Shown: positions 1-64,000, numbered from the stretch's first letter. The stretch: 64,000 nucleotides of DNA from Candidatus Acutalibacter stercorigallinarum (GCA_019112625.1 DXIW01000021.1:24345-88344), one strand, 5' to 3'. The notes: generated by a model from the sequence alone, not told the origin. A program made the numbers and translations.

Positions 1-2
1 GC

Positions 3-1643
3 CGGGAGGACACCCCGCCGGCCGCCGGCAGCTTTTTGGAGCTGCTGTCCGGGGAGGTTTTGGCCGGCTACCTGGACGGGGTGGAGCCCGACGGGGACTG
101 GGCGGACCTGCCCGAGCCCCAGCTGCCCCACAAGTACCGCCTGTGTTCCGCAGAGCTGCGGGCCGTCTCGCCGGACCGGCGGCCGGTGTACCTGGCCCAT
201 ACCCTGGGCGGGTCCAGTATCCGGGCCCTGGCGGAGGTCATCGGCTCCTCCTATGAGGAGACAGAGGACCTCATCAAGCGGGCGGAGCGGGAGGTCATCG
301 AGTCCCACGGCTCGATGGACAAGACCCAGCGGGCCGCCCTGGTGCGGCTCTTCACCGAATTCAAGAGCCCCCAGAGCGAGGCCTTCCAGCAGATGGAGGT
401 GCCCCAGCGGCTGGAGGACGCCCTGCGCCACCAGCTGCAGCTGCGGCCGGGGGCCGTGCAGAGGCCTGCCCAGAAGCCGGCCCGGCAGCCTGCTGCCCCC
501 AAAGCCGCCCCCAAACCGGGGAAGGAGAGCAAGTCCGGAGCGAAAAAGCCCGCCTCCGCCCCGGCGAAGCCAACAGTCCACAAGCCCGCCCGGCAGCCCT
601 TCCCGGTGGGGAAGGTGGCGGCCATCTGCGTGGTGGCTGTGGCGGTGGCCCTGCTGGCTGTGGTGCTGTACCAGCGGCTGGGGGTGTCCGCCCAGGCCGC
701 CAGCGTCACCACCTACGAGGTCGCCGCGGTCTCCTACGGGGATGTGGACACCACCATCAGCGGCAGCGGCACCTTGAGTCCTGTCTCCCAGGACACCCTG
801 ACAGCGGCGGCGCCGGTGACCCTGACGGCGGTAAACTACGCCGCCGGGGACGCGGTGGAGTCCGGCACAGTCCTGGCCACCGGGGAGGATGAGCTGGGGG
901 AGACGGTGGACTACACCGCCCCCTACGACTGTGTGCTGCTGGAAGTGCCCGCAGCCGCCGGTGACACCCTGGCCGCCGGGGAGGAGGTGGCCATGGTCAT
1001 GGGCAAGGACGGCTTCACCATGGGCATCGCCGTGGATGAGCAGGATATCGCCCTCATCGAAGTGGGCCAGGAGGCCTCCTTTACCATCGACGCCATCGAG
1101 GACGGGGAGGAGATCACCGGCTCCATCTCCCAGGTGTCGTATAACGGCAGCTCCAACGGCAGCGCCACCGCCTACCAGATCACCGCGAAAATCGCCTACG
1201 TGGAAGGGGTGTACCCGGGTATGAGCGCCTCCGCCCAGATTGTGGTGGAGGAGAGCGGCGAGGGCCTGCTGGTGCCCATGGAGGCGGTGCAGACCTCCGG
1301 CGATGAGAATTATGTCTACCTGGCCCCCGGCGACGGGGAGGAGGGCGCCGAGTACGAGGAAGAGGACATCGACCTGTCCGCCCTCACCCAGGTGACGGTG
1401 GAGGCCGGGGACTCCGACGGCAGCTACATGCTGGTGGAGTGTGACGATCTCAGCGAGGGCGACCTGATCCTGGTGCCCCACCTCACCTCCACGGCCGCCG
1501 GCTCCGGCAGCGGGGACAGCGGCGGCATGGGCGGCTTCGGCGGGTCCTTCCCCGGCGGCATGGACTTCGGCGACTTCGACTTCAGTAATTTCGATCCCAG
1601 CACCATGCCCCAGGGCGGCAGCTTCCCGGGGATGAGCAGCTGA
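3..1643 (+). CDS. HlyD/MacA-like periplasmic adaptor (membrane fusion protein) with N-terminal sigma-region-4/HTH-like cytoplasmic domain; 5' end outside window
   Basis: Frame open to window edge; A/P/K-rich linker, one TM segment (VAAICVVAVAVALLAVVLYQ), HlyD-like barrel/lipoyl region, Gly/Phe/Asp-rich tail; followed by MacB-type ABC genes. Confidence 0.8.
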   Translation, partial: REDTPPAAGSFLELLSGEVLAGYLDGVEPDGDWADLPEPQLPHKYRLCSAELRAVSPDRRPVYLAHTLGGSSIRALAEVIGSSYEETEDLIKRAEREVIESHGSMDKTQRAALVRLFTEFKSPQSEAFQQMEVPQRLEDALRHQLQLRPGAVQRPAQKPARQPAAPKAAPKPGKESKSGAKKPASAPAKPTVHKPARQPFPVGKVAAICVVAVAVALLAVVLYQRLGVSAQAASVTTYEVAAVSYGDVDTTISGSGTLSPVSQDTLTAAAPVTLTAVNYAAGDAVESGTVLATGEDELGETVDYTAPYDCVLLEVPAAAGDTLAAGEEVAMVMGKDGFTMGIAVDEQDIALIEVGQEASFTIDAIEDGEEITGSISQVSYNGSSNGSATAYQITAKIAYVEGVYPGMSASAQIVVEESGEGLLVPMEAVQTSGDENYVYLAPGDGEEGAEYEEEDIDLSALTQVTVEAGDSDGSYMLVECDDLSEGDLILVPHLTSTAAGSGSGDSGGMGGFGGSFPGGMDFGDFDFSNFDPSTMPQGGSFPGMSS

Positions 1644-1656
1644 GGAGGCGCGGCAC

Positions 1657-2334
1657 ATGATACGGTTAAAGCACATCTATAAATCCTATCCCCTGGGGGA
1701 TACCGCAGTGGACGTGCTCCAGGACGTGAGCCTCCACATCCGGCCCCGGGAGTTTGTGTCCATTCTGGGCCCCTCGGGCAGCGGGAAGTCCACTTTGATG
1801 AACATCATCGGCTGCCTGGACGTGCCCGACAGCGGCGACTACCTGCTGGACGGGGAGTACGTGGACGACTGCACCGAGGACCAGCTCAGCGAGATCCGGG
1901 GCAAGAAGATCGGCTTTATCTTCCAGCAGTTCAACCTGCTGCCGGAGCTCACCGCCTTCGAAAATGTGGAGATGCCCCTGCTCTACCACCACCTCACCGC
2001 CGCCCAGCGCCGGGAGCGGGTGGAGGCCACCCTGGCCCAGGTGGGCCTCTCTGACCGCATGGACCACCGGCCCAGCCAGCTCTCCGGCGGCCAGCAGCAA
2101 CGGGTGGCCATCGCCAGGGTGCTGGCCATGGAGCCCTCCATCATCCTGGCGGATGAGCCCACCGGCAACCTGGACTCCGCCTCCGGCAAGGAGATCATGG
2201 ACATCATCCAGGGCCTGTGGCAGGCGGGGAACACCATCGTGCTCATCACCCACGACACCCAGGTGGCGGACCAGGCCCAGCGGAAGATCTACGTCCGGGA
2301 CGGCAAGGTCTCGGGAAAGGAGCCTGCCCTATGA
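1657..2334 (+). CDS. ABC transporter ATP-binding protein, MacB/LolD type
   Basis: Walker [10 protein letters not shown], signature LSGGQQQR, Walker [12 protein letters not shown]. Confidence 0.95.
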
Positions 2335-3491
2335 CCAGAAAGATCGTAAAGCTGGCCCTGCAAGCCATCGTCAACCACAAAATGCGCTCCTTCCTCACCA
2401 TGCTGGGCATTATCATCGGTGTGATGGCGGTGGTCATCCTGGTGTCCATCACCCAGAGCGCCGCCACCGGCATCACCAGCAGCATCTCCGACATGGGCTC
2501 CCAGCTTATCACCGCCTCGGTCACCAGCGACGAGGTGTCCCTCTCCCGGGAGTCGGTGGAGTCCCTGGCGGGCACCGGCGCCATCCAGGCCGTAGCGCCC
2601 ACCATCACCTCCAGCGAGACCGCCCGGCACAAGGGGGAGTCCGGCTCCTATACGGTGGCCGGCGTCACCCCGGCGTACTTCGACGTGCAGGGGGTAGCGG
2701 TGCAGAGCGGCCGGGCCATCGCGGAATCGGACCTGGACTCCTCCACCTGGGTGGCGGTGCTGGGCACCGAGGCCGCCTATGACCTGTTCGGCACCTGGGA
2801 CGCGGTGGGCGGCACCATCACCCTGGGGGAGCGGAACTATAAGGTCATCGGGGTGCTGGAGGAGCAGGGCTCCAGCCTGGCGGGTTCCGACGACAGCCGC
2901 ATCCTCATCCCCTACACCACCGCCCAGCGGGCCACCGGCCAGAAGGGCGTGGGCAGCTTCTATGTAAAGGCCTCCAGCGAAGGGACCGTCTCCCTGGCCA
3001 TGAACACGGTGGAGGCCTACCTGCTCCAGGCCACCCGGGACGAGGACGCCTACTCGGTGAGCAACCAGTCCCAGGTGCTGGACACCATGGACGAGGTGGA
3101 CAACACCATGTCCCTGCTGCTGGGGGGCATCGCCGCTATCTCCCTGCTGGTAGGGGGCATCGGCATTATGAATATCATGCTGGTGTCCGTGACAGAGCGC
3201 ACCCGGGAGATCGGCATCCGCAAGGCCGTGGGGGCCAAGCGGCGGCACATCCTGCTCCAATTCCTCTGCGAGTCCTGCATCCTGTCCCTGCTGGGGGGCG
3301 CGGTGGGGCTGGCCCTCTCCTTCGGGGCGGTGGCGTTCTACAACCTGGCGGCGGGCAGCTCCGCCTCCCTGAACTGGGCCATCGGCGGGGCGGCCATCCT
3401 GTTCTGCGGGGTCATCGGCATCCTGTTCGGCAGCTACCCGGCGGCGAAAGCCTCCCGGCTCCAGCCCATCGAGGCCCTGCACACCCTGTGA
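2331..3491 (+). CDS. ABC transporter permease, MacB/FtsX type
   Basis: ATG at 2331 overlaps the ATPase stop; MacB core plus C-terminal FtsX-like TM domain (GIGIMNIMLVSVTERTREIGIRKAVGA). Confidence 0.95.
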   Translation: MTRKIVKLALQAIVNHKMRSFLTMLGIIIGVMAVVILVSITQSAATGITSSISDMGSQLITASVTSDEVSLSRESVESLAGTGAIQAVAPTITSSETARHKGESGSYTVAGVTPAYFDVQGVAVQSGRAIAESDLDSSTWVAVLGTEAAYDLFGTWDAVGGTITLGERNYKVIGVLEEQGSSLAGSDDSRILIPYTTAQRATGQKGVGSFYVKASSEGTVSLAMNTVEAYLLQATRDEDAYSVSNQSQVLDTMDEVDNTMSLLLGGIAAISLLVGGIGIMNIMLVSVTERTREIGIRKAVGAKRRHILLQFLCESCILSLLGGAVGLALSFGAVAFYNLAAGSSASLNWAIGGAAILFCGVIGILFGSYPAAKASRLQPIEALHTL

Positions 3492-3506
3492 CATACAGAA
3501 AAACAG

Positions 3507-3536
3507 AGAAGCCCTGGGACGCTCCCCAGGGCTTCT
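3507..3536. terminator. Bidirectional intrinsic terminator between convergent genes
   Basis: Hairpin AGAAGCCCTGGG...CCCCAGGGCTTCT between convergent genes. Confidence 0.8.
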
Positions 3537-3542
3537 CGCTGT

Positions 3543-4754
3543 TTATAATTTTACCCGGAAGCAGATCTTGTCCCCCTCCAGGCCCAGGGCGGTGATGTCC
3601 CCGCCCTGGCGCTGGGCGATGCCCTTGGCGATGGACAGCCCCACCCCAAAGCCGCTGCCGTAGGTGCGGGCCGAGTCCCCCCGGTAGAACCGGTCGAACA
3701 GCCGGGGGAGGGGCAGCTCGTTTACGTGCTGGCAGCTGTTGTCTACAGTGAGCACCGGCCGCCGCCTCCCCGAAAGACCCACCCAGATGGTGCCGCCTGG
3801 GTCACAGTACTTCACCGCGTTGTCCAGCAAGATGGACACCAGCCGCCGCAGGGCAGCCTCGTCCCCCTTCCACCACAGGGAGGAGGGGCCCTCCATGACC
3901 AGCTGTTTCCCCTGGCGTTCCGTCACCGGGGAAAAGGCGGAGGCCGTGTCCCACACCGCCTGGGCCAGGTCGAAGGCTTCCGCCTGCAGGGGGGCTTCCT
4001 CGTCCAGGCGGGCCAGGTCCACCAGCTGGCACACCAGGTCCGTCAGGGTGGCGGTCTCCTCCTTCATGTCGGAGAGCCAGGGGTTTGGGCCCACGTCCCC
4101 CTCCAGGATGTCCAGGTTTGTCTGGAGGAGGGTGAGGGGCGTTTTCAGCTCGTGGCTGGCGTCGGTGACGAACTGCCGCTGGCGCTGGTGGCTCTCCGCC
4201 ACCGGGCGCACCGCCCCTTTGGAGAACACCACCACCAGCAGCAGGGCCGCCAGGCTGCCCGCCCCGAACACCAGGCACGCCGCCATGAGGAAGGCCCGGT
4301 CGGCGTCCAGCATCAGCGCCCCGCTGACGCACACCACGGCAGTCCCCTTTTCAGACTCCCACACCTTAAAGCGGTACTCCCCCACCCAGCCCCGCTCCCT
4401 GTTCTCGTCCAGGGCCTGCCGGGCCAGGTCCTCCGCCTCCTCCTGGCTCACGCTGGCGATGGAGTTTACATTGGCGGCGGCCTCCCCGGTGTCCGGGAAG
4501 GTGACGGTGAAGAACCGGGTGGTGAAGGGGGCCTCCGGGTCCCGCTCGGCAGGGCGGGGGTCCTCCTGGGGGCCGGGGGGCTGGAAGTCCGGGAATCGCC
4601 CGTCGTTTTCCGAGACGATGTCCGCCAGGTCATCCAGGGAGGCGGCGGTCTGCAAATAGGTGATGAGGAAGATCCCGGAAAACAGGGCGGCGAACACCCC
4701 CAGGAAGGACAGGGTGCAGATCCAGATGAATTTCCGGCGCAGGCGGAAGATCAT
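3543..4754 (-). CDS. Sensor histidine kinase (HisKA/HATPase_c)
   Basis: TM segments, DASHELKTPLTLLQ H-box, N box LLDNAVKYCD, G box GFGVGLSIAKGI; start overlaps RR stop (ATGA). Confidence 0.93.
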   Translation of the reverse strand: MIFRLRRKFIWICTLSFLGVFAALFSGIFLITYLQTAASLDDLADIVSENDGRFPDFQPPGPQEDPRPAERDPEAPFTTRFFTVTFPDTGEAAANVNSIASVSQEEAEDLARQALDENRERGWVGEYRFKVWESEKGTAVVCVSGALMLDADRAFLMAACLVFGAGSLAALLLVVVFSKGAVRPVAESHQRQRQFVTDASHELKTPLTLLQTNLDILEGDVGPNPWLSDMKEETATLTDLVCQLVDLARLDEEAPLQAEAFDLAQAVWDTASAFSPVTERQGKQLVMEGPSSLWWKGDEAALRRLVSILLDNAVKYCDPGGTIWVGLSGRRRPVLTVDNSCQHVNELPLPRLFDRFYRGDSARTYGSGFGVGLSIAKGIAQRQGGDITALGLEGDKICFRVKL

Positions 4755-5431
4755 GGCCCCACCTCCAGCACGTAGCCCGCCCCCCGCAGAAAGCGGATGT
4801 TGGCGGCGGCCCCCAGCTTTTCCAGTTTTTTCCGGAGGTTGGAGATGTGCACCCACACCACGCTCACCTCCACCGGGCTGTCCCAGCCCCACACGTGGGA
4901 CAGCAGCTGGTCGGCGGAGACCACGCACCCCGGCCGCTCCAGGAGCATCTCCATCACCTGGAACTCCCTGCCGCTGAGGGGCTGGGTTTTGCCCTGCCAG
5001 CACAATTCGTAGGTGGAGCGGTTCAGGGCCAGCGCCCCGGCCTGGAGCAGGTCCGGGGTAAAGGCGGCCTTCCGCCGGAGCATGGCCCGCACCCGGGCCA
5101 GCAACTCCGGCACGGCGAAGGGCTTCGCCAGGTAGTCGTCGGCCCCGGCGTCCAATCCCTCCACCCGGTCGGCCACCTCTGCCTTGGCGGTGAGAAACAG
5201 CGCCGGGGTGTCCACCCCTTTCTGTCGCAGCCGTTTTAAGACCGTCACCCCGTCCAGGCCAGGCATCATAATGTCCAGCACCAGGCCGTCGTACTCCGCG
5301 GTCTCGGCGTAGGTCAGGGCGTCCTCCCCGTTGTCTACCCCGTCCACCAGGTACCGCTCCCGCTCCAAAATATGGGTGAGGGAGCGCAGAAGCCGCGTGT
5401 CGTCCTCCGCCACCAACAGCCGCATAGCCAT
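4751..5431 (-). CDS. OmpR-family response regulator
   Basis: Receiver (VLDIMMPGLDG) plus winged-helix Trans_reg_C domain. Confidence 0.95.
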   Translation of the reverse strand: MAMRLLVAEDDTRLLRSLTHILERERYLVDGVDNGEDALTYAETAEYDGLVLDIMMPGLDGVTVLKRLRQKGVDTPALFLTAKAEVADRVEGLDAGADDYLAKPFAVPELLARVRAMLRRKAAFTPDLLQAGALALNRSTYELCWQGKTQPLSGREFQVMEMLLERPGCVVSADQLLSHVWGWDSPVEVSVVWVHISNLRKKLEKLGAAANIRFLRGAGYVLEVGP

Positions 5432-5457
5432 TCTCCTTCCATGGTATTCTCCCTTTT

Positions 5458-5490
5458 ACTATACCGCCCCAATCTAAAGACAGTCTAAAG
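5458..5490 (-). promoter_or_regulatory. Putative response-regulator box and -10 of the TCS operon
   Basis: Minus strand CTTTAGACTGT|CTTTAGATTGG GGCGG TATAGT: two CTTTAG 11 bp apart, 10 nt before the -10. Confidence 0.6.
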
Positions 5491-5539
5491 GAAATGCGAA
5501 TTTTAGGTGACGGCTTCCGAAGAAAATGTTCCCGAAACC

Positions 5540-5594
5540 TTCACCGTCCTTTCACGGGGAAATTAAGGCGGGCTTTAGCCGCGGCGGCTATACT
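5540..5594 (+). promoter_or_regulatory. Putative response-regulator box and -10 for the lipoprotein gene
   Basis: TTCAC x2 (11 bp apart), ATTAAG/CTTTAG (11 bp apart), then 10 nt to TATACT. Confidence 0.6.
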
Positions 5595-5654
5595 GTGGCC
5601 AGCAGCCGGGAAACCGGCGACACCATTCCAAATTGAAGAAAGAAGGACGAGTGT

Positions 5655-6290
5655 ATGTTCAAACGGAAAATACAGGCAGCGGCGGCGGTCCTGGCCCTGG
5701 TGATGCTCACGGCGGCATTTACCGCCTGCTCCGAGTCCACCTCCAGCTCCAGCGAGAGCTCCGCGTCGTCGGAGAGCTCCACCTCCTCCGCCAGCAGCGA
5801 GGAGGAGAGCTCCTTGGACACGGAGAGCTCGGAGGTGAGCTCTGAAGAGAGCTCTGAGGAGAGCGACGTGTCCAGCGAGGACGAGGAGATCGTAGAGGCG
5901 GTGGTGGGTGAGATCACCGGTATCGCCGACGATTCCCTGGAGCTCTACATCTACGACGTGTACCCGGAGACCACCGATTATACCGACCTCACCGGGGAGA
6001 CCCTGACCGCCACGGGGGAGACCCAGACCGTGACCCTGGACACCGGCGCCGCCTATGAGGCCGTCACCGACGGCGCGGCGGAAGCCATCACCCAGGCGGA
6101 CCTGGCGGAGGGCGACATGGTGGCCGTCATCGCCAAGGAGGACGGCAGCCAGACCGTGATGGTGCTGGAGTACGACGCCAGCGCCGATGACACCTCCAGC
6201 GACGCCGGCGACACTACCGACACAGCAGACGACAGTTCCAGCGATGCCGACACCGAGTCCGAAGCGGTGGAGGAAGCCGCTGGGGAATGA
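5655..6290 (+). CDS. Putative lipoprotein with Ser/Glu-rich low-complexity region
   Basis: Signal peptide with lipobox-like TAFTACS; S/E-rich N- and C-terminal regions around a ~100 aa folded-looking core. Confidence 0.75.
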   Translation: MFKRKIQAAAAVLALVMLTAAFTACSESTSSSSESSASSESSTSSASSEEESSLDTESSEVSSEESSEESDVSSEDEEIVEAVVGEITGIADDSLELYIYDVYPETTDYTDLTGETLTATGETQTVTLDTGAAYEAVTDGAAEAITQADLAEGDMVAVIAKEDGSQTVMVLEYDASADDTSSDAGDTTDTADDSSSDADTESEAVEEAAGE

Positions 6291-6316
6291 CCCTCCTGTA
6301 GCATATAGCGTGACGC

Positions 6317-6345
6317 AAAAGGCCGGGGCTTTGCCCCGGTCTTTT
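6317..6345 (+). terminator. Intrinsic terminator
   Basis: AAAAGGCCGGGGCTTTGCCCCGGTCTTTT. Confidence 0.8.
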
Positions 6346-6588
6346 GCGGTTTTGGGAACAGTCCGTCCCACTTTCCTTCGGAACGGCGAAGGATGCGGGA
6401 GAGCCCGGCGGGGGAAAGGCCCTGGCGCTGGGAAAGGACGCCCGGGGGACGCCCCGGGCATCACCTGTTTTTGGGTGGGAAACGGGGGATAGCGGAGCGG
6501 GGCAATCTGTGGTATGATAAAGGGGAAATACCGGCCTGGGACGGCTGGCTTCGCGCGGCGCCGGGCTGGCAAAAAAGGAGGAGAAGCT

Positions 6589-8016
6589 ATGAAAAAACGG
6601 ATCGTTTCACTGCTGATGTGCCTGTGCCTGGCCGTGGGCTTGCTGCCCGCCGGGGCCCTGGCCGCCCCGGTGTCCTACGTGGCATTGGGGGACAGCATCA
6701 CCACCGGCTACGGCCTGGACGAGGGGGAGAAGGCGTTCCCCCAGCTGCTGGCTGAGGCCAACGGGCTGGACCTCACCGACCTGGCGGAGGACGGCCTGAC
6801 CGGCGCGGAGCTGAGCGCCGCCCTGCAAACGGACAAGGAGCTGCAGCAGGCTGTGGCCGGGGCGGACATCATCACCGTGACCATTGGCGGCAACGACTTG
6901 ATGAACGCCCTGTACCAGGGCCTGGCCGAGGCCTACAACCAGTTTGCCTCGACGGCCCTGACCCCCCAGCAGGTCCAGCAGATGCTGGCCACCGGCCAGA
7001 TGACCCCCAGCCAGATGGCCAACCTCCTCACCAGCGTGGAGCGGGTGCTGGCCAGCCAGGAGTTCTCCGCCGCGGTGGCGGACATGGGCAAGGCCTTGGT
7101 CGGCATCGTGGGGGCCCTGCGGCAGCTGAACCCGGAGGGGAAGCTGGCGGTGGCCAGCCAGTACAACCCCTATGGCCATTTGGAGAACACCCTGACCCAG
7201 CCCATGGTGGACGCCTTTGAGGTGGCCCTGATGGTGGTCAACGCCCAGCTGAAAGAGGCCTTCGCCCTGCTGGGAGAATCCGGCTACGTAGACGTGTACA
7301 CCCCCTTCGCCCAGGCGGAGGAGGACCCCTGCAACGCCAAGTTCAACAGCATGACCGACTTTGCCCTGGACTTCCACCCCAACGCCTACGGCCACCAGCT
7401 CATCGCCCAGGCCATGGCCGGGGCCCTGGGCCTGAAGTCGCCGGGGGAGGAGGAGGAAGAGAAGCCCGGCTTCCCCGATGTGCCGGAGGCGGAGTGGTAC
7501 GCGGGGGCTGTGGCCTATGTGTCGGAGAAGGGCATGATGAACGGCATGCCGGACGGGCGCTTCGCCCCCGGGGAGTTCCTGACCCGCGCCGAGGTGGCCC
7601 AGATCCTCTACAACCTGGAGGGGAAGCCCGCCGTTACCGGTGCGGCCACCTTTACCGACCTGCCGGACCAGTGGTACCAGGACCCCGTCGCCTGGGCCCA
7701 GGAGACCGGCGTGGTGGACGGCTATGAGGGGAATGTCTTCCGGCCCAATCGGGACGTGACCCGGGAGGAATTTGCCCAGATGATGTACAACTACGCCGCG
7801 TACAAGAAGTACGACCTGACCGCTGTGAGCGACCTGAGCCAGTTCCCCGACGGGGACAAGGTGGGCGAGTGGGCCCTGCCCGCCATGGCCTGGGCCAACG
7901 GCAACGGGCTCATCAACGGCCACGACGACGGCACCCTGGCCCCTGGCGGGGATACCACCCGGGCCGAAGCGGCCGGCATTTTGATGCGGTTTGACCAGAA
8001 CCTGGTGCAGAAGTAA
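6589..8016 (+). CDS. SGNH/GDSL hydrolase with three C-terminal SLH domains (surface-anchored)
   Basis: Start ATG after AAGGAGGAG; signal peptide; GDSIT block; DFHPNAYGH; three SLH repeats (FPDVPEAEWYAGAVAYVSEKGMMNGMPDGRFAPGEFLTRAE...). Confidence 0.9.
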   Translation: MKKRIVSLLMCLCLAVGLLPAGALAAPVSYVALGDSITTGYGLDEGEKAFPQLLAEANGLDLTDLAEDGLTGAELSAALQTDKELQQAVAGADIITVTIGGNDLMNALYQGLAEAYNQFASTALTPQQVQQMLATGQMTPSQMANLLTSVERVLASQEFSAAVADMGKALVGIVGALRQLNPEGKLAVASQYNPYGHLENTLTQPMVDAFEVALMVVNAQLKEAFALLGESGYVDVYTPFAQAEEDPCNAKFNSMTDFALDFHPNAYGHQLIAQAMAGALGLKSPGEEEEEKPGFPDVPEAEWYAGAVAYVSEKGMMNGMPDGRFAPGEFLTRAEVAQILYNLEGKPAVTGAATFTDLPDQWYQDPVAWAQETGVVDGYEGNVFRPNRDVTREEFAQMMYNYAAYKKYDLTAVSDLSQFPDGDKVGEWALPAMAWANGNGLINGHDDGTLAPGGDTTRAEAAGILMRFDQNLVQK

Positions 8017-8028
8017 ATCTTTCCGCGA

Positions 8029-8056
8029 AGGCCGGGAGGGAAACCTCCCGGCTTTT
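8029..8056 (+). terminator. Intrinsic terminator
   Basis: AGGCCGGGAGGGAAACCTCCCGGCTTTT. Confidence 0.8.
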
Positions 8057-8086
8057 GCTGCCTTCGGGGGGATTATTGCCACAAAA

Positions 8087-8114
8087 AGGCCCGGATACCG
8101 CGGTATCCGGGCCT
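8087..8114 (-). terminator. Intrinsic terminator for the GH3 gene
   Basis: Perfect palindrome GGCCCGGATACCG|CGGTATCCGGGCC. Confidence 0.7.
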
Positions 8115-8136
8115 CTTCTGGAGGGAGGGGTGATTT

Positions 8137-10557
8137 TTAATGGAAGGGGTTGGCGCCGCTGGCCAGGGCCAGGCGGAGCACGTTCTTCGCGCCGCGCTGG
8201 AGCTCGCCCAGGGTGAGGCCGTTTTCCCTGGCGCAGGACTCCTCCGGGGCCGGGTCGGCGTCGGTGGCAGGGGGGAAGCCCTCTGAGGGCCGGGCGCCGG
8301 GCATGAGCACGTCCACCTGGGCCCGGATGCGGTAGGCGCTGTCCCATACGTCGGGGAAGTCCGGGTCCGGGCTGGGGCGCATCCACCAGTCGGTCATGAC
8401 GCAGCCCTCATAGCCCCACTCGCCCCGGAGGACGGTGGTGCACAGGTCGTAGTTGTAGTGGCTCCACACGCCGTTGACCTTGTTGTAGCTGGACATGATG
8501 GTGTGGGGGGCGGCCTCTTTCACACAGATCTCGAAGCCCTTCAGGTAGATCTCCCGCAGGGCCCGCTGGGAGACCCGGGAGTCGTTATAGTTGCGGTTGG
8601 TCTCCTGGTTGTTGCAGGCGAAGTGCTTGGGGCAGGCGGAGACGCCGCTCTTCTGCAGGCCCCGCACAAAGGCCGCGGCGGTCTTGCCGGTGACCAGGGG
8701 GTCCTCGGAGAAGTACTCGAAGTTGCGGCCGCACAGGGGGTTGCGGTGGATGTTCATGCCGGGGCCCAGGAGGATGTGGGTGCCCTTCTGCTTCATCTCC
8801 CGGCCCACGCACTGGTACAGGCGGCTCACCAGGTCCGGGTCCCAGGTGCAGGCCAGGGAGGTGCCGTTGGGCATGAGGGAGCAGTAGAACTGCAGCCGGA
8901 TGCCCGAGGGGCCGTCGGTGGTGATGACAGGGGGCACGCCCAGGTCCCGCAGGCGCTGGGTGACGCCCACCATGGCGCCGGCGTTGCCCTTGGCCCCCAG
9001 AGGGCTGTCCATGATCAGGTCGCCGCGGCTGAGAGCGGAGAGGTCCTCCACGGTCAGCTGGGCGATGAAGTCCTCCAGGGTGGCGGAACCCGCGGCCACC
9101 TCCTGGAAGGTGATGCCCCGGTCGCCGGTGTAGGGGATGGGCTGGGGCAGGTTCTGCACCACCCGGTCCTTGAGGGAGCGGGTGGGGGCGGGCAGGGGCT
9201 CAAAGGCCTTCTGGCCGTCCCGGTTGACCATGCGGTCAAAGCCGTGGGCGGGGTCGGGCGGGCAGACCTCCTGCAGGCGCTGGATCACCCGCAGCTCCGG
9301 CAGGGCAAAGCTGCCCACCTGGGGGGCCTGGCGCACGTTGGCCCCGGCGTAGACCTGGTACTCGCCGGCCTCCGCCACCCAGGCGGAGGGCCACCCGGTG
9401 ACGCCGCTGTCGTCGAAGCTGGCGGCGGCGTACAGGGGGAAGGCGATCTCCAGGGACTGGCTCTCGCCGGGCTGGAGCAGGCGGGTTTTTTCGAAGCCCA
9501 CCAGTACCCGGCTGGCCTTGCCCAGCTTGCCCTGGGGGGCCTGGACATAGACCTGGAGCACGTCCCGGCCGGGGCGGCTGCCGGTGTTTTTCACCTGGGC
9601 CCGCAGGATATAGGTATCCCCCTGGGCCTCTACCGAGGCGCCGGAGGTCTCGAACGTGGTGTAGGACAGGCCGTAGCCAAAGGGGAACTGCACCACATCG
9701 GGCTGGAAGGTCTCGAAGTAGCGGTAGCCCACAAAGATGTCCTCGGTGTAGTTGTTGTAGTCCTCCCCCAGGAAGTCCTTGGCGCTGGGGTAATCCTCGT
9801 AGCGGTAGGCGATGGTGTCGGTCAGGCGGCCGCAGGCGTCCACCTTGCCGGTGAGCACGTCCGCCGCGGCGTGGCCGCTCTCCATGCCGCCCTGCCACAC
9901 CAGCAGGGCGCTGTGGATGGAGTACTGCTCCAGCCAGGAGAGGTCCATGACGCTGCCGATGTCCAGCAGCACCACGGTCTTTTCAAAGGCGGCGGTCACC
10001 TGGGAGAGGAGCTTCCGCTCATCCTCGGTGAGGTAGTAGCTGCCGGGCTCCAGGGCGTTTTCCCGGGACTCGCCGGCCGCGCGGCCGATGACCAGCAGGG
10101 CGGTCCTGCACCGGGAGGCGGCGGCCTGCACCTGGCTGTCCTCCAGGGGCATCTCCTCAAAGTAGCGGGGCCAGTTGCCCCAGAAGCCCGGGTCGGGGAC
10201 GTTTTCCGCGCTCCACTTCGCGTAGAGGTTGGCCAGCTCCTGATCCACGGGCACCCCGGCGTCCCGGAGGCCGTCCATCAGGTTGACGGTATAGGGCGGG
10301 TTCACGTCGCCGCCGGAGCCGTAGCCCACGTAGAACCAATCCACCTGCACCCGGCCAAAGACGGCCACGGGCTCCTGGGTGGAGAGGGGCAGGGCGGCGT
10401 TGTCGTTTTTCAGCAGCACAGCGCCCTCGGCGCCGGCCAGGCGGCACAGGGCGGGTAGGCGGCTCTCCACCACCTTCTCGCCCCAGACCACCTTCCTGGT
10501 CTCCTGGGCAAGCTCGTCCAGTACGGGCTGGTCCTTTTTCTTCTCCTTCTCGTTCAA
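8137..10557 (-). CDS. Glycoside hydrolase family 3 (beta-glucosidase-like), permuted domain order
   Basis: TTG start with RBS AAAGGAGGAAGCTGCT; GH3 C-domain motifs (GAVLLKNDNAALPL) and FnIII-like domain precede the catalytic-domain motifs (VPPVITTDGPSGIR, KHFACNNQETNR, GCVMTDWW). Confidence 0.9.
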   Translation of the reverse strand: MNEKEKKKDQPVLDELAQETRKVVWGEKVVESRLPALCRLAGAEGAVLLKNDNAALPLSTQEPVAVFGRVQVDWFYVGYGSGGDVNPPYTVNLMDGLRDAGVPVDQELANLYAKWSAENVPDPGFWGNWPRYFEEMPLEDSQVQAAASRCRTALLVIGRAAGESRENALEPGSYYLTEDERKLLSQVTAAFEKTVVLLDIGSVMDLSWLEQYSIHSALLVWQGGMESGHAAADVLTGKVDACGRLTDTIAYRYEDYPSAKDFLGEDYNNYTEDIFVGYRYFETFQPDVVQFPFGYGLSYTTFETSGASVEAQGDTYILRAQVKNTGSRPGRDVLQVYVQAPQGKLGKASRVLVGFEKTRLLQPGESQSLEIAFPLYAAASFDDSGVTGWPSAWVAEAGEYQVYAGANVRQAPQVGSFALPELRVIQRLQEVCPPDPAHGFDRMVNRDGQKAFEPLPAPTRSLKDRVVQNLPQPIPYTGDRGITFQEVAAGSATLEDFIAQLTVEDLSALSRGDLIMDSPLGAKGNAGAMVGVTQRLRDLGVPPVITTDGPSGIRLQFYCSLMPNGTSLACTWDPDLVSRLYQCVGREMKQKGTHILLGPGMNIHRNPLCGRNFEYFSEDPLVTGKTAAAFVRGLQKSGVSACPKHFACNNQETNRNYNDSRVSQRALREIYLKGFEICVKEAAPHTIMSSYNKVNGVWSHYNYDLCTTVLRGEWGYEGCVMTDWWMRPSPDPDFPDVWDSAYRIRAQVDVLMPGARPSEGFPPATDADPAPEESCARENGLTLGELQRGAKNVLRLALASGANPFH

Positions 10558-10734
10558 AGCAGCTTCCTCCTTTATCCGTGGTGTGCTGGGTCTGGTTTTA
10601 TAATAAAGGATACCGCTGCCGCCGTCAAGGACTAAAATGTGCGAAGTGCAGCAATTTCTCAATAATCACGCAAAAAAACAATGCAATATGCGAAAATAGA
10701 ATTTTGCCGGGGAAGAAGGGGGGAGACATGGGAA

Positions 10735-10762
10735 AAGGCCGGGGGTCTCTCCCGGCCTTTTG
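10735..10762. terminator. Intrinsic terminator
   Basis: AAAAGGCCGGGGGTCTCTCCCGGCCTTTT. Confidence 0.75.
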
Positions 10763-10779
10763 CGCGCGGAATGGGCGGG

Positions 10780-11424
10780 CTATCCGCCCTGGCGGACCGC
10801 GATGGCCTTCCGCAGGGGGAACTCGCTGACGCAGAAAAGAAAGGTCTCCTCCTCCATCCGCTGGGCCAGGGCGGTGGGGGCGGCGCTGGCGTCCAGGGGC
10901 ATGGGGGTAAAGGGGATGGTGATGTCCACGGTGGAGTCGGGCCGCAGGCGGAAGCCCATCTCGCCGGTGAAATTCTCGTCCATCAACCCCCAGAGGGAAT
11001 AGTCCACGGGGATCTTCAACGCGCCGTGGTAGAGGGCGTAGTGGATCGCCATGAGGGCCCCTTCCTCGTTGCCGGTGTTGGAGACGGTGACGTGGAGCAG
11101 GTAGGTGTAGGGCGGGGCGGTGTACCCGCCGGTATAGCCGAAGTCCTCCGGGGAGGCCCCCAGGCTCTCCAAGAAGGGGCCGTACTCCACCAGCTCCGCG
11201 CTGTTTACGGTGATGGCGTAGCCGTCGGGGTTCTCCGCGGCGTCGGCGAAGAAGTTGCCGCCCAGCTCCACCGTCTCCCCCATGGGGTGGACCTCCACCG
11301 GCTGGTCCAGCTTGCGGCGGTTGGTCTGCACAGCACTGTACAGGCAGAGGGCGGCGAACAGGGCGGCCAGGAGGAGCACGGCGAAAAGGGCCGCCCGGGC
11401 GGGCAGGGAGCGCTGCGGTTTCAT
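10780..11424 (-). CDS. Exported/membrane-anchored protein of unknown function
   Basis: N-terminal TM/signal; ends next to the ABC gene (overlap with 11421). Confidence 0.7.
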   Translation of the reverse strand: MKPQRSLPARAALFAVLLLAALFAALCLYSAVQTNRRKLDQPVEVHPMGETVELGGNFFADAAENPDGYAITVNSAELVEYGPFLESLGASPEDFGYTGGYTAPPYTYLLHVTVSNTGNEEGALMAIHYALYHGALKIPVDYSLWGLMDENFTGEMGFRLRPDSTVDITIPFTPMPLDASAAPTALAQRMEEETFLFCVSEFPLRKAIAVRQGG

Positions 11425-12080
11425 GGGCAGGCACCGCCTTTCCCGGGGCGGGAGCCGGTCACCCGGCCGGCGGCCAGGGAGAAGATCTCTCCGGCCAGGT
11501 CCTCCAGCAGAGCGCCGTCGTGGCTGGCCAGCACCACCGTGGCCCCTCTGTCCCGCTCCTCCCGAAGGATGGCCTTTACCAGCTCCACGCCGCTCTCGTC
11601 CAGGGCGTTGGTGGGCTCGTCCAGCAGCAGGAGGCCGGGGCGCTCCAGGATGGCGGCGGCGATGCCCAGCCGCTGCTTCATCCCCAGGGAGTACTTCCGG
11701 TACTTTTTGCCCTGGGCGTCCTGAAGGCCCACCCGGGCCAGGGCGGTCTCGATGTCCCGGGGCCCGGCGGTCCCTTTTACGGCGGCCAGCAGCCGGAGGT
11801 TGTCATAGCCGGTGTAGGAGGGGAGGAAGGCGGGGGCTTCCAGCAGGACCCCGAGAGAAGGGGGGAAGGCCGCGTCTTTCCCCAGGACGGCGCCGTCCAC
11901 CACCACACAGCCCTCGGTGGGGTAGATGAGGCCGGCGATGAGGCGCAGCAGCATGGTCTTGCCGGAGCCGTTGACGCCCTGGAGGCCGGTGATCTGGCCT
12001 GTGGGGAACCGGCAGCTGACATGGTCGATGACGGCGGCGCCCCCGATGACCTTCGTCACCTGGTCGAACACGATGGACAT
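11421..12080 (-). CDS. ABC transporter ATP-binding protein (BcrA/lantibiotic-immunity type)
   Basis: Walker A GVNGSGKT, signature YSLGMKQRLGIA, Walker B LLLLDEPTNALD; ATG at 12080. Confidence 0.92.
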   Translation of the reverse strand: MSIVFDQVTKVIGGAAVIDHVSCRFPTGQITGLQGVNGSGKTMLLRLIAGLIYPTEGCVVVDGAVLGKDAAFPPSLGVLLEAPAFLPSYTGYDNLRLLAAVKGTAGPRDIETALARVGLQDAQGKKYRKYSLGMKQRLGIAAAILERPGLLLLDEPTNALDESGVELVKAILREERDRGATVVLASHDGALLEDLAGEIFSLAAGRVTGSRPGKGGACP

Positions 12081-12082
12081 GG

Positions 12083-12907
12083 TCAGTCCTCCTTTTGTAG
12101 GATGTCTGTCTTGCGGAAGAGGGCGGCCCCCAGGGCGGCGCTCAGGACCATGAGGGCGGCGGTGAGCAGCAGGCCGGCCCCCAGGGACACCCCGTGCTCC
12201 ATGACTTTGCTGCTGCGCAGGGCCATGGCGTAATTCCCCAGAAGCAGCGGGGAGGGGCAGTAGGCCGAAACAATCATCACCACAATGGACACCACATAGC
12301 TGAGGGTGGGACGGAGGATGAGGCAGAGAAGCATTTGCACCAGGCTGAGGGACAGGGTCACCAGCAGGGGCAGCAGGGTGAGCTCCAAGGCCATGTCCCA
12401 GGGGGAGCCGGCGGCCTGCGGAAGCCCCGCCGCCAGCAGCCCCGGCAGGGCGGGGGAGACCGTCAGGGTCCAGGCGGCGCCCCGCAGGCTGGCCCACAGG
12501 AACACCGCGGCCCAGGCGATGAGGTAAAAGAGCACCACCGCCGCGGCGTTCCAAAGGCACTTGGAGAGCCACCAGGCCGTCCTGTTCCCGGCGCGCAGAA
12601 GCAGCTGCTGGCCCAGGCCCCCCAAGTCGCCGCGCAGGTAGGGCAGGGTGAAGAACAGAATGCCCAGGTGGAGGAGGAGCCACAGGAAGGGCGCCTGGAA
12701 CAGGCCCCGGGGAGGCTCCATCCCGCCGAAGAGGCACAGCAGGTAGTCGCCCCAGGTGCCGGTGCCCAGCTCCAGGGCCCGGAGCCGGACGGAGCACTCC
12801 AGGGAAGCCAGGGTGAGGAAGGCCGCCCAGACCAGGTATTTGGCCCACATGCCCCGCCGCCACAGGCCCACGGTCAGGTCGAACCGGAGGAGGCTAGAGG
12901 CTTTCAT
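12083..12907 (-). CDS. ABC-2 type membrane permease
   Basis: Six-TM-like hydrophobic pattern; operon context. Confidence 0.75.
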   Translation of the reverse strand: MKASSLLRFDLTVGLWRRGMWAKYLVWAAFLTLASLECSVRLRALELGTGTWGDYLLCLFGGMEPPRGLFQAPFLWLLLHLGILFFTLPYLRGDLGGLGQQLLLRAGNRTAWWLSKCLWNAAAVVLFYLIAWAAVFLWASLRGAAWTLTVSPALPGLLAAGLPQAAGSPWDMALELTLLPLLVTLSLSLVQMLLCLILRPTLSYVVSIVVMIVSAYCPSPLLLGNYAMALRSSKVMEHGVSLGAGLLLTAALMVLSAALGAALFRKTDILQKED

Positions 12908-13781
12908 GGCGCACCCCCCGGAAGCAGACGGTGAGCAGGACGAAGGCCAGCAGCAGGGCGGTCACCAGGGCCACCGCCCAGCCCATGACCTGGTAGTGGG
13001 GGACCTGGGGGTGGAGAAAGTAGGAGGGCACCCACTCCACCGGCGCGGCGGCGGCCCAGGCGGTGTACAGGGCGTTCTCGCCGTAGCCCGCCGCCAACGT
13101 CAGCAGGAAGGGGACGAACACCACCGCCAGCACGCTGGGGACGTAAAATCCCACCGCGAAGCTGAGCAGGGCAAAGACCCCGCCGTAGAACACGTCCAGC
13201 ACAGCGTAGAGAAGCACGTACAGCCCCGGGGCGGTGAAGTACAGGTCAGCCCAGAGGTTGCCGAAATAGATGTGGTTGTAAAAGTTGTAGCCCGCGAAGG
13301 GGGTGACCAGGGGCACCTTCGCCAGCACCAGCAGCAGGTTGACCCCCAGGCTGACTGCCACCGCCCCGGCCCCGGAGAGGAACACGGCCAGGGCCTTGCC
13401 CGCCAGGTACGTTTTCTTGTCCACCCGGGTGTAGATGTTTTTCAGGTAGCCGCTTTTGCGCTCGGTACAGTAGGACCAGCTGAAGGGTAGGGCCGCCCCC
13501 ACAGGCAGCAGCGCGTAGAACAGGGCGGCGGCCAGGGAGAGGTCGTCCCCGCCCACCCAGGAGTTGTAAAAGGTGAACAGGGGCAGGTCCGGGTTGTGGG
13601 CGAGCTGGCCGTCCACCTGGTTGGCCAGGACCTGGCCGGGGTTGTAGGAGGCCCGGACCTCAATCATATAGACGGCACTGAGGACGGAAAACAGGAGCAG
13701 CAGGGCCGTGCCCAGCAGGAAAGCCTTGGAGCAGAAGGCCTTCCTGCACTCGGCCCCCGCCACCCGGAAGAAGGTTTTCAT
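12894..13781 (-). CDS. ABC-2 type membrane permease
   Basis: Multiple TM segments; overlaps the next permease. Confidence 0.75.
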   Translation of the reverse strand: MKTFFRVAGAECRKAFCSKAFLLGTALLLLFSVLSAVYMIEVRASYNPGQVLANQVDGQLAHNPDLPLFTFYNSWVGGDDLSLAAALFYALLPVGAALPFSWSYCTERKSGYLKNIYTRVDKKTYLAGKALAVFLSGAGAVAVSLGVNLLLVLAKVPLVTPFAGYNFYNHIYFGNLWADLYFTAPGLYVLLYAVLDVFYGGVFALLSFAVGFYVPSVLAVVFVPFLLTLAAGYGENALYTAWAAAAPVEWVPSYFLHPQVPHYQVMGWAVALVTALLLAFVLLTVCFRGVRHESL

Positions 13782-13782
13782 C

Positions 13783-14598
13783 TCAGCCCTCCTGTTCCGG
13801 GAAGAGGGCGAACAGCTTGCGGGTGGTGTCGCCGCTCATCTCCTGCTCCAGGGAGGGGGCCTCGTTGACCTCCAGGTAGACGTTTCCCCCCTCCACATAG
13901 GAGGGGCCGCAGAACAGCCCCAGCTGGAAGGTGACCGGTTCCCCCTCCTGGATGCGGTAGGCGAAGAAGTCGTGGCCCTTGTCCAGGTCCGGGTCGTCCT
14001 CCTGGGGGCGCAGGCTGAAATAGGTGGCGGCCGGGTACATCTCCTCCTCCATCTGCTGTGTCATTCGGTCCTGGAGGGCCACGCCGGAAAGCTCGCCGGC
14101 GTCGGCGATGATCGCCGCATCGCTCCCCGCCGGGGCGGTGTAGGAGGCCTCCAGCTCCACCAGCACGAAGGACATGTTCTCCAGGATCGCCTGGTCCTCG
14201 ATCTGACAGCCGTACAGGTCCACCCCGGATTCGTAGATGGAGCCGAAGGCTTCCGCGCCCTTCAGGGTGTAGGTGAGGCCCTGGGTGCCCCGCTCGATGG
14301 GGAGGTCCGCAAATTCCGGGTCATCGTAGTGCACGGTGTACACCCGGTAGGCGGAGAAGGACCCGCCCGGGCCCTTGATCTCCATGTCGTCCTCGGGGGC
14401 GGGGGGCACCACCACGTAGGGCCGCCCCTCGTCGGTGTAGCCGTCGATGCCGTCGTCCTCCGGGTCCGCGGCCTGCTGGACGGCCTGCTGGGCCTGTTGA
14501 ACGGTCTGCTGAATCTGTTCGTCCAGGGCTTTGTAGGAGCAGCCGGTGCAGAGGAGCATCGCGCCGGCGGCCAGCGCCAGGATGGGGCGTGATTTCAT
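13783..14598 (-). CDS. Putative lipoprotein of unknown function
   Basis: MKSRPILALAAGAMLLCTGCS lipobox; RBS GGAGG 9-10 nt upstream of ATG. Confidence 0.75.
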   Translation of the reverse strand: MKSRPILALAAGAMLLCTGCSYKALDEQIQQTVQQAQQAVQQAADPEDDGIDGYTDEGRPYVVVPPAPEDDMEIKGPGGSFSAYRVYTVHYDDPEFADLPIERGTQGLTYTLKGAEAFGSIYESGVDLYGCQIEDQAILENMSFVLVELEASYTAPAGSDAAIIADAGELSGVALQDRMTQQMEEEMYPAATYFSLRPQEDDPDLDKGHDFFAYRIQEGEPVTFQLGLFCGPSYVEGGNVYLEVNEAPSLEQEMSGDTTRKLFALFPEQEG

Positions 14599-14703
14599 GG
14601 CAGTCAACCTCCTTTTTTTATTAGACGGAGGACGGGGACGGAAGGTAAGGCCCGGGGAAAATTTGTTTGCGGGATGGCGTGGGCGGCGGGAGGAAACTGC
14701 TTA

Positions 14704-14732
14704 TTGCCAAACCTGCCCCGCCCAGGTATAAT
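14704..14732 (+). promoter_or_regulatory. SigA-type promoter for the TetR gene
   Basis: TTGCCA-17 nt-TATAAT. Confidence 0.7.
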
Positions 14733-14733
14733 A

Positions 14734-14754
14734 CTCCAAAAGAACATTTTGGAG
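14734..14754 (+). promoter_or_regulatory. Candidate TetR operator
   Basis: Perfect inverted repeat CTCCAAAA-gaaca-TTTTGGAG just downstream of the -10. Confidence 0.6.
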
Positions 14755-14777
14755 AGGCGGGAGGAGACGCTGTGCCC

Positions 14778-15320
14778 ATGGACATGAAAGGGGTCATCGC
14801 CCAGGCGGCCATGACGCTGCTGCTGGAAAAGCATGTGAAAAAGCTGACGGTAAAGGACATCGTGGAGGAGTGCCACATCACCCGGCAGACCTTTTACTAC
14901 CACTTCGCCGACATCCCGGAGATGTTCCGGTGGATCTTGGAGCAGCAGGGCCAGCGGGTCCTGCTGGAGGCCAAGGCCCAGGAGGGCGGCAGGGAGGGCC
15001 TGCGCAGCATGTTCGTCATGGCGCTGGAGGCCATGCCCTACCTGCGCCGAGCGGAGCGCACCGCCTACGGCCGGGAGCTGCAGCAGCTGGTGGCCCAGTC
15101 CATCGAAAACATATTTGAGAAGGTCATCGAGGAGCGGGGGCTCTACGCCCAGTGCAGCCGCCCGGAGGTAAAGCTCATCGTCCGGTACCACGTGGGGGCT
15201 ATCCTGGGGCTGTTCCAGACCTGGACCGACGAGGACACCCAGCACCTGGACGACATCGTGGCCACCGTGTTCCAGCTGATGACCGAGGGCATCCCGCCAA
15301 AAGGGGAGACAAAGGAATAA
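14778..15320 (+). CDS. TetR/AcrR family transcriptional regulator
   Basis: HTH LTVKDIVEECHITRQTFYYHFADI. Confidence 0.9.
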   Translation: MDMKGVIAQAAMTLLLEKHVKKLTVKDIVEECHITRQTFYYHFADIPEMFRWILEQQGQRVLLEAKAQEGGREGLRSMFVMALEAMPYLRRAERTAYGRELQQLVAQSIENIFEKVIEERGLYAQCSRPEVKLIVRYHVGAILGLFQTWTDEDTQHLDDIVATVFQLMTEGIPPKGETKE

Positions 15321-15335
15321 GATCGATTGACAGTT

Positions 15336-15370
15336 TTGCCGGCGTGTCAGGTTTTTTGACACGCCGGCTT
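15336..15370 (+). terminator. Intrinsic terminator
   Basis: GCCGGCGTGTCA ggtttttt(g) ACACGCCGGC followed by TTTT. Confidence 0.8.
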
Positions 15371-15462
15371 TTGTGTCTGGACACAACGCGAAAACTGCAC
15401 ATGGACGGCTTCCCCCTTTGGAGGTACCATAGGGGCAGAATCAAAAGAAAGGGGAGAGCCGG

Positions 15463-15885
15463 ATGTCCCATGAGATTATGAGCGTAAAGCTGTGCGAGCT
15501 GGACGAGCGGATTGCAAGGCTTCACAGCCGGGTGCGGCTGACGGAGACCACGGACACCGCCGCCCTGCGCCGGGAAGTGAAATCCCTGGAGCGCCAGTGC
15601 GCGGAGACAGCCATGACACTGCGTCAGAAGCTGGGCTACACCAAAGGCACCATCGCTGGAGAGCTTTGTGAGACCTACGAAACCGCGGAAAACCGAATGG
15701 ACGGGATGCGGCGGCGCCTGGCGGGCATCATCGCCCGCAGCGAGGCCCCGGCGGAGGAGGAGACCCTGTTGGCGGAATACGCTCTGGACTTCGCCCTGCT
15801 GGCCGCCGACCGGGCGCTGCTGCTTTCCATGAAGGCCATCTGCGCCCAGCGGGACGCGGAACGAGAGGAGAGAAAACTGTCATGA
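15463..15885 (+). CDS. Small helical/coiled-coil protein, unknown function
   Basis: RBS AAGGGGAGAG; ATGA overlap with ftsH-like gene; charged helical composition. Confidence 0.7.
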   Translation: MSHEIMSVKLCELDERIARLHSRVRLTETTDTAALRREVKSLERQCAETAMTLRQKLGYTKGTIAGELCETYETAENRMDGMRRRLAGIIARSEAPAEEETLLAEYALDFALLAADRALLLSMKAICAQRDAEREERKLS

Positions 15886-17708
15886 AAGAGATAAAATCCA
15901 CGAAAAAACCCCTCATCTACTACGGGCTCATCGTGCTGGCGGTGCTGCTGCTGTTCAACATGCTCATCACGCCCATGATCGCCCAGCGCCAGGTGGTGGA
16001 GGTGGACTACGGCACCTTCGTCCAGATGGCGGAGGAGAAAAACCTGGGCCTGGTAGAGGTGGACGAGACCGAGAACCAGGTGGTGTTTACCGACAAGGAC
16101 AACACCACCGTCTACAAGGCGGGGATGATCCCCGACCCGGACCTGGCGCAGCTGCTGAAGGACTCCGGGGCCGCCTATTCCGGGCAGATTCTGGAGCAGG
16201 TGAACCCCCTCATCAGCTTCCTCATCAGCTGGGTGCTGCCCATCGCCCTGTTTGCCGCGTTGGGCTATTACATGAACAAAAAGCTGATGCAGCGGGCCGG
16301 GGGCCCCAACGCCATGCGTTTTGGCAAGGCCAACGCCAAGGTGTACGTCCAGTCCACCAAGGGCATCAAATTCGCCGACGTGGCCGGGGAGGACGAGGCC
16401 AAGGAGAGCCTGGCGGAGATCGTGGACTACCTCCACGACCCAAAAAAGTACACCGAGGCGGGCGCCGCCATGCCCAAGGGCATTTTGCTGGTGGGCCCTC
16501 CCGGTACCGGCAAGACCATGCTGGCCAAGGCCGTGGCCGGGGAGTCCGGCGTTCCCTTCTTCTCCATGTCCGGCTCGGAATTTGTGGAGATGTTCGTGGG
16601 CATGGGGGCCAGTAAGGTCCGGGACCTGTTCCAGCAGGCCAAGGAGAAGGCCCCCTGCATTGTGTTCATCGATGAGATCGACGCCATCGGCCAGAAGCGC
16701 AACAGCGGCAACTTGGGCGGCAACGATGAGCGGGAGCAGACCCTGAACCAGCTCCTCACGGAGATGGACGGCTTTGAGGAGAACACCGGTGTCATCATTC
16801 TGGCGGCCACCAACCGCCCGGAGAGTCTGGACCCCGCCCTCACCCGTCCCGGCCGGTTCGACCGGCGGGTGCCGGTGGAGCTCCCTGATTTGCAGGGCCG
16901 GGAGGCCATTTTGAAGGTCCACGCCAAGAAGATCCATGTGGCCCCGGACGTGGACTTCCACACCATCGCCCGGATGGCGGCGGGGGCTTCCGGCGCGGAG
17001 CTGGCCAACATCATCAACGAGGCCGCCCTGCGGGCGGTGCGCAACCACCGGAAGGTGGTCACCCAGGCGGATTTGGAGGAGAGCATCGAGACGGTCATCG
17101 CCGGGTACCAGAAGAAGAATGCCGTCCTCTCCGACAAGGAGAAGCTCATCGTCTCCTACCATGAGATCGGCCACGCATTGGTGGCGGCCAAACAGTCCCA
17201 CTCCGCCCCGGTGCAGAAGATCACCATCATCCCCCGCACCAGCGGCGCTTTGGGCTACACCATGCAGGTGGACGCCGGAGAGAAGAACCTGCTCTCCAAA
17301 GAGGAACTGGAAAACAAGCTCGCCACCCTCACCGGCGGCCGGGCTGCAGAGGAAGTGGTGTTCGGCTCCGTTACCACCGGGGCCAGTAACGACATCGAGC
17401 AGGCCACCAAGCTGGCCCGGGCCATGATCACCCGCTACGGCATGAGCACGGACTTCGACATGGTGGCGTTGGAGACGGTGCAGAACCAGTACCTGGGCGG
17501 GGACACGTCCTTGGCCTGCTCCGCCGAGACCGCCGCGAAGATCGACCAGCAGGTGGTGGAGCTGGTGAAGTCCCAGCACGCCAAGGCAAAGCAGATTTTG
17601 ACGGAGAACAGCGCGAAGCTCCACGAGCTGGCGAAATACCTCTACGAGAAAGAGACCATCACCGGCCAGGAGTTTATGGACATTCTGGAAGGGGGCGGCG
17701 CAGCATGA
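15882..17708 (+). CDS. ftsH: ATP-dependent zinc metalloprotease FtsH
   Basis: Two N-terminal TMs, Walker A GPPGTGKT, Walker B CIVFIDEIDAIG, SRH, HEIGH, GASNDIEQAT. Confidence 0.95.
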   Translation: MKEIKSTKKPLIYYGLIVLAVLLLFNMLITPMIAQRQVVEVDYGTFVQMAEEKNLGLVEVDETENQVVFTDKDNTTVYKAGMIPDPDLAQLLKDSGAAYSGQILEQVNPLISFLISWVLPIALFAALGYYMNKKLMQRAGGPNAMRFGKANAKVYVQSTKGIKFADVAGEDEAKESLAEIVDYLHDPKKYTEAGAAMPKGILLVGPPGTGKTMLAKAVAGESGVPFFSMSGSEFVEMFVGMGASKVRDLFQQAKEKAPCIVFIDEIDAIGQKRNSGNLGGNDEREQTLNQLLTEMDGFEENTGVIILAATNRPESLDPALTRPGRFDRRVPVELPDLQGREAILKVHAKKIHVAPDVDFHTIARMAAGASGAELANIINEAALRAVRNHRKVVTQADLEESIETVIAGYQKKNAVLSDKEKLIVSYHEIGHALVAAKQSHSAPVQKITIIPRTSGALGYTMQVDAGEKNLLSKEELENKLATLTGGRAAEEVVFGSVTTGASNDIEQATKLARAMITRYGMSTDFDMVALETVQNQYLGGDTSLACSAETAAKIDQQVVELVKSQHAKAKQILTENSAKLHELAKYLYEKETITGQEFMDILEGGGAA

Positions 17709-18247
17709 GGGAAAGGACGCCCTGGTACCGGCGGGTAAACTGGTGGGAGCTTATCGCAGGCATTGTGATGATTGCCTTAGGAGTAGCCTCCCTTGCCCGG
17801 CCCAGCCTGGCGGTAACGGGCCTGGTGTACGCCTACGGCGCTGCCGGGGTGATTGTGGGCGTGGCGGACATCCTCCGGTACATCCGGGTGGAGCGGTACA
17901 CAGGCTTTGGGCCTATGGTCTCCCTGGTGGCCGGGGTGCTCAGCGTCATGGCCGGCGTGGTGATTCTGGTCAACCCCCGGGTGGGCATGGCGGTGTTCTC
18001 CCTGCTGTTTGCCCTGTGGTTCATCACCCACTGCATCTCCCGGCTGGCGAGCCTCTCTTGGTTGCGGTTTGTGGCGGGCCGGGGGGCCTATTACGCCGCC
18101 GTGGTGCTCAATCTCATCGGGCTTGTTCTGGGGGTGCTGCTGGTGGTGCTGCCCACAGCATCCCTCCTGGCTTTGGGCTACCTGGCCGGGGTGTACCTCA
18201 TCGTCCTGGGGGTGGAGAGTTTGGTGATGGCGTTTGTGGCCCTGTAG
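17705..18247 (+). CDS. DUF308/HdeD-like membrane protein
   Basis: Six TM segments with internal repeats; ATGA overlap with FtsH stop. Confidence 0.85.
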   Translation: MRERTPWYRRVNWWELIAGIVMIALGVASLARPSLAVTGLVYAYGAAGVIVGVADILRYIRVERYTGFGPMVSLVAGVLSVMAGVVILVNPRVGMAVFSLLFALWFITHCISRLASLSWLRFVAGRGAYYAAVVLNLIGLVLGVLLVVLPTASLLALGYLAGVYLIVLGVESLVMAFVAL

Positions 18248-18290
18248 ACAGGGCCGCGAGAAGAAAAATCAGTGAGAAAAGAAAATCGGA

Positions 18291-18620
18291 ATGAGCAAAC
18301 TGGAAAAAATCGAAAAGTACGTGGCAGGCCATAAGGAGGAGAAGCTGGTAAAGCTGGCCCAGGACAAGGACCAGGAGGTGCGCCTGGCGGCCATCGCCGG
18401 GCTGGGCAAGGTGGGGAAGGACGACGGCTTTAACCTGCTGATCACCCTGCTTTCCGACGGGGACCCGCGGCTGCGGGCCGCCAGTGCCAAGGCCCTGGGG
18501 GAGCTGGGCAACGAGCACGCCACCGCCCACCTGACCCACCGCCTGGAGCACGAGACCGACGCAGAGGTGACCGCCGCCATCAAGGAGGCCGTGTCCACCC
18601 TGCACAACGCGGCAGAGTAA
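18291..18620 (+). CDS. HEAT-repeat protein
   Basis: Repeats LAQDKDQEVRLAAIAGLGKVG / LLSDGDPRLRAASAKALGELG. Confidence 0.85.
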   Translation: MSKLEKIEKYVAGHKEEKLVKLAQDKDQEVRLAAIAGLGKVGKDDGFNLLITLLSDGDPRLRAASAKALGELGNEHATAHLTHRLEHETDAEVTAAIKEAVSTLHNAAE

Positions 18621-18641
18621 CTGGGGTAGGAACATAGAAAG

Positions 18642-18675
18642 GCAAGGGCCGGGAGTGATCCCGGCCCCTGGCTTT
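18642..18675. terminator. Intrinsic terminator between convergent genes
   Basis: GGCCGGGAGTGATCCCGGCC hairpin. Confidence 0.7.
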
Positions 18676-18688
18676 TTCCCAATACCGA

Positions 18689-20575
18689 TCAGGACGGCAG
18701 GGGCGTGCCCTGCTGGGCGTAGTACTGGGCCTGGGCCCGCCACAGGTCCTGGTATTTCCCTGGGGCGTCCACCAGAGTGCTGTGGCTGCCCAGCTGGACG
18801 ATCCGGCCGTGGTCGAATACGGCGATGTGGTCGCAGAACTTACAGGAGGACAGCCGGTGGCTGATATAGACCGAGGTCTTGTCGCCCACGATCCTGTCGA
18901 AGTTTTGGTAGACCTCCATCTCCGCCACCGGGTCCAGGGCGGCGGTGGGCTCGTCCAGGACCACAAAGGGGGCGTCCTTGTACAGGGCCCGGGCCAGGGC
19001 GATCTTCTGGGCCTCGCCGCCGGAGACCTGGACTCCCGCCTCGTCGAACTCCTGGTAGAGGGGCGTTTCCAGGCCCTGGGGGAGGGAAGAAAGGCGCTCC
19101 CCGAACCCGGCCAGTCCCAGGCAGGAGGCGGCCCGGCCGCTGTGGTACCGGAGGGAGGCGGCCACGTTCTGGCCCAGGGGGAAGGACAGCAGCTGGAAGT
19201 CCTGGAACACCACCGAGAACAGGGCCAGGTAGTCCCGGTAGTCGTACTTGCGGATGTCGATGCCGTTTAGGAGGATCTCCCCCTCGGTGGGGTCGTAGAG
19301 GCGGCACAGCAGCTTGATGAAGGTGGTCTTGCCCGAGCCGTTTTCCCCCACCACCGCCAGGCGGCTGCCCACCTGGAACTTCATATTCACGTGGCGCAGG
19401 GCCCAGGCTTCTGTGCCGGGGTAGCGGAAGGACACGTCCCGGAACTCGATCTCGTACTGCCGGTCCGCCCGCTTTTCCGTGGTCAGGCTGCCCTGGTACA
19501 TGGGGTTGGGGGTGTCGAAAAAGGCGAAGGTCTCCCGCAGGATCACGGTGTTGGTGCGCAGCTCGCCCCAGGTGGTCATCAGCTGGTTGATGTTCTCGGA
19601 CAGGGCGGTGATGGCCGCCACGTACTGGGCCACACTGCCCACGGAGAAGGCCCCAGCCCAGGCCTTGAGGCACACAAAGGCGTAGGACAGCCCGGTAAAC
19701 ACCCCGGAGACCGCCAGGGCCGCCCCGGTCCACAGGCCCATGGGGCCCTTCGCGCACCGGGCCAGGGGACCGCCGGGCAGGAAGGTCTTGTTCTCCCAGT
19801 AGTGATTCACCAGATTTTCCTGGGAGTACATCCGCACGTCCGCGGCGCGCTCCGGGGCGGGGACGCTCCCGAAGCAGAAGGTGAAGCTGCGGTTGGCGTC
19901 CCGGGCCTGCTGGGTGATGCGGACGAAGAACTGGTTGCACTTGTTCTGGCACCAGGGCGCCAGGAAGGTGATGCCCAAAAGGACCGCCAGGGCCCCTAGG
20001 GTGAGGAGGGGTTTGTTGAGCAGGGTCCAGGCCCCGGAGCTTAAAGGCACCTGCCGGGTGAACAGGGTCACCGTCAGGGCGACGGCGCTGGCCGCGCCGA
20101 ACAGGGGCTTTACCAGGTTCTCCCCGTGGTAGAGGGGGGAGGGGAGCCCGTGGCCGTTCCAGTTGCAATTCTCGGCGAGATAGGTCAGCCGCTGGTGGGT
20201 GCCGGGGTCGTCGGCGGCCTGGAAGTCCATGGAGAGCAGCTTGTCTGTCTCCATCTTCTGCATGGTATAGAGGATCTCTTTCTGGCAGGCGTTTTGCCAG
20301 CGGCCGAGGACCGCGGTAAGGGCCCCCAGAACAGCGGTGAGCAGCACTGTCAGCGCCGCCAGAACCGCCAGCCGCCGGGGGTCGCGGCCGCCGGCCAGCT
20401 CGTTGAGGAGCTGGGCGGAGAAGTAGATGGTCACATAGGGGGCTACGCCGGAGACAGCGCCGTGGGCCACCAGGGAGGGCAGCATCTGCGGCGAGTATTG
20501 GTGCCAGAGTTTGTAGGTCCGCAGGGTGGCGCGCAGCGTCTCCCGGTTCCCTGCCAGGGAGTCTTTTTTAGCCAT
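18689..20575 (-). CDS. ABC transporter ATP-binding protein/permease (fused)
   Basis: TM domain plus NBD: GENGSGKT, VSGGEAQKIALARAL, FVVLDEPTAALDP; ATG at 20575. Confidence 0.93.
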   Translation of the reverse strand: MAKKDSLAGNRETLRATLRTYKLWHQYSPQMLPSLVAHGAVSGVAPYVTIYFSAQLLNELAGGRDPRRLAVLAALTVLLTAVLGALTAVLGRWQNACQKEILYTMQKMETDKLLSMDFQAADDPGTHQRLTYLAENCNWNGHGLPSPLYHGENLVKPLFGAASAVALTVTLFTRQVPLSSGAWTLLNKPLLTLGALAVLLGITFLAPWCQNKCNQFFVRITQQARDANRSFTFCFGSVPAPERAADVRMYSQENLVNHYWENKTFLPGGPLARCAKGPMGLWTGAALAVSGVFTGLSYAFVCLKAWAGAFSVGSVAQYVAAITALSENINQLMTTWGELRTNTVILRETFAFFDTPNPMYQGSLTTEKRADRQYEIEFRDVSFRYPGTEAWALRHVNMKFQVGSRLAVVGENGSGKTTFIKLLCRLYDPTEGEILLNGIDIRKYDYRDYLALFSVVFQDFQLLSFPLGQNVAASLRYHSGRAASCLGLAGFGERLSSLPQGLETPLYQEFDEAGVQVSGGEAQKIALARALYKDAPFVVLDEPTAALDPVAEMEVYQNFDRIVGDKTSVYISHRLSSCKFCDHIAVFDHGRIVQLGSHSTLVDAPGKYQDLWRAQAQYYAQQGTPLPS

Positions 20576-22391
20576 GGCTGTTCCCCTCCTTGTAGTATTG
20601 GCTTTGGATTGCAAAGAGCCCGGCGTACTTCCCGCCCAGCTCCAGCAGGGACTGGTGGGTGCCCTCCTCCACGATCTGCCCCTGGTCCAGCAGCAGGATG
20701 CGGTCGCAGAACCGGGTGGAGGCAAGCCTATGGGAGATGTAGAAGGAGGTGCGGCCCTGGGTCAGCTGGCTGTAGCGCAGGTACAGCTGGTGCTCGGCGA
20801 TGGGGTCCAGGGCGGCGGTGGGCTCGTCCAGGATGATGATGGGCCCGTTTTTGTACAGGGCCCGGGCCAGCATCAGCCGCTGGAGCTCGCCGCCGGAGAG
20901 CTGGATGCCGTCCTCGTAGACGCCGGTGCCGATGTGGGTGACCCCGCCCTGGGGCAGAGAGCGGTATCGCTCCCACAGGCCCGCCCGTTTGACGGCGTTC
21001 TCCATGCCGGCGGTGTCGGCGCTTTCTGGGATTTGGGTGACATTGTCGGCGAAGGTGGTATCAAATACAGAGAAATCCTGGAACACCGTGGAGAACAGCC
21101 GGTAGTAGTCCCGGCGGTTGAAGTCCCGGATGTCCTCCCCGTTGAGGAGCACCCGTCCCCCGGTGGGGTCCAGCAGGCCGCAGCACAGCTTCATCAGGGT
21201 GGTCTTGCCCGCGCCGTTCAGTCCCACGATGGCCAGCTTCTCCCCGGGGGTGACGGTGAGGTCGATATGGGAGAGGGTGTCCTCCTCCGCTCCTGGATAG
21301 CGGAAGGACACGTCCTCCAGCCGCAGCCCGTAGGGCTGGCCAAGGCTGGGGGAGAGGGGCTTGCCTGTCTCGAACCGGAATTGCTCCGGGGCCTCCAGGT
21401 ACTGGCGGACGCTGCACAGCTCCAGGCTGAACCGGTGCAGCTCCCCAAAGGCCTGGAGGATGCCCGTTACCCAGGTGGTGAAATTCCCCACGGCGGTGAC
21501 GTACAGCAGGAACTGGGCGGCGGGCAGCCCCTCCCGCAGGGTGAGAGCCAGCAGGTAGCCGTAAGCGGCCCCGTTGCGCGCCAGGGTGAAGAACACCTCC
21601 GCCAGGTCGCCCCACAGGTACACCCGCTGTTCCCGGCGGGCAAAGTGCCGGTACAGGTCCAGCACCGAGGTGTACACGTCCTTCAGCCAATCCCCCATGC
21701 CGAAGAGGAGGATGTCCTTCAGGGCGCCCCGGTCGGCGGCCTTTTTCCGGATGTAGCTCATCCGCTGGCCCAGCGCGCCCTCCTCCTTCCGGTGGGCATA
21801 GGACCATCTGGCTCCCGGGCGGGCGCACAGGTAGCTGAGCACGGCGCTCCCGGCGGCGATGAGTACCAGCACCGGGTCCAGGCTGAGGAACAGCAGCAGG
21901 TACACCCCAAAGCCCAAAAGGTTCTGGGCGATCTCGGTGAGCACCCGCCAGACAGCTTCCCCGGCGGAGTCGTTGGTGTACAGCGCCCGTATGGCCTGCT
22001 CCTTTTCCTTTTCCAGCTCCGGGTCCCCCACGTTGGGGTAGGAGGTGGTGAGGGACTTGAGGGTGAGCTTCTGGGTGAGGCCCACCCGCAGCCCCACCCT
22101 GCCGAACATGGCGTTTTGGTCGGTGTAGGCCCGCAGGCCCCGGAGCAGGGCCAGAACCCCGGCCATGGCGGCGATGGTGAGCAGCAGCTCGGCCAGGGGC
22201 GCGGCGGCCTCCACCTTGCCCAGGACCAGGGGCGCCAGGTACAGCTCCGTCAGGCTGATGGCCACGTGGAGCAGCGCCAGGGCCAGGCACAGCCACAGCA
22301 CGCTCTTCTGTTCCCGCCAGGCGAGCGTTACCATGTACCCCACGTTCTGGGCCGTGGTGTAGGCGGGCTTGGGACCGGTTCGTTTCTCCAT
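20568..22391 (-). CDS. ABC transporter ATP-binding protein/permease (fused)
   Basis: TM domain plus NBD: GLNGAGKTT, LSGGELQRLMLARAL, IIILDEPTAALDP; overlaps the next ABC gene. Confidence 0.93.
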   Translation of the reverse strand: MEKRTGPKPAYTTAQNVGYMVTLAWREQKSVLWLCLALALLHVAISLTELYLAPLVLGKVEAAAPLAELLLTIAAMAGVLALLRGLRAYTDQNAMFGRVGLRVGLTQKLTLKSLTTSYPNVGDPELEKEKEQAIRALYTNDSAGEAVWRVLTEIAQNLLGFGVYLLLFLSLDPVLVLIAAGSAVLSYLCARPGARWSYAHRKEEGALGQRMSYIRKKAADRGALKDILLFGMGDWLKDVYTSVLDLYRHFARREQRVYLWGDLAEVFFTLARNGAAYGYLLALTLREGLPAAQFLLYVTAVGNFTTWVTGILQAFGELHRFSLELCSVRQYLEAPEQFRFETGKPLSPSLGQPYGLRLEDVSFRYPGAEEDTLSHIDLTVTPGEKLAIVGLNGAGKTTLMKLCCGLLDPTGGRVLLNGEDIRDFNRRDYYRLFSTVFQDFSVFDTTFADNVTQIPESADTAGMENAVKRAGLWERYRSLPQGGVTHIGTGVYEDGIQLSGGELQRLMLARALYKNGPIIILDEPTAALDPIAEHQLYLRYSQLTQGRTSFYISHRLASTRFCDRILLLDQGQIVEEGTHQSLLELGGKYAGLFAIQSQYYKEGNSHG

Positions 22392-22483
22392 GGAAGGACC
22401 CCCTTCTCTTATGTCGTTTCCAACTGTGGGGAGTATAGCACGCAAAATGTCCCCGGTGGGGTTCCGGGGACGAATCGTTGTTC

Positions 22484-23164
22484 TCAGGGGACGAATCGCG
22501 CCTGCTCCTGGGGCAGGAGGATCTCCGTGGTAAAGGCCCCCTCCTCGCTGGCCCGGCGCAGGTACCCGCCCAGCCGCTTTACCACACTGTCGATGCGCAG
22601 GAGCCCGAAGCCGTGGCCGCTCCCCTTGGTGGTGGCAAAGCGGCCGCCGGCCTGTTTCAGTTTCCCGCCGGGAGCGAAGTTGGTAAAGGAGATGTACAGC
22701 TGGCTGCCCTTCATGTCCATGTACAGGCGGATCAGCCGCTGGCTTTCGGGCAGCTTGACGCTGGCCTCGATGGCGTTGTCGAAGAGGTTGCCCAGGATGA
22801 CGCAGAGGTCCAGGTCGGAGATGGACAGCTTTACCGGGATGCGGGCGTCGGCCCGCACCGGCACCCCCTTGGACCGGGCCAGGGAGATCTTGCTGTTCAG
22901 AATGGCGTCGGCCATGGTGTTGCCGGTCTTTACCGCCGGGTCCACCCGGCTCAGGTCCTGCTCCAGCTCGGCGAGATAGGCCTGCACCGCGGCCAGGTCG
23001 CCCTTTTGGGTATAGCTTTTCAGCAGCTGGAGGTGGTTGCGGAAGTCGTGCCGCCAGCCCCGCATCTCCTGGTACATGGTCTCGGTCTCCCGGTAATGGG
23101 TCTCCATAATCTCCCGCTGGTAGGCCGCCAGTATTTTGTGCAGCCGGTTTTGAAAGAACCCCAT
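22484..23164 (-). CDS. GHKL-domain histidine kinase lacking a TM sensor region
   Basis: WRHDFRNHL H-box, ILGNLFDNAIEA N-box, GSGHGFGLLRI G-box; RBS GGAGGGG before ATG; no hydrophobic N-terminus. Confidence 0.9.
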   Translation of the reverse strand: MGFFQNRLHKILAAYQREIMETHYRETETMYQEMRGWRHDFRNHLQLLKSYTQKGDLAAVQAYLAELEQDLSRVDPAVKTGNTMADAILNSKISLARSKGVPVRADARIPVKLSISDLDLCVILGNLFDNAIEASVKLPESQRLIRLYMDMKGSQLYISFTNFAPGGKLKQAGGRFATTKGSGHGFGLLRIDSVVKRLGGYLRRASEEGAFTTEILLPQEQARFVP

Positions 23165-23178
23165 GGGTGTCCCCTCCT

Positions 23179-23880
23179 CTATAAGGTCCGCAGGATGGCG
23201 TGGTTGAGGGCCTCGTACCCGCCCCGGGGCAGGGGGATGACGCTGCCGCTCTCCAAGACGGCCTCCCGCTTCGCCGCCCGCCGCACCTTGCTGAGATTTA
23301 CCACAAAGGAGCGCCCCACCCGGAAGAACCGGTCGTCCAGCTCCCGCTCCAGGGCGGAGAGTGCCTTCTTCACGGTGTAGGCGCGGCCGCCCCCGTGCAC
23401 GGTGACGTAGTTGCCCCGCACCTCCAGGTACTCCACCTCGTAGAGGGGCAGGCGCACCAGCTCGTCGGGCAGCTCCAGAAGCAGCGTCTTACCGTCCCGC
23501 TCCAGCCGCCCGGCGGCCCGGTCCAGCACGGAGAAGAGCTTTTGCCGGTCTATGGGCTTGAGCAGGTAGTGGAGGGCGGAGACATCGTACCCCTCCGCGA
23601 TATAGTCGGCGTAGCCGGTGAGAAAGACGATCTGCAGCCGCTTGTTCTCCTCCCGTACCTTTTTCGCCAGCTCCACGCCGCTGCACCCGGGCATCTCCAC
23701 GTCCAGGAGCAGGATGTCCCAGGCCTTGTCGTCCTCGTACTGGAAGAGGAAGGCATCGCCGGTGGGGAAGGGCTGTATCTCCACGGAATAGCCCCGCTGC
23801 CGGGCCCACTGGGCGGCGCAGTCCTGGGCCAGGTCCCGGGCCTCCTGCTGGTCGTCGCACACCGCGATCCGGTAGTCCAT
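23179..23880 (-). CDS. LytTR-family response regulator
   Basis: Receiver (ILLLDVEMPGCSGVELAKKVR) plus LytTR domain (FFRVGRSFVVNLSKV). Confidence 0.93.
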   Translation of the reverse strand: MDYRIAVCDDQQEARDLAQDCAAQWARQRGYSVEIQPFPTGDAFLFQYEDDKAWDILLLDVEMPGCSGVELAKKVREENKRLQIVFLTGYADYIAEGYDVSALHYLLKPIDRQKLFSVLDRAAGRLERDGKTLLLELPDELVRLPLYEVEYLEVRGNYVTVHGGGRAYTVKKALSALERELDDRFFRVGRSFVVNLSKVRRAAKREAVLESGSVIPLPRGGYEALNHAILRTL

Positions 23881-23992
23881 GTGTCTCCCTCCTTCCTGTT
23901 GCTGCCCCCATTATATACCAAGGCGGCGAAAAAGAAAAGGTGGGGATGGGGGAAGCTGGGCCACCGGCCCCAATTCAAAAAACAGAGACGCG

Positions 23993-24028
23993 GAAAAGGC
24001 CGGGAAGCCTAGCTTCCCGGCCTTTCCC
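23993..24028. terminator. Intrinsic terminator
   Basis: AAAAGGCCGGGAAGCCTAGCTTCCCGGCCTTT. Confidence 0.75.
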
Positions 24029-24077
24029 GTCCCCCAAAATCAACACCCTCCGTCTAGCGGCGCACGTCTGAACGCTG

Positions 24078-24106
24078 TTGAAAAACGTGTTTCTCTCTGG
24101 TATAAT
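24078..24106 (+). promoter_or_regulatory. SigA-type promoter
   Basis: TTGAAA-17 nt-TATAAT. Confidence 0.75.
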
Positions 24107-24128
24107 CGAAATCATCTAGAAAAAGGAG

Positions 24129-25103
24129 ATGAGCCGGATGCGCTACGCCGTGATCGCCGATGCACATGGGAATTACCCCGCCTTGCAAGCCGTGCTGCAG
24201 GACGCGAAAAAGGCTGGGGCGGAGCAATTCTTATTTTTAGGGGATTACATGACGGATTTCCCCTTTGCAAGGGAGATCGTTGCGGTGCTGCGCTCCCTGC
24301 CCCACGCCGTCTTTGTTTCGGGAAACCGGGAGTGGTATCTGGATTCCCTTGACCCCGCCCAGCGGGGCCTGGAACAATATGCGGCGCTGTTCCTGACGCG
24401 GGACGCGTTGCGTCCGGAGGAGCTCGCCTGGGTGAAGCAGCTGCCTCGGACCGCGAAGCTCCCCACGCCGGACGGGGCGCGGACGCTTTATCTACAGCAC
24501 GAATCTCCGGTGGCCCTGGATCACCGGGGACAGAAAACGCCGGCTTCCGGCGAGTTGGATGAGCTGTTCCCCCAGCGTGACGCCACCGGCGCCCAGGTGG
24601 CCCGGTACGTCCGAAAAAGTTTTCTCTCCAATCCCCAGCTGCCCTCCTTCCTGCGGCAGACAGGCGCCTCTGTATTTCTGCATGGGCACAGCCACCTCCA
24701 ATACGCTGTGGAGGTAGAGGGGGTGCTGCTCCTCAATCCGGGGTCGTGCGGGCTGCCGCTGGACCATCGGCGCGGTGCCCCCTATACGCTGTTGGACTAT
24801 GAAGCCGGCCGATTCACCGCAGAGGAGCGCAGGGTCGCCTACGATGTGGATTCCTTTGTGAGGGCGGTCCAGCAGTCCCCGGAATATGAAAAAGCCGCGG
24901 GGTGGAACCAGTTGAATCTCTGGCAGCTTTGCGCCGCCAGGGATTACAACCGGGTGTTTTTTCGCATACTTCAGGAAGAGAAGCAGCTGGGCCGTTCCCA
25001 GACCGTGCAGGAACAGAACCAGGCGTTTCACCGGGCCCTGTCCCGCACGAAAGCGTACTATGAAAACAGGGCGGCATTGGGGAGTAAAGAGCAGAGCGAG
25101 TAG
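24129..25103 (+). CDS. Metallophosphoesterase family protein
   Basis: MRYAVIADAHGNYPAL, FLGDYMTD, GNREW, HGHSHLQYA. Confidence 0.9.
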   Translation: MSRMRYAVIADAHGNYPALQAVLQDAKKAGAEQFLFLGDYMTDFPFAREIVAVLRSLPHAVFVSGNREWYLDSLDPAQRGLEQYAALFLTRDALRPEELAWVKQLPRTAKLPTPDGARTLYLQHESPVALDHRGQKTPASGELDELFPQRDATGAQVARYVRKSFLSNPQLPSFLRQTGASVFLHGHSHLQYAVEVEGVLLLNPGSCGLPLDHRRGAPYTLLDYEAGRFTAEERRVAYDVDSFVRAVQQSPEYEKAAGWNQLNLWQLCAARDYNRVFFRILQEEKQLGRSQTVQEQNQAFHRALSRTKAYYENRAALGSKEQSE

Positions 25104-25123
25104 AATTTTGGGGATTAAAGAGA

Positions 25124-25191
25124 ACAAAACCAAATAAGCCGCACCCGCTCCGCCCCTCAAAAGGGCGAAGCCGGGTGCGGTTTGGTTTTGT
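25124..25191. repeat. Palindromic dispersed repeat/terminator, copy A
   Basis: ACAAAACCAAA...CCGCACCCGCTCCGCCCCTCAAAAGGGCGAAGCCGGGTGCGG...TTTGGTTTTGT; core shared with copies near 58.9 and 62.2 kb. Confidence 0.65.
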
Positions 25192-25217
25192 GTGGGGGAG
25201 GACGACGTCCGTGAAGC

Positions 25218-25871
25218 TCATTCGCGGCGGCGGTAGGCACGGCTGCCCAGGAACACCAGGAGCACCGCCGCTACTGCCACCGGGCCGTAGGGGAGGGCCA
25301 GCTGGGCGGGGCGCTCCACCCGGCTGAGGGAGAACAGGTTGCAGAATCGGAGAAACGGCGTCCCCGCGAGCATGACGAAGATTTCGTAGAACAGCGCTGT
25401 GAGAAAGGGCGCAAGGAGGTTCCGGGCGGCGCAGAGCAGGAAGAACCCTGCGCCGGCAAAAGCCAGGGACTGTATGGCGACGAGGGGAAAGTCGGGCCAG
25501 TAGTTTTCCAGGAAGAGGGAGAATCCCAGAAACAGCGCCGCCATGTGGAGCAGATACCAGAGCCAGAGGAGCCAGAACTGCCCCAGCAGGGAGGGCTGGT
25601 ACACCTGCAGCAGCTCGCTGGCGGGGCCCTCCACATAGCCGGAGAGGCCGAAAAGCACCCACCAGCAGCCGAGAAACGGCAGGAACTTCTGAAAATCGTA
25701 GAAGATGAGGCCCCGGGCGTTCTCCCCGTCGCCGTGGTAGGCCAGGTACCCCGCTCCCAGCAGGGGGATGAGCCCGTAGAGGAACAGATGGGGCACGAAG
25801 TACAGGGGGCCCAACTTCCGCAGGGTGAGGCGGAACAGGGCCAGCTCCCTTACAATCCCTTGATGGCGCAT
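25218..25871 (-). CDS. Membrane protein of ABC cluster, unknown
   Basis: Multiple TM segments; overlaps ATPase gene. Confidence 0.65.
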   Translation of the reverse strand: MRHQGIVRELALFRLTLRKLGPLYFVPHLFLYGLIPLLGAGYLAYHGDGENARGLIFYDFQKFLPFLGCWWVLFGLSGYVEGPASELLQVYQPSLLGQFWLLWLWYLLHMAALFLGFSLFLENYWPDFPLVAIQSLAFAGAGFFLLCAARNLLAPFLTALFYEIFVMLAGTPFLRFCNLFSLSRVERPAQLALPYGPVAVAAVLLVFLGSRAYRRRE

Positions 25872-26665
25872 AGGTATCCGTCCTCCATGGTGGGGGCCAG
25901 CGGCTCCCCGGGCTGTGGCTCTGGGGAGAGCACCCGCAGGATCGAAGCCCCGTTTTCCTCACTCCGGTTTTTGACGAAAAAGCTGCCCCGCAGCTCACTT
26001 TCCCGCTCCCCGGGGACAGCGTAGACCTTCCCTTGGGCCAGCTGGGCGATCTCCTGGGCCGTGCCAACAGCCGCTAGCTTCCCCTGGTGCAGGATGAGGA
26101 TGGTGCCGCAGAGGGCCTCCACATCGCCGACAATGTGGGTGGAGATGAGGGTCACCCCTTTGCGGCGGCGGGCGGCCACCACGTTTTGAAAGCGCACCCG
26201 CTCTTCCGGGTCCAGGCCGGCGGTGGGCTCGTCGAAGAGGAGCACCTCCGGGTCCCCCAAAAGGGCCTGGGCGATGCCCGCCCTGCGCACCATGCCCCCG
26301 GAGAGGGCCTTCACCCGGCTGCCCGCCCGGTCACTGAGGTTCACCAGGTCCAGCACCCGGCGGATCTCCTCTTCCTGCTCTCCCTTGGGCAGCCCCTTCA
26401 GGGTGGCCAGGTACTCCATCATCTGGGTAAGGGTCAGCTCCCGGAACATGCCGAAGCTCTGGGGCAGGTAGCCGGGGCTCTCCCCGCCCTGGATGGAGCC
26501 GCCGTTTAGCCGGTACAGCCCGCAGATGCACCGGAGCAGGGTGGTCTTGCCCGCCCCGTTGGGCCCCAGCAGGCCGTACACCCCGGGCTGGAATTCCATG
26601 GAGAAGCGGTCCACCGCCACCCGTTTTTTGAAGCGTTTCGTCACGTCCTTCAGCGTTAGCGTCAT
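25850..26665 (-). CDS. ABC transporter ATP-binding protein
   Basis: GPNGAGKTT, LSGGMVRRAGIAQAL, VLLFDEPTAGLDPEER; ATG at 26665. Confidence 0.92.
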   Translation of the reverse strand: MTLTLKDVTKRFKKRVAVDRFSMEFQPGVYGLLGPNGAGKTTLLRCICGLYRLNGGSIQGGESPGYLPQSFGMFRELTLTQMMEYLATLKGLPKGEQEEEIRRVLDLVNLSDRAGSRVKALSGGMVRRAGIAQALLGDPEVLLFDEPTAGLDPEERVRFQNVVAARRRKGVTLISTHIVGDVEALCGTILILHQGKLAAVGTAQEIAQLAQGKVYAVPGERESELRGSFFVKNRSEENGASILRVLSPEPQPGEPLAPTMEDGYLCAIKGL

Positions 26666-28425
26666 TGTCCCATCGCCTGCCTTTCCAGTTCTGCCTGCAC
26701 TTCCGTTGAGGAAAGAAGCACAGGGTCGTGATATTGGGAGACGATCTCCTCTGCCAAGCTGTCGGTCTGCCAGCCGAACTGGAGGAACATGTGGTCTGAA
26801 AAGCCGGTGGCCAACCCATATCCTGCCCGGTTGAGGAGGGTCTCGCTGTCTTGCAAGAGGACATAGTCCGAGAGCTGTATGACGGGGGAGAGGCCTTGCC
26901 TTTCCTCTTCCTGGGTGACGGCGGTCTGGAGCTGGTCCAGCCACTCCTTGGTAGCCTGATACCCGGGCGGGGCCAGGGGACTTGTCACCAGCCGGTAGGG
27001 GCCCAGCTCCCGGGCCTCCAGCAGTCCTCCCATCAGAGAGAGACCGTTGGCCCTGCCCCGGTAAGCGCCGTCCGACTCCGGGAGGCTGACCTGTACATTT
27101 CTCCCGCCAGTGACCTTCACCGCGAATTCGCTCTCCGGCAGGTCTGTCCGGGGGATAAAGGCGAGCAGCCGCGGCTCGTCCCCCGGCTCGCCGTAAAAGA
27201 TCTTCCGGTACCCCGCCCAGGGGTAGTAGGGGAAGCACCCGGGCAGGCACGTCCCCTGGCTGCCGCTGTAAAACATGGGGCTGCTGCCGGCGTACTCCAC
27301 GGTGAGGGAGGAAAGGGGCCCCGCCGGGGTCACAGTGAGGTAGTCCCCCTCCCGGGTGAAGGGGAGGGCCGCGCCGTTTTCATCGGTGACGCGGGTCACC
27401 CGGTAGCCGTGGTACAGGGTAAAGGGGTACGCGGAAAGGGCGGGGCCCTCCAGGTCCATGGTGACGGCGGCCCGAAGCTCCCGGCCCAGGGCCAGGTCCA
27501 TATCGTAGACCGCGATTTGGAAGGCGGGCTCCTCCTCCCGCTGGAGGTGCTGGCCGTAGTAGGCATCGTCCGCCCGGAACACGCTGGTGGGGGAGGTGGT
27601 GAGGTCGATGAGGCTGTCCCCCTGGACAGCGAGGGCCAGGCACCCGGCAAAGCCGGCCAGGCACGCCCCGGCAGCGGCGAGGCGAACCCGCCCCCGCAGG
27701 AGCTTCCCCGCCAGCGCCACCAGTGCCAGGCACAGCCACAGGCCGGTGAGGCTCCAGCGCCAGGCCTCGCAGGAAATGCCGTACTGGTAGTCCATGGACC
27801 AGGTGGTGTTGGGGGGCAGCACCCAGCTGAACACCGCCTTGGCGGGCCAGATATTGACGTGGTAGCCGTCGCTGAGGATGCCCGGCACCAGGTCGGAGAC
27901 AGGGAGCATCCAGAATCCCAGCAGGGCCAGCAGGGCGTAGGCGGGCAGCCGCTTGCAGCACAGGGCCAGCAGCCCGCCCACAGTGACGGCCAGGGCCCCG
28001 GCGGCGAGGGTATTTAAGGCATTGACTGCCAGGGTGTGGGGGAAGTACATCCCAGGCGCGGAAGCCAGAAGGCCCAGCAGGAGGCAGGCGGCCTCCATCG
28101 CCAGAAAGAATACAGCTGCCAGGCAGAGGAGGACTGCCCAGGGCGCGGCGTAGAGCCGGGCCTTCCCCCAGGGGATGGCCGCGGCTGTTTCCTCCAGGCC
28201 GCTTTGCCGGACGCTGGCGAGAAATTCGTAGGAGAGGTACAGCTCCAGGAGGAACAGGGGGCCGCAGGCCTGCTGCAGGTCCCCGGCAAACCACAGCACA
28301 TCCCCGTGGAGGCGGAACAGGCTCCCCTGGTAGAGGGCGAAGCCCGCAATCCCCACCCCGGCCAGCAGGGCGGGAAAGAAAACCCGTTTCGTCCGCAGAA
28401 AGAGACGCCAGCTCGTGCGTAGCAT
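26662..28425 (-). CDS. Large ABC-associated membrane protein
   Basis: RBS GGAGG; six TMs then extracytoplasmic domain; ATGA overlap with ATPase. Confidence 0.75.
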   Translation of the reverse strand: MLRTSWRLFLRTKRVFFPALLAGVGIAGFALYQGSLFRLHGDVLWFAGDLQQACGPLFLLELYLSYEFLASVRQSGLEETAAAIPWGKARLYAAPWAVLLCLAAVFFLAMEAACLLLGLLASAPGMYFPHTLAVNALNTLAAGALAVTVGGLLALCCKRLPAYALLALLGFWMLPVSDLVPGILSDGYHVNIWPAKAVFSWVLPPNTTWSMDYQYGISCEAWRWSLTGLWLCLALVALAGKLLRGRVRLAAAGACLAGFAGCLALAVQGDSLIDLTTSPTSVFRADDAYYGQHLQREEEPAFQIAVYDMDLALGRELRAAVTMDLEGPALSAYPFTLYHGYRVTRVTDENGAALPFTREGDYLTVTPAGPLSSLTVEYAGSSPMFYSGSQGTCLPGCFPYYPWAGYRKIFYGEPGDEPRLLAFIPRTDLPESEFAVKVTGGRNVQVSLPESDGAYRGRANGLSLMGGLLEARELGPYRLVTSPLAPPGYQATKEWLDQLQTAVTQEEERQGLSPVIQLSDYVLLQDSETLLNRAGYGLATGFSDHMFLQFGWQTDSLAEEIVSQYHDPVLLSSTEVQAELERQAMGQ

Positions 28426-28521
28426 AGACAGCACCTCCGTCACCTTGTTTTACAGGTAAGACTTGCCAGGCGCCGGTCCGTTACAGGGTTTCGTGTGGGT
28501 TTTTGATTTTAGAAGCTGAGC

Positions 28522-28575
28522 TTCACGGTTTTTTCACAAAAACTTTAGGGCAGCTTTAGCCCCTTGGGATACACT
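28522..28575 (+). promoter_or_regulatory. Orphan response-regulator-box promoter
   Basis: TTCAC x2 (11 bp), CTTTAG x2 (11 bp), 10 nt, TACACT; same layout as 5540-5594 but no gene downstream. Confidence 0.55.
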
Positions 28576-29088
28576 AAGGGCACGCCGGAATACCGGCGGT
28601 CGCGCAAAAACAGCACAGGCAGGCCGGGAGCGGCTTGCCTTTCCTTTTTTAGGAAGGAGGGCGCCCATGCCCACGATAGCGGACAGGTTCTTCACGTCCT
28701 GCATGACGTGCAGCATCTCGAAGGCTTCGCCGGTGCTCAGCATCAGGTTCAGGCGCTGGTCGTAGGAATCCCACGGAATCTTGATCATGGACACTTCCAC
28801 GTTTACGCCGTCTTCCTTCAGCTTCTCGTTGACAGCGGCCAGGCCAGCGTCGTTATCGGTGCTGGTGGTGCCGGGCTGCACGATACGCACGGGGTAGATG
28901 GTGCCGTCGTCCTCGGGCTCCTCCTCCTCGGCAGTCTCGGAAGTGGAAGCCTCGCTGGTTTCGGAGGTCTCCGCGGAGGAGGCCTCACTGGAAGCGCTGC
29001 TGCTGTCGTCGCCGCCGCAGGCAGCGAACACAGTGACCAGCATGACCATAGCCAGCAGGAGAGCGAGGATCTTTTTTGTGCTCTTCAT
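28534..29088 (-). pseudogene. Extracellular sugar-binding lipoprotein, 3'-truncated
   Basis: MKSTKKILALLLAMVMLVTVFAACGG lipobox; homology-like sequence (MLSTGEAFEMLHVM) ends about residue 140, then unrelated tail. Confidence 0.8.
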
Positions 29089-29167
29089 TTTCTTCGCCTC
29101 TTTCATAAAGATTTTGAATATTTGTTTTAACAGGGGCAAGCCCTGGAAAAACCGTTGGGAAAATCGA

Positions 29168-30088
29168 TCAGCCTTTGACCGCGCCCACGACCATGCCTTT
29201 TACGAAGTACTTCTGCAGGAAGGGGTACAGCAGGATGATGGGGCCCATGGTGACCACGCAGGCGGCCATCTTGAAGCTCTCGCCGGGAGGGTTGGAACGG
29301 GTAGCGCCCTGGGCCACACGGGACATGGCGGTGATCTCCGACTGGATGTTGAACAGGAGCATCTGCAGGGAGTAGTTGTCCTGGTCGTTGATGAGCATAA
29401 CGGAGTTGAAGTAGTTGTTCCAGTAGCCGATGGCGTAGAACAGGGCGATGGTGGCCAGCACCGGCAGGCACAGGGGCAGGTAGATGGTGAAGGCGATACG
29501 CACCTCGCCGGCGCCGTCGATACGGGCGGACTCGTTTAGGGCGTCTGGGATGCCGCGCACGAAGTTGCGCACCAGGAACATATTAAAGGGCGAGAACAGC
29601 AGGGAGGGCACGATAAGGGCCCAGATGTTGTTGTAGCAGCCGATGATCTGGGAGATCATGTACCAGGGCACCAGGCCGGCAGAGAACACCATGGTGATGT
29701 AGAAGTACAGCGACAGGCCGTTGCGGTAGCGGCACTGCTTGTTGGCCAGGGTGTAGCCGGCGCCGAAGGTGATAAGGGTGGCCACCACGGTGCCTACCAC
29801 CGTGACGAAAATGGTGATGCCGTAGGCACGGGGCACTGAGGAGCTGGGGGCGAACAGCAGCTCGTAAGCCGCTGTGGACCAGCCGTCGGGGAAGAAAGAA
29901 TAGCCGTTGATGGTGATGGATTTCTCTTCGGAGAAGGAAACGATAAGCACCAGGATGAACGGCACCACACAGGCCAGGGCGAACAGGGTGATGAAGAAGT
30001 AGATGAAGAACTGGCTCACCTTTTCACCGGTGCTCTTTTGGATTTTGTTGCTCCGTCTTAATTGGATAGCGTTAGCAGATGCTGCCAT
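29168..30088 (-). CDS. Carbohydrate ABC transporter permease (YtcP/MalG-like)
   Basis: EAA-like motif SARIDGAGEVRIAFTIYLPLCLPVLATI. Confidence 0.92.
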   Translation of the reverse strand: MAASANAIQLRRSNKIQKSTGEKVSQFFIYFFITLFALACVVPFILVLIVSFSEEKSITINGYSFFPDGWSTAAYELLFAPSSSVPRAYGITIFVTVVGTVVATLITFGAGYTLANKQCRYRNGLSLYFYITMVFSAGLVPWYMISQIIGCYNNIWALIVPSLLFSPFNMFLVRNFVRGIPDALNESARIDGAGEVRIAFTIYLPLCLPVLATIALFYAIGYWNNYFNSVMLINDQDNYSLQMLLFNIQSEITAMSRVAQGATRSNPPGESFKMAACVVTMGPIILLYPFLQKYFVKGMVVGAVKG

Positions 30089-30120
30089 ACGGGGAAGTCA
30101 CTCCTTTCGAATGGGACGGC

Positions 30121-31040
30121 TTAGAACAGGGCGCCGTCGGGGAATTTGCGCCGGACGATCCAGTTGGAGGTGAACACCAGGATGAAGCCGACGATGGACT
30201 GGTACAGGCCGATCGCCATGGACAGGCTGGGGTCGCCGGTGTTCTTGAAGGTCCGGTACACGTAGGTGTCGATCACTTCCGCGATGGGCATCAGGGAGCT
30301 GTTGTCCCGCACGATGGCGTACATCATGCCGAAGTCGCCGTAGAAGATGCGGCCCACAGCCATCAGGGTCATAATGCACACGGTGGGCATCAGCAGCGGC
30401 AGGGTGATGTAGCGGATGCGCTGGAACCGGGTGGCGCCGTCGATGTAGGCGGCCTCGTACAGGCCCTCGTCGATGCCGGTGATTGCCGCCAGGTAGACGA
30501 TGGAGTTATAGCCCGTGCTCTTCCACAGGTTCAGCACCAGAAGAATGGGGTACCAATAGCTGGCGTCGGAGTAGAAGTTGATCCGCTCGCCGCCGGAGGA
30601 GACGATGAGGTTGTTGATCAGGCCGGTGTCCGTGCCCAGGATGCCCTGGAGCATGTAGCTGACGATAACCCAGGAAATAAAATAGGGGAACAGCATGGTG
30701 GACTGGGAGACCTTCAAATACTTTTTCGCCTTGACCTCGTTTAAGACGATGGCCAGCAGCACCGCGAAGATGGTGCCGGGCACCAGGAACAGGACGTTGA
30801 TGACCAGGGTGTTCCGGGTGACGGCCCAGGCCCAGGTGGACGAGAAGAAGTACTCGAAGTTCTTCAGGCCTACAAAGGGGCTCATAATGCCGGTCTTGTA
30901 GCTGTAGTCCTCAAAGGCGATTGCCAGATAGGGCAGCGAACAGTAACAGTAAACGAACGTATACAGCGCCGCGGGGAGCACCAGGAGGTAGAGGAATTTG
31001 TTTCTCCAGATCTCCTTGAACGGCTTGTTTTTTTACGCAT
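30121..31040 (-). pseudogene. Sugar ABC transporter permease (LplB-like), apparent frameshift near 5' end
   Basis: ORF from 30981 lacks the usual N-terminus; KPFKEIWRNKFLYLLVLPAALYTF is in frame upstream but reaches a stop in an A7 tract (31028-31034); one extra A gives MRKKNKPFKEIW from ATG at 31040. Confidence 0.8.
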
Positions 31041-31160
31041 GCATCCATCACCCTTCCAATACTTTACTCAGCCCTATTACATATAGAATAGGGCGGGATG
31101 TGCGGCAAACCAAACAAGGATGAGCCAAGAGGAACACAAGGGGCAGAGACCCCCCATGAT

Positions 31161-31205
31161 AAAAGCAGAGAGCCAGTGCCTGCCAGGCACTGGCTCTCTG
31201 CTTTT
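31161..31205. terminator. Strong intrinsic terminator
   Basis: Near-perfect palindrome AAAAGCAGAGAGCCAGTGCCTG..AGGCACTGGCTCTCTGCTTTT. Confidence 0.85.
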
Positions 31206-31247
31206 ATGCAAACTACCCCGTTTGACGTATGGTTGTGATTTGGAAGA

Positions 31248-32045
31248 TCAGGCCAGGGCGTTCTGGATGAAGTCCATGCTCTCCTTCAGGCCGGTGGTGG
31301 GGTCGCCGTTGTACTCAAACTCCACCGAGAGCATCTCCGGGTAGCCGTCCTCTTTCAGCTGGCGGATGAGGGCGCCCAGCGGGGCGTTGCCCTGCCCCAG
31401 GGGGAAGCAGTCCTCCCCGCCGGTGAAGGTGTCTTTGAGATGGACGTGGTAGATCCGACCCTTCAGCACCTGGGCGGCGGCGAGCAGGTCGTAGCCCTGG
31501 GAGTTGTAGATGCCGGTATCCAGGTTGGCGCCGATGGTCTCGAAAGGGGCGATGGTCTTGGCGATTTCTTCGGGGGACTCCAGGTTGGGGGCGGGGTGGT
31601 TCTCAATGGCGTACTTGACGCCATAGGCTTTTCCGCAGCGCTCCATCTCCGCCAGCAGGTCGCCGATGCCCTCGCCGGCCATGCAGCCGGTTACCACGTG
31701 GGCGCCCAATGCTCTGGCAAAGCGGTAGGCGGGCTCTACAGTGGACACGTCTTGGGGCGTCCAGCCGCCGATGCAGTACACCACAGCCCGGAAGCCCATA
31801 TCCCGGAGCTGCTGGCCCATAGCCTTGGCGTCCTCCTCGCTGTACACCAGGTGGGAGAAGGTGGGCTCCCAGATCTCAATGCCGTCGTAGCCCAGGGCCC
31901 GGATCTCGCCGGCCAGCTGGAGGAAGTCCTCCCGGGTGAACTCCGCCCGGTACCGGGCAGTCATGTCGCCCCAGACAAAGTTCTCGGGCTTTTTATAGCC
32001 GTAAATGCGCATGTAGTAGCTGCAGGTGATAGTTCCGATTTTCAT
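31248..32045 (-). CDS. Sugar phosphate isomerase/epimerase (xylose isomerase-like TIM barrel)
   Basis: GYDGIEIWEP, YAIENHPAP, NLDTGIYNSQG, HVHLKDT. Confidence 0.9.
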   Translation of the reverse strand: MKIGTITCSYYMRIYGYKKPENFVWGDMTARYRAEFTREDFLQLAGEIRALGYDGIEIWEPTFSHLVYSEEDAKAMGQQLRDMGFRAVVYCIGGWTPQDVSTVEPAYRFARALGAHVVTGCMAGEGIGDLLAEMERCGKAYGVKYAIENHPAPNLESPEEIAKTIAPFETIGANLDTGIYNSQGYDLLAAAQVLKGRIYHVHLKDTFTGGEDCFPLGQGNAPLGALIRQLKEDGYPEMLSVEFEYNGDPTTGLKESMDFIQNALA

Positions 32046-32060
32046 AGGATATATGCCTCC

Positions 32061-33134
32061 TTATTTCTGTTCGAACGTGACGGCCCGGCCGCCGTTGCGG
32101 GCGGACATGTAGATGGCCTCCAGGACCCGCACCACCTGGGCGGCCTGGTAGCAGGTGACGATGGGCTCGGTGTCAGTGACAATGGCGTTGACCCAGGCGG
32201 CAATCTCCCGGTCGTAGGGGGTCTCCTCCTCGTTCTGAGGGAAGGGCTCGGGCTGGTACTGCCACAGGTGGTCGTTTTCCTCGCCGTTGAGCACCAGCTG
32301 GTCGTTTTTCAGCTCGGCGCCGGCGTTTACCCCAAGCAGCAGGGAGGTGTTGGTCTCCATCTCCTTCACGTTGGCGGCCCAGGTGGCCTTTACCACCAGG
32401 GTGGCGCCGCTTTGCAGGGTCACGGTGCCGAAGGCCCCGTCCTCCACCTCGAACTTGTCAATGTCCCAGTGGCCGCCGTTGTTAAAGCCGCCCAGGGGGA
32501 TGAGCTTGTCGTAGATGTTGCCCACCGCGGAGACGATGGGGGAGTAGTCGTTCATCAGCCACAGGGTGCGGTCTACAATGTGGGTGCCGATGTCGATGAG
32601 AGGGCCGCCGCCCTGCTTCGCCTTGTTGAGGAACACGCCCCAGGTGGGCACGCCCCGGCGGCGGATGGTGCTGGCCTCGGCGTAGTACACCTGGCCCAGC
32701 TTGCCGGCCTCCATCTCCTTCTTCAGCAGCATGGTCTCCCGCTGGTAGCGCAGCTGGTAGCCCACCGAGAGCTTTTTGTGGTTGCGCTCCGCCGCAGCGA
32801 TCATGGCGTCGGCCTCGGCGCTGGAGATAGCCATGGGCTTCTCGCAGAACACGTGGGCCCCGGCGTCCAGGGCGGCGATGGTAAGCTCGGCGTGGCGGCA
32901 GTTCTCGGTGCACACGCTGACGATGTCCGGCTTTACCTCCCGCAGCATGGCCTGGTAGTCGGTGTAGACTTTTGTATCTTCATCCCCAAATTTTTCTTTC
33001 GCCTGCACGGCACGCTCCTCGATCAGGTCGCATACGGCGGCGATCTTCACATTGGGCAGCCGTTTGTACCCCCGCAGGTGTACCGGCGAGATGTACCCGC
33101 AGCCGATGACGGCAGCCCGCAAGATCTCACTCAT
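32061..33134 (-). CDS. Gfo/Idh/MocA family oxidoreductase
   Basis: AVIGCGYISPVHLRGY Rossmann start, CEKPMAIS, DIGTHIVD. Confidence 0.93.
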   Translation of the reverse strand: MSEILRAAVIGCGYISPVHLRGYKRLPNVKIAAVCDLIEERAVQAKEKFGDEDTKVYTDYQAMLREVKPDIVSVCTENCRHAELTIAALDAGAHVFCEKPMAISSAEADAMIAAAERNHKKLSVGYQLRYQRETMLLKKEMEAGKLGQVYYAEASTIRRRGVPTWGVFLNKAKQGGGPLIDIGTHIVDRTLWLMNDYSPIVSAVGNIYDKLIPLGGFNNGGHWDIDKFEVEDGAFGTVTLQSGATLVVKATWAANVKEMETNTSLLLGVNAGAELKNDQLVLNGEENDHLWQYQPEPFPQNEEETPYDREIAAWVNAIVTDTEPIVTCYQAAQVVRVLEAIYMSARNGGRAVTFEQK

Positions 33135-33430
33135 TTGTCTTTACCTCCCTTAAGGAAAAGTGTGGGCCGGGGCCTTTCCCCGGCTGCCCTTATGCTAATA
33201 CGGAAGGCCCCGGCTGTAAACTGCTATTTTTGACATTTGTTATACTTTTTAAGACAGATGGGCGGCTTTTTCATAAACAGACAGGCTTTACACATTTTGT
33301 ATTCCTTCAATAATTGCGATTGCCCCCGCAAGGATGGGAAAAGGGAAGGCCTGGCATAAAATTTATACTTGCGCGCCAGTGCGTGAACAGGTAAGATAGG
33401 GGTAAGGATTTGCGAAAGGGAGGACTGCGT

Positions 33431-35689
33431 ATGTTGTTCCAAGATAAGACGAAAAGCCCCCGGGAGCGGGCGGAGGACCTGCTCTCCCGGCTGAGCCTGC
33501 GGGAAAAGGTAGGGCAGGTGAACCAGCGGCTGTACGGGTTTGCCTCGTACACCCGGGAGGGGGAGGAGATCGCCCTGGCCCCGGAGCTCACCGTCGAGGT
33601 GGAGCGTTACGGCGGGCTGGGGGTGCTGTACGGCCTGTACCGGGCAGACCCCTGGTCGAAAAAGGACTTCTCCAACGGGCTGTACGGCCGGTACATGAAA
33701 AAAGCCTACAACCAGGTGCAGCGGTATGTGATGGAGCACTCCCGGTTCGGCATCCCCGTGCTGATGAGCACCGAGTGCCCCCACGGCCACCAGGCCCTGG
33801 ACGGCTACCTGCTGCCGGTGAACCTGGGGGTGGGCGCCGCCTGGAACCCGGCGCTGACCCAGGAGGCCTACGGCGTCTGCGGGAAGCAGCTGAAGGAGCT
33901 GGGGGTGCACTACTCCCTTATGTCCATGCTGGACGTGCTGCGGGACCCCCGCTGGGGCCGCAGTGAGGAGTGCTACGGCGAGGACCCCTGCCTGGGGAGC
34001 CAGCTGGCCAAGGCGGCAGTCACCGGGTGCCAGGAGGCCGGGGTGCCGGTGGTGGCCAAGCACTTCTGCGCCCAGGGGGAGACCACCGGGGGCGTGAACG
34101 CCAGCGCCGCCCGCATCGGCGAGCGGGAGCTGCGGGAGATCCACCTGCCCGCCATGAAGGCCTGCTGCGATGCCGGGGTGAAGGGCGTGATGGCGGCCTA
34201 TAACGAAATCGACGGGGTGTTCTGCCACGGGAACCCCTGGCTGCTGAAAAAAGTCCTGCGGGAGGAGATGGGCTTTACCGGCGCGGTGATGGCCGACGGC
34301 TGCGCCATCGACCGGCTGGACAGCCTGACCGGGTCCTCTGCCGCCTCGGGGGCCATGGCCCTGGAGGCCGGGGTGGACATCGGCCTGTGGGACCAGGCCT
34401 TCTCCCACCTGGAGGAAGCGGTGGAGCAGGGGCTGGTCTCGGAAAAGGAGTTGGACCGGGCGGTGCTGCTGGTACTGGAGCAGAAATTCGCCCTGGGGCT
34501 GTTCGAGCACCCCTATCTGGACGAGGAGGAGCCCGAAAACTTCAACGACCCGGCAGTGTACCCCCAGAGCCTGGAGCTGGCCCGGCAGGGGGCGGTGCTG
34601 CTGAAAAACGAGGGCCTGCTGCCTTTGCGGGCGGCGGGGAAGAAGATCGCCCTCATCGGGCCCAACGCCGACAACCTGTACAACCAGCTGGGGGACTACA
34701 CCCCCCAGCAGCCCGAGGGGGCGGGCGTCACCCTGCGGGAGGGGCTGCAGGAGCTTTTGGGGGAACAGATTCCCTATGCCCTGGGCTGCCCTGTGTGCGG
34801 GGTGGACGCCTCCGGCATCCCCGAGGCAGTGGAGCTGGCGAAGGCGAGCGACCTGGTGATCCTGGCCCTGGGCGGGTCCTCCAGCCGGTTCGCCGGGGCC
34901 ACCTTCGACACCAACGGCGCCGCGGTGCTGGACGGCCCAGTGCAGATGGACTGCGGCGAGGGCATTGACTGCTCCACCCTGCGGCTGCCCGGCTGCCAGG
35001 AGGAGCTGGTGCGGGCGGTGGCCGCCACGGGCAAGCCGGTGGTGGCGGTGGTCATCGCCGGGCGGCCCTACGCCATCCCCGAACTGGCGGAGAAGGCCCA
35101 GGCGGTGGTGTACTCCTTCTATCCCGGCCCCTGGGGCGGCCTGGCCCTGGCCGAGGTGCTGCTGGGCAAGGTGAATCCCTCCGGCCGGCTGCCGGCCTCC
35201 CTGCCCCGGAGCGCGGGCCAGCTGCCTTGCTACTACAACCCCAAGGCCTCTTACCAGGCTACGCGCTACTGCGATGAGCAGCCCGGCGCCCTGTACCCCT
35301 TTGGGTACGGGCTCTCTTACACCCGGTTTGAGGCGGAGGGTGTCAGCTTCCCCGCCCCCATGAGCAAGGCGGACCTGGCCGCCGGGAAGAAGGCCCAGGT
35401 GCGCTTTACCCTGAAGAACACCGGCTCCTGCGACGGCTACGCCGTGGTGCAGCTCTACATTCATGATGTGGCGGCCAGCACCGTGCGCAGGGTCAAGGAG
35501 CTGAAGGCCTTCCAGAAGGTGTGGCTCCCCGCCGGGACGGCGAAGGAGTACCTGCTGGAGCTGGGCGCGGAAGAGCTCTCCCTGTGGGATACGGCCATGC
35601 AGTTTACCCTGGAGCCCGGCGACTTTACGCTGTTCCTGGAGGAGGGTGGAACGGAGATGGCTCGCGCCACCTTTACCGTGACCCCGTGA
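33431..35689 (+). CDS. Glycoside hydrolase family 3, canonical domain order
   Basis: RBS GGGAGGA; KHFCAQGETTGG, GAVMADGCAIDRL, then C-domain LLKNEGLLPL and FnIII-like end. Confidence 0.93.
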   Translation: MLFQDKTKSPRERAEDLLSRLSLREKVGQVNQRLYGFASYTREGEEIALAPELTVEVERYGGLGVLYGLYRADPWSKKDFSNGLYGRYMKKAYNQVQRYVMEHSRFGIPVLMSTECPHGHQALDGYLLPVNLGVGAAWNPALTQEAYGVCGKQLKELGVHYSLMSMLDVLRDPRWGRSEECYGEDPCLGSQLAKAAVTGCQEAGVPVVAKHFCAQGETTGGVNASAARIGERELREIHLPAMKACCDAGVKGVMAAYNEIDGVFCHGNPWLLKKVLREEMGFTGAVMADGCAIDRLDSLTGSSAASGAMALEAGVDIGLWDQAFSHLEEAVEQGLVSEKELDRAVLLVLEQKFALGLFEHPYLDEEEPENFNDPAVYPQSLELARQGAVLLKNEGLLPLRAAGKKIALIGPNADNLYNQLGDYTPQQPEGAGVTLREGLQELLGEQIPYALGCPVCGVDASGIPEAVELAKASDLVILALGGSSSRFAGATFDTNGAAVLDGPVQMDCGEGIDCSTLRLPGCQEELVRAVAATGKPVVAVVIAGRPYAIPELAEKAQAVVYSFYPGPWGGLALAEVLLGKVNPSGRLPASLPRSAGQLPCYYNPKASYQATRYCDEQPGALYPFGYGLSYTRFEAEGVSFPAPMSKADLAAGKKAQVRFTLKNTGSCDGYAVVQLYIHDVAASTVRRVKELKAFQKVWLPAGTAKEYLLELGAEELSLWDTAMQFTLEPGDFTLFLEEGGTEMARATFTVTP

Positions 35690-35909
35690 TCTGATGAGAA
35701 CTATTTGAAAAAAGCCGAGGAAGCCTTAGCGTGAAAGGCCAGGAGTATCCCTCCCACCCTTTCCCATCCCCAAAATCATGCGCACCCCTCACAAAACCAG
35801 CTTTGCACAGCCCCCACATAGCCGCCATCCGCCCCGGCATGCTATCTAGATAAAGTCAACTTCAAGCGGGCGCTCGTTTGTCTTTTCCTCCAAAATGGGC
35901 GGGAGGCCC

Positions 35910-35938
35910 TTGACATCCGCTGGAAAACAAGATATTCT
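35910..35938 (+). promoter_or_regulatory. SigA-type promoter of the FecBCD-FmdE operon
   Basis: TTGACA-17 nt-TATTCT. Confidence 0.8.
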
Positions 35939-35944
35939 AAAAAA

Positions 35945-36120
35945 GAATTTTGGCAGGAAGCCAACCGGAAGGCGCAAATGCTTTCGCAAGTTGAGATGGA
36001 TCAATGTTTTGAAACCAGCACCTAACGAGAAAACGTCAAGAAGGCGTGCTGTTCCCCAGCAGGGGAGCGGTGCGCCTTTTGTTTTTTGTCCGCGGCGCAG
36101 CGACAGGCGCCGCGAAAAAT
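35945..36120 (+). ncRNA. Candidate structured 5' leader / riboswitch, class unassigned
   Basis: AAGGCGCA(35969)/TGCGCCTT(36071); AAGGCG(36041)/CGCCTT(36073) followed by TTTTGTTTTTT; CAGCAC(36016)/GTGCTG(36046); CGCGGCGC(36091)/GCGCCGCG(36107). Confidence 0.5.
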
Positions 36121-36150
36121 CAGTCTGTGCGGGGGAAAAGAGGCAGCAGC

Positions 36151-37257
36151 GTGGAAAAAGCGAGCAGCTCCAACATAGTACAACAGAAAAGTGAAAAAAG
36201 CGCCGGTGGGATCGCGGGGTATTACCGCTCCATCCGGAAAAAGTGGTTCCTTTTACTGGGCCTTGCCGTCCTGACGGCGTTTCTGATGCTGGCGTCCGCC
36301 AACGCCGGTTCATCGGACCTGTCCCTGGGGGAAGTGTGTCGGGCCCTGCTGGGGCTTGGGGACGAACGCTCCTTTGTGGTGATCTGGCGGCTCCGGATGC
36401 CCCGCGTTATCGGGGCGGTAGTGGCCGGGGCGGGGCTTGCCATCGCCGGATGTGTGATGCAGACCTGCCTGAAGAACCCACTGGCCAGCCCCTCCACCCT
36501 GGGGGTGTCGGCGGCGGCTACCTTTGGCGCCAACTTCTCCATCATCGTGCTGGGGGCAGGAGCTGTGACCAGCGCCTCCTCCGGCGCTGTGACCATCTCC
36601 CAGCCCTGCCTGGTGACGGTGAGCGCCTTTGTGTGTTCCCTGGGGGCGGTCCTGCTGATTTTGGCCCTTTCCAAGCTGCGCAGCTTTTCACCGGAGTCCA
36701 TGGTGCTGGCGGGCACAGCACTCAGCTCCCTGTTTTCCGCCGGGACCACCATCATCCAATATTTTGGCGACGACGCGGGCATCGCCGCCGCGGTGTTCTG
36801 GACCTTCGGCGACCTGGGCCGTGTCTCCTGGCAGGAGAACGGCATCCTGGCCCTGGCGGTGGGGGCGGCCCTGGTGTATTTCCTCTTTATGCGCTGGAAC
36901 TACAACGCCATGGCAAACGGCGAGGAGCTGGCCCGCAGCCTGGGGGTAAAAACCAGCCGTGTGCGGTTTTGGGGGCTGCTGCTTTCCTCCCTGCTGACAG
37001 CGGTTTCCGTGGCATTTATGGGGATGATCGGCTTTATCGGCCTGATCGCCCCCCAAATCATGAAACGGGTAGTCGGCTCCGACCACCGGTTCCTGCTCCC
37101 TGCCTCTGCCTTGCTGGGCGCCGCGGTGCTGCTCCTGGCGGACACAGCGGCCCGCTCGGTGCTCTCTCCCGTTGTCCTGCCGGTGGGGGCGGTCACATCT
37201 CTTTTGGGGACGCCCCTGTTTTTTTATCTGCTGTTAAGGGGGAGAAAAGCGAAATGA
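36151..37257 (+). CDS. FecCD-family iron/metal-chelate ABC permease
   Basis: RMPRVIGAVVAGAGLAIAGCVMQTCLKNPLASPSTLGVS; GTG start at 36151 tentative. Confidence 0.93.
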   Translation: MEKASSSNIVQQKSEKSAGGIAGYYRSIRKKWFLLLGLAVLTAFLMLASANAGSSDLSLGEVCRALLGLGDERSFVVIWRLRMPRVIGAVVAGAGLAIAGCVMQTCLKNPLASPSTLGVSAAATFGANFSIIVLGAGAVTSASSGAVTISQPCLVTVSAFVCSLGAVLLILALSKLRSFSPESMVLAGTALSSLFSAGTTIIQYFGDDAGIAAAVFWTFGDLGRVSWQENGILALAVGAALVYFLFMRWNYNAMANGEELARSLGVKTSRVRFWGLLLSSLLTAVSVAFMGMIGFIGLIAPQIMKRVVGSDHRFLLPASALLGAAVLLLADTAARSVLSPVVLPVGAVTSLLGTPLFFYLLLRGRKAK

Positions 37258-38009
37258 GACTGGAAGTGCGTGACCTTCGGTACGGCTACACCCCAGAGCG
37301 GGAGGTGGTGAAGGGCGTGTCCTTCACCGTCCGGGCGGGGGAGTGCGTGGCAGTGCTGGGGACAAACGGTGTGGGAAAGACCACCATGCTCAAGTGCATT
37401 AACCGCGTCATCCGCCCCCAGGCGGGGGAGGTACTGGTGGACGGGCGGCCGGTCCACCGGCTTTCCGGGCGGGAGCTGGCCCAGCGGATTGGCTACGTTC
37501 CCCAGGTCTGTGAATTCGCGGACAGCTCGGTGTTTGACGCCGTCCTCTTGGGGAGAAAGCCCTTTCTTCAGTGGGACGTGACCAAGCGGGACCTGGAGAT
37601 TGTTCAGGAAGTACTGCGGCGGATGGGCCTGGAGGAATATGCCCACCGGGAGGTAAACGCCCTCTCCGGCGGGGAGCGGCAGAAGGTGTCCATCGCCAGG
37701 GCCCTGGCCCAGCAGGCGCCGGTGCTGCTGTTCGACGAACCCACCAGCAGCCTGGACCTGCGCAACCAACTGGAGGTGCTGGACATGACGAAACAGGTGG
37801 TGCGCCAGCAGGGCCTGGCGGCGGTGGTCATCCTCCACGACCTGAACCTGGCCCTGCGCTTCGCGGACCAGTTTCTGGTGATGAAAGAGGGGGCCGTGTG
37901 CGCTTTCGGGGGCCGGGAGGTGGTGGACCCGGGGATGATTTGGGAAGTGTACGGCGTCCAGGCCCAGGTGCTGGAGGTGAATGGGCGGCCGGTGGTGGTC
38001 CCCCAATGA
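37254..38009 (+). CDS. FepC-like ABC ATP-binding protein
   Basis: GTNGVGKTT, LSGGERQKVSIARAL, LLFDEPTSSLDL; ATGA overlap. Confidence 0.94.
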   Translation: MRLEVRDLRYGYTPEREVVKGVSFTVRAGECVAVLGTNGVGKTTMLKCINRVIRPQAGEVLVDGRPVHRLSGRELAQRIGYVPQVCEFADSSVFDAVLLGRKPFLQWDVTKRDLEIVQEVLRRMGLEEYAHREVNALSGGERQKVSIARALAQQAPVLLFDEPTSSLDLRNQLEVLDMTKQVVRQQGLAAVVILHDLNLALRFADQFLVMKEGAVCAFGGREVVDPGMIWEVYGVQAQVLEVNGRPVVVPQ

Positions 38010-38032
38010 GTGTTGCGAAAGGAGTTTTTTCG

Positions 38033-39160
38033 ATGAGACTATGGCGAAAAGTGCTGGCGATCCTGGCGGCGGGGGCCCTGGCGCTGGGTCTGGCCGCCTG
38101 CGGCGGTCCAGGGGAGGGGAACAGCAGTGCGGCGGTCAGTTCCGCCGCGGGAGACGCCATCGAGGTGACAGACCTGGCCGGCCGCTCTGTGGCCATTCCC
38201 GCCGGGGCGGACAGCTTCGCCTGCATCGGGCCCGGCTGCCTGCGGTTGTACTGCTATGTGGCGGAGAAAAGCCAGCTGGCGGGGATTGAGGACGTGGAAA
38301 AGACCTGGGGCCAGGCGGGGCGGCCCTACGCCATGGCCTTGGGTGATGTGGAGGGGCTCGCCGCCATTGGCCCCGGCGGCCCCGGCAGCGCCCCGGACGC
38401 CGAGCGGCTGTTCGCCTCTGGCGCGGACGTGGTGTTTTCCACCTACGCCATGGAGCCGGCGGAGATCCAGGAATTGCAGGAAAAGATCTCCATCCCGGTG
38501 GTGGCGCTGAGCTACGGGGAGGCGAGCCTTTTTTCGGAGGAGGTAAACCAGTCCTTGGAGCTTATCGGCCAGGTGACGGGGAACGAGGCGCGGGCGGAGG
38601 AGCTGATCCAGTATTTCGCCGAGGCGGAAGCTGACCTTCAAAACCGCAGCGCGAACGCTGGCGACCTGCCCACAGTTTACCTGGGCTGCCAGTCCTACCA
38701 GGGCAGCCACGGCATCGAGAGCACCACCGGGGACTACCCTCTCTTCGATGCGCTGAACGCCCGGAATGTGGTGCGGGAGGCGGGCATCGGCGGGTATGTG
38801 ACCCTGGACAAGGAAAAGCTGCTGGAGATGGACCCGGATATCCTCATCATCGACGCGGGCGGGCTCTCCATCTTACAGGAGGACTACGAGACGAATCCCG
38901 ATTTTTACGATTCCCTTTCGGCTGTAAAGCAGGGGGACGTGTACTTGCAGCTGCCTTTTAACTACTATGCGACCAATATCGAGATCGCCCTGGCGGACGC
39001 CTATTACATCGGCACGGTGCTGTACCCCGACGCCTTCGCCGATGTGGACCCGGCGGAGAAATTCGATGAAATCTGCCAGGCTCTGCTGGGCATCGACGCC
39101 TATGATAAAATAGCGGAAACATACTTCGGGGGCTACCAGAAAGTGGCCCTGTCGAATTGA
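38033..39160 (+). CDS. FecB/BtuF-like metal-chelate substrate-binding lipoprotein
   Basis: Lipobox LGLAACGG; DLAGRSVAIP; RBS AAAGGAG. Confidence 0.92.
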   Translation: MRLWRKVLAILAAGALALGLAACGGPGEGNSSAAVSSAAGDAIEVTDLAGRSVAIPAGADSFACIGPGCLRLYCYVAEKSQLAGIEDVEKTWGQAGRPYAMALGDVEGLAAIGPGGPGSAPDAERLFASGADVVFSTYAMEPAEIQELQEKISIPVVALSYGEASLFSEEVNQSLELIGQVTGNEARAEELIQYFAEAEADLQNRSANAGDLPTVYLGCQSYQGSHGIESTTGDYPLFDALNARNVVREAGIGGYVTLDKEKLLEMDPDILIIDAGGLSILQEDYETNPDFYDSLSAVKQGDVYLQLPFNYYATNIEIALADAYYIGTVLYPDAFADVDPAEKFDEICQALLGIDAYDKIAETYFGGYQKVALSN

Positions 39161-39176
39161 AAACGGAGGTATCACC

Positions 39177-39710
39177 ATGGATGAGACGAGAGAACTTTGG
39201 GAGAAGGCCGCGGCCTTCCACGGCCACGTGTGCGGGGGATTGACCATCGGCTACAAGGCGGCGCTGTACGCCATAGAGCTGCTGGGCATCACCTTTTCCC
39301 CGGACGAGGAGCTGGTGTGCGTGGCCGAAAACGACGCCTGCGGCTGCGACGCCATCCAGGCCATTCTGGGGTGCAGCATCGGCAAGGGGAATTTGCTCTT
39401 TCACATGACGGGGAAGCAGGCGTTCTCCTTTTACAACCGGAAAACAGGCAGGTCCGTCCGGTTGGTGCTGCGGCCCAGCGGGAAGCAGATGACCAGGGAG
39501 GAATCCTTTGCCTATTACCAGAGACAGGCACCAGCAGACATGTTCGACGTGAAGGAGACGAAGATCACCCTGCCGGAGCGGGCCCAGTTCTTCGAGTCCT
39601 GCGTCTGCGACGGCTGCGGCGAGGTCACCGGCGCCAACTGGCTCCGCCTGGCAGGGGACAGGAAGCTGTGCGTGGACTGCTATCACACATACGACCGCTT
39701 TCATGTGTGA
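39177..39710 (+). CDS. FmdE-family protein with C-terminal zinc ribbon
   Basis: FHGHVCGGLTIGYKAALYA, CDACG-like NDACGCDAIQ, CDGCG...CVDC. Confidence 0.88.
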   Translation: MDETRELWEKAAAFHGHVCGGLTIGYKAALYAIELLGITFSPDEELVCVAENDACGCDAIQAILGCSIGKGNLLFHMTGKQAFSFYNRKTGRSVRLVLRPSGKQMTREESFAYYQRQAPADMFDVKETKITLPERAQFFESCVCDGCGEVTGANWLRLAGDRKLCVDCYHTYDRFHV

Positions 39711-39743
39711 TCCCCGGGCTCGCCAGGACAAGTGAATCCTCCT

Positions 39744-39774
39744 CAAAGGCCGGGGCGCTCGCCCCGGCCTTTTC
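39744..39774 (+). terminator. Intrinsic terminator
   Basis: AAAGGCCGGGGCGCTCGCCCCGGCCTTTT. Confidence 0.8.
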
Positions 39775-39863
39775 GCTTTGCAGGATGGGACTTGCGAGCC
39801 GCGGCGGGAGATGCAGTAGAGAGGAAATTGTGATAAAATAAATCTGTTGCAAAAGCGGCGCTG

Positions 39864-39891
39864 TGAACTTTTTCTTTTCTAGCTACGTCTA
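39864..39891 (+). promoter_or_regulatory. Candidate ECF-type autoregulatory promoter
   Basis: TGAACTT-15 nt-CGTCTA, upstream of the sigma gene. Confidence 0.5.
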
Positions 39892-39940
39892 TAGAAGTGA
39901 AGCTGGTCTCTGATACAGAAAGCCAAAGGAGGTGATGGAT

Positions 39941-40445
39941 ATGGAGGAGTTTGAAAGGCTGCTGGAAGCGGTGCGGCCACCGGTAGAACGCTTTGTCCAG
40001 TTTCGGATCAACAGTCAAATGGATGCGGATGATGTGCTGCAGGAAGTTTTTTTTGGCTGCCTATCAGAATTTTTCCCAGCTGCGGGACAAAAGCGCCTTT
40101 AAGCCGTGGATTTTGCGCATTGCGAAAAATAAATGCAACGACTATTTCCGGCGGCGGGCGAAAACGGCAGAGGTCCCCTGGGAGGAGATGGAGGAAGCCG
40201 CGTGGAGCTATGGCCGTTCCGGCCTGGCGGAACCTGGATTGGTCCAGGAAGTTTTAAGCAGCCTTCCTGACAGGGATCAACAAGTCCTGTCGCTGTTTTT
40301 CTTGCAGGGATTTTCCCAGGCTGAAATTGCGGAAAAGCTGCGCATACCGTTGGGGACCGTAAAAAGCAGGCTTCATACCGCAAAACGAAATTTCAAAACC
40401 AGTACCCATATCCTGTTTCTGTGGCGAAAGGAGAGAGGTCTATGA
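39941..40445 (+). pseudogene. ECF-type sigma-70 factor, frameshifted at a T8 tract
   Basis: RBS AAAGGAGGTGAT; DADDVLQEVF then frame lost at TTTTTTTT (40047-40054); removing one T restores ...EVFLAAYQNFSQLRDKSAFKPWILRIAKNKCNDYFRR plus region 4. Confidence 0.85.
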
Positions 40446-41221
40446 AAAAGCTGCCAGAAATCCTTCCGGAATACCGTATTCAAAAATCTGAGCAAGAGCC
40501 ATTCCCGGTTGTTTGGGAGGAGCTTTGGGGATTGTTTATCATTCCGCGGGAAGGCGAACGCCTGACTTGGGCCAGGTATGATCCCGACACCCGCAAATGC
40601 GCGGAGTGGAGCGAAATGGCCGTGCTCGGGAAAGCGCAGGTACACGGTGTGGAAGGGGTCGAGATCAGAGAGGACCGGCACGATCATTTCGGGCCGGGCT
40701 AAGATGATCGGAAGCACTATTATGTGGCCCAGCTCACCGATACGCATTGCCGCATCCTGGCGGAGATTTACCTTCGGGATGGAGTGCGGAAGTATCTTAC
40801 CTTTTTAGACGGGGACCCCTTCCTTGTGGAGTGGGGCTATGGGGAAAACAACTGCGGCAGAGAGATCCACGGACTGCCTGAGGGCAGGATCGCGGAACAG
40901 GATGGGAGGCTTACAGCCGAAAACACGGAGCAGTTATGGGACCTTGTGGGCCGGTACAGCGTCTCTCTGTTGGGAAAAACATACGATACGGTAAGAGCGC
41001 TCAGCCTGGATTCCTATGAGGGGCAGTATGTCGCCTGTGAACAGTATTTGGACCGGGAGGGACGTACCGTATTGTGGCGCAGGTTCAACCGGGACGACTG
41101 GAATGTCGGCCGCGGCCAAAAGAAATGGAGCGAGCGGTACCCAGACCATGACCGGCTGCTCATCAACGGCACGGTCTATACCCACTGGTATGACTGCATT
41201 ACGGATCATATCCTTCCATAA
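40442..41221 (+). pseudogene. Unknown protein paired with the sigma factor, interrupted by an in-frame TAA
   Basis: ORFs 40442-40702 and 40724-41221 are in one frame: ...HDHFGPG*DDRKHYYVAQLTDTHCRIL... Confidence 0.7.
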
Positions 41222-41260
41222 AAGAGAGAAGGCAGAGAAATCTGCCTTCTCTCTTTTGTG
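41221..41260 (+). terminator. Intrinsic terminator
   Basis: AAAAGAGAGAAGGCAGAGAAATCTGCCTTCTCTCTTTT. Confidence 0.85.
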
Positions 41261-41341
41261 TGGGTGAGAAAATGATGCTGGGAAATTTTTCTGGGAAAGT
41301 TGGTCGCTGCAGGCAACATACACCCTCACCGCAAGCAGCGG

Positions 41342-42646
41342 TCAAACCGCCACAGGAACCACCCGCCACTCCCCCCGGATCTTCTCAATGTCCACAGCGG
41401 ACAGCAGTTTCTTTTCCGCCAGGGCTGCGGCCAGCTTCTCAAAAAACTCCCGGTTGGTGGAGATGACCTCCTTGGCTTTGCGGTAATACCGCTCCACTTC
41501 GGCCGCTGCCGCCTGTTCCAGGCTGGCTTTGAGATGCTCAGACTCGGAATAGCCCCGCGAGTAGAAGGAAAACCCGTTGATACAGGTATCGGAGAGCAGC
41601 TCTCTCTCCTTGTCAAAAGCATGGTCCAAATCACTGGAACAGCCAATGTCGGGGAGCCCGAATTTCTGCTCCATGGCCGCCGGCCCTCCCAGGGCGCTCA
41701 CAATCCGACTTTTTTGCCAATCTAGGAGGGACATACCTTGGGTGCGGAAATAGCTGGTAACCCCTCCCACCTTCTGCCTTCCGCTGCCGACGTACACAAA
41801 GGTCACGCTTCCCGGACAGAGCACCTCGGAAACCAGGGCATGGCCGGCCTCATGGTAGACCATCTGGGAAGCCATGTGATGGGGATCGGTGTAGTGGCGG
41901 AGAAAATCCTCCTGCCCATCCCCGTGAAAATCCATCTCAAAAACCGTGCGCAGGCAAGCTTTCAAAACGTGCTCCATTGTAATGTGTTCCGCTCGTTCGT
42001 ACCCGGCGGACAACCCGGCCTCGTTGATGACGGTTTCCAAGTCGGCGCAGGAGTGCCCGTTCATAATCCTCGCGATGACGGCGGGGTCAACTCCCTCCAC
42101 AAAGCGCTTGGATTTTAGGTAGTAGGCAACAATTTCGATGGCGTCCTCCCCCTTAGGGGCCTCTACCTCGATGGTGCGGTCAAACCGGCCCGCCCGCTGC
42201 AGGGAATCGGGGAGACAGTCGGTGTCGTTGGCGGTGGCCAAAACGAACACCTCCTTGCCTTTTGTCTCATCGATGCAGGACTGCACCGTGACGTACTCCT
42301 CCGCGTCGGGGTGGTTCTCGTCCCCGTTGGCGAACTTGTCCATGTCGTCCAGGAACACGATGGAGGGAGCATTCTCCGCGGCCTTTTCAAAGGTGGCCTT
42401 GATCTTCTTGACAAAGTCGCCGTTGGGCTCGTCCTTCCGGCAGCGGAACACAGGCCGCCCGCTCTCCTCTATGACGGCGCTGGCCATCAGGGATTTGCCC
42501 ACCCCTGGCTCCCCGTAGAGCAGCAGCCCCCTGGGGGCGGAGACTCCCAGCTTGTCATAGAATTCCCGATTTTTCAGCGTGTCGCTGATTTGCATGAGCT
42601 CTTGCTTGAGGGACGCGTACCCGATGATCCTGTCAAACGCTTTCAT
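41342..42646 (-). CDS. Soluble FtsH-like AAA+ ATPase / M41-like metalloprotease
   Basis: Walker A GEPGVGKS, Walker B SIVFLDDMD, HEAGH, GCSSDLDHA third-ligand region; no TM segment. Confidence 0.9.
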   Translation of the reverse strand: MKAFDRIIGYASLKQELMQISDTLKNREFYDKLGVSAPRGLLLYGEPGVGKSLMASAVIEESGRPVFRCRKDEPNGDFVKKIKATFEKAAENAPSIVFLDDMDKFANGDENHPDAEEYVTVQSCIDETKGKEVFVLATANDTDCLPDSLQRAGRFDRTIEVEAPKGEDAIEIVAYYLKSKRFVEGVDPAVIARIMNGHSCADLETVINEAGLSAGYERAEHITMEHVLKACLRTVFEMDFHGDGQEDFLRHYTDPHHMASQMVYHEAGHALVSEVLCPGSVTFVYVGSGRQKVGGVTSYFRTQGMSLLDWQKSRIVSALGGPAAMEQKFGLPDIGCSSDLDHAFDKERELLSDTCINGFSFYSRGYSESEHLKASLEQAAAAEVERYYRKAKEVISTNREFFEKLAAALAEKKLLSAVDIEKIRGEWRVVPVAV

Positions 42647-42653
42647 AAAAACC

Positions 42654-42682
42654 ATCCTTTCGTGTTGTTGTGACGAAAGGAT
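42654..42682. promoter_or_regulatory. Inverted repeat overlapping the RBS of the AAA+/M41 gene
   Basis: ATCCTTTCGT-9 nt-ACGAAAGGAT; on the minus strand the AAAGGAT arm is the RBS before ATG at 42646. Confidence 0.6.
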
Positions 42683-42767
42683 ACCACGGCCCATGTCCAT
42701 TTTTTCTCCCATGGCCTCTTGTAGAATACAGTCGATGGGATTACAATAGAATCATGAGGTGATGCAC

Positions 42768-43823
42768 ATGGCAGCCGCGCAGCCCAAAAAGATGCTGATC
42801 ATGCATATTCTGGGCATTTTGCGAAAATACACCGACGAGGACCACCGTCTCAGCCAAAAGGAGATCGGGGAAATCTTAAAGAACGAATACGATATGGTGG
42901 TGGACCGAAAGTCCATCAAGCGGAACCTGATGGACCTGATAGACCTGGGGTTCGAGATCGAGTACAGCGAGTCGGTGCGCTTGGTGCCAAACAAGGTAAC
43001 AGGCCAGCTGGAGGAGAACTGCTTCCTCTCCGACTTTTACCTGGTCCGGGATTTTACCGACAGCGAGCTGCGGCTGCTCATCGACAGCCTGCTGTTCTCC
43101 AAGCACATCCCCTACAGCCAGTGCAAAGAGCTCATCGGCAAGCTGGAGGGCCTGTCCAACCGGTATTTCCGGGCCAGGGTGGGGCACATCCGCACCATGC
43201 CGGACCTGTCCCTCCACAGCCAGCAGTTGTTTTACACCATCGAGGTGCTGGACGAGGCCATCGGCAAGGGGCGGCAGGTGTCCTTTACCTACAACAGCTA
43301 CGGCACCGACAAGAAGCTCCACCCCCGCCGGGACAGCGCCGGGAACGTCCGGGAGTACATCGTCAACCCCTACCAGATCGCCGCGGCCAACGGGCGGTAT
43401 TACCTGATCTGCAACTACGACAAGTACGACAACGTGGCCCACTACCGGCTGGACCGGATCACAAACATAAAATTGCTGCCCACCCCCGCCAAGCCCATGG
43501 AACAGGTGAAAGGGCTGGAGCACGGCTTCGATCTGCCCCGTCACATGGCGGAGCACGTCTATCTATTCGCGGGGGAAAGCGGGCCGGTGACCTTCCGGGC
43601 CAAAAAGTACCTGCTCAACGACATCCTCGACTGGTTCGGGGGCGGCGTCACCTTCTTTGACGAGACCGAGGAGGAGGTCAGCGTCCGGGTGCGGGTGAAC
43701 TACGCCGCCATGCGCCGCTGGGCGCTGCAATACGCCCTCCACGCGAAGCTACTGTCGCCGGAGTCGTTGGTAAAGCAGGTGCGGGAGGACATCCGGGCGG
43801 CTATGGAGAATTACGGGGAGTAA
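42768..43823 (+). CDS. WYL-domain transcriptional regulator
   Basis: N-terminal HTH plus WYL-type region VSFTYNSYGTDKKLHPR...YIVNPYQIAAANGRYYLICNYD; start may be 42759 or 42762. Confidence 0.9.
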   Translation: MAAAQPKKMLIMHILGILRKYTDEDHRLSQKEIGEILKNEYDMVVDRKSIKRNLMDLIDLGFEIEYSESVRLVPNKVTGQLEENCFLSDFYLVRDFTDSELRLLIDSLLFSKHIPYSQCKELIGKLEGLSNRYFRARVGHIRTMPDLSLHSQQLFYTIEVLDEAIGKGRQVSFTYNSYGTDKKLHPRRDSAGNVREYIVNPYQIAAANGRYYLICNYDKYDNVAHYRLDRITNIKLLPTPAKPMEQVKGLEHGFDLPRHMAEHVYLFAGESGPVTFRAKKYLLNDILDWFGGGVTFFDETEEEVSVRVRVNYAAMRRWALQYALHAKLLSPESLVKQVREDIRAAMENYGE

Positions 43824-43838
43824 AGGCGGGAAGAGAAA

Positions 43839-44966
43839 ATGGAAGAGAATACGTCGAAGTATGAACGCCTGTTTCAAACAATCCAAGAACGCATGCAGCA
43901 TGGCCCCGTCAGGACTGAGAAAAGCAACACGTTCAATATTTTCCGGGTTTTGGGTATCGCGGACAAAGAGGTCTTGCTCTGCAGGCTGCTGGGGGATCTG
44001 TTGGCTCCCAACGGTTCCCACGGATTAAACGAAAAGCCGCTCCTGGCTTTTCTGGAGCAGCTCAACATAGCGGACCAATTTCCGCTGGACGCAGTCAAAA
44101 GAGCTTACACGGTTTTGGAAGAGGCTGTGGACGGCGACCGCAGAGCGGACATTGTCATTCACATAGGGGATGGGGTCATTCCCATAGAGGTAAAGATCTG
44201 GGCTGGGGACCAGGCCAGTCAGCTTTACGACTATTACCAGTATTTCGCCAAAGTGAGGCCCCAGAACAAGACACGGAAGATCTACTATCTTACCCCGAGC
44301 GGACGTGCCCCCTCGGACATCAGTATCAGCAGCCCGGATAATCACCAGCGGCTGTCGCCCGGGCAATACCAGTGCCTGTCTTTCCGCAAGGACGTTTCCG
44401 AGTGGATCAACCGCTTGCTTGGGAAATGCGGCGGCAGCTTAGGCGAGATTTTGCGGCAGTTTCAAGAGGTGATAAACGATATGTGCAGCGAGGATACGAT
44501 CTTACGGATCATCAAGGAAGCCGTTCATTTAGGAGAGGGACACTTTGAAAGGAACAGCAGCCTGGAGGCGCTGCTCCTGATTTTAGAGGCCAACAAAACA
44601 AATGAGTTGTGGAGGGCAATTCGAAAAGAATACCTGCGCCAGAATTTGCAATTCGACAAAACCAAGTATCAGCTGGTAGACGTTTCGGAGGAAGAAAAGA
44701 GACACGCTATTTTCGCCGTAAGAGCCGTGGAGACCGGGAAACAGATCGCCTGGATCTGCGTGGACACCAACTTGTACATCGTGGCGAACGCCCTGAAGCC
44801 GGAGTACGAAAACCAGCCCGAATGGGTAAAAGAGAACGGCTCTGTCTGGCGGTACGTAAGTCCCCGTGGCGGCAACGAGTGTTTTCCCTTAAGAAATCCC
44901 ACCACCAGTATCATAACGGAGTCCACCCTCGAGATTGGAGACCTCCTGGACCAGATTTCATTCTGA
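43839..44966 (+). CDS. PD-(D/E)XK nuclease family protein (PDDEXK_4-like)
   Basis: NIFRVLGIADKEVLLCRLLGDLLAPNGSHGLNEKPLLAFL; catalytic DIVIHIGDGVIPIEVKIWAGDQASQL. Confidence 0.88.
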   Translation: MEENTSKYERLFQTIQERMQHGPVRTEKSNTFNIFRVLGIADKEVLLCRLLGDLLAPNGSHGLNEKPLLAFLEQLNIADQFPLDAVKRAYTVLEEAVDGDRRADIVIHIGDGVIPIEVKIWAGDQASQLYDYYQYFAKVRPQNKTRKIYYLTPSGRAPSDISISSPDNHQRLSPGQYQCLSFRKDVSEWINRLLGKCGGSLGEILRQFQEVINDMCSEDTILRIIKEAVHLGEGHFERNSSLEALLLILEANKTNELWRAIRKEYLRQNLQFDKTKYQLVDVSEEEKRHAIFAVRAVETGKQIAWICVDTNLYIVANALKPEYENQPEWVKENGSVWRYVSPRGGNECFPLRNPTTSIITESTLEIGDLLDQISF

Positions 44967-44971
44967 ATGTC

Positions 44972-45018
44972 AATAGACAGGCTGGAACACCTTCGCGGTG
45001 ATCCATCCTGTCTTTTTT
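44972..45018 (+). terminator. Probable intrinsic terminator
   Basis: GACAGG...CCTGTC followed by TTTTTTT. Confidence 0.6.
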
Positions 45019-45096
45019 TGATACAACAGGGCTGCTGATGTCCCAAATTTTCCCCATACCCTGTGCTATTCTTTTCCCAGAAAGGGGGAAGGCGCT

Positions 45097-46047
45097 ATGG
45101 AATGGAACTGCGCCCATTGTAGCAGCCAATGCCTGCGGGAGATGGAGGACTCCATCTGTGTGTTTGTGAAGGATTTTTCCCACGTGCCATTTCCCAGGGA
45201 GGAGGCCAGAGCCTATTGGAGGAAGTATAAAAAGCTGCCCACCTTGCGGTTTTGCCTGCCGGAGGGGCGGTACCTCATGGTCCGGCAGGTGGGGCCGCTG
45301 TTTGAAAGATTAGGGCACCTGTGCTACGGCATGGCGGAGGTAAATCATTTTGTGGATTTCCCGCGGACCAGCTGGGCAGGGTATTACGACTACTGGAATG
45401 AGAGAAATGCCATCCCGCCCCAATATCACTCCCTTGGCCGGGATGGCAGTTTTACAGCGGAGGGGTACGCATTGGTCCGCGGGGAACCCCAGCGGATCGA
45501 TGGGAAATGGCAGGAGAAGTACACGCTGATCGACCGGACGGGTGAGAATACCAGCGGGAATTTCTTTCAGTACATGGATCGTTGTGCGTTCTTTGATGAC
45601 CTGCTGGGTTACAGCGTCCGCATCGGGAAGCGATACGGCTTTGCGGACTATACCGGACAGCTCCTTGTCCCTTGCCAGTATGAAAAGGAGATCCACCTGT
45701 TTCCCGTGGCAGGGCGGTACCAGTTTGTGCAGGGGGAGGAGGGGCGCGGCGTGGTTCCCTTGCCGGGAGCCGGCCCCGGCGAGGACGCCCTCTATCAGGC
45801 AATCCAGAGGCATTGGGAACAGGAGACCCTGGAGCAGCGCCCCGACCCCTTGGGGGAGAGCGCAGAACATTTTCTCCGGGAGACGGGCCTGTTTGAGGAG
45901 CCCATCCGGAAGGAGCAGGGCAGGGACCCGGCCCGCCCGAATTCCCGCCATTTCAGGGTGGGACTGCAGCCTGGCCATTGGGCGATTTTGCGCTGTACGT
46001 GGGCGGAAAGCGCGGCTGACTACATGTGTGCCCACCTTGCTTTGTAG
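45097..46047 (+). CDS. Unknown protein with N-terminal CxxC-type motif and WG-repeat-like segments
   Basis: RBS AAAGGGGGAAGG; CAHCSSQC; YTLIDRTGE.., YGFADYTGQLLVPCQY resembles WG repeat. Confidence 0.65.
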   Translation: MEWNCAHCSSQCLREMEDSICVFVKDFSHVPFPREEARAYWRKYKKLPTLRFCLPEGRYLMVRQVGPLFERLGHLCYGMAEVNHFVDFPRTSWAGYYDYWNERNAIPPQYHSLGRDGSFTAEGYALVRGEPQRIDGKWQEKYTLIDRTGENTSGNFFQYMDRCAFFDDLLGYSVRIGKRYGFADYTGQLLVPCQYEKEIHLFPVAGRYQFVQGEEGRGVVPLPGAGPGEDALYQAIQRHWEQETLEQRPDPLGESAEHFLRETGLFEEPIRKEQGRDPARPNSRHFRVGLQPGHWAILRCTWAESAADYMCAHLAL

Positions 46048-46157
46048 GTGACAAAGAATCCGCAAATAAGGCTGGAAAAGTAAAACGGAAAAGTGCGATG
46101 AGATTTTATGCGAAGGCCCCTCCCCCCTGCAAAAGGCCCCCTCCCCACCCCACGCTT

Positions 46158-46192
46158 TCCAAGAAAAAAGCCTCCCAGCGGGAGGCTTTTTT
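46158..46192 (-). terminator. Intrinsic terminator
   Basis: AAAAAAGCCTCCCAGCGGGAGGCTTTTTT. Confidence 0.8.
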
Positions 46193-46199
46193 CATATTC

Positions 46200-46790
46200 T
46201 TAGGCTTTATGGCCTGGCTTGGGGTTCCGGTGGGTGCTGGGGAACCACACCGCGGGGGTGAGGATGGAATACCCCATGGCCACCTCGTCCGTGGGGTTGG
46301 AGAGGATGTGGGGCAGGTTGGAGCGGATCAGGGTGGTGTCCCCGGCCTCCAGGTGGACGGGCTTCCCGTCGATGATCACGTCCACGGCGCCCCGCTCCAG
46401 CAGGACAATCTCCTCGCTGGGGTGGATCACCGGCAGCTCCCCGTCCACGCTGCGGGGCGCCAGCTCGAACCGGGCCACCAGGGACTGGGGCTCAAATTCC
46501 CCGGTGGGCATGGGGGACATGATCTGGTAGCGCACGTTGGAGTTTGGCTGGGACAGCTGGATCATCTCCTCCTTGCGCAAAGTCAGGCTGCCGTGGGGCT
46601 CGTCCCCCAAAAACAGGTAGGTGGGGACCCCCAGGGCGCCGCTGATCTTCCGCAGGGTGGACAGGGAGGGGTCGGTGAGGTTGCGCTCGATCTGGGAGAT
46701 GTACCCGATGGAAAGGCCGGTCTTTTCCGCCAATTCCTTCAGGGTGATCTCCTGCCGTTTTCGGATGGAGCGGATCTGATCTCCTAGCAT
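46200..46790 (-). CDS. XRE-family regulator with C-terminal cupin domain
   Basis: ITLKELAEKTGLSIGYISQIERNLTDPSLSTLRKI; C-terminal cupin pattern (HPSEEIVLLERGAVDVIIDGKPVHLEAGDTTLI). Confidence 0.93.
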   Translation of the reverse strand: MLGDQIRSIRKRQEITLKELAEKTGLSIGYISQIERNLTDPSLSTLRKISGALGVPTYLFLGDEPHGSLTLRKEEMIQLSQPNSNVRYQIMSPMPTGEFEPQSLVARFELAPRSVDGELPVIHPSEEIVLLERGAVDVIIDGKPVHLEAGDTTLIRSNLPHILSNPTDEVAMGYSILTPAVWFPSTHRNPKPGHKA

Positions 46791-47029
46791 GTGGGACCTC
46801 CCGTTTCACTGTGGTAAAAATCGCGTTGCATTTCGTCTATTATACCATGGGAAAAAAGAAGCGTCAACGGCGGCGGATTTTATGTTATATCTAAAAAATG
46901 AAAAGCGGGAGCAGCTGAAAATTCCGGTATAGCTGAAAAAATCAGCGAAAAAGTGAAATATTTCGAAAATATGCTTGACGATAGATTTTGAAAATAGTAA
47001 AATCATTAAAAACTGGAGGAGGCAGCGAT

Positions 47030-48103
47030 ATGAAACTCATCGACATGAAAGTAGAGCTCATCAAGATCCCCCTGAAGAAGCCCTTCCGCATCGCTTTCGC
47101 GGTGCAGGACCACTCGGTGAACGTGCTGGTAAAGCTCATCACCGACGAGGGCCTCTGGGGCATCGGCGAGGCGGCACCCTTCGAGCCCGTCACCGGCGAA
47201 AACGCCAACACGGTGCTGGAGGTCTTAAAGCTCTTCAAGCAGGGCCTTCTGGGCCGGGACCCCATGGACTTGGAGGGCATCCACCAGATGATGGACAACC
47301 TCATCAGCGGCAACACCGCCGCCAAGGCCGCGGTGGACATCGCCCTGTACGACATCCGGGGCAAGGCCATGGGCCAGCCCCTGTACAAGGTGCTGGGGGG
47401 CAGCCAGAACCAGATCGTCACCGATATGACCATCGGCATCGATAAGCCGGAGCTCATGGCCCAGGAGGCCAGGGAGCGGGTGGAGCGGGACGGCTTCACC
47501 ATTCTCAAGGTGAAAGCCGGCATCTGCCCCCAGGACGACATCCGGGCCCTCACCCTCATCCGGGAGGCGGTGGGCCCCAAGGTGCGTCTGCGGGTAGACG
47601 CCAACCAGGGCTACACCGTGGCCGACGCGGTGCGCACCCTGAAGGCCTTTGAGCAGCTGGGGGTGGAGGCCGTGGAGCAGTGTCTGCCCTGGTGGGACGT
47701 GGAGGGCGCGCGCCTGGTGCGCTCCAAGGTGGATATGAAGATCATGCTGGACGAGTCCATCCACTCCCCGGTGGACGCCGCCCGAGCCTGCCGCTTGGAG
47801 GCCGCGGACATCCTCAACATCAAGCTGATGAAGTGCGGCGGCCTGTACCCGGCGGAGAAGATCAACGCCGTGGCCGAGGCCAACCATGTGACCTGCATGG
47901 TAGGCTGCATGCTGGAGACCAAGGTGGCTATCGCCGCGGGGGTGGCCCTGGTGGCGGCCAAATCCAACATCACCGAGGCGGACTGCGACAGCTTTATGTA
48001 CGCTGTAGACCCGGAGATGGGCATGCCAGGCGGCTTCTCTGTGGAGGGCGGGGTGTACACCCTGTCGGACAAGCCCGGCCTGGGCCTGGACTTCGACTTT
48101 TAA
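47030..48103 (+). CDS. Dipeptide epimerase-like enolase-superfamily enzyme (MR/MLE)
   Basis: ILKVKAG, RVDANQGY, IMLDES, KLMKCGGL; RBS GGAGGAGG. Confidence 0.9.
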   Translation: MKLIDMKVELIKIPLKKPFRIAFAVQDHSVNVLVKLITDEGLWGIGEAAPFEPVTGENANTVLEVLKLFKQGLLGRDPMDLEGIHQMMDNLISGNTAAKAAVDIALYDIRGKAMGQPLYKVLGGSQNQIVTDMTIGIDKPELMAQEARERVERDGFTILKVKAGICPQDDIRALTLIREAVGPKVRLRVDANQGYTVADAVRTLKAFEQLGVEAVEQCLPWWDVEGARLVRSKVDMKIMLDESIHSPVDAARACRLEAADILNIKLMKCGGLYPAEKINAVAEANHVTCMVGCMLETKVAIAAGVALVAAKSNITEADCDSFMYAVDPEMGMPGGFSVEGGVYTLSDKPGLGLDFDF

Positions 48104-48133
48104 CTGTGCCATAATAGAAAGGGGAAAATGCGT

Positions 48134-49303
48134 ATGAACGGGACATTGTTCTCGTCGGAGGGGGCGCTGCTGTTCGTCATCTTCGGCGTGGTGGCCCTGG
48201 GACTGTGGCTGCAGCGGTTCAAGGTGTTCAAGACTCTGGGCCCGGCGCTGACCGTGATCGTAACGGGCATTTTGCTTTCCAACCTGAAGGTGGTGCCCAC
48301 CTCCAGCACCACTTACGACGCTGTCAGCAACTACTGCGTACCGCTGTCGGTGTCCATCTGCCTGCTGAGCCTGGACCTGCGGCAGATGCGTAAGCTCACC
48401 AAAGAGCCGGTGATCGCCCTCATCTCCGCCGTGTGCAGCGTGTGCCTGGTGGCGCTGGTGTTCGGCGTGATCTTCGCCGGGAAGATCGACGAGGGCTGGA
48501 AGGTGTCCGGCATGTTTGTGGGCACCTATACGGGGGGCAGCTCCAACCTGACCGCCATCGCGGTAGGGCTCAACGCCGCCAAGACCACCATCGCCTCGGC
48601 CAACGCCGCGGACTATGTGGTGGGCATCCCTACCATGATCCTCATGTTCGCGGCCCCGGCCATCTACAAGGGCTCGAAGAAGCTGAAAAAGCTGTGGCCC
48701 TACGACATGACCCAGGAAGAGCTGCTGGGGGAGGGGGACCACGAGGAGCTGATGGCCTCGAAGGAGTGGTCCATCCTGGAGATCGCCTGCCTGCTGGCCA
48801 TTGGCTTTGGCACGGTGTGGGTCTCCACCCTGATCTCCAACGCGGTATTCGGCGAGGATTTCCGCAGCGCGGGGCGCATCCTGCTCATCACCACCTTCTC
48901 CATCCTGCTGGCCCAGGTGCCGGCCGTGCGGAAACTGCGGGGCAATTTCGACCTGGGGCTGTTTGTGGCCCTGCTGTTCCTCAGCACCATCGGCTTTGCC
49001 GTGGACCTGATGCAGTTCTTTGGCTCGACTTTCTATATCACCCTGTTCTGCTTCTGTGTGATTTTGTTCAGCTGCCTGCTGCACCTGCTCATCACCCGGC
49101 TGCTGAAGATCCGGTTCGAGTATGTGCTGCTGTCCATCGTGGGCTGCATCGCCGACGGCCCCACTGCGGCCCTGGTGGCTTCCAGCGCCCAGTGGAAAAT
49201 CCTTATCAACATCGGCCTGCTTATGGGCGTGCTGGCGGGCGCCCTGGGAAATTATGTGGGCATCTCCGTGGCCTACGCCATCCGGGCCATCGTAGGGGGA
49301 TGA
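48134..49303 (+). CDS. DUF819-family membrane protein
   Basis: Polytopic; GTYTGGSSNLTAIAVGLNA and LVASSAQWKILINIGLLMGVLAGALGNYVG. Confidence 0.88.
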   Translation: MNGTLFSSEGALLFVIFGVVALGLWLQRFKVFKTLGPALTVIVTGILLSNLKVVPTSSTTYDAVSNYCVPLSVSICLLSLDLRQMRKLTKEPVIALISAVCSVCLVALVFGVIFAGKIDEGWKVSGMFVGTYTGGSSNLTAIAVGLNAAKTTIASANAADYVVGIPTMILMFAAPAIYKGSKKLKKLWPYDMTQEELLGEGDHEELMASKEWSILEIACLLAIGFGTVWVSTLISNAVFGEDFRSAGRILLITTFSILLAQVPAVRKLRGNFDLGLFVALLFLSTIGFAVDLMQFFGSTFYITLFCFCVILFSCLLHLLITRLLKIRFEYVLLSIVGCIADGPTAALVASSAQWKILINIGLLMGVLAGALGNYVGISVAYAIRAIVGG

Positions 49304-49338
49304 CCCTGTCCTGAAAGGAAACGAAAGGTGGGAGACCT

Positions 49339-51420
49339 ATGGCTGTGTATAATCTGTACGTGTCCGGCATTCTGTACGGCAAGCTGGAGCTCGCGCCCGG
49401 CGAGCCCCACGTCCAACGGCTGGACGTGTTCACCGGGAAGCTGGGGGACTGGGAGCCCCTGACCCTGGAAATTGCCGGGGCGTACAAGTCCTTTTTGAAA
49501 ATGGACTTCCTGTCCCTGGCGGGGAAGTGGGAGCAGTACGCTCAGGCCCTCCGCGGCAAGGGGGAGTTCCAAGTCGCCGGGGAGCGCTACACCAGCAAGG
49601 ACGGCGTCCACTACCTCCAGCGGGACGTGAAATTCCCCTGCAACAAGCAGGTGGAGGACGGGGAGCTTATCGCCGTGTACTGCCCCTCCCGGGAGATGGT
49701 GACCCTGCTGGTGCGGGAGGGCTGCGAGGAGCGCACCCTCCTGCGCCTGTGGCGGGAGGCCTGGCCGGAGGAGAAGCTCTTCGCCGTGTCCTATACCGGG
49801 GCCTTCGACGTGCCCATGCGGGACGGGGTCACCCTGTCCACCGACGTGTACCTGCCCGCCGGCGTGGGGGAAAAGGTCCCGGCGGTGCTGGTGCGCACCC
49901 CCTACGGGAAAGAGGAGGGCCGGGAGGTCTACTACCGCTACGTCCAGCGGGGCTACGCCGTGGTCATCCAGGACGTGCGGGGCCGCAACAAGAGCGGCGG
50001 GGAATGGGTCCCCAACTACTACGAGGTGGAGGACGGGGACGACACCCTCAACTGGATCGCCGCCCAGCCCTGGTCCACCGGCAGCGTGGGCATGGTAGGG
50101 GGCTCCTACCTGGGGTACGTCCAGTGGGCCGCCGCGGCCAGCGGCAACCCCCATCTCAAGGCCCTCATCAGCGTGGTGTGCGCCGGCAGCGCCTTTATCG
50201 ACGTGCCCCGGCGGGGCGGGTCCCTCAACTCCGGGATGCTGGCCTGGGCCTTCGCCGTGTCCCAAAAGACCTTCCAGCCGGAGCTCATGGAGCGGGACGA
50301 CTGGCAGCAGGTGTTGCGCATCCGGCCCCTGTCGGACATCCCCCAAAAGGCATTGGGCTATGAGGTCCCCTTCCTGGAGAAGTGGTTCCAGCCCCGGGAC
50401 AACGACGAGTTCTGGAGCCGTTCCGACTGGCAGGCCCGCTGGAAGGGGGCGCAGGTCCCAGCGCTGATCCAGTCCGGCTGGTTCGACGACAACGGCATGG
50501 GCACCACCCAGGCCCTGGAGCTGGTCCACGATTACCCCGCGGAGAAGCGGAAAGTCATCCTGGGCCCCTGGCAGCACAGCGGCAACAGCAAGTACGATAT
50601 GCACGGGGTATCCTTTGGCAGCCAGGCCCTGCGCTTCGACTTGGACTTGCTCTACTTCCGGTGGTTCGAGCGGTACCTGAAAGGCGTGGAGAACGGGGTG
50701 GAGAAAGAAGCCCCGGTGGAGTACTACACCCTGGGCCAGGAGCGGTGGAAAACCGCGGAAAACTGGCCCGTCCCCCAGACCGTGGAGCGCGCCCTGTACC
50801 TTTCAAGCGGCGGCCATGCCAACACCTCCGCCGGGGACGGCCGCCTCACCTGGCAGGCCCCGGAGGGGGAGGGCAGCGACTCCTACCGCTACGACCCCCA
50901 AAACCCCGCCACCCACATCGTGGATATGTCCGAGAACGAGCTGGAAGTCCCCGAGGACTACACAAAAGAGGAACACCGCCCGGACATCCTCTGCTACACC
51001 ACCGCGCCCCTTGCCGGGGACGTGACCATAACCGGGGACATGACGGCGGAGTTGTATGTCTCCTCCAGCGCCCCGGACACGGACTTCGTGGTCCGGGTCA
51101 CCGATGTGGACGAGACCGGCCGGTCCATCAAGCTGGCGGACGGGGTGCTCAGCGCCCGGTACCGCAACGGCTTCGAGCAGGCGGAGTTTTTGGAGGAGGG
51201 GCAAATCGCCTGCCTGAAAATCCGCACCACCAAGCTGTCCAACTGCTTCCGCAAGGGCCACCGCATCCGGGTGACGGTGACCTCCAGCGCGGAGAATTTC
51301 ATCTTCCCCAACAGCAACACCCGGGAGGGCTACCACAGCCCCGTCACCGTGGCGGCGGAAAACACCCTGCACCACGGCGGCGCCCACCCCTCCCGCCTGC
51401 TGGTACGGGTGGAGGCGTGA
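49339..51420 (+). CDS. CocE/NonD family hydrolase (X-Pro dipeptidyl-peptidase type)
   Basis: MRDGVTLSTDVYLPAG, nucleophile elbow GGSYLGYVQW, C-terminal jelly-roll domain. Confidence 0.92.
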   Translation: MAVYNLYVSGILYGKLELAPGEPHVQRLDVFTGKLGDWEPLTLEIAGAYKSFLKMDFLSLAGKWEQYAQALRGKGEFQVAGERYTSKDGVHYLQRDVKFPCNKQVEDGELIAVYCPSREMVTLLVREGCEERTLLRLWREAWPEEKLFAVSYTGAFDVPMRDGVTLSTDVYLPAGVGEKVPAVLVRTPYGKEEGREVYYRYVQRGYAVVIQDVRGRNKSGGEWVPNYYEVEDGDDTLNWIAAQPWSTGSVGMVGGSYLGYVQWAAAASGNPHLKALISVVCAGSAFIDVPRRGGSLNSGMLAWAFAVSQKTFQPELMERDDWQQVLRIRPLSDIPQKALGYEVPFLEKWFQPRDNDEFWSRSDWQARWKGAQVPALIQSGWFDDNGMGTTQALELVHDYPAEKRKVILGPWQHSGNSKYDMHGVSFGSQALRFDLDLLYFRWFERYLKGVENGVEKEAPVEYYTLGQERWKTAENWPVPQTVERALYLSSGGHANTSAGDGRLTWQAPEGEGSDSYRYDPQNPATHIVDMSENELEVPEDYTKEEHRPDILCYTTAPLAGDVTITGDMTAELYVSSSAPDTDFVVRVTDVDETGRSIKLADGVLSARYRNGFEQAEFLEEGQIACLKIRTTKLSNCFRKGHRIRVTVTSSAENFIFPNSNTREGYHSPVTVAAENTLHHGGAHPSRLLVRVEA

Positions 51421-51449
51421 CCCCGCCCCAATCAAAAAAACAGAAACCC

Positions 51450-51480
51450 ACAAAAGGCCGGGCCACCCCGGCCTTTTTCC
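51450..51480 (+). terminator. Intrinsic terminator
   Basis: AAAAGGCCGGGCCACCCCGGCCTTTTT. Confidence 0.8.
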
Positions 51481-51584
51481 TGCGCAAAAGCCACTTCCCC
51501 CCCGGGGCAAAAGTGTGGTATAATGTAAAAAACAGGGGGCCCGCCCTGCCAGGCAGCCCCGTGCCCCCGAAAGGCCATGGCCTT

Positions 51585-51608
51585 TTCTGTTGGTAACTAC
51601 CAACAGAA
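51585..51608. repeat. Near-palindrome at truncated SBP boundary
   Basis: TTCTGTTGGTA-ac-TACCAACAGAA, preceded by AAAGGCCATGGCCTTT (51570-51585). Confidence 0.6.
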
Positions 51609-52835
51609 TTTTAGCCGATTGAGAACGAACACACACCTGCACCCCCACTGGGGTACCCAAAGGAGGCAATTCATGAACAGGTCGTAGTTTTCCTGACTGG
51701 CGTAGGCCCAGTTGAAGAATTTCACGGCAGCTTCCGGATGTTCACTGGCCAGGGGTACCGCCTGTAGGTTTTTCACAGCATAGGGCCGGATCTGCTGGGC
51801 ACCGTCGGTCAAGTCTAGCCAAACAATGTCGGTGGGCTCAAAGTCCGGGATATTTTCCTGGATGCTGGATACGTTACCCACTGTGCCATTGAGGACGAAC
51901 CACTCGCCCAGATTTAGCTGATTGGTGAGTTGGTCCTGGGTATAGGTGAGAATATCTGGATTGATCAGGCCCGCCTCATACCAGGTTTTAGCGTTCTGGG
52001 CGGCCTCTTTGAAAGCGTCGGTTTCATAGTAGTTGGCGATGGTTCCATCCTGATTGACGTAGACCACGCTGTTGTAAACGCAGAAATCATCGCTGCTGCT
52101 GAAGAAATAGGGGAGACGCTCGTTAACCGCCACCGAGGGGAAATAGGGGCGCTGGTTGCCCTCCCAGTTTTCCATGACCGTAATAAAGGCGTTGGTTAAT
52201 TCCTCAAAGGTAGTGGGCATATCCAGGCCGCATTGGTCCAGTAGATCCTTGCGGATAGTGGCCTGTTCGTTCAGTGCGGTTTCCACCCAGAAAGCGGGAA
52301 TTCCGTACTGCTTGCCGTCCACTTGGCAGTTGTTCATGGCCAGCTCGGGTACATTGGCCACAATGTTCTGGCCGTATTCCGCCATTTCGTCGGTGATGTC
52401 CGCCAAAGCACCCCGAGAGGCGTAGCTGGTGAGAGTGACTTGGTCGTTCATCACGTGGAAAGCGTCAAACTTCTCGCCGGTGGAGAGCATGATGTTCAGC
52501 TTTTGATCCCAAACGTCCCAGGAGTAGTACTGGAATTCCACCTCGATACCCACACCGTCCTCGGCCAGCTTATCGTTAATGGTTTGAATCCCCCGCTCAT
52601 ATTCCGGAGGTGCGTCGCCCGGAATCACGTAAGTCATTTTCACCACTTCTCCAGGCTCCGCTGTTGTGGAGTCTGAAGAAGCCAATTCGCTGGAAGAACT
52701 GTCGGAGCCGGAATTCACACTGGTTTGTGTGCTGGATTCCGGATTGGAACCCGAGGGGCTTGAGGTCTGGGAACACGCCGTGAACATGGTCAGCAGAACG
52801 GCGCACAGAACCAACAGAGAGATCGTTCGTTTCAT
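51597..52835 (-). pseudogene. Extracellular sugar-binding lipoprotein, apparently 3'-truncated
   Basis: Lipobox FTACS; SBP_bac_1-like through ...EAAVKFFNWAYASQENYDLFMN then unrelated CLLWVPQWGCRCVFVLNRLKFCW. Confidence 0.8.
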
Positions 52836-52871
52836 TTGGATTTTCCTGCCTTTCTTTGTAATTTCTATATT

Positions 52872-53240
52872 TTAGCCCTTTACAGAGCCAACTACCAAAC
52901 CTTTTACGTAATACTTCTGCAAGAAAGGATACAGCAGCACGATGGGCCCTACCGTCACAATCGCAGTGGCCATTTTCAAAGATTCTGTAGGAGCCACACC
53001 GCCTCCAGAAATGCCTGTCATGCGCTGCAGATCTTTGACCATCTGCGTTTGAGATTTCAGCTGCAGAAGCAGATACTGGATGGGATACAGATTTTCGTTA
53101 TCCACCAGCATAATGGCGTTCCACCAGTCATTCCAGTAACCCAGGCCGTAGAAAAGTCCCACAGTTGCCAGTGCTGGAACCGTTAGGGGAAAGTAAATGC
53201 GAAAAGCAATCACCGCATCGTTTGCCCCATCAGCTGATTC
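52872..53240 (-). pseudogene. Carbohydrate ABC permease, C-terminal fragment only
   Basis: ...DGANDAVIAFRIYFPLTVPALATVGLFYGLGYWNDWWNAIML...GLVVGSVKG; sequence upstream of SADGAND is unrelated. Confidence 0.8.
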
Positions 53241-53286
53241 AACTCCCGCAATTCTCCCATTTCTTGCTACCTCCGTTTTTCCCGTA

Positions 53287-53336
53287 GAGTCCACGCTCTT
53301 TCTGTAGACTCTACGCATAGTGCGGAGACTCTACGC
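53287..53336 (-). repeat. Three direct repeats with 20-bp period
   Basis: GAGTCCACGC, GACTCTACGC, GACTCTACGC at 53287, 53307, 53327. Confidence 0.6.
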
Positions 53337-53440
53337 GCTTTACAGTTGTATTCTCTCATCTTTTGGCTTTCCCGCCTATCCGTTCCTCCTGTTGACGGTT
53401 ACGTTTTTCAGAAGAGTCAGGACGTAAAAGTGAAAAGACG

Positions 53441-53474
53441 AAACGGGCTGTTGCATTTTGCAACAGCCCGTTTC
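53441..53474. terminator. Perfect 14-bp stem hairpin, probable terminator
   Basis: AAACGGGCTGTTGC-attttg-CAACAGCCCGTTT. Confidence 0.6.
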
Positions 53475-53612
53475 ATGCGGTTTATGGCAGGTGAGATATA
53501 GATCGTTTTATATATGCGAAAAGAGGTTTGTGCTGATGTGCTATGGTGAAGAGAGCCCACATTTTGCTAAATGAATGCTTCTGTTATTTAGCCGAAAGTA
53601 ATTTGCTTCCTT

Positions 53613-54632
53613 TTACGCCGCCGTTGTTCTTGGGCCCCGCCTCTCCAGCACGAGAACGGCTGCTGCCAGCAGAGCTGGCAGCAGAATGACCCCGAGGGAA
53701 ACCCACAGCATGGTGTGGGCGTGGGAAAGGGATGCCTGGGCTTCCGTCACGCCGGCGGCTGCGAAATGGCGGAGGGAAGAAAGAATTTCCGTGAATTCCC
53801 GTATGTAGTGGGAGACCTCAACGATGCTGCTTTTGGGGAGCAGGGAGGAGGGAAATTGCAGAAAATGCAGGAGGAGCGGCAGAACCAGCAGGGTTGCGGC
53901 CATAAAACAGCCGTTTAACAGCAGCCTGACGCGATTGTTCTTAACGTCTTTCAGGAAAGAGAAAGAACCCCCCCACAGCAGGAGAACGAACACCATCATC
54001 CCGGGCAGCAGCGCAGCGAGGGGCAGCGCGCTGAAAAAAGAATCCACGTCTGCCAGACTGTAAACCCGCTCATCGGGCATGGTAAAGGGATAGCGCTGGA
54101 ACAGCTCCCCCACGGCCTGCTTGGGCATAAAAATCTGGGGCGCCTGGCCTGCCCTGGCCAGCAGGGCGTTTTCTGTCTGCGCCAGGACTTCTATGTTTTC
54201 CGGCAGATCCTCCCGCAGGCGCACCCCGGTGGGGCAGACAGCCAGGTACAGGTCCTCCCGGGTGGCTTTCAGATCGGTCACCGTCACACGTTCTCCCGCG
54301 GTAAACTCCTTGCTGGCGTACTGCACGACGCGGTCCACGCCTCCGGCGGCGATAGAATCCTCCATGACCGTGTAAAGCGGGGATGCCCGTTTTACCCGGA
54401 GCCCCGCGTCCCAGCCCAGACCCTCATAAGTCTGGTACAGTACCGGCAAGCCCTCCTCGTCGGGGAACAGGCAGTCCAGACTCAGCCTGGCCCCGGTAGA
54501 ACTCTGCGAGGAGGTGGGGACACATTCTGTGACGATGGGGGTCATCCACCGCTCTACCCGGAGGGAGAAAAAGGTGCTGAAAATCAGGAACCACACCGCC
54601 AGGCTGGACACACAGAGAACCTTCCGTTTCAT
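53613..54632 (-). CDS. Membrane protein of unknown function in sugar ABC operon
   Basis: N-terminal TM and C-terminal TM cluster; adjacent stop/start with permease. Confidence 0.75.
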   Translation of the reverse strand: MKRKVLCVSSLAVWFLIFSTFFSLRVERWMTPIVTECVPTSSQSSTGARLSLDCLFPDEEGLPVLYQTYEGLGWDAGLRVKRASPLYTVMEDSIAAGGVDRVVQYASKEFTAGERVTVTDLKATREDLYLAVCPTGVRLREDLPENIEVLAQTENALLARAGQAPQIFMPKQAVGELFQRYPFTMPDERVYSLADVDSFFSALPLAALLPGMMVFVLLLWGGSFSFLKDVKNNRVRLLLNGCFMAATLLVLPLLLHFLQFPSSLLPKSSIVEVSHYIREFTEILSSLRHFAAAGVTEAQASLSHAHTMLWVSLGVILLPALLAAAVLVLERRGPRTTAA

Positions 54633-55409
54633 CTATTTCACCTCCGCCAGGGTGATGCCCTCTACCAGCTCCCGGTTGAAAAACGTAAAGAGAAACAGGC
54701 AGGGCAGGGCCACCAGGACACAGCAGGCCAGCTGGATGGCCGTATCGCTGGGGGTCACGTAGACCAGGGCTACCGAGATGGGGTAGCGGTTCGCCTCCCT
54801 CAGGTAGGCGATGGGCTGCTCTACCATGTTCCAGGCGTCTAAAAAGGAGAGCAAAAAAGCGCAGACCATCCCGCTGAGGTTCATGGGGATGGCCACGCGC
54901 CACAGGATCTTCAACGCGCCGCAGCCGTCCAGCATGGCCGCGTCCATCACGCTGTCGGGAATGGACAGAAAACTTTGGCGCAGGATAAAGGTCCCAAGGG
55001 GTACAAAAATCAAGGGGAGGATGAGGGCGGCGTAAGTGTCCAGCAAGCCCAACTGGTTGAGCATGATGTAATTGGGCACCAGCGTCACCTGTACGGGCAG
55101 GACCATGAGGATCGTCAGCAGAAAAAAGACCGTGTTCCGCCCTTTGAACCGGTAGCGGGCAAAGCCAAAGCCCGCCAGCGCGGAGATGGCCAACTGGCCC
55201 ACCCCCACGCAGCAGCTCATGCCCAGGCTTTTCCAAAAGCGTATCAGGTATTGGGACTGGCCCCAGAATACCTGGTAGTAGGGCTGAAAACTCACGCCCT
55301 CCCAGGAGGCGAAGCTGCGGAGGAGCACATAGCAGAACGGCCCCAGAGAGGCGATTGCCAGCAGGATGGCGAACAGGGCGGAAACCACCTGGAAAGCAGT
55401 ATGTTTCAT
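54633..55409 (-). CDS. Carbohydrate ABC permease (MalG-like)
   Basis: SVMDAAMLDGCGALKILWRVAIPMNLSGM EAA loop. Confidence 0.92.
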   Translation of the reverse strand: MKHTAFQVVSALFAILLAIASLGPFCYVLLRSFASWEGVSFQPYYQVFWGQSQYLIRFWKSLGMSCCVGVGQLAISALAGFGFARYRFKGRNTVFFLLTILMVLPVQVTLVPNYIMLNQLGLLDTYAALILPLIFVPLGTFILRQSFLSIPDSVMDAAMLDGCGALKILWRVAIPMNLSGMVCAFLLSFLDAWNMVEQPIAYLREANRYPISVALVYVTPSDTAIQLACCVLVALPCLFLFTFFNRELVEGITLAEVK

Positions 55410-56260
55410 TCCCGGTACCGCTCCTTTCTGCTTACAAAGCCGTAGAAAACACCGAAGAAAAGCAAAATCACCGCCAGCAGGAGAATGGAGCTGACGGAAA
55501 GGTTGGCGTAGTTCAGGTTTTCGAAGCTGTTGTTGATAAAGTGCTGGAGCATATAAAGGCTGTCGCTGGGGTGCTGGCCGCCGATGAGAAAAATCTCCCG
55601 AAAGCATTTGAAGGCGTTGATGAGGGAAAAGATCAGCGCAAAAAACACAGGGTACCACATCTGCGGGGTGGTGATGTAGCGGAACTTCTGGAATGCGGAG
55701 GCCCCGTCCAGCTGGGCGGATTCGTACTGCTCTTCCGGGATGGTCACCAGGCCCGCCAGGAGCAGGATCACGGCATAGCCGGTGCTTTTCCAGAGATACA
55801 GCAGCACGGCCGCCCAAAAGCCCAGGGGGCCATCCAGCCAGTTGGCCCCGGGCAGCCCCAGGAGGGAGAGAAGCCAGTCCAGCCCGCCGGCCTTGCCAAA
55901 AATCCCCTCTGCCAGCAGCACGGTGGCCGCCACTGGCATGATGTAGGGGAACAGCAGCACGGATTTCAGCAAGGCGTACTTTTTCGCCTGGCTTTTCAGG
56001 AGCAAGGCGGTGAGATAGGCGGCTGCCATCACCAGGGGCAGCCCGGCGGCCAGAAAGCGCATACTGTTGCCGAACGCCAGCGCAAAAGAGGAATTCTGAA
56101 AGGCCTGGGCGTAGTTTTCTAGGCCCACAAAGCGCAAATGGACCCCCGCCCCTTGAAAGACAGAATACCGCATCACCAGGACGAAAGGAATGCCGGTAAA
56201 CACCAGGCACCCCAACAGCAGCGGCGCGATGAACAGATAGCCGTGCCACTCTTTTTTCAT
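55406..56260 (-). CDS. Sugar ABC permease (MalF/UgpA-like)
   Basis: EEQYESAQLDGASAFQKFRYITTPQMWYPVF. Confidence 0.92.
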   Translation of the reverse strand: MKKEWHGYLFIAPLLLGCLVFTGIPFVLVMRYSVFQGAGVHLRFVGLENYAQAFQNSSFALAFGNSMRFLAAGLPLVMAAAYLTALLLKSQAKKYALLKSVLLFPYIMPVAATVLLAEGIFGKAGGLDWLLSLLGLPGANWLDGPLGFWAAVLLYLWKSTGYAVILLLAGLVTIPEEQYESAQLDGASAFQKFRYITTPQMWYPVFFALIFSLINAFKCFREIFLIGGQHPSDSLYMLQHFINNSFENLNYANLSVSSILLLAVILLFFGVFYGFVSRKERYRE

Positions 56261-56937
56261 TCCCTCACTTCCTTTTGGACCGAGTTGGGTTCGTACATGA
56301 GAAAAACCGCGGCGGACTGGTTCCCGGGGAGAAAACCGATGCTCAACTCGCCTAAATCGGCCGGGGCGAAAAGAGCCCCCCGGGCGGTGATGGTGTCACC
56401 CTCTTGTACCTCGTGGCCCTGGGGAAGATAGACGTTGACCTGCCGGCTTTCCACCACGGTGCTGTCCCAAAGGGCGGCGTAGTCCTGACCGTCCCGCTCC
56501 CAGTCGTGAAAGATTTTTTCCACCTTCCCGGTGATCTCAAATTCTTTTCCCGCCACATGGGCGGGGTCCAGGACCATCTCTGTGAGGCCGTTAGACTGTG
56601 CCGCCACCTCTTTCACCGTGCCCTCCAGGGCGATGACCTCGTTGACCTGCAGGCCCTCCAATTCCTCCTGGGGCAAGGCGGCAGTGATTCTCGCTTTCCC
56701 CGGGCAGCGGATGGAGACACCCTCTCCGGGGAGGATACCGTCCACTCGGGCATTCAGCTGGTAGGTGTTTCCCTGGTAGGCGGCCAGGGCCTTTTCGTCG
56801 CCGGAGGACACGGCGGCAGCGAAGCTGGCGGTAAAGCCGGCCGGGGTCTGCTCGGGCTGCTCCTGGGACTGGCAGGCGGGGAGGAACAGACAGGCCAGCG
56901 CCGCGGCCAGCAGGCGTTTACACACTCTGCTTTTCAT
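56257..56937 (-). CDS. Lipoprotein with OB-fold-like (tRNA_anti-like) repeats
   Basis: Lipobox LFLPACQS; two YQLNARVDGI../FEITGKVEKI.. OB-like units; ATGA overlap with permease. Confidence 0.65.
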   Translation of the reverse strand: MKSRVCKRLLAAALACLFLPACQSQEQPEQTPAGFTASFAAAVSSGDEKALAAYQGNTYQLNARVDGILPGEGVSIRCPGKARITAALPQEELEGLQVNEVIALEGTVKEVAAQSNGLTEMVLDPAHVAGKEFEITGKVEKIFHDWERDGQDYAALWDSTVVESRQVNVYLPQGHEVQEGDTITARGALFAPADLGELSIGFLPGNQSAAVFLMYEPNSVQKEVRE

Positions 56938-58340
56938 TACGATTCCTCCAATAAGCGGGTGATCTGCCCGTAATACTCGTGGACGATCTCCCGCAGGCGC
57001 TCCTCGGAAATGTCGCCGTAAAGGAACTCGTCTTTGCGGACGTCCCCGTCCAGGGTGGCCAGCATCTCCTGCTGGATGGCCTCCATCATGTCGTTCAGCA
57101 CGCTGTCGGCGGGGGAGGGGAAGTACACCTGGTTTACCTGGTCGCAGGCGGCGTACCAGGATTCCAGCGTGGCCGCAGTCAATTTGCTGTCGCCGTCTAT
57201 AAAGCCATTTTTGTTGATAAACTTGTTGGGCGAGGCGAAGCCGTTGTTTATTTTGAACAGGCCACCGCTTCTTGTGTTTTGGTACTCTGTGGAGAGCAGG
57301 TACTCCACTACAAAGGCCGCCTCCTCGGGGCGCTGGGTGTTGGCGTTTACCCCGCAGTACATGGAGACCACCGCCGTGGCGCCCCCCTGCTGGTTGCGCA
57401 CGGGCACTACGGCTAAATCGATTGTATCGGGGTTTGGAAACACAGCGTTATCTAGCATGCGGCTGAAAAACATCGACCAGCTGAGGGCCTCCGGTTCCTG
57501 CTGAAGCAACTGCCCCAGGGCGGGGAGACTGTCTAAGAGCAGGCCGGCCAGGTCCTCCTCAGTCATGCCGATCTTCTTGTTTACCTGGTCCAGCAGATCA
57601 GGATAGATATAGGCCAGCCCGGTGTCGTGGTCATTTTTCCGCATGGATTCGGGGGAAAAAGTATGAGTGGGCCACAGCCAGCGGAGCTGCTCGGAGAGCA
57701 GAGGGTCCTGGCCGGAGAGCACATCCTGCCAGGTTTTTCCAGCAAAGGCGCTGGGGTCCACCTCCTTTTGTTCCCATATCAGGGAGGGGATGGAAAAGCA
57801 AAGGGGCACGATGACCTGTTGGCCCTGGCCGTCCCGGCCCCCGGCCAAGACCGGCTGGATCAGCTCCTCCTGGCTCACCATCTGAAACTGTTCTATGTAG
57901 CCGTCCAGGGGGAGAAAGATGCCGTCCGCTATGGATTTCGAGAGATAGGGGAACAGGCGACTGCTGTCCAGGCGTTCCCAATGCGTCCCCTCGGTGCAGG
58001 CGATGAATACGTCGGGCCCCCCGCCGGTCATGATCTCGGTGCGCAGCCGCTGGAGGGTGGCCTCCCGCTCGTCGGCGCTTTCCGGATCGCTGGGGATGAC
58101 CTCCACCTCGATCTCGCTCAGTTCCCGGCCCTGAAGCCCGGCTTGGACAGCTATAGCCTCCGCAAAACCCGATGCGGCCTCTTGCTGAAAACTGCCACCC
58201 GACTGCATATCATTTTGAAGTCCAATATCAAAACAAATTCGCAGTTTGCCGGAGTCTTTGGCGTTGCAGGAAATGAGAAGCAAGCAGAGCAAGACGCACA
58301 TGGCGAGGAAAAATACCGCATAACGAATTTTGCTTTTCAT
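56937..58340 (-). CDS. Extracellular solute-binding lipoprotein
   Basis: Lipobox LLLISCNA; GGGPDVFIACTEGTHWERL; SBP_bac_1-like. Confidence 0.88.
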   Translation of the reverse strand: MKSKIRYAVFFLAMCVLLCLLLISCNAKDSGKLRICFDIGLQNDMQSGGSFQQEAASGFAEAIAVQAGLQGRELSEIEVEVIPSDPESADEREATLQRLRTEIMTGGGPDVFIACTEGTHWERLDSSRLFPYLSKSIADGIFLPLDGYIEQFQMVSQEELIQPVLAGGRDGQGQQVIVPLCFSIPSLIWEQKEVDPSAFAGKTWQDVLSGQDPLLSEQLRWLWPTHTFSPESMRKNDHDTGLAYIYPDLLDQVNKKIGMTEEDLAGLLLDSLPALGQLLQQEPEALSWSMFFSRMLDNAVFPNPDTIDLAVVPVRNQQGGATAVVSMYCGVNANTQRPEEAAFVVEYLLSTEYQNTRSGGLFKINNGFASPNKFINKNGFIDGDSKLTAATLESWYAACDQVNQVYFPSPADSVLNDMMEAIQQEMLATLDGDVRKDEFLYGDISEERLREIVHEYYGQITRLLEES

Positions 58341-58789
58341 GGGTTTTCTCCTTAAGTAAAATACCTCCAGACTGAAAGACTTTTCTTTTAGCCAGGAGGT
58401 TTACAGACTTACTCAATAGTATCGAATGCCAGTGTTTGTGCAGTAGACACTCCGTTCCGTAGAGGTGAAATTGGTGTCATCGTAAAAACACCGTAGTGTG
58501 CAAGTTCCCCTCTGCAGCAGATCCGTTCCTGTGCCGCCGTGACCACAGGAATTATTGCCATAGGTAGTCTAAGAGGATGCGTGGTAGTAGAGGCCAACTG
58601 CTTCTGCCACAGGATAAGGTACAACGAAAAAAACTTTATTAAACAAATGATAGCATAAAATGATCACAATGTCAATACTGCACACAAATAGTTTTACTGA
58701 AAAGAACATTTTATGATATTTTCAAAAACAGAGCCGATGCGCATAACTCGGACGAATCTCACAAAACCATAAAATCCTTGCCCCCCCGC

Positions 58790-58898
58790 CCAGTAGCTGA
58801 CCTGCTGGGCCACAGCAGCAGCCAAATCACCGAGCTGTATTACGTCAAGAAAGATACCGCTCGTCTACATGGCATCACCGACGGCTTCTACCTGTGAC
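58790..58898 (+). pseudogene. Tyrosine recombinase C-terminal remnant
   Basis: PVADLLGHSSSQITELYYVKKDTARLHGITDGFYL*, LGHSS...Y pattern of integrase C-termini. Confidence 0.65.
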
Positions 58899-58913
58899 CA
58901 CTATGCGGCAGGA

Positions 58914-59015
58914 TTCACAAAAACCATCCCCGAAGTTTTGCGGCCAAAAACGGCGAAAAAGGGAAAACCGCCCCCACTCCACCCCTCAAAAGGGCAAAAC
59001 CGGGTGCGGTTTTTT
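58914..59015. repeat. Palindromic dispersed repeat, copy B
   Basis: AAACCATCCCCGAAGTTTTGC...AAAACCGCCCCCACTCCACCCCTCAAAAGGGCAAAACCGGGTGCGGTTTT. Confidence 0.65.
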
Positions 59016-59146
59016 GAGACGAATGTGGGAAAACGTACCAGGGAGCAGTGTCACCCGGCTCCCGCCACAAGTCCCAAATCAGCCGCTGCCGCTCTGGCGC
59101 TGCGAGCGAATTCGGACGGGAAACGGTGCCAGAAAAGGCAGCAGGG

Positions 59147-59920
59147 CTACCCTTCTTCTTGGAGCTCCTCCTCCCGATAGGCAACAGTCCGATACGCTTT
59201 TGGGGTGGTCCCTGTGGCTTTCTTAAACACCTGGATAAAGTGGCTCTGGGAGCTGAAGGCCAGGATAGAGGCGATCTCGTCGTAGGGGAAGCTGGAAAAC
59301 CGCAGCATGTTCTTGGCGGCTTCCATGCGCTTTTCCAAAACAAATTCCGCCACGGTGAGGCCCAATTCCTTTTTGAACAGCTGGGAGAGGTAGTTGGGGG
59401 AAAGGCCCGCCTCCTCCGCCACCCGCTGGGCGGAGAGCTTTTCGTGAAGGTGATAGTGGATGAAATTCATGGCGTCCACCACAGGCTTGGAGTAGACGTT
59501 CCGCTTTTTGGCGGCGGCCACCTCGTTTACATAAAACTGGAACATGTCCCTGTGCAGGGCGGTGATTTCCTCCATACTGGCGCACTTGTCCACCCGCTGG
59601 ATGTACAGGTCGCTGATGTCGTAGGAGCGCTGCTCCTCCAGTCCCCCTAAAATGGCCGCCCGGCAGGCCAGGGTGATGGAGGCCACGAACAGGTATTTCC
59701 GGTTGCGAATGGTGTCCTCACTGGTTTTCCCCACCAGGCCGGAAGTCCACATGCGGACGCTCTCCGGCACGGCGGCCTGGTCCCCCTCCCGCAAAAGGTG
59801 ATATTGCAGCATCTCCTCGTCGTAGCGGTGGTGGCGGTAGCCGTCCTCCCGGTGAAGGTATTCCAAATAGCGCAGCTGGGTCTCTTTGACGGCAGGCACA
59901 GGCGCCCCCTCCTTTCGCAA
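59147..59920 (-). CDS. AraC-family transcriptional regulator
   Basis: LSAQRVAEEAGLSPNYLSQLFKKELGLTVAEFVLEKRMEAAKNML...AFSSQSHFIQVFKKATGTTPKAYR; start may be 59896. Confidence 0.92.
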   Translation of the reverse strand: MRKEGAPVPAVKETQLRYLEYLHREDGYRHHRYDEEMLQYHLLREGDQAAVPESVRMWTSGLVGKTSEDTIRNRKYLFVASITLACRAAILGGLEEQRSYDISDLYIQRVDKCASMEEITALHRDMFQFYVNEVAAAKKRNVYSKPVVDAMNFIHYHLHEKLSAQRVAEEAGLSPNYLSQLFKKELGLTVAEFVLEKRMEAAKNMLRFSSFPYDEIASILAFSSQSHFIQVFKKATGTTPKAYRTVAYREEELQEEG

Positions 59921-60251
59921 AATACTGTTCTCATTTTAACACAAATCGTGAGATATTGATATATCTTCGGGACGAAAAATCTTAGAATAATGCCAGACCC
60001 CGGGGAAAGAAAACCATTCACCAGCGACAGAGAAAGGATGAGCGTATATGACAGAACTAGAGAGATCCTATCTGATGTTGACGGCGGATTTCCCCCGCAG
60101 GAACCGGAAGAACGGGAAAAAGCAGGCCAAGGACTTGTCCGCGGCACAGCCCGGCTCCCGCGCTTGGGATGCGTGCTGCCGCGTCCCAAAAAAGTGTGTC
60201 CCCGCTGCCGGCGGGAACCGCTGACAACGACAGGAAACCAGATCGGGAGGG

Positions 60252-60920
60252 ATGGGGATGGAAGAAATTCGGAGCATGGAAAGCCTGGCGGCTCTCGTAG
60301 AGTCGCTGGGCTTTTTGCCCTTGCTGAAAAACAGGGTGCCGGGCTTTTCTGTGGAGGAGCACACGCCCCCGGAGCTGTGGTTCGCCGATGGGGTGGACGG
60401 CCCCTGGGAGTGGAAGGGCCCGGTCATCCAAAACACAGGCTGCGCCTACGGAAAGTTTTTCGGCGGCAAGGCGGGCTTTATCTCCAAGGAGTGGTACCCG
60501 GACTTCGCCAACTACCGCCGGGTTGGGTACGGCTTCGACGCCCGGTACGACGACGGCCTGGCCCGGCACGTGGACAATCAGGTCTACGACGCCCTCTTGG
60601 AGCACCAGCCCCTGCTCTCCAAAGAGTGGCGGAGGCTGACGGGCATCGCAAAGCGCGGGGAGTTTGACGCCATCGTCACCCGGCTGCAGATGCAGGGGTA
60701 CGTGGTCACCACAAACTTCGAGTACGCCACCGACAAAACCGGAAAGCCCTACGGCTGGGGCCTTGCCCGGTGCGCCACGCCGGAGGCCGCCTTTGGGGAG
60801 GCCTTTACGGAAAAGGTGTACCAGCGCACCCCGGAGGAGTCCCGGCAAAAGATAGAGGCCTACCTGCGCCAGCTGCTGCCCCAGGCCACAGCGCGGCAGC
60901 TCAGGTGGATCGTGGGGTAG
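60252..60920 (+). CDS. AlkZ-related/winged-helix-like uncharacterised protein
   Basis: ELWFADGVDGPWEWKGPVIQ..CAYGKFFGGKAGFISKEWYPDFANYRR. Confidence 0.65.
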   Translation: MGMEEIRSMESLAALVESLGFLPLLKNRVPGFSVEEHTPPELWFADGVDGPWEWKGPVIQNTGCAYGKFFGGKAGFISKEWYPDFANYRRVGYGFDARYDDGLARHVDNQVYDALLEHQPLLSKEWRRLTGIAKRGEFDAIVTRLQMQGYVVTTNFEYATDKTGKPYGWGLARCATPEAAFGEAFTEKVYQRTPEESRQKIEAYLRQLLPQATARQLRWIVG

Positions 60921-60948
60921 GTAAATCCAAAAGGGAAGGAGAAGCAGT

Positions 60949-62097
60949 ATGAACTATCGCAAACTTGGCCGCACGGGGATGAACGTCAGCGAGATCGGCC
61001 TGGGCAGCGAGGCCTTTGTGGACCGGGAGGAGCAGACCTCCCTGGAGATTCTGAACGCCGCTATCCAACTGGGGGTCAACTACTTTGACCTGTACAACCC
61101 GGAGCCCTACGTCCGGGACGCCTTCGGCAAGGCCATGGCGGGACAGCGGGAGAAATTCATCCTCCAGGGGCACCTGTGCACCGCCTGGGTGGACGGCCAG
61201 TACAAGCGCACCCGGGACGTGGAGGAGGTGAAAGCCGCCTACGAGGACCTGTTCCGCCGGCTGGGGACAGATTACATCGACGTGGGCATGATCCACTACG
61301 TGGACGAACAAAAGGATTTCGACGAGGTGTTCGGCGGGCCGGTGATCCAGTTTGCTAAAGAGCTGAAAGCTGCCGGGAAGATCCGCGCCATCGGCATGAG
61401 CACCCACAACCCACGGGTGGCCATTCTTGCCGCCAAGTCCGGGGTGGTGGACGTGATCATGTTCAGCGTCAACCCCGCCTATGACCTGCTGCCTCCCACC
61501 GAGGACGTGGACTCCATTTTTGAGAAGGAGACCTACGAGAACGCCCTGTCCAGCACCGACCCGGAGCGCCAGGAGCTGTACAGCCTGTGCGAGAGCCGGG
61601 GCGTGGCCCTGACGGTGATGAAGCCCTATGGCGGCGGGGCGCTGCTCAAGGCGGAGGAGTCCCCCTTCGGCGCGGCTATGACCGTTCCCCAGTGCCTCCA
61701 CTACTGCCTGACCAGGCCCGGCGTGGCCACGGTGCTGGCCGGGGCCCACGACGTGGAGCAGCTGCGCCAGGCGGCGGCTTACTCCGACCTGCCCGAGGAG
61801 GCAAAAGATTATTCCACTGTGCTCAGCTCCGCGCCCGCCCACCGGTTTGTGGACAAGTGCATGTACTGCGGCCACTGCGCCCCCTGCACCGTGGGCATCG
61901 ACATCGCCAGCGTGAACAAGTTTTACGACCTGTGCCAGGCCCAGAACATGGTGCCGGAGACGGTGCGGGAGCACTACAGCGCCCTGCGGGTCAAGGCCAG
62001 CGCCTGCATCGGGTGCTGCGCCTGCGAGTCCCGCTGCCCCTTCGATGTAAAGATCGTGGACCATATGGCCAAGGCCAGAGAGCTGTTTGGTGAGTAA
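60949..62097 (+). CDS. Aldo/keto reductase with C-terminal 4Fe-4S domain
   Basis: NYRKLGRTGMNVSEIGLG; CMYCGHCAPC and CIGCCACESRCPF clusters. Confidence 0.92.
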   Translation: MNYRKLGRTGMNVSEIGLGSEAFVDREEQTSLEILNAAIQLGVNYFDLYNPEPYVRDAFGKAMAGQREKFILQGHLCTAWVDGQYKRTRDVEEVKAAYEDLFRRLGTDYIDVGMIHYVDEQKDFDEVFGGPVIQFAKELKAAGKIRAIGMSTHNPRVAILAAKSGVVDVIMFSVNPAYDLLPPTEDVDSIFEKETYENALSSTDPERQELYSLCESRGVALTVMKPYGGGALLKAEESPFGAAMTVPQCLHYCLTRPGVATVLAGAHDVEQLRQAAAYSDLPEEAKDYSTVLSSAPAHRFVDKCMYCGHCAPCTVGIDIASVNKFYDLCQAQNMVPETVREHYSALRVKASACIGCCACESRCPFDVKIVDHMAKARELFGE

Positions 62098-62152
62098 ACA
62101 GAAGCGGCAGGGAGCTCCCCCCCGCTTCTTACGGAACCCCAGTGGGAGCAGA

Positions 62153-62183
62153 AAAGGCCGGGAGTAATCCTCCCGGCCTTTCG
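62153..62183 (+). terminator. Intrinsic terminator
   Basis: AAAGGCCGGGAGTAATCCTCCCGGCCTTT. Confidence 0.8.
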
Positions 62184-62216
62184 CTTACCCCAAAACAGGG
62201 GAGAGACCACCAACCA

Positions 62217-62315
62217 TTTCACATAAACCATCCCCCAAATTTTGCAGGCCAAAAGAGAGCAAAAGCAGCGAACCGCCCCCACTCCACCCCTCAAAAGGGC
62301 AAAACCTGGTGCGTT
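62217..62315. repeat. Palindromic dispersed repeat, copy C
   Basis: AAACCATCCCCCAAATTTTGC...AACCGCCCCCACTCCACCCCTCAAAAGGGCAAAACCTGGTGCG. Confidence 0.65.
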
Positions 62316-62556
62316 CTGGGTGCTGGAGAGGATGGGGCGGTTGGAGACAGATGAGAGTGGATGGGAAAATCGAGTAAAAGGTCGGAAGGGAGAGACAGTC
62401 TCCACCATAACATGGCGGAAATCACAGGACGGACTTGTCTCGCCTGCCGGCTCGGGTGCTGCTCCCCAGTGGGGAGTGCCCACCCCCTCCCGCAAGCCCC
62501 AAAACAAGCGGTGCTTGTTTGGTGCTATGGCCCCAAAAGGAGAGGGAGGAAAAGGC

Positions 62557-62892
62557 TCATCCCTGCCACTTCCCGGTTTTGTACCCCTCCCCCCAGACCT
62601 GCATGGCGTCTAAAATGGGCTTAAGGCTCTGGCCCAAGTCTGTCAGGCTGTACTCCACTCTGGGGGGCACCTCAGCAAAGACCTGCCGGTGGACCAGGCC
62701 GCTCTGTTCCATGTCCCGCAGCTGGGCGGTGAGCACCTTCTGGCTCACATGGCCGATGGACTTTTTCAGCTCCCCAAACCGCTTGGTGCCGGGGAGCAGG
62801 TCCCGCAGGATGAGCACCTTCCACTTGTCCCCGATGAGGGTGAGGGTGGTCTCCACCGGGCAGGCGGGCAAATCTTTCTTCTGCTGTTCCAT
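62557..62892 (-). CDS. HxlR-family transcriptional regulator
   Basis: CPVETTLTLIGDKWKVLILRDLLPGTKRFGELKKSI; ATG at 62892. Confidence 0.93.
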   Translation of the reverse strand: MEQQKKDLPACPVETTLTLIGDKWKVLILRDLLPGTKRFGELKKSIGHVSQKVLTAQLRDMEQSGLVHRQVFAEVPPRVEYSLTDLGQSLKPILDAMQVWGEGYKTGKWQG

Positions 62893-63177
62893 AGGGTCGC
62901 CTCCTTTTAGTGTCAAATAGAAACTTACAGCATTATTATACTCCAGTGATTCTATAGGGCGCAACCCTCAGATAAGAGATTTTTGAAAAAACTTTTGGGA
63001 GGGGGAAACGCCCCACAAAGCCCCAAACGGCCCAGGCCCAAAGGTATCCTTTTGGTGCCTGCCCAATGGTTACCAGCCGGTGACCAGGCCACGGAAAAGT
63101 GCGTACTTTACAGGGGACTTGTCTTTCCGTATGATAGAGCCAGCAGAAAAAACGATAGGATGTCAGGAGGAAGCACG

Positions 63178-63768
63178 ATGAACCCCATGATTGAAAAAAT
63201 GACCAGCCGACATGCCATTCGCCGCTTTCAAAACCGCCAGGTGGAGGAGGAAGCCCTGCAGGAGATTTTGACCGCCGGGCTCTACGCTCCCTCCGCTGGG
63301 AACAACCAGTATTCCCGCATTGTGGTCTGTCAGGACCCGGAGGTGAACCTGAAGTTGGGGAAACTCAGCCGGTATATGCAGTTCAAGGGGCAAGACCCGG
63401 CCAAGACCGCCCACTCTATCTCGGCTGACCAGCCCAGCATCCAGGACGATTTCACCATTCTGGATGGCTTTTACGGTGCGCCCACGGTATTGACCATCTT
63501 CACACGCCCCGGCCAGTACGCCCACGACGATGCCGCCATGATTGCGGAGAACGTTATGCTGGCTGCCCATTTCCTGGGGGTTGCGTCCTGCTACATTGGC
63601 CGGACGGGAGAAGTGTTCGCCACGGAGTATGGCGTGGAAAAGCGCCGGGAGTGGGGGGTGCCAGAGGATATGGTACCGGTGTGCAACGTGCTGTTGGGTT
63701 ACCGGGAAGGCTCGGAACCCCACGCCAAACCCCGCAAAGAGGGGCGTATTATTCGTGTGAGGAAGTGA
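63178..63768 (+). CDS. Nitroreductase family protein
   Basis: SRHAIRRFQNRQVEEEALQEILTAGLYAPSAGNNQ; RBS AGGAGG. Confidence 0.93.
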   Translation: MNPMIEKMTSRHAIRRFQNRQVEEEALQEILTAGLYAPSAGNNQYSRIVVCQDPEVNLKLGKLSRYMQFKGQDPAKTAHSISADQPSIQDDFTILDGFYGAPTVLTIFTRPGQYAHDDAAMIAENVMLAAHFLGVASCYIGRTGEVFATEYGVEKRREWGVPEDMVPVCNVLLGYREGSEPHAKPRKEGRIIRVRK

Positions 63769-63773
63769 GCGCC

Positions 63774-64000
63774 ATGACCCAATCTCAGCGCAGAGAAACT
63801 TTGATTCATTACTTACTGCACGAGCGGCAAGAGTACACAGGTGTGTCCCTCCCGGCAGGAGAGATGGAACAGCGCCGTCTGCTGCGCGGTTTGATGAATC
63901 TCCGCCCGCCGGCCCCCGTCAGTGGGGAATTTCTGCAGGTGCAGGACGCATATTTTCAGGAGCGGTTAAAAGAGCGGGGCGTCACAAAGTTGGAAGCGCT
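63774..64000 (+). CDS. Protein-ADP-ribose hydrolase (macrodomain)-like, 3' end outside window
   Basis: MTQSQRRETLIHYLLHERQEYTGVSLPAGEMEQRRLLRGLMNLRPPAPVSGEFLQVQDAYFQERL resembles the N-terminus of that family; macro domain itself not in window. Confidence 0.55.
   Translation, partial: MTQSQRRETLIHYLLHERQEYTGVSLPAGEMEQRRLLRGLMNLRPPAPVSGEFLQVQDAYFQERLKERGVTKLEA

Follow-up and report, generated by a model that had tools for sequence, protein, structure and literature searches.

What joins a soluble protease, a WYL-domain regulator and a nuclease that are encoded side by side? The three genes lie in a 64,000-nucleotide stretch of Candidatus Acutalibacter stercorigallinarum DNA, hereafter the window, and the initial annotation had proposed that they form an undescribed defence-like module at 41342-44966. 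In this study, we examined the genes, their promoters and their relatives in other genomes. All three ORFs were present and intact, and GC content was 0.545-0.58 at the cluster vs 0.60-0.67 over most of the window. The genes and the end of the predicted operon are as follows.

41342..42646 (ORF to 42712), minus strand: soluble AAA+/M41 (FtsH-like) zinc metalloprotease, 434 aa from the likely start (Pfam, AlphaFold/Foldseek, invariant residues)
42768..43823, plus strand: wHTH-WYL-WCX transcription regulator, DriD/PafBC-like, the predicted controller (Pfam WYL 7.4e-14, WCX 2.2e-5; Foldseek)
43839..44966, plus strand: PD-(D/E)XK (PDDEXK_4) nuclease in the WYL operon, after a 15-bp gap (PDDEXK_4 8.4e-23; PADLOC candidate PDC-S26)
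44972..45017, plus strand: terminator-like 20-nt inverted repeat and T run, both seen in the sequence, which would close the WYL-nuclease operon
45097..46047, plus strand: WG-repeat protein, 316 aa, predicted third regulon unit (Pfam WG_beta_rep 5.1e-6; operator 25 bp upstream)

The protease ORF (41342-42712, minus strand) matched the Pfam families AAA (1.4e-23) and Peptidase_M41 (2.6e-10). A start at 42646 is likelier than one at 42712, because homologues begin there, an SD-like GAAAGGA lies upstream and the longer frame crosses the promoter. The AlphaFold model (pLDDT 87) matched FtsH structures in a Foldseek search with an E value of 8.9e-26. H265-E266-xx-H269 (HEAGH) and the third-ligand residue D339 were invariant in 19 protease homologues, and the sensor-1 Asn and both arginine-finger residues were invariant across the homologues as well. 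No TM helix was found in the protease, whose maximum 19-residue hydropathy was 1.34 vs 2.58 in the canonical membrane FtsH of the same genome, which is encoded separately at 15882-17708. The homologues likewise start at the AAA domain, without an N-terminal transmembrane anchor. The description of a protease with HEAGH, the third ligand and no TM helices was thus confirmed by Pfam, alignment and hydropathy. Two features of all protease homologues had been missed: Walker B reads DD instead of DE, and the pore-1 loop lacks four residues relative to FtsH, with no matching FVG loop. The unfoldase activity of the protease is uncertain because of this DD Walker B and the shortened pore loop.

The WYL gene had been placed 15 bp before a PDDEXK_4-like nuclease with a D-x-ExK motif, and both the domains and the residues bore this out. 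Residues D104...E117-V-K119 of the nuclease are intact, and the D-ExK-Q residue set is present. A PADLOC search, which the initial annotation had suggested, assigned the nuclease to the defence candidate PDC-S26 (HMM match, 1.3e-43). Relatives of the nuclease were found in 8 of 394 genomes of the order. The four best loci (window, G764, G766 and G639) all lie near a WYL family gene, and their nucleases all match PDC-S26. WYL is immediately followed by the nuclease gene in the window, G764 and G766; in G639, a protease remnant and RtcB separate WYL from an intact nuclease gene no more than 5 kb away. No protease was found in G764 and G766, though the nuclease adjoins WYL there.

The protease was present in 11 of 197 genomes of the order at E<=1e-45 and in 9 of 391 genomes of the class at E<=1e-60, and further loci were found in Bacilli and in a Coriobacteriaceae MAG. 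Searches of phages, plasmids and viral contigs returned one viral contig and one plasmid, pCY186 of Butyrivibrio; phage records gave no match beyond FtsH-like proteins at about 30% identity. The distribution is patchy and reaches no more than 6-8% of the genomes of the order. Within the genus, at the search thresholds used, no protease was found in the single other genome sampled, and neither WYL nor the nuclease in any of the three other genomes.

We then investigated the association of the genes. In the order sample, the WYL family (E<=1e-50) was present in 9 of 11 protease genomes vs 9 of 186 others (Fisher 2e-9). Among 26 protease loci obtained by protease-only searches, several of them cut by contig ends, WYL adjoined the protease or lay one gene off in 10 (the window, L019, L020, L021, L031, L032, L055, L056, L057 and L058), in divergent, tandem and convergent arrangements. 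Four further loci had WYL within about 10 kb (L022/L108, L026, L035 and L064), and G725 and G739 are two additional WYL-linked cases. The claim that the protease, WYL and nuclease genes are linked, which was to be abandoned if they did not co-occur elsewhere, survived this comparison: WYL-protease and WYL-nuclease pairs recur in other genomes, and G639 holds WYL, nuclease, RtcB and the protease remnant within 7 kb. Across about 25 loci, the protease mostly occurred without the nuclease. Since the nuclease also accompanies WYL without the protease in G764 and G766, these results point to WYL as the hub, with the protease and nuclease as interchangeable cargo.

The promoter regions of the cluster contained no consensus -35. 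The elements predicted there are listed below.

42678..42683, minus strand: -10 box TATCCT of the protease, 9 bp from the shared operator on its other side (same geometry in L019, L020 and 13/21 protease homologues)
42693..42712, no strand: shared palindromic operator ATGTCCATTTTTTCTCCCAT, predicted, between the protease and WYL genes (6-site matrix score 25.9 in the WYL direction, rank 1, and 16.1 in the protease direction, rank 3)
42722..42727, plus strand: -10 box TAGAAT of the WYL-nuclease operon, 9 bp from the operator (spacing conserved in WYL orthologues)
45038..45057, plus strand: second operator, preceding the WG-repeat gene (matrix score 21.2, second highest in the window)
45067..45072, plus strand: -10 box TATTCT of the WG-repeat gene, 9 bp from the second operator (sequence and matrix scan)

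At the three window promoters, a 20-bp palindrome occupies the -35 position at 9 bp from the -10 box, and this spacing also holds in most WYL orthologues. Upstream of WYL genes the operator has the form RATGNNC-A/T-rich-GNNCAT, 9 bp before TANNNT. We first spotted the motif by visual inspection of alignments in which the window was one of the sequences; the test matrix excluded the window and was built from six WYL promoters of other genomes, at loci without the protease. When about 128,000 window positions were scanned with this matrix, the WYL (25.9), WG (21.2) and protease (16.1) sites ranked first, and the next scores were 14.1 and 8.6. In the 2.19-Mb genome, the second operator was the only match at <=1 mismatch. 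A pattern scan of the same genome with <=2 mismatches, by which a weaker site could be missed, gave 15 matches; the cluster sites scored 26.3, 20.4 and 16.5, and the next 8.5. The count itself was no higher than in the reversed control (15 vs 14), and pattern counts at 1-2 mismatches were near control in many genomes and were used for ranking only. A 10-nt inverted repeat at 42654-42682 was set aside because it was not seen in the upstream sequences of L019 and L020.

Of the 21 protease homologues, 13 have a site scoring >=10 in the 160 bp ahead of the gene, in most cases 31-54 bp from the start; among 227 other genes at these loci, the number is 25 (Fisher 3e-7). Eight of the 21 had no such site; some of these lie inside operons or close to the end of a contig. 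Strong sites also precede L059 and L061, two proteases with no WYL gene nearby. The anchored loci, two of which (L140, L142) were chosen as site carriers, contained 84 sites >=14 vs 8 in reversed sequence, and 62 of the 84 are followed by an ORF of >=100 aa within 130 nt. Perfect pattern matches numbered 27 vs 6 reversed in 22 genomes selected for having the WYL family or the protease, and 4 vs 2 reversed in 20 other genomes. By these sequence statistics, three predicted transcription units (WYL-nuclease, the divergent protease and WG) share one palindromic operator that replaces the -35. The unit is thus predicted to be larger than 41342-44966 and to include the WG-repeat gene. The neighbours had been taken as support for an accessory region, and this holds for the WG gene, which shares the operator. 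It does not hold for the broken sigma module, which was found beside the cluster, upstream; no operator was seen there, and its membership in the regulon is not supported.

The same operator was examined in relatives. In G007, an RtcB gene with an operator lies 47 kb from the WYL-protease pair, and its product is 72% identical to the G149 RtcB encoded beside WYL-protease. The idea that RtcB is a constant neighbour under an operator of its own was rejected, as only the unlinked G007 copy has a site and the in-cluster copies do not. Unlinked genes behind an operator also include NADAR in G007 and a Pol III alpha-like gene in G125; NADAR follows an operator in G032 as well. Other genes directly 3' of sites encode metallophosphatases and LigA-like, GyrA/ParC-like, DnaB-like and SNF2-like proteins, UvrD and a reverse transcriptase. 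Many of the replication-type proteins encoded behind sites are small: 235 aa for the DnaB-like, 394 aa for the GyrA-like and 480-530 aa for the Pol III-like proteins. On pCY186, six sites >=22 lie in a 12-kb replication/WYL/protease block, where they precede the WYL gene, a hypothetical gene, dnaX, a Pol III-like gene, the protease and a PolC unit. A weaker bidirectional site is found about 130 bp before the McrBC genes, which are probably under the operator too. Membership in a WYL regulon is the better reading of the three window genes, and in relatives this regulon also covers replication, DNA-repair and RNA-repair genes.

The WYL protein has the wHTH-WYL-WCX architecture and a fold match of the DriD/PafBC class. 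In Foldseek, its best matches were DriD (4.6e-13) and PafBC (5.4e-12), and BrxR/CapW ranked lower (E about 2e-6). With a model pTM of 0.48 and TM-scores near 0.45, this ranking is suggestive of a fold nearer to DriD/PafBC than to BrxR/CapW. From the operator layout over the -35 and the fold rank, we infer that the WYL protein acts as an activator of the DriD kind, responding to damage or infection, with the soluble AAA+/M41 protease as its most frequent partner. BrxR also binds inverted repeats, yet represses, so that the sequence would fit either sign of regulation.

The locus is probably best explained as a compact WYL regulon under an activator of the DriD/PafBC type. DNA damage or infection would lead to binding of ssDNA, or another nucleic-acid ligand, to the WYL domain. 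The WYL dimer would occupy the operator over the -35 and recruit RNA polymerase, and the genes would be expressed together. The proposed target of the nuclease is damaged or foreign DNA, which it would attack or process, and the protease would act as a soluble FtsH-like hexamer that unfolds cytosolic substrates such as damaged or phage proteins and breaks them down. Alternatively, the protease may degrade regulon members during recovery, as the Pup-proteasome does for PafBC-regulon proteins. A wider version of this proposal is possible, if rather doubtful: a DriD-like WYL activator of gut and rumen Clostridia may drive a backup programme made up of replication and repair paralogues, often in shortened form, together with RtcB for RNA repair, NADAR for the handling of ADP-ribose, nucleases and the soluble protease. 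The replication and repair members would be Pol III alpha, DnaX, DnaB, DnaG/Toprim, gyrase/topo IV A and ligase. Such a programme would replace, decoy or protect the replisome under phage attack or severe DNA damage, and the protease would clear the response as a one-chain counterpart of the PafBC-proteasome.

We also considered an anti-phage module silenced by a WYL repressor of the BrxR/CapW kind, in which an infection ligand would release the repressor and the nuclease and protease would kill the phage or the cell. This is unlikely, even with the nuclease being PADLOC candidate PDC-S26 and with other regulon members resembling candidate or known defence proteins (NADAR PDC-M42C, an SNF2 protein like DrmD and Mrr-type proteins), beside the probable operator near McrBC of pCY186. 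BrxR itself is the repressor of a defence island and recognises inverted repeats (PMC9122601). However, the window palindrome replaces an otherwise absent -35 at a fixed distance to the -10, which is the layout of the DriD activator; the fold ranks DriD/PafBC first, and many targets are repair or replication enzymes. A defence purpose is compatible with an activator, which could serve defence. The proposal of an undescribed defence-like module therefore stands in part: the module is undescribed in the literature searched and its nuclease is a defence candidate, and the regulon reading is preferred.

It is more improbable that WYL drives replication and maintenance genes of a plasmid or island, of which the window copy would be a decayed or reduced remainder. 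The pCY186 operators before the WYL, dnaX, Pol III-like and PolC genes would fit this, as would the patchy distribution, the low-GC stretch and the broken sigma pair next door. However, no replication gene, integrase or tRNA was seen in the window cluster, regulon genes are scattered on chromosomal-type contigs in G007, G032 and G764, and the protease searches gave one viral contig only and, in phage records, nothing but the distant FtsH-like proteins.

The initial annotation had also suggested a protease-gated or toxin-like pairing, with the protease as antidote or trigger of the PDDEXK nuclease. The adjacency of the genes and their divergent transcription from one operator agree with it, but each gene usually occurs without the other, in most protease loci and in G764 and G766 respectively, and G639 keeps only a protease remnant beside its intact nuclease; we regard this pairing as very improbable. 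That the genes are unrelated neighbours with chance operator matches and no common regulation is hardly credible, for although own-genome counts at two mismatches equal the reversed control, the three cluster sites score far above other matches and, in many genomes, orthologous genes are again preceded by such sites.

All components come from established families, and the circuit is similar to WYL damage responses described before. WYL damage-response activators have so far been studied in Actinobacteria and Caulobacter, and no prior description of a WYL/RtcB/FtsH regulon in Clostridia was found in the literature searched. The operator by itself now allows unlinked targets to be recognised. 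RtcB, NADAR, PDDEXK_4 and probably McrBC genes are tied to one regulator, and the soluble AAA+/M41 protease gains a testable biological context. Plasmid pCY186 of Butyrivibrio proteoclasticus B316 provides a named, sequenced host for a direct test.

Finally, we compared the locus with known systems. IetAS was rejected: IetA profiles matched via the AAA domain only (1.2e-21), NCBIfam IteA reached 63 bits vs a cut-off of 510, and no serine-protease domain was found in the neighbouring proteins scanned. MoxR-vWA ternary systems pair MoxR and vWA genes with a double-FtsH-domain protein (PMC7159879); they were also rejected, as the window protease has a single AAA domain and its cluster has no MoxR or vWA. 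MoxR/DUF2201 genes sit with the protease in G032. The protease shares with FtsH the AAA+ and HEAGH metalloprotease fold, Arg fingers and Asp third ligand, but differs in having no TM or periplasmic part, a DD Walker B and the shorter pore-1 loop. The nuclease resembles PDC-S26 in its HMM match and intact catalytic residues; PDC-S26 is a candidate single-gene defence, whereas the window copy sits in a WYL operon and regulon. As in BrxR/CapW systems, a WYL regulator lies beside defence-type genes with inverted-repeat operators, but the operator position in the window fits activation and the fold match is weaker (E about 2e-6 vs 5e-13).

The activating signal of PafBC is ssDNA (PMC11804915). Its genes belong to the Pup-proteasome locus, and the protease of this locus clears proteins of the regulon following damage (PMC8223512). 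In both loci, a WYL activator, predicted in the window, lies beside an ATP-dependent cytosolic protease and is associated with a repair regulon. PafBC differs as a heterodimer with a 20S proteasome and Pup tagging, compared with the one-chain AAA+/M41 protease here, where no Pup-like partner was seen. DriD of Caulobacter crescentus, which acts in an SOS-independent DNA-damage response, differs from the window protein in its operator sequence and phylum, with 17-19% identity in structural alignments. We know of no FtsH-like protease reported in the DriD regulon. DriD is activated by ssDNA and binds a 20-bp pseudo-palindrome over the -35 at a constant distance to a weak -10, and its targets include the nuclease gene bapE, recJ and dnaG (PMC12340889). 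The window system resembles it in the wHTH-WYL-WCX architecture, an approximately 20-bp pseudo-palindrome over the -35 at constant spacing and a nuclease among the predicted targets, and DriD is the best fold match of its regulator.

Two features of the window are listed here by position.

39942-41221, + strand: ECF sigma-like gene and the following frame, with a frame change and then a stop
42654-42682: perfect inverted repeat with 10-nt arms (ATCCTTTCGT/ACGAAAGGAT) and a 9-nt spacer

The inverted repeat overlaps the -10 box and SD of the protease gene. This 10-nt repeat was not found upstream in L019 and L020, protease loci from other genomes with a WYL gene next to the protease or one gene away. 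L019 (2516-6190) carries the WYL-protease pair, then DnaG/Toprim-like, UDG-like, metallophosphatase and RtcB genes. In L022/L108 (L022 10836-18774), a WYL gene is separated from the protease by an operon-like run encoding an SNF2-like helicase, a MoxR AAA protein, DUF2201 (metallopeptidase and VWA-like) and an AAA protein; related genes adjoin WYL in L096 and L169. The C-terminus of several protease homologues is hydrophobic (VPVAV, TEVAV, INVAV, LPLAV); this tail might serve for docking or as a degron.

The ECF sigma-like gene shifts frame at a T run near 40045, and the frame after it is interrupted by a stop at about 40700. The region is probably a decayed sigma/anti-sigma pair, and the WYL operator was absent from it.

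Reverse transcriptase genes recur close to the window's WYL family (L096, L099, L103), and some 150 bp ahead of one of these genes (L099 14368-15966) lies an operator-like site. Numerous near-identical ATGTTGCATNNATGCAACAT palindromes occur in genome G020 (contigs C5, C8, C13 and C33), perhaps another dispersed operator or repeat. On the Butyrivibrio plasmid pCY186, a bidirectional operator-like palindrome lies at 143675-143724 (L177, about 4670-4730); about 130 bp beyond it starts a McrBC operon, whose last gene is a second WYL gene.
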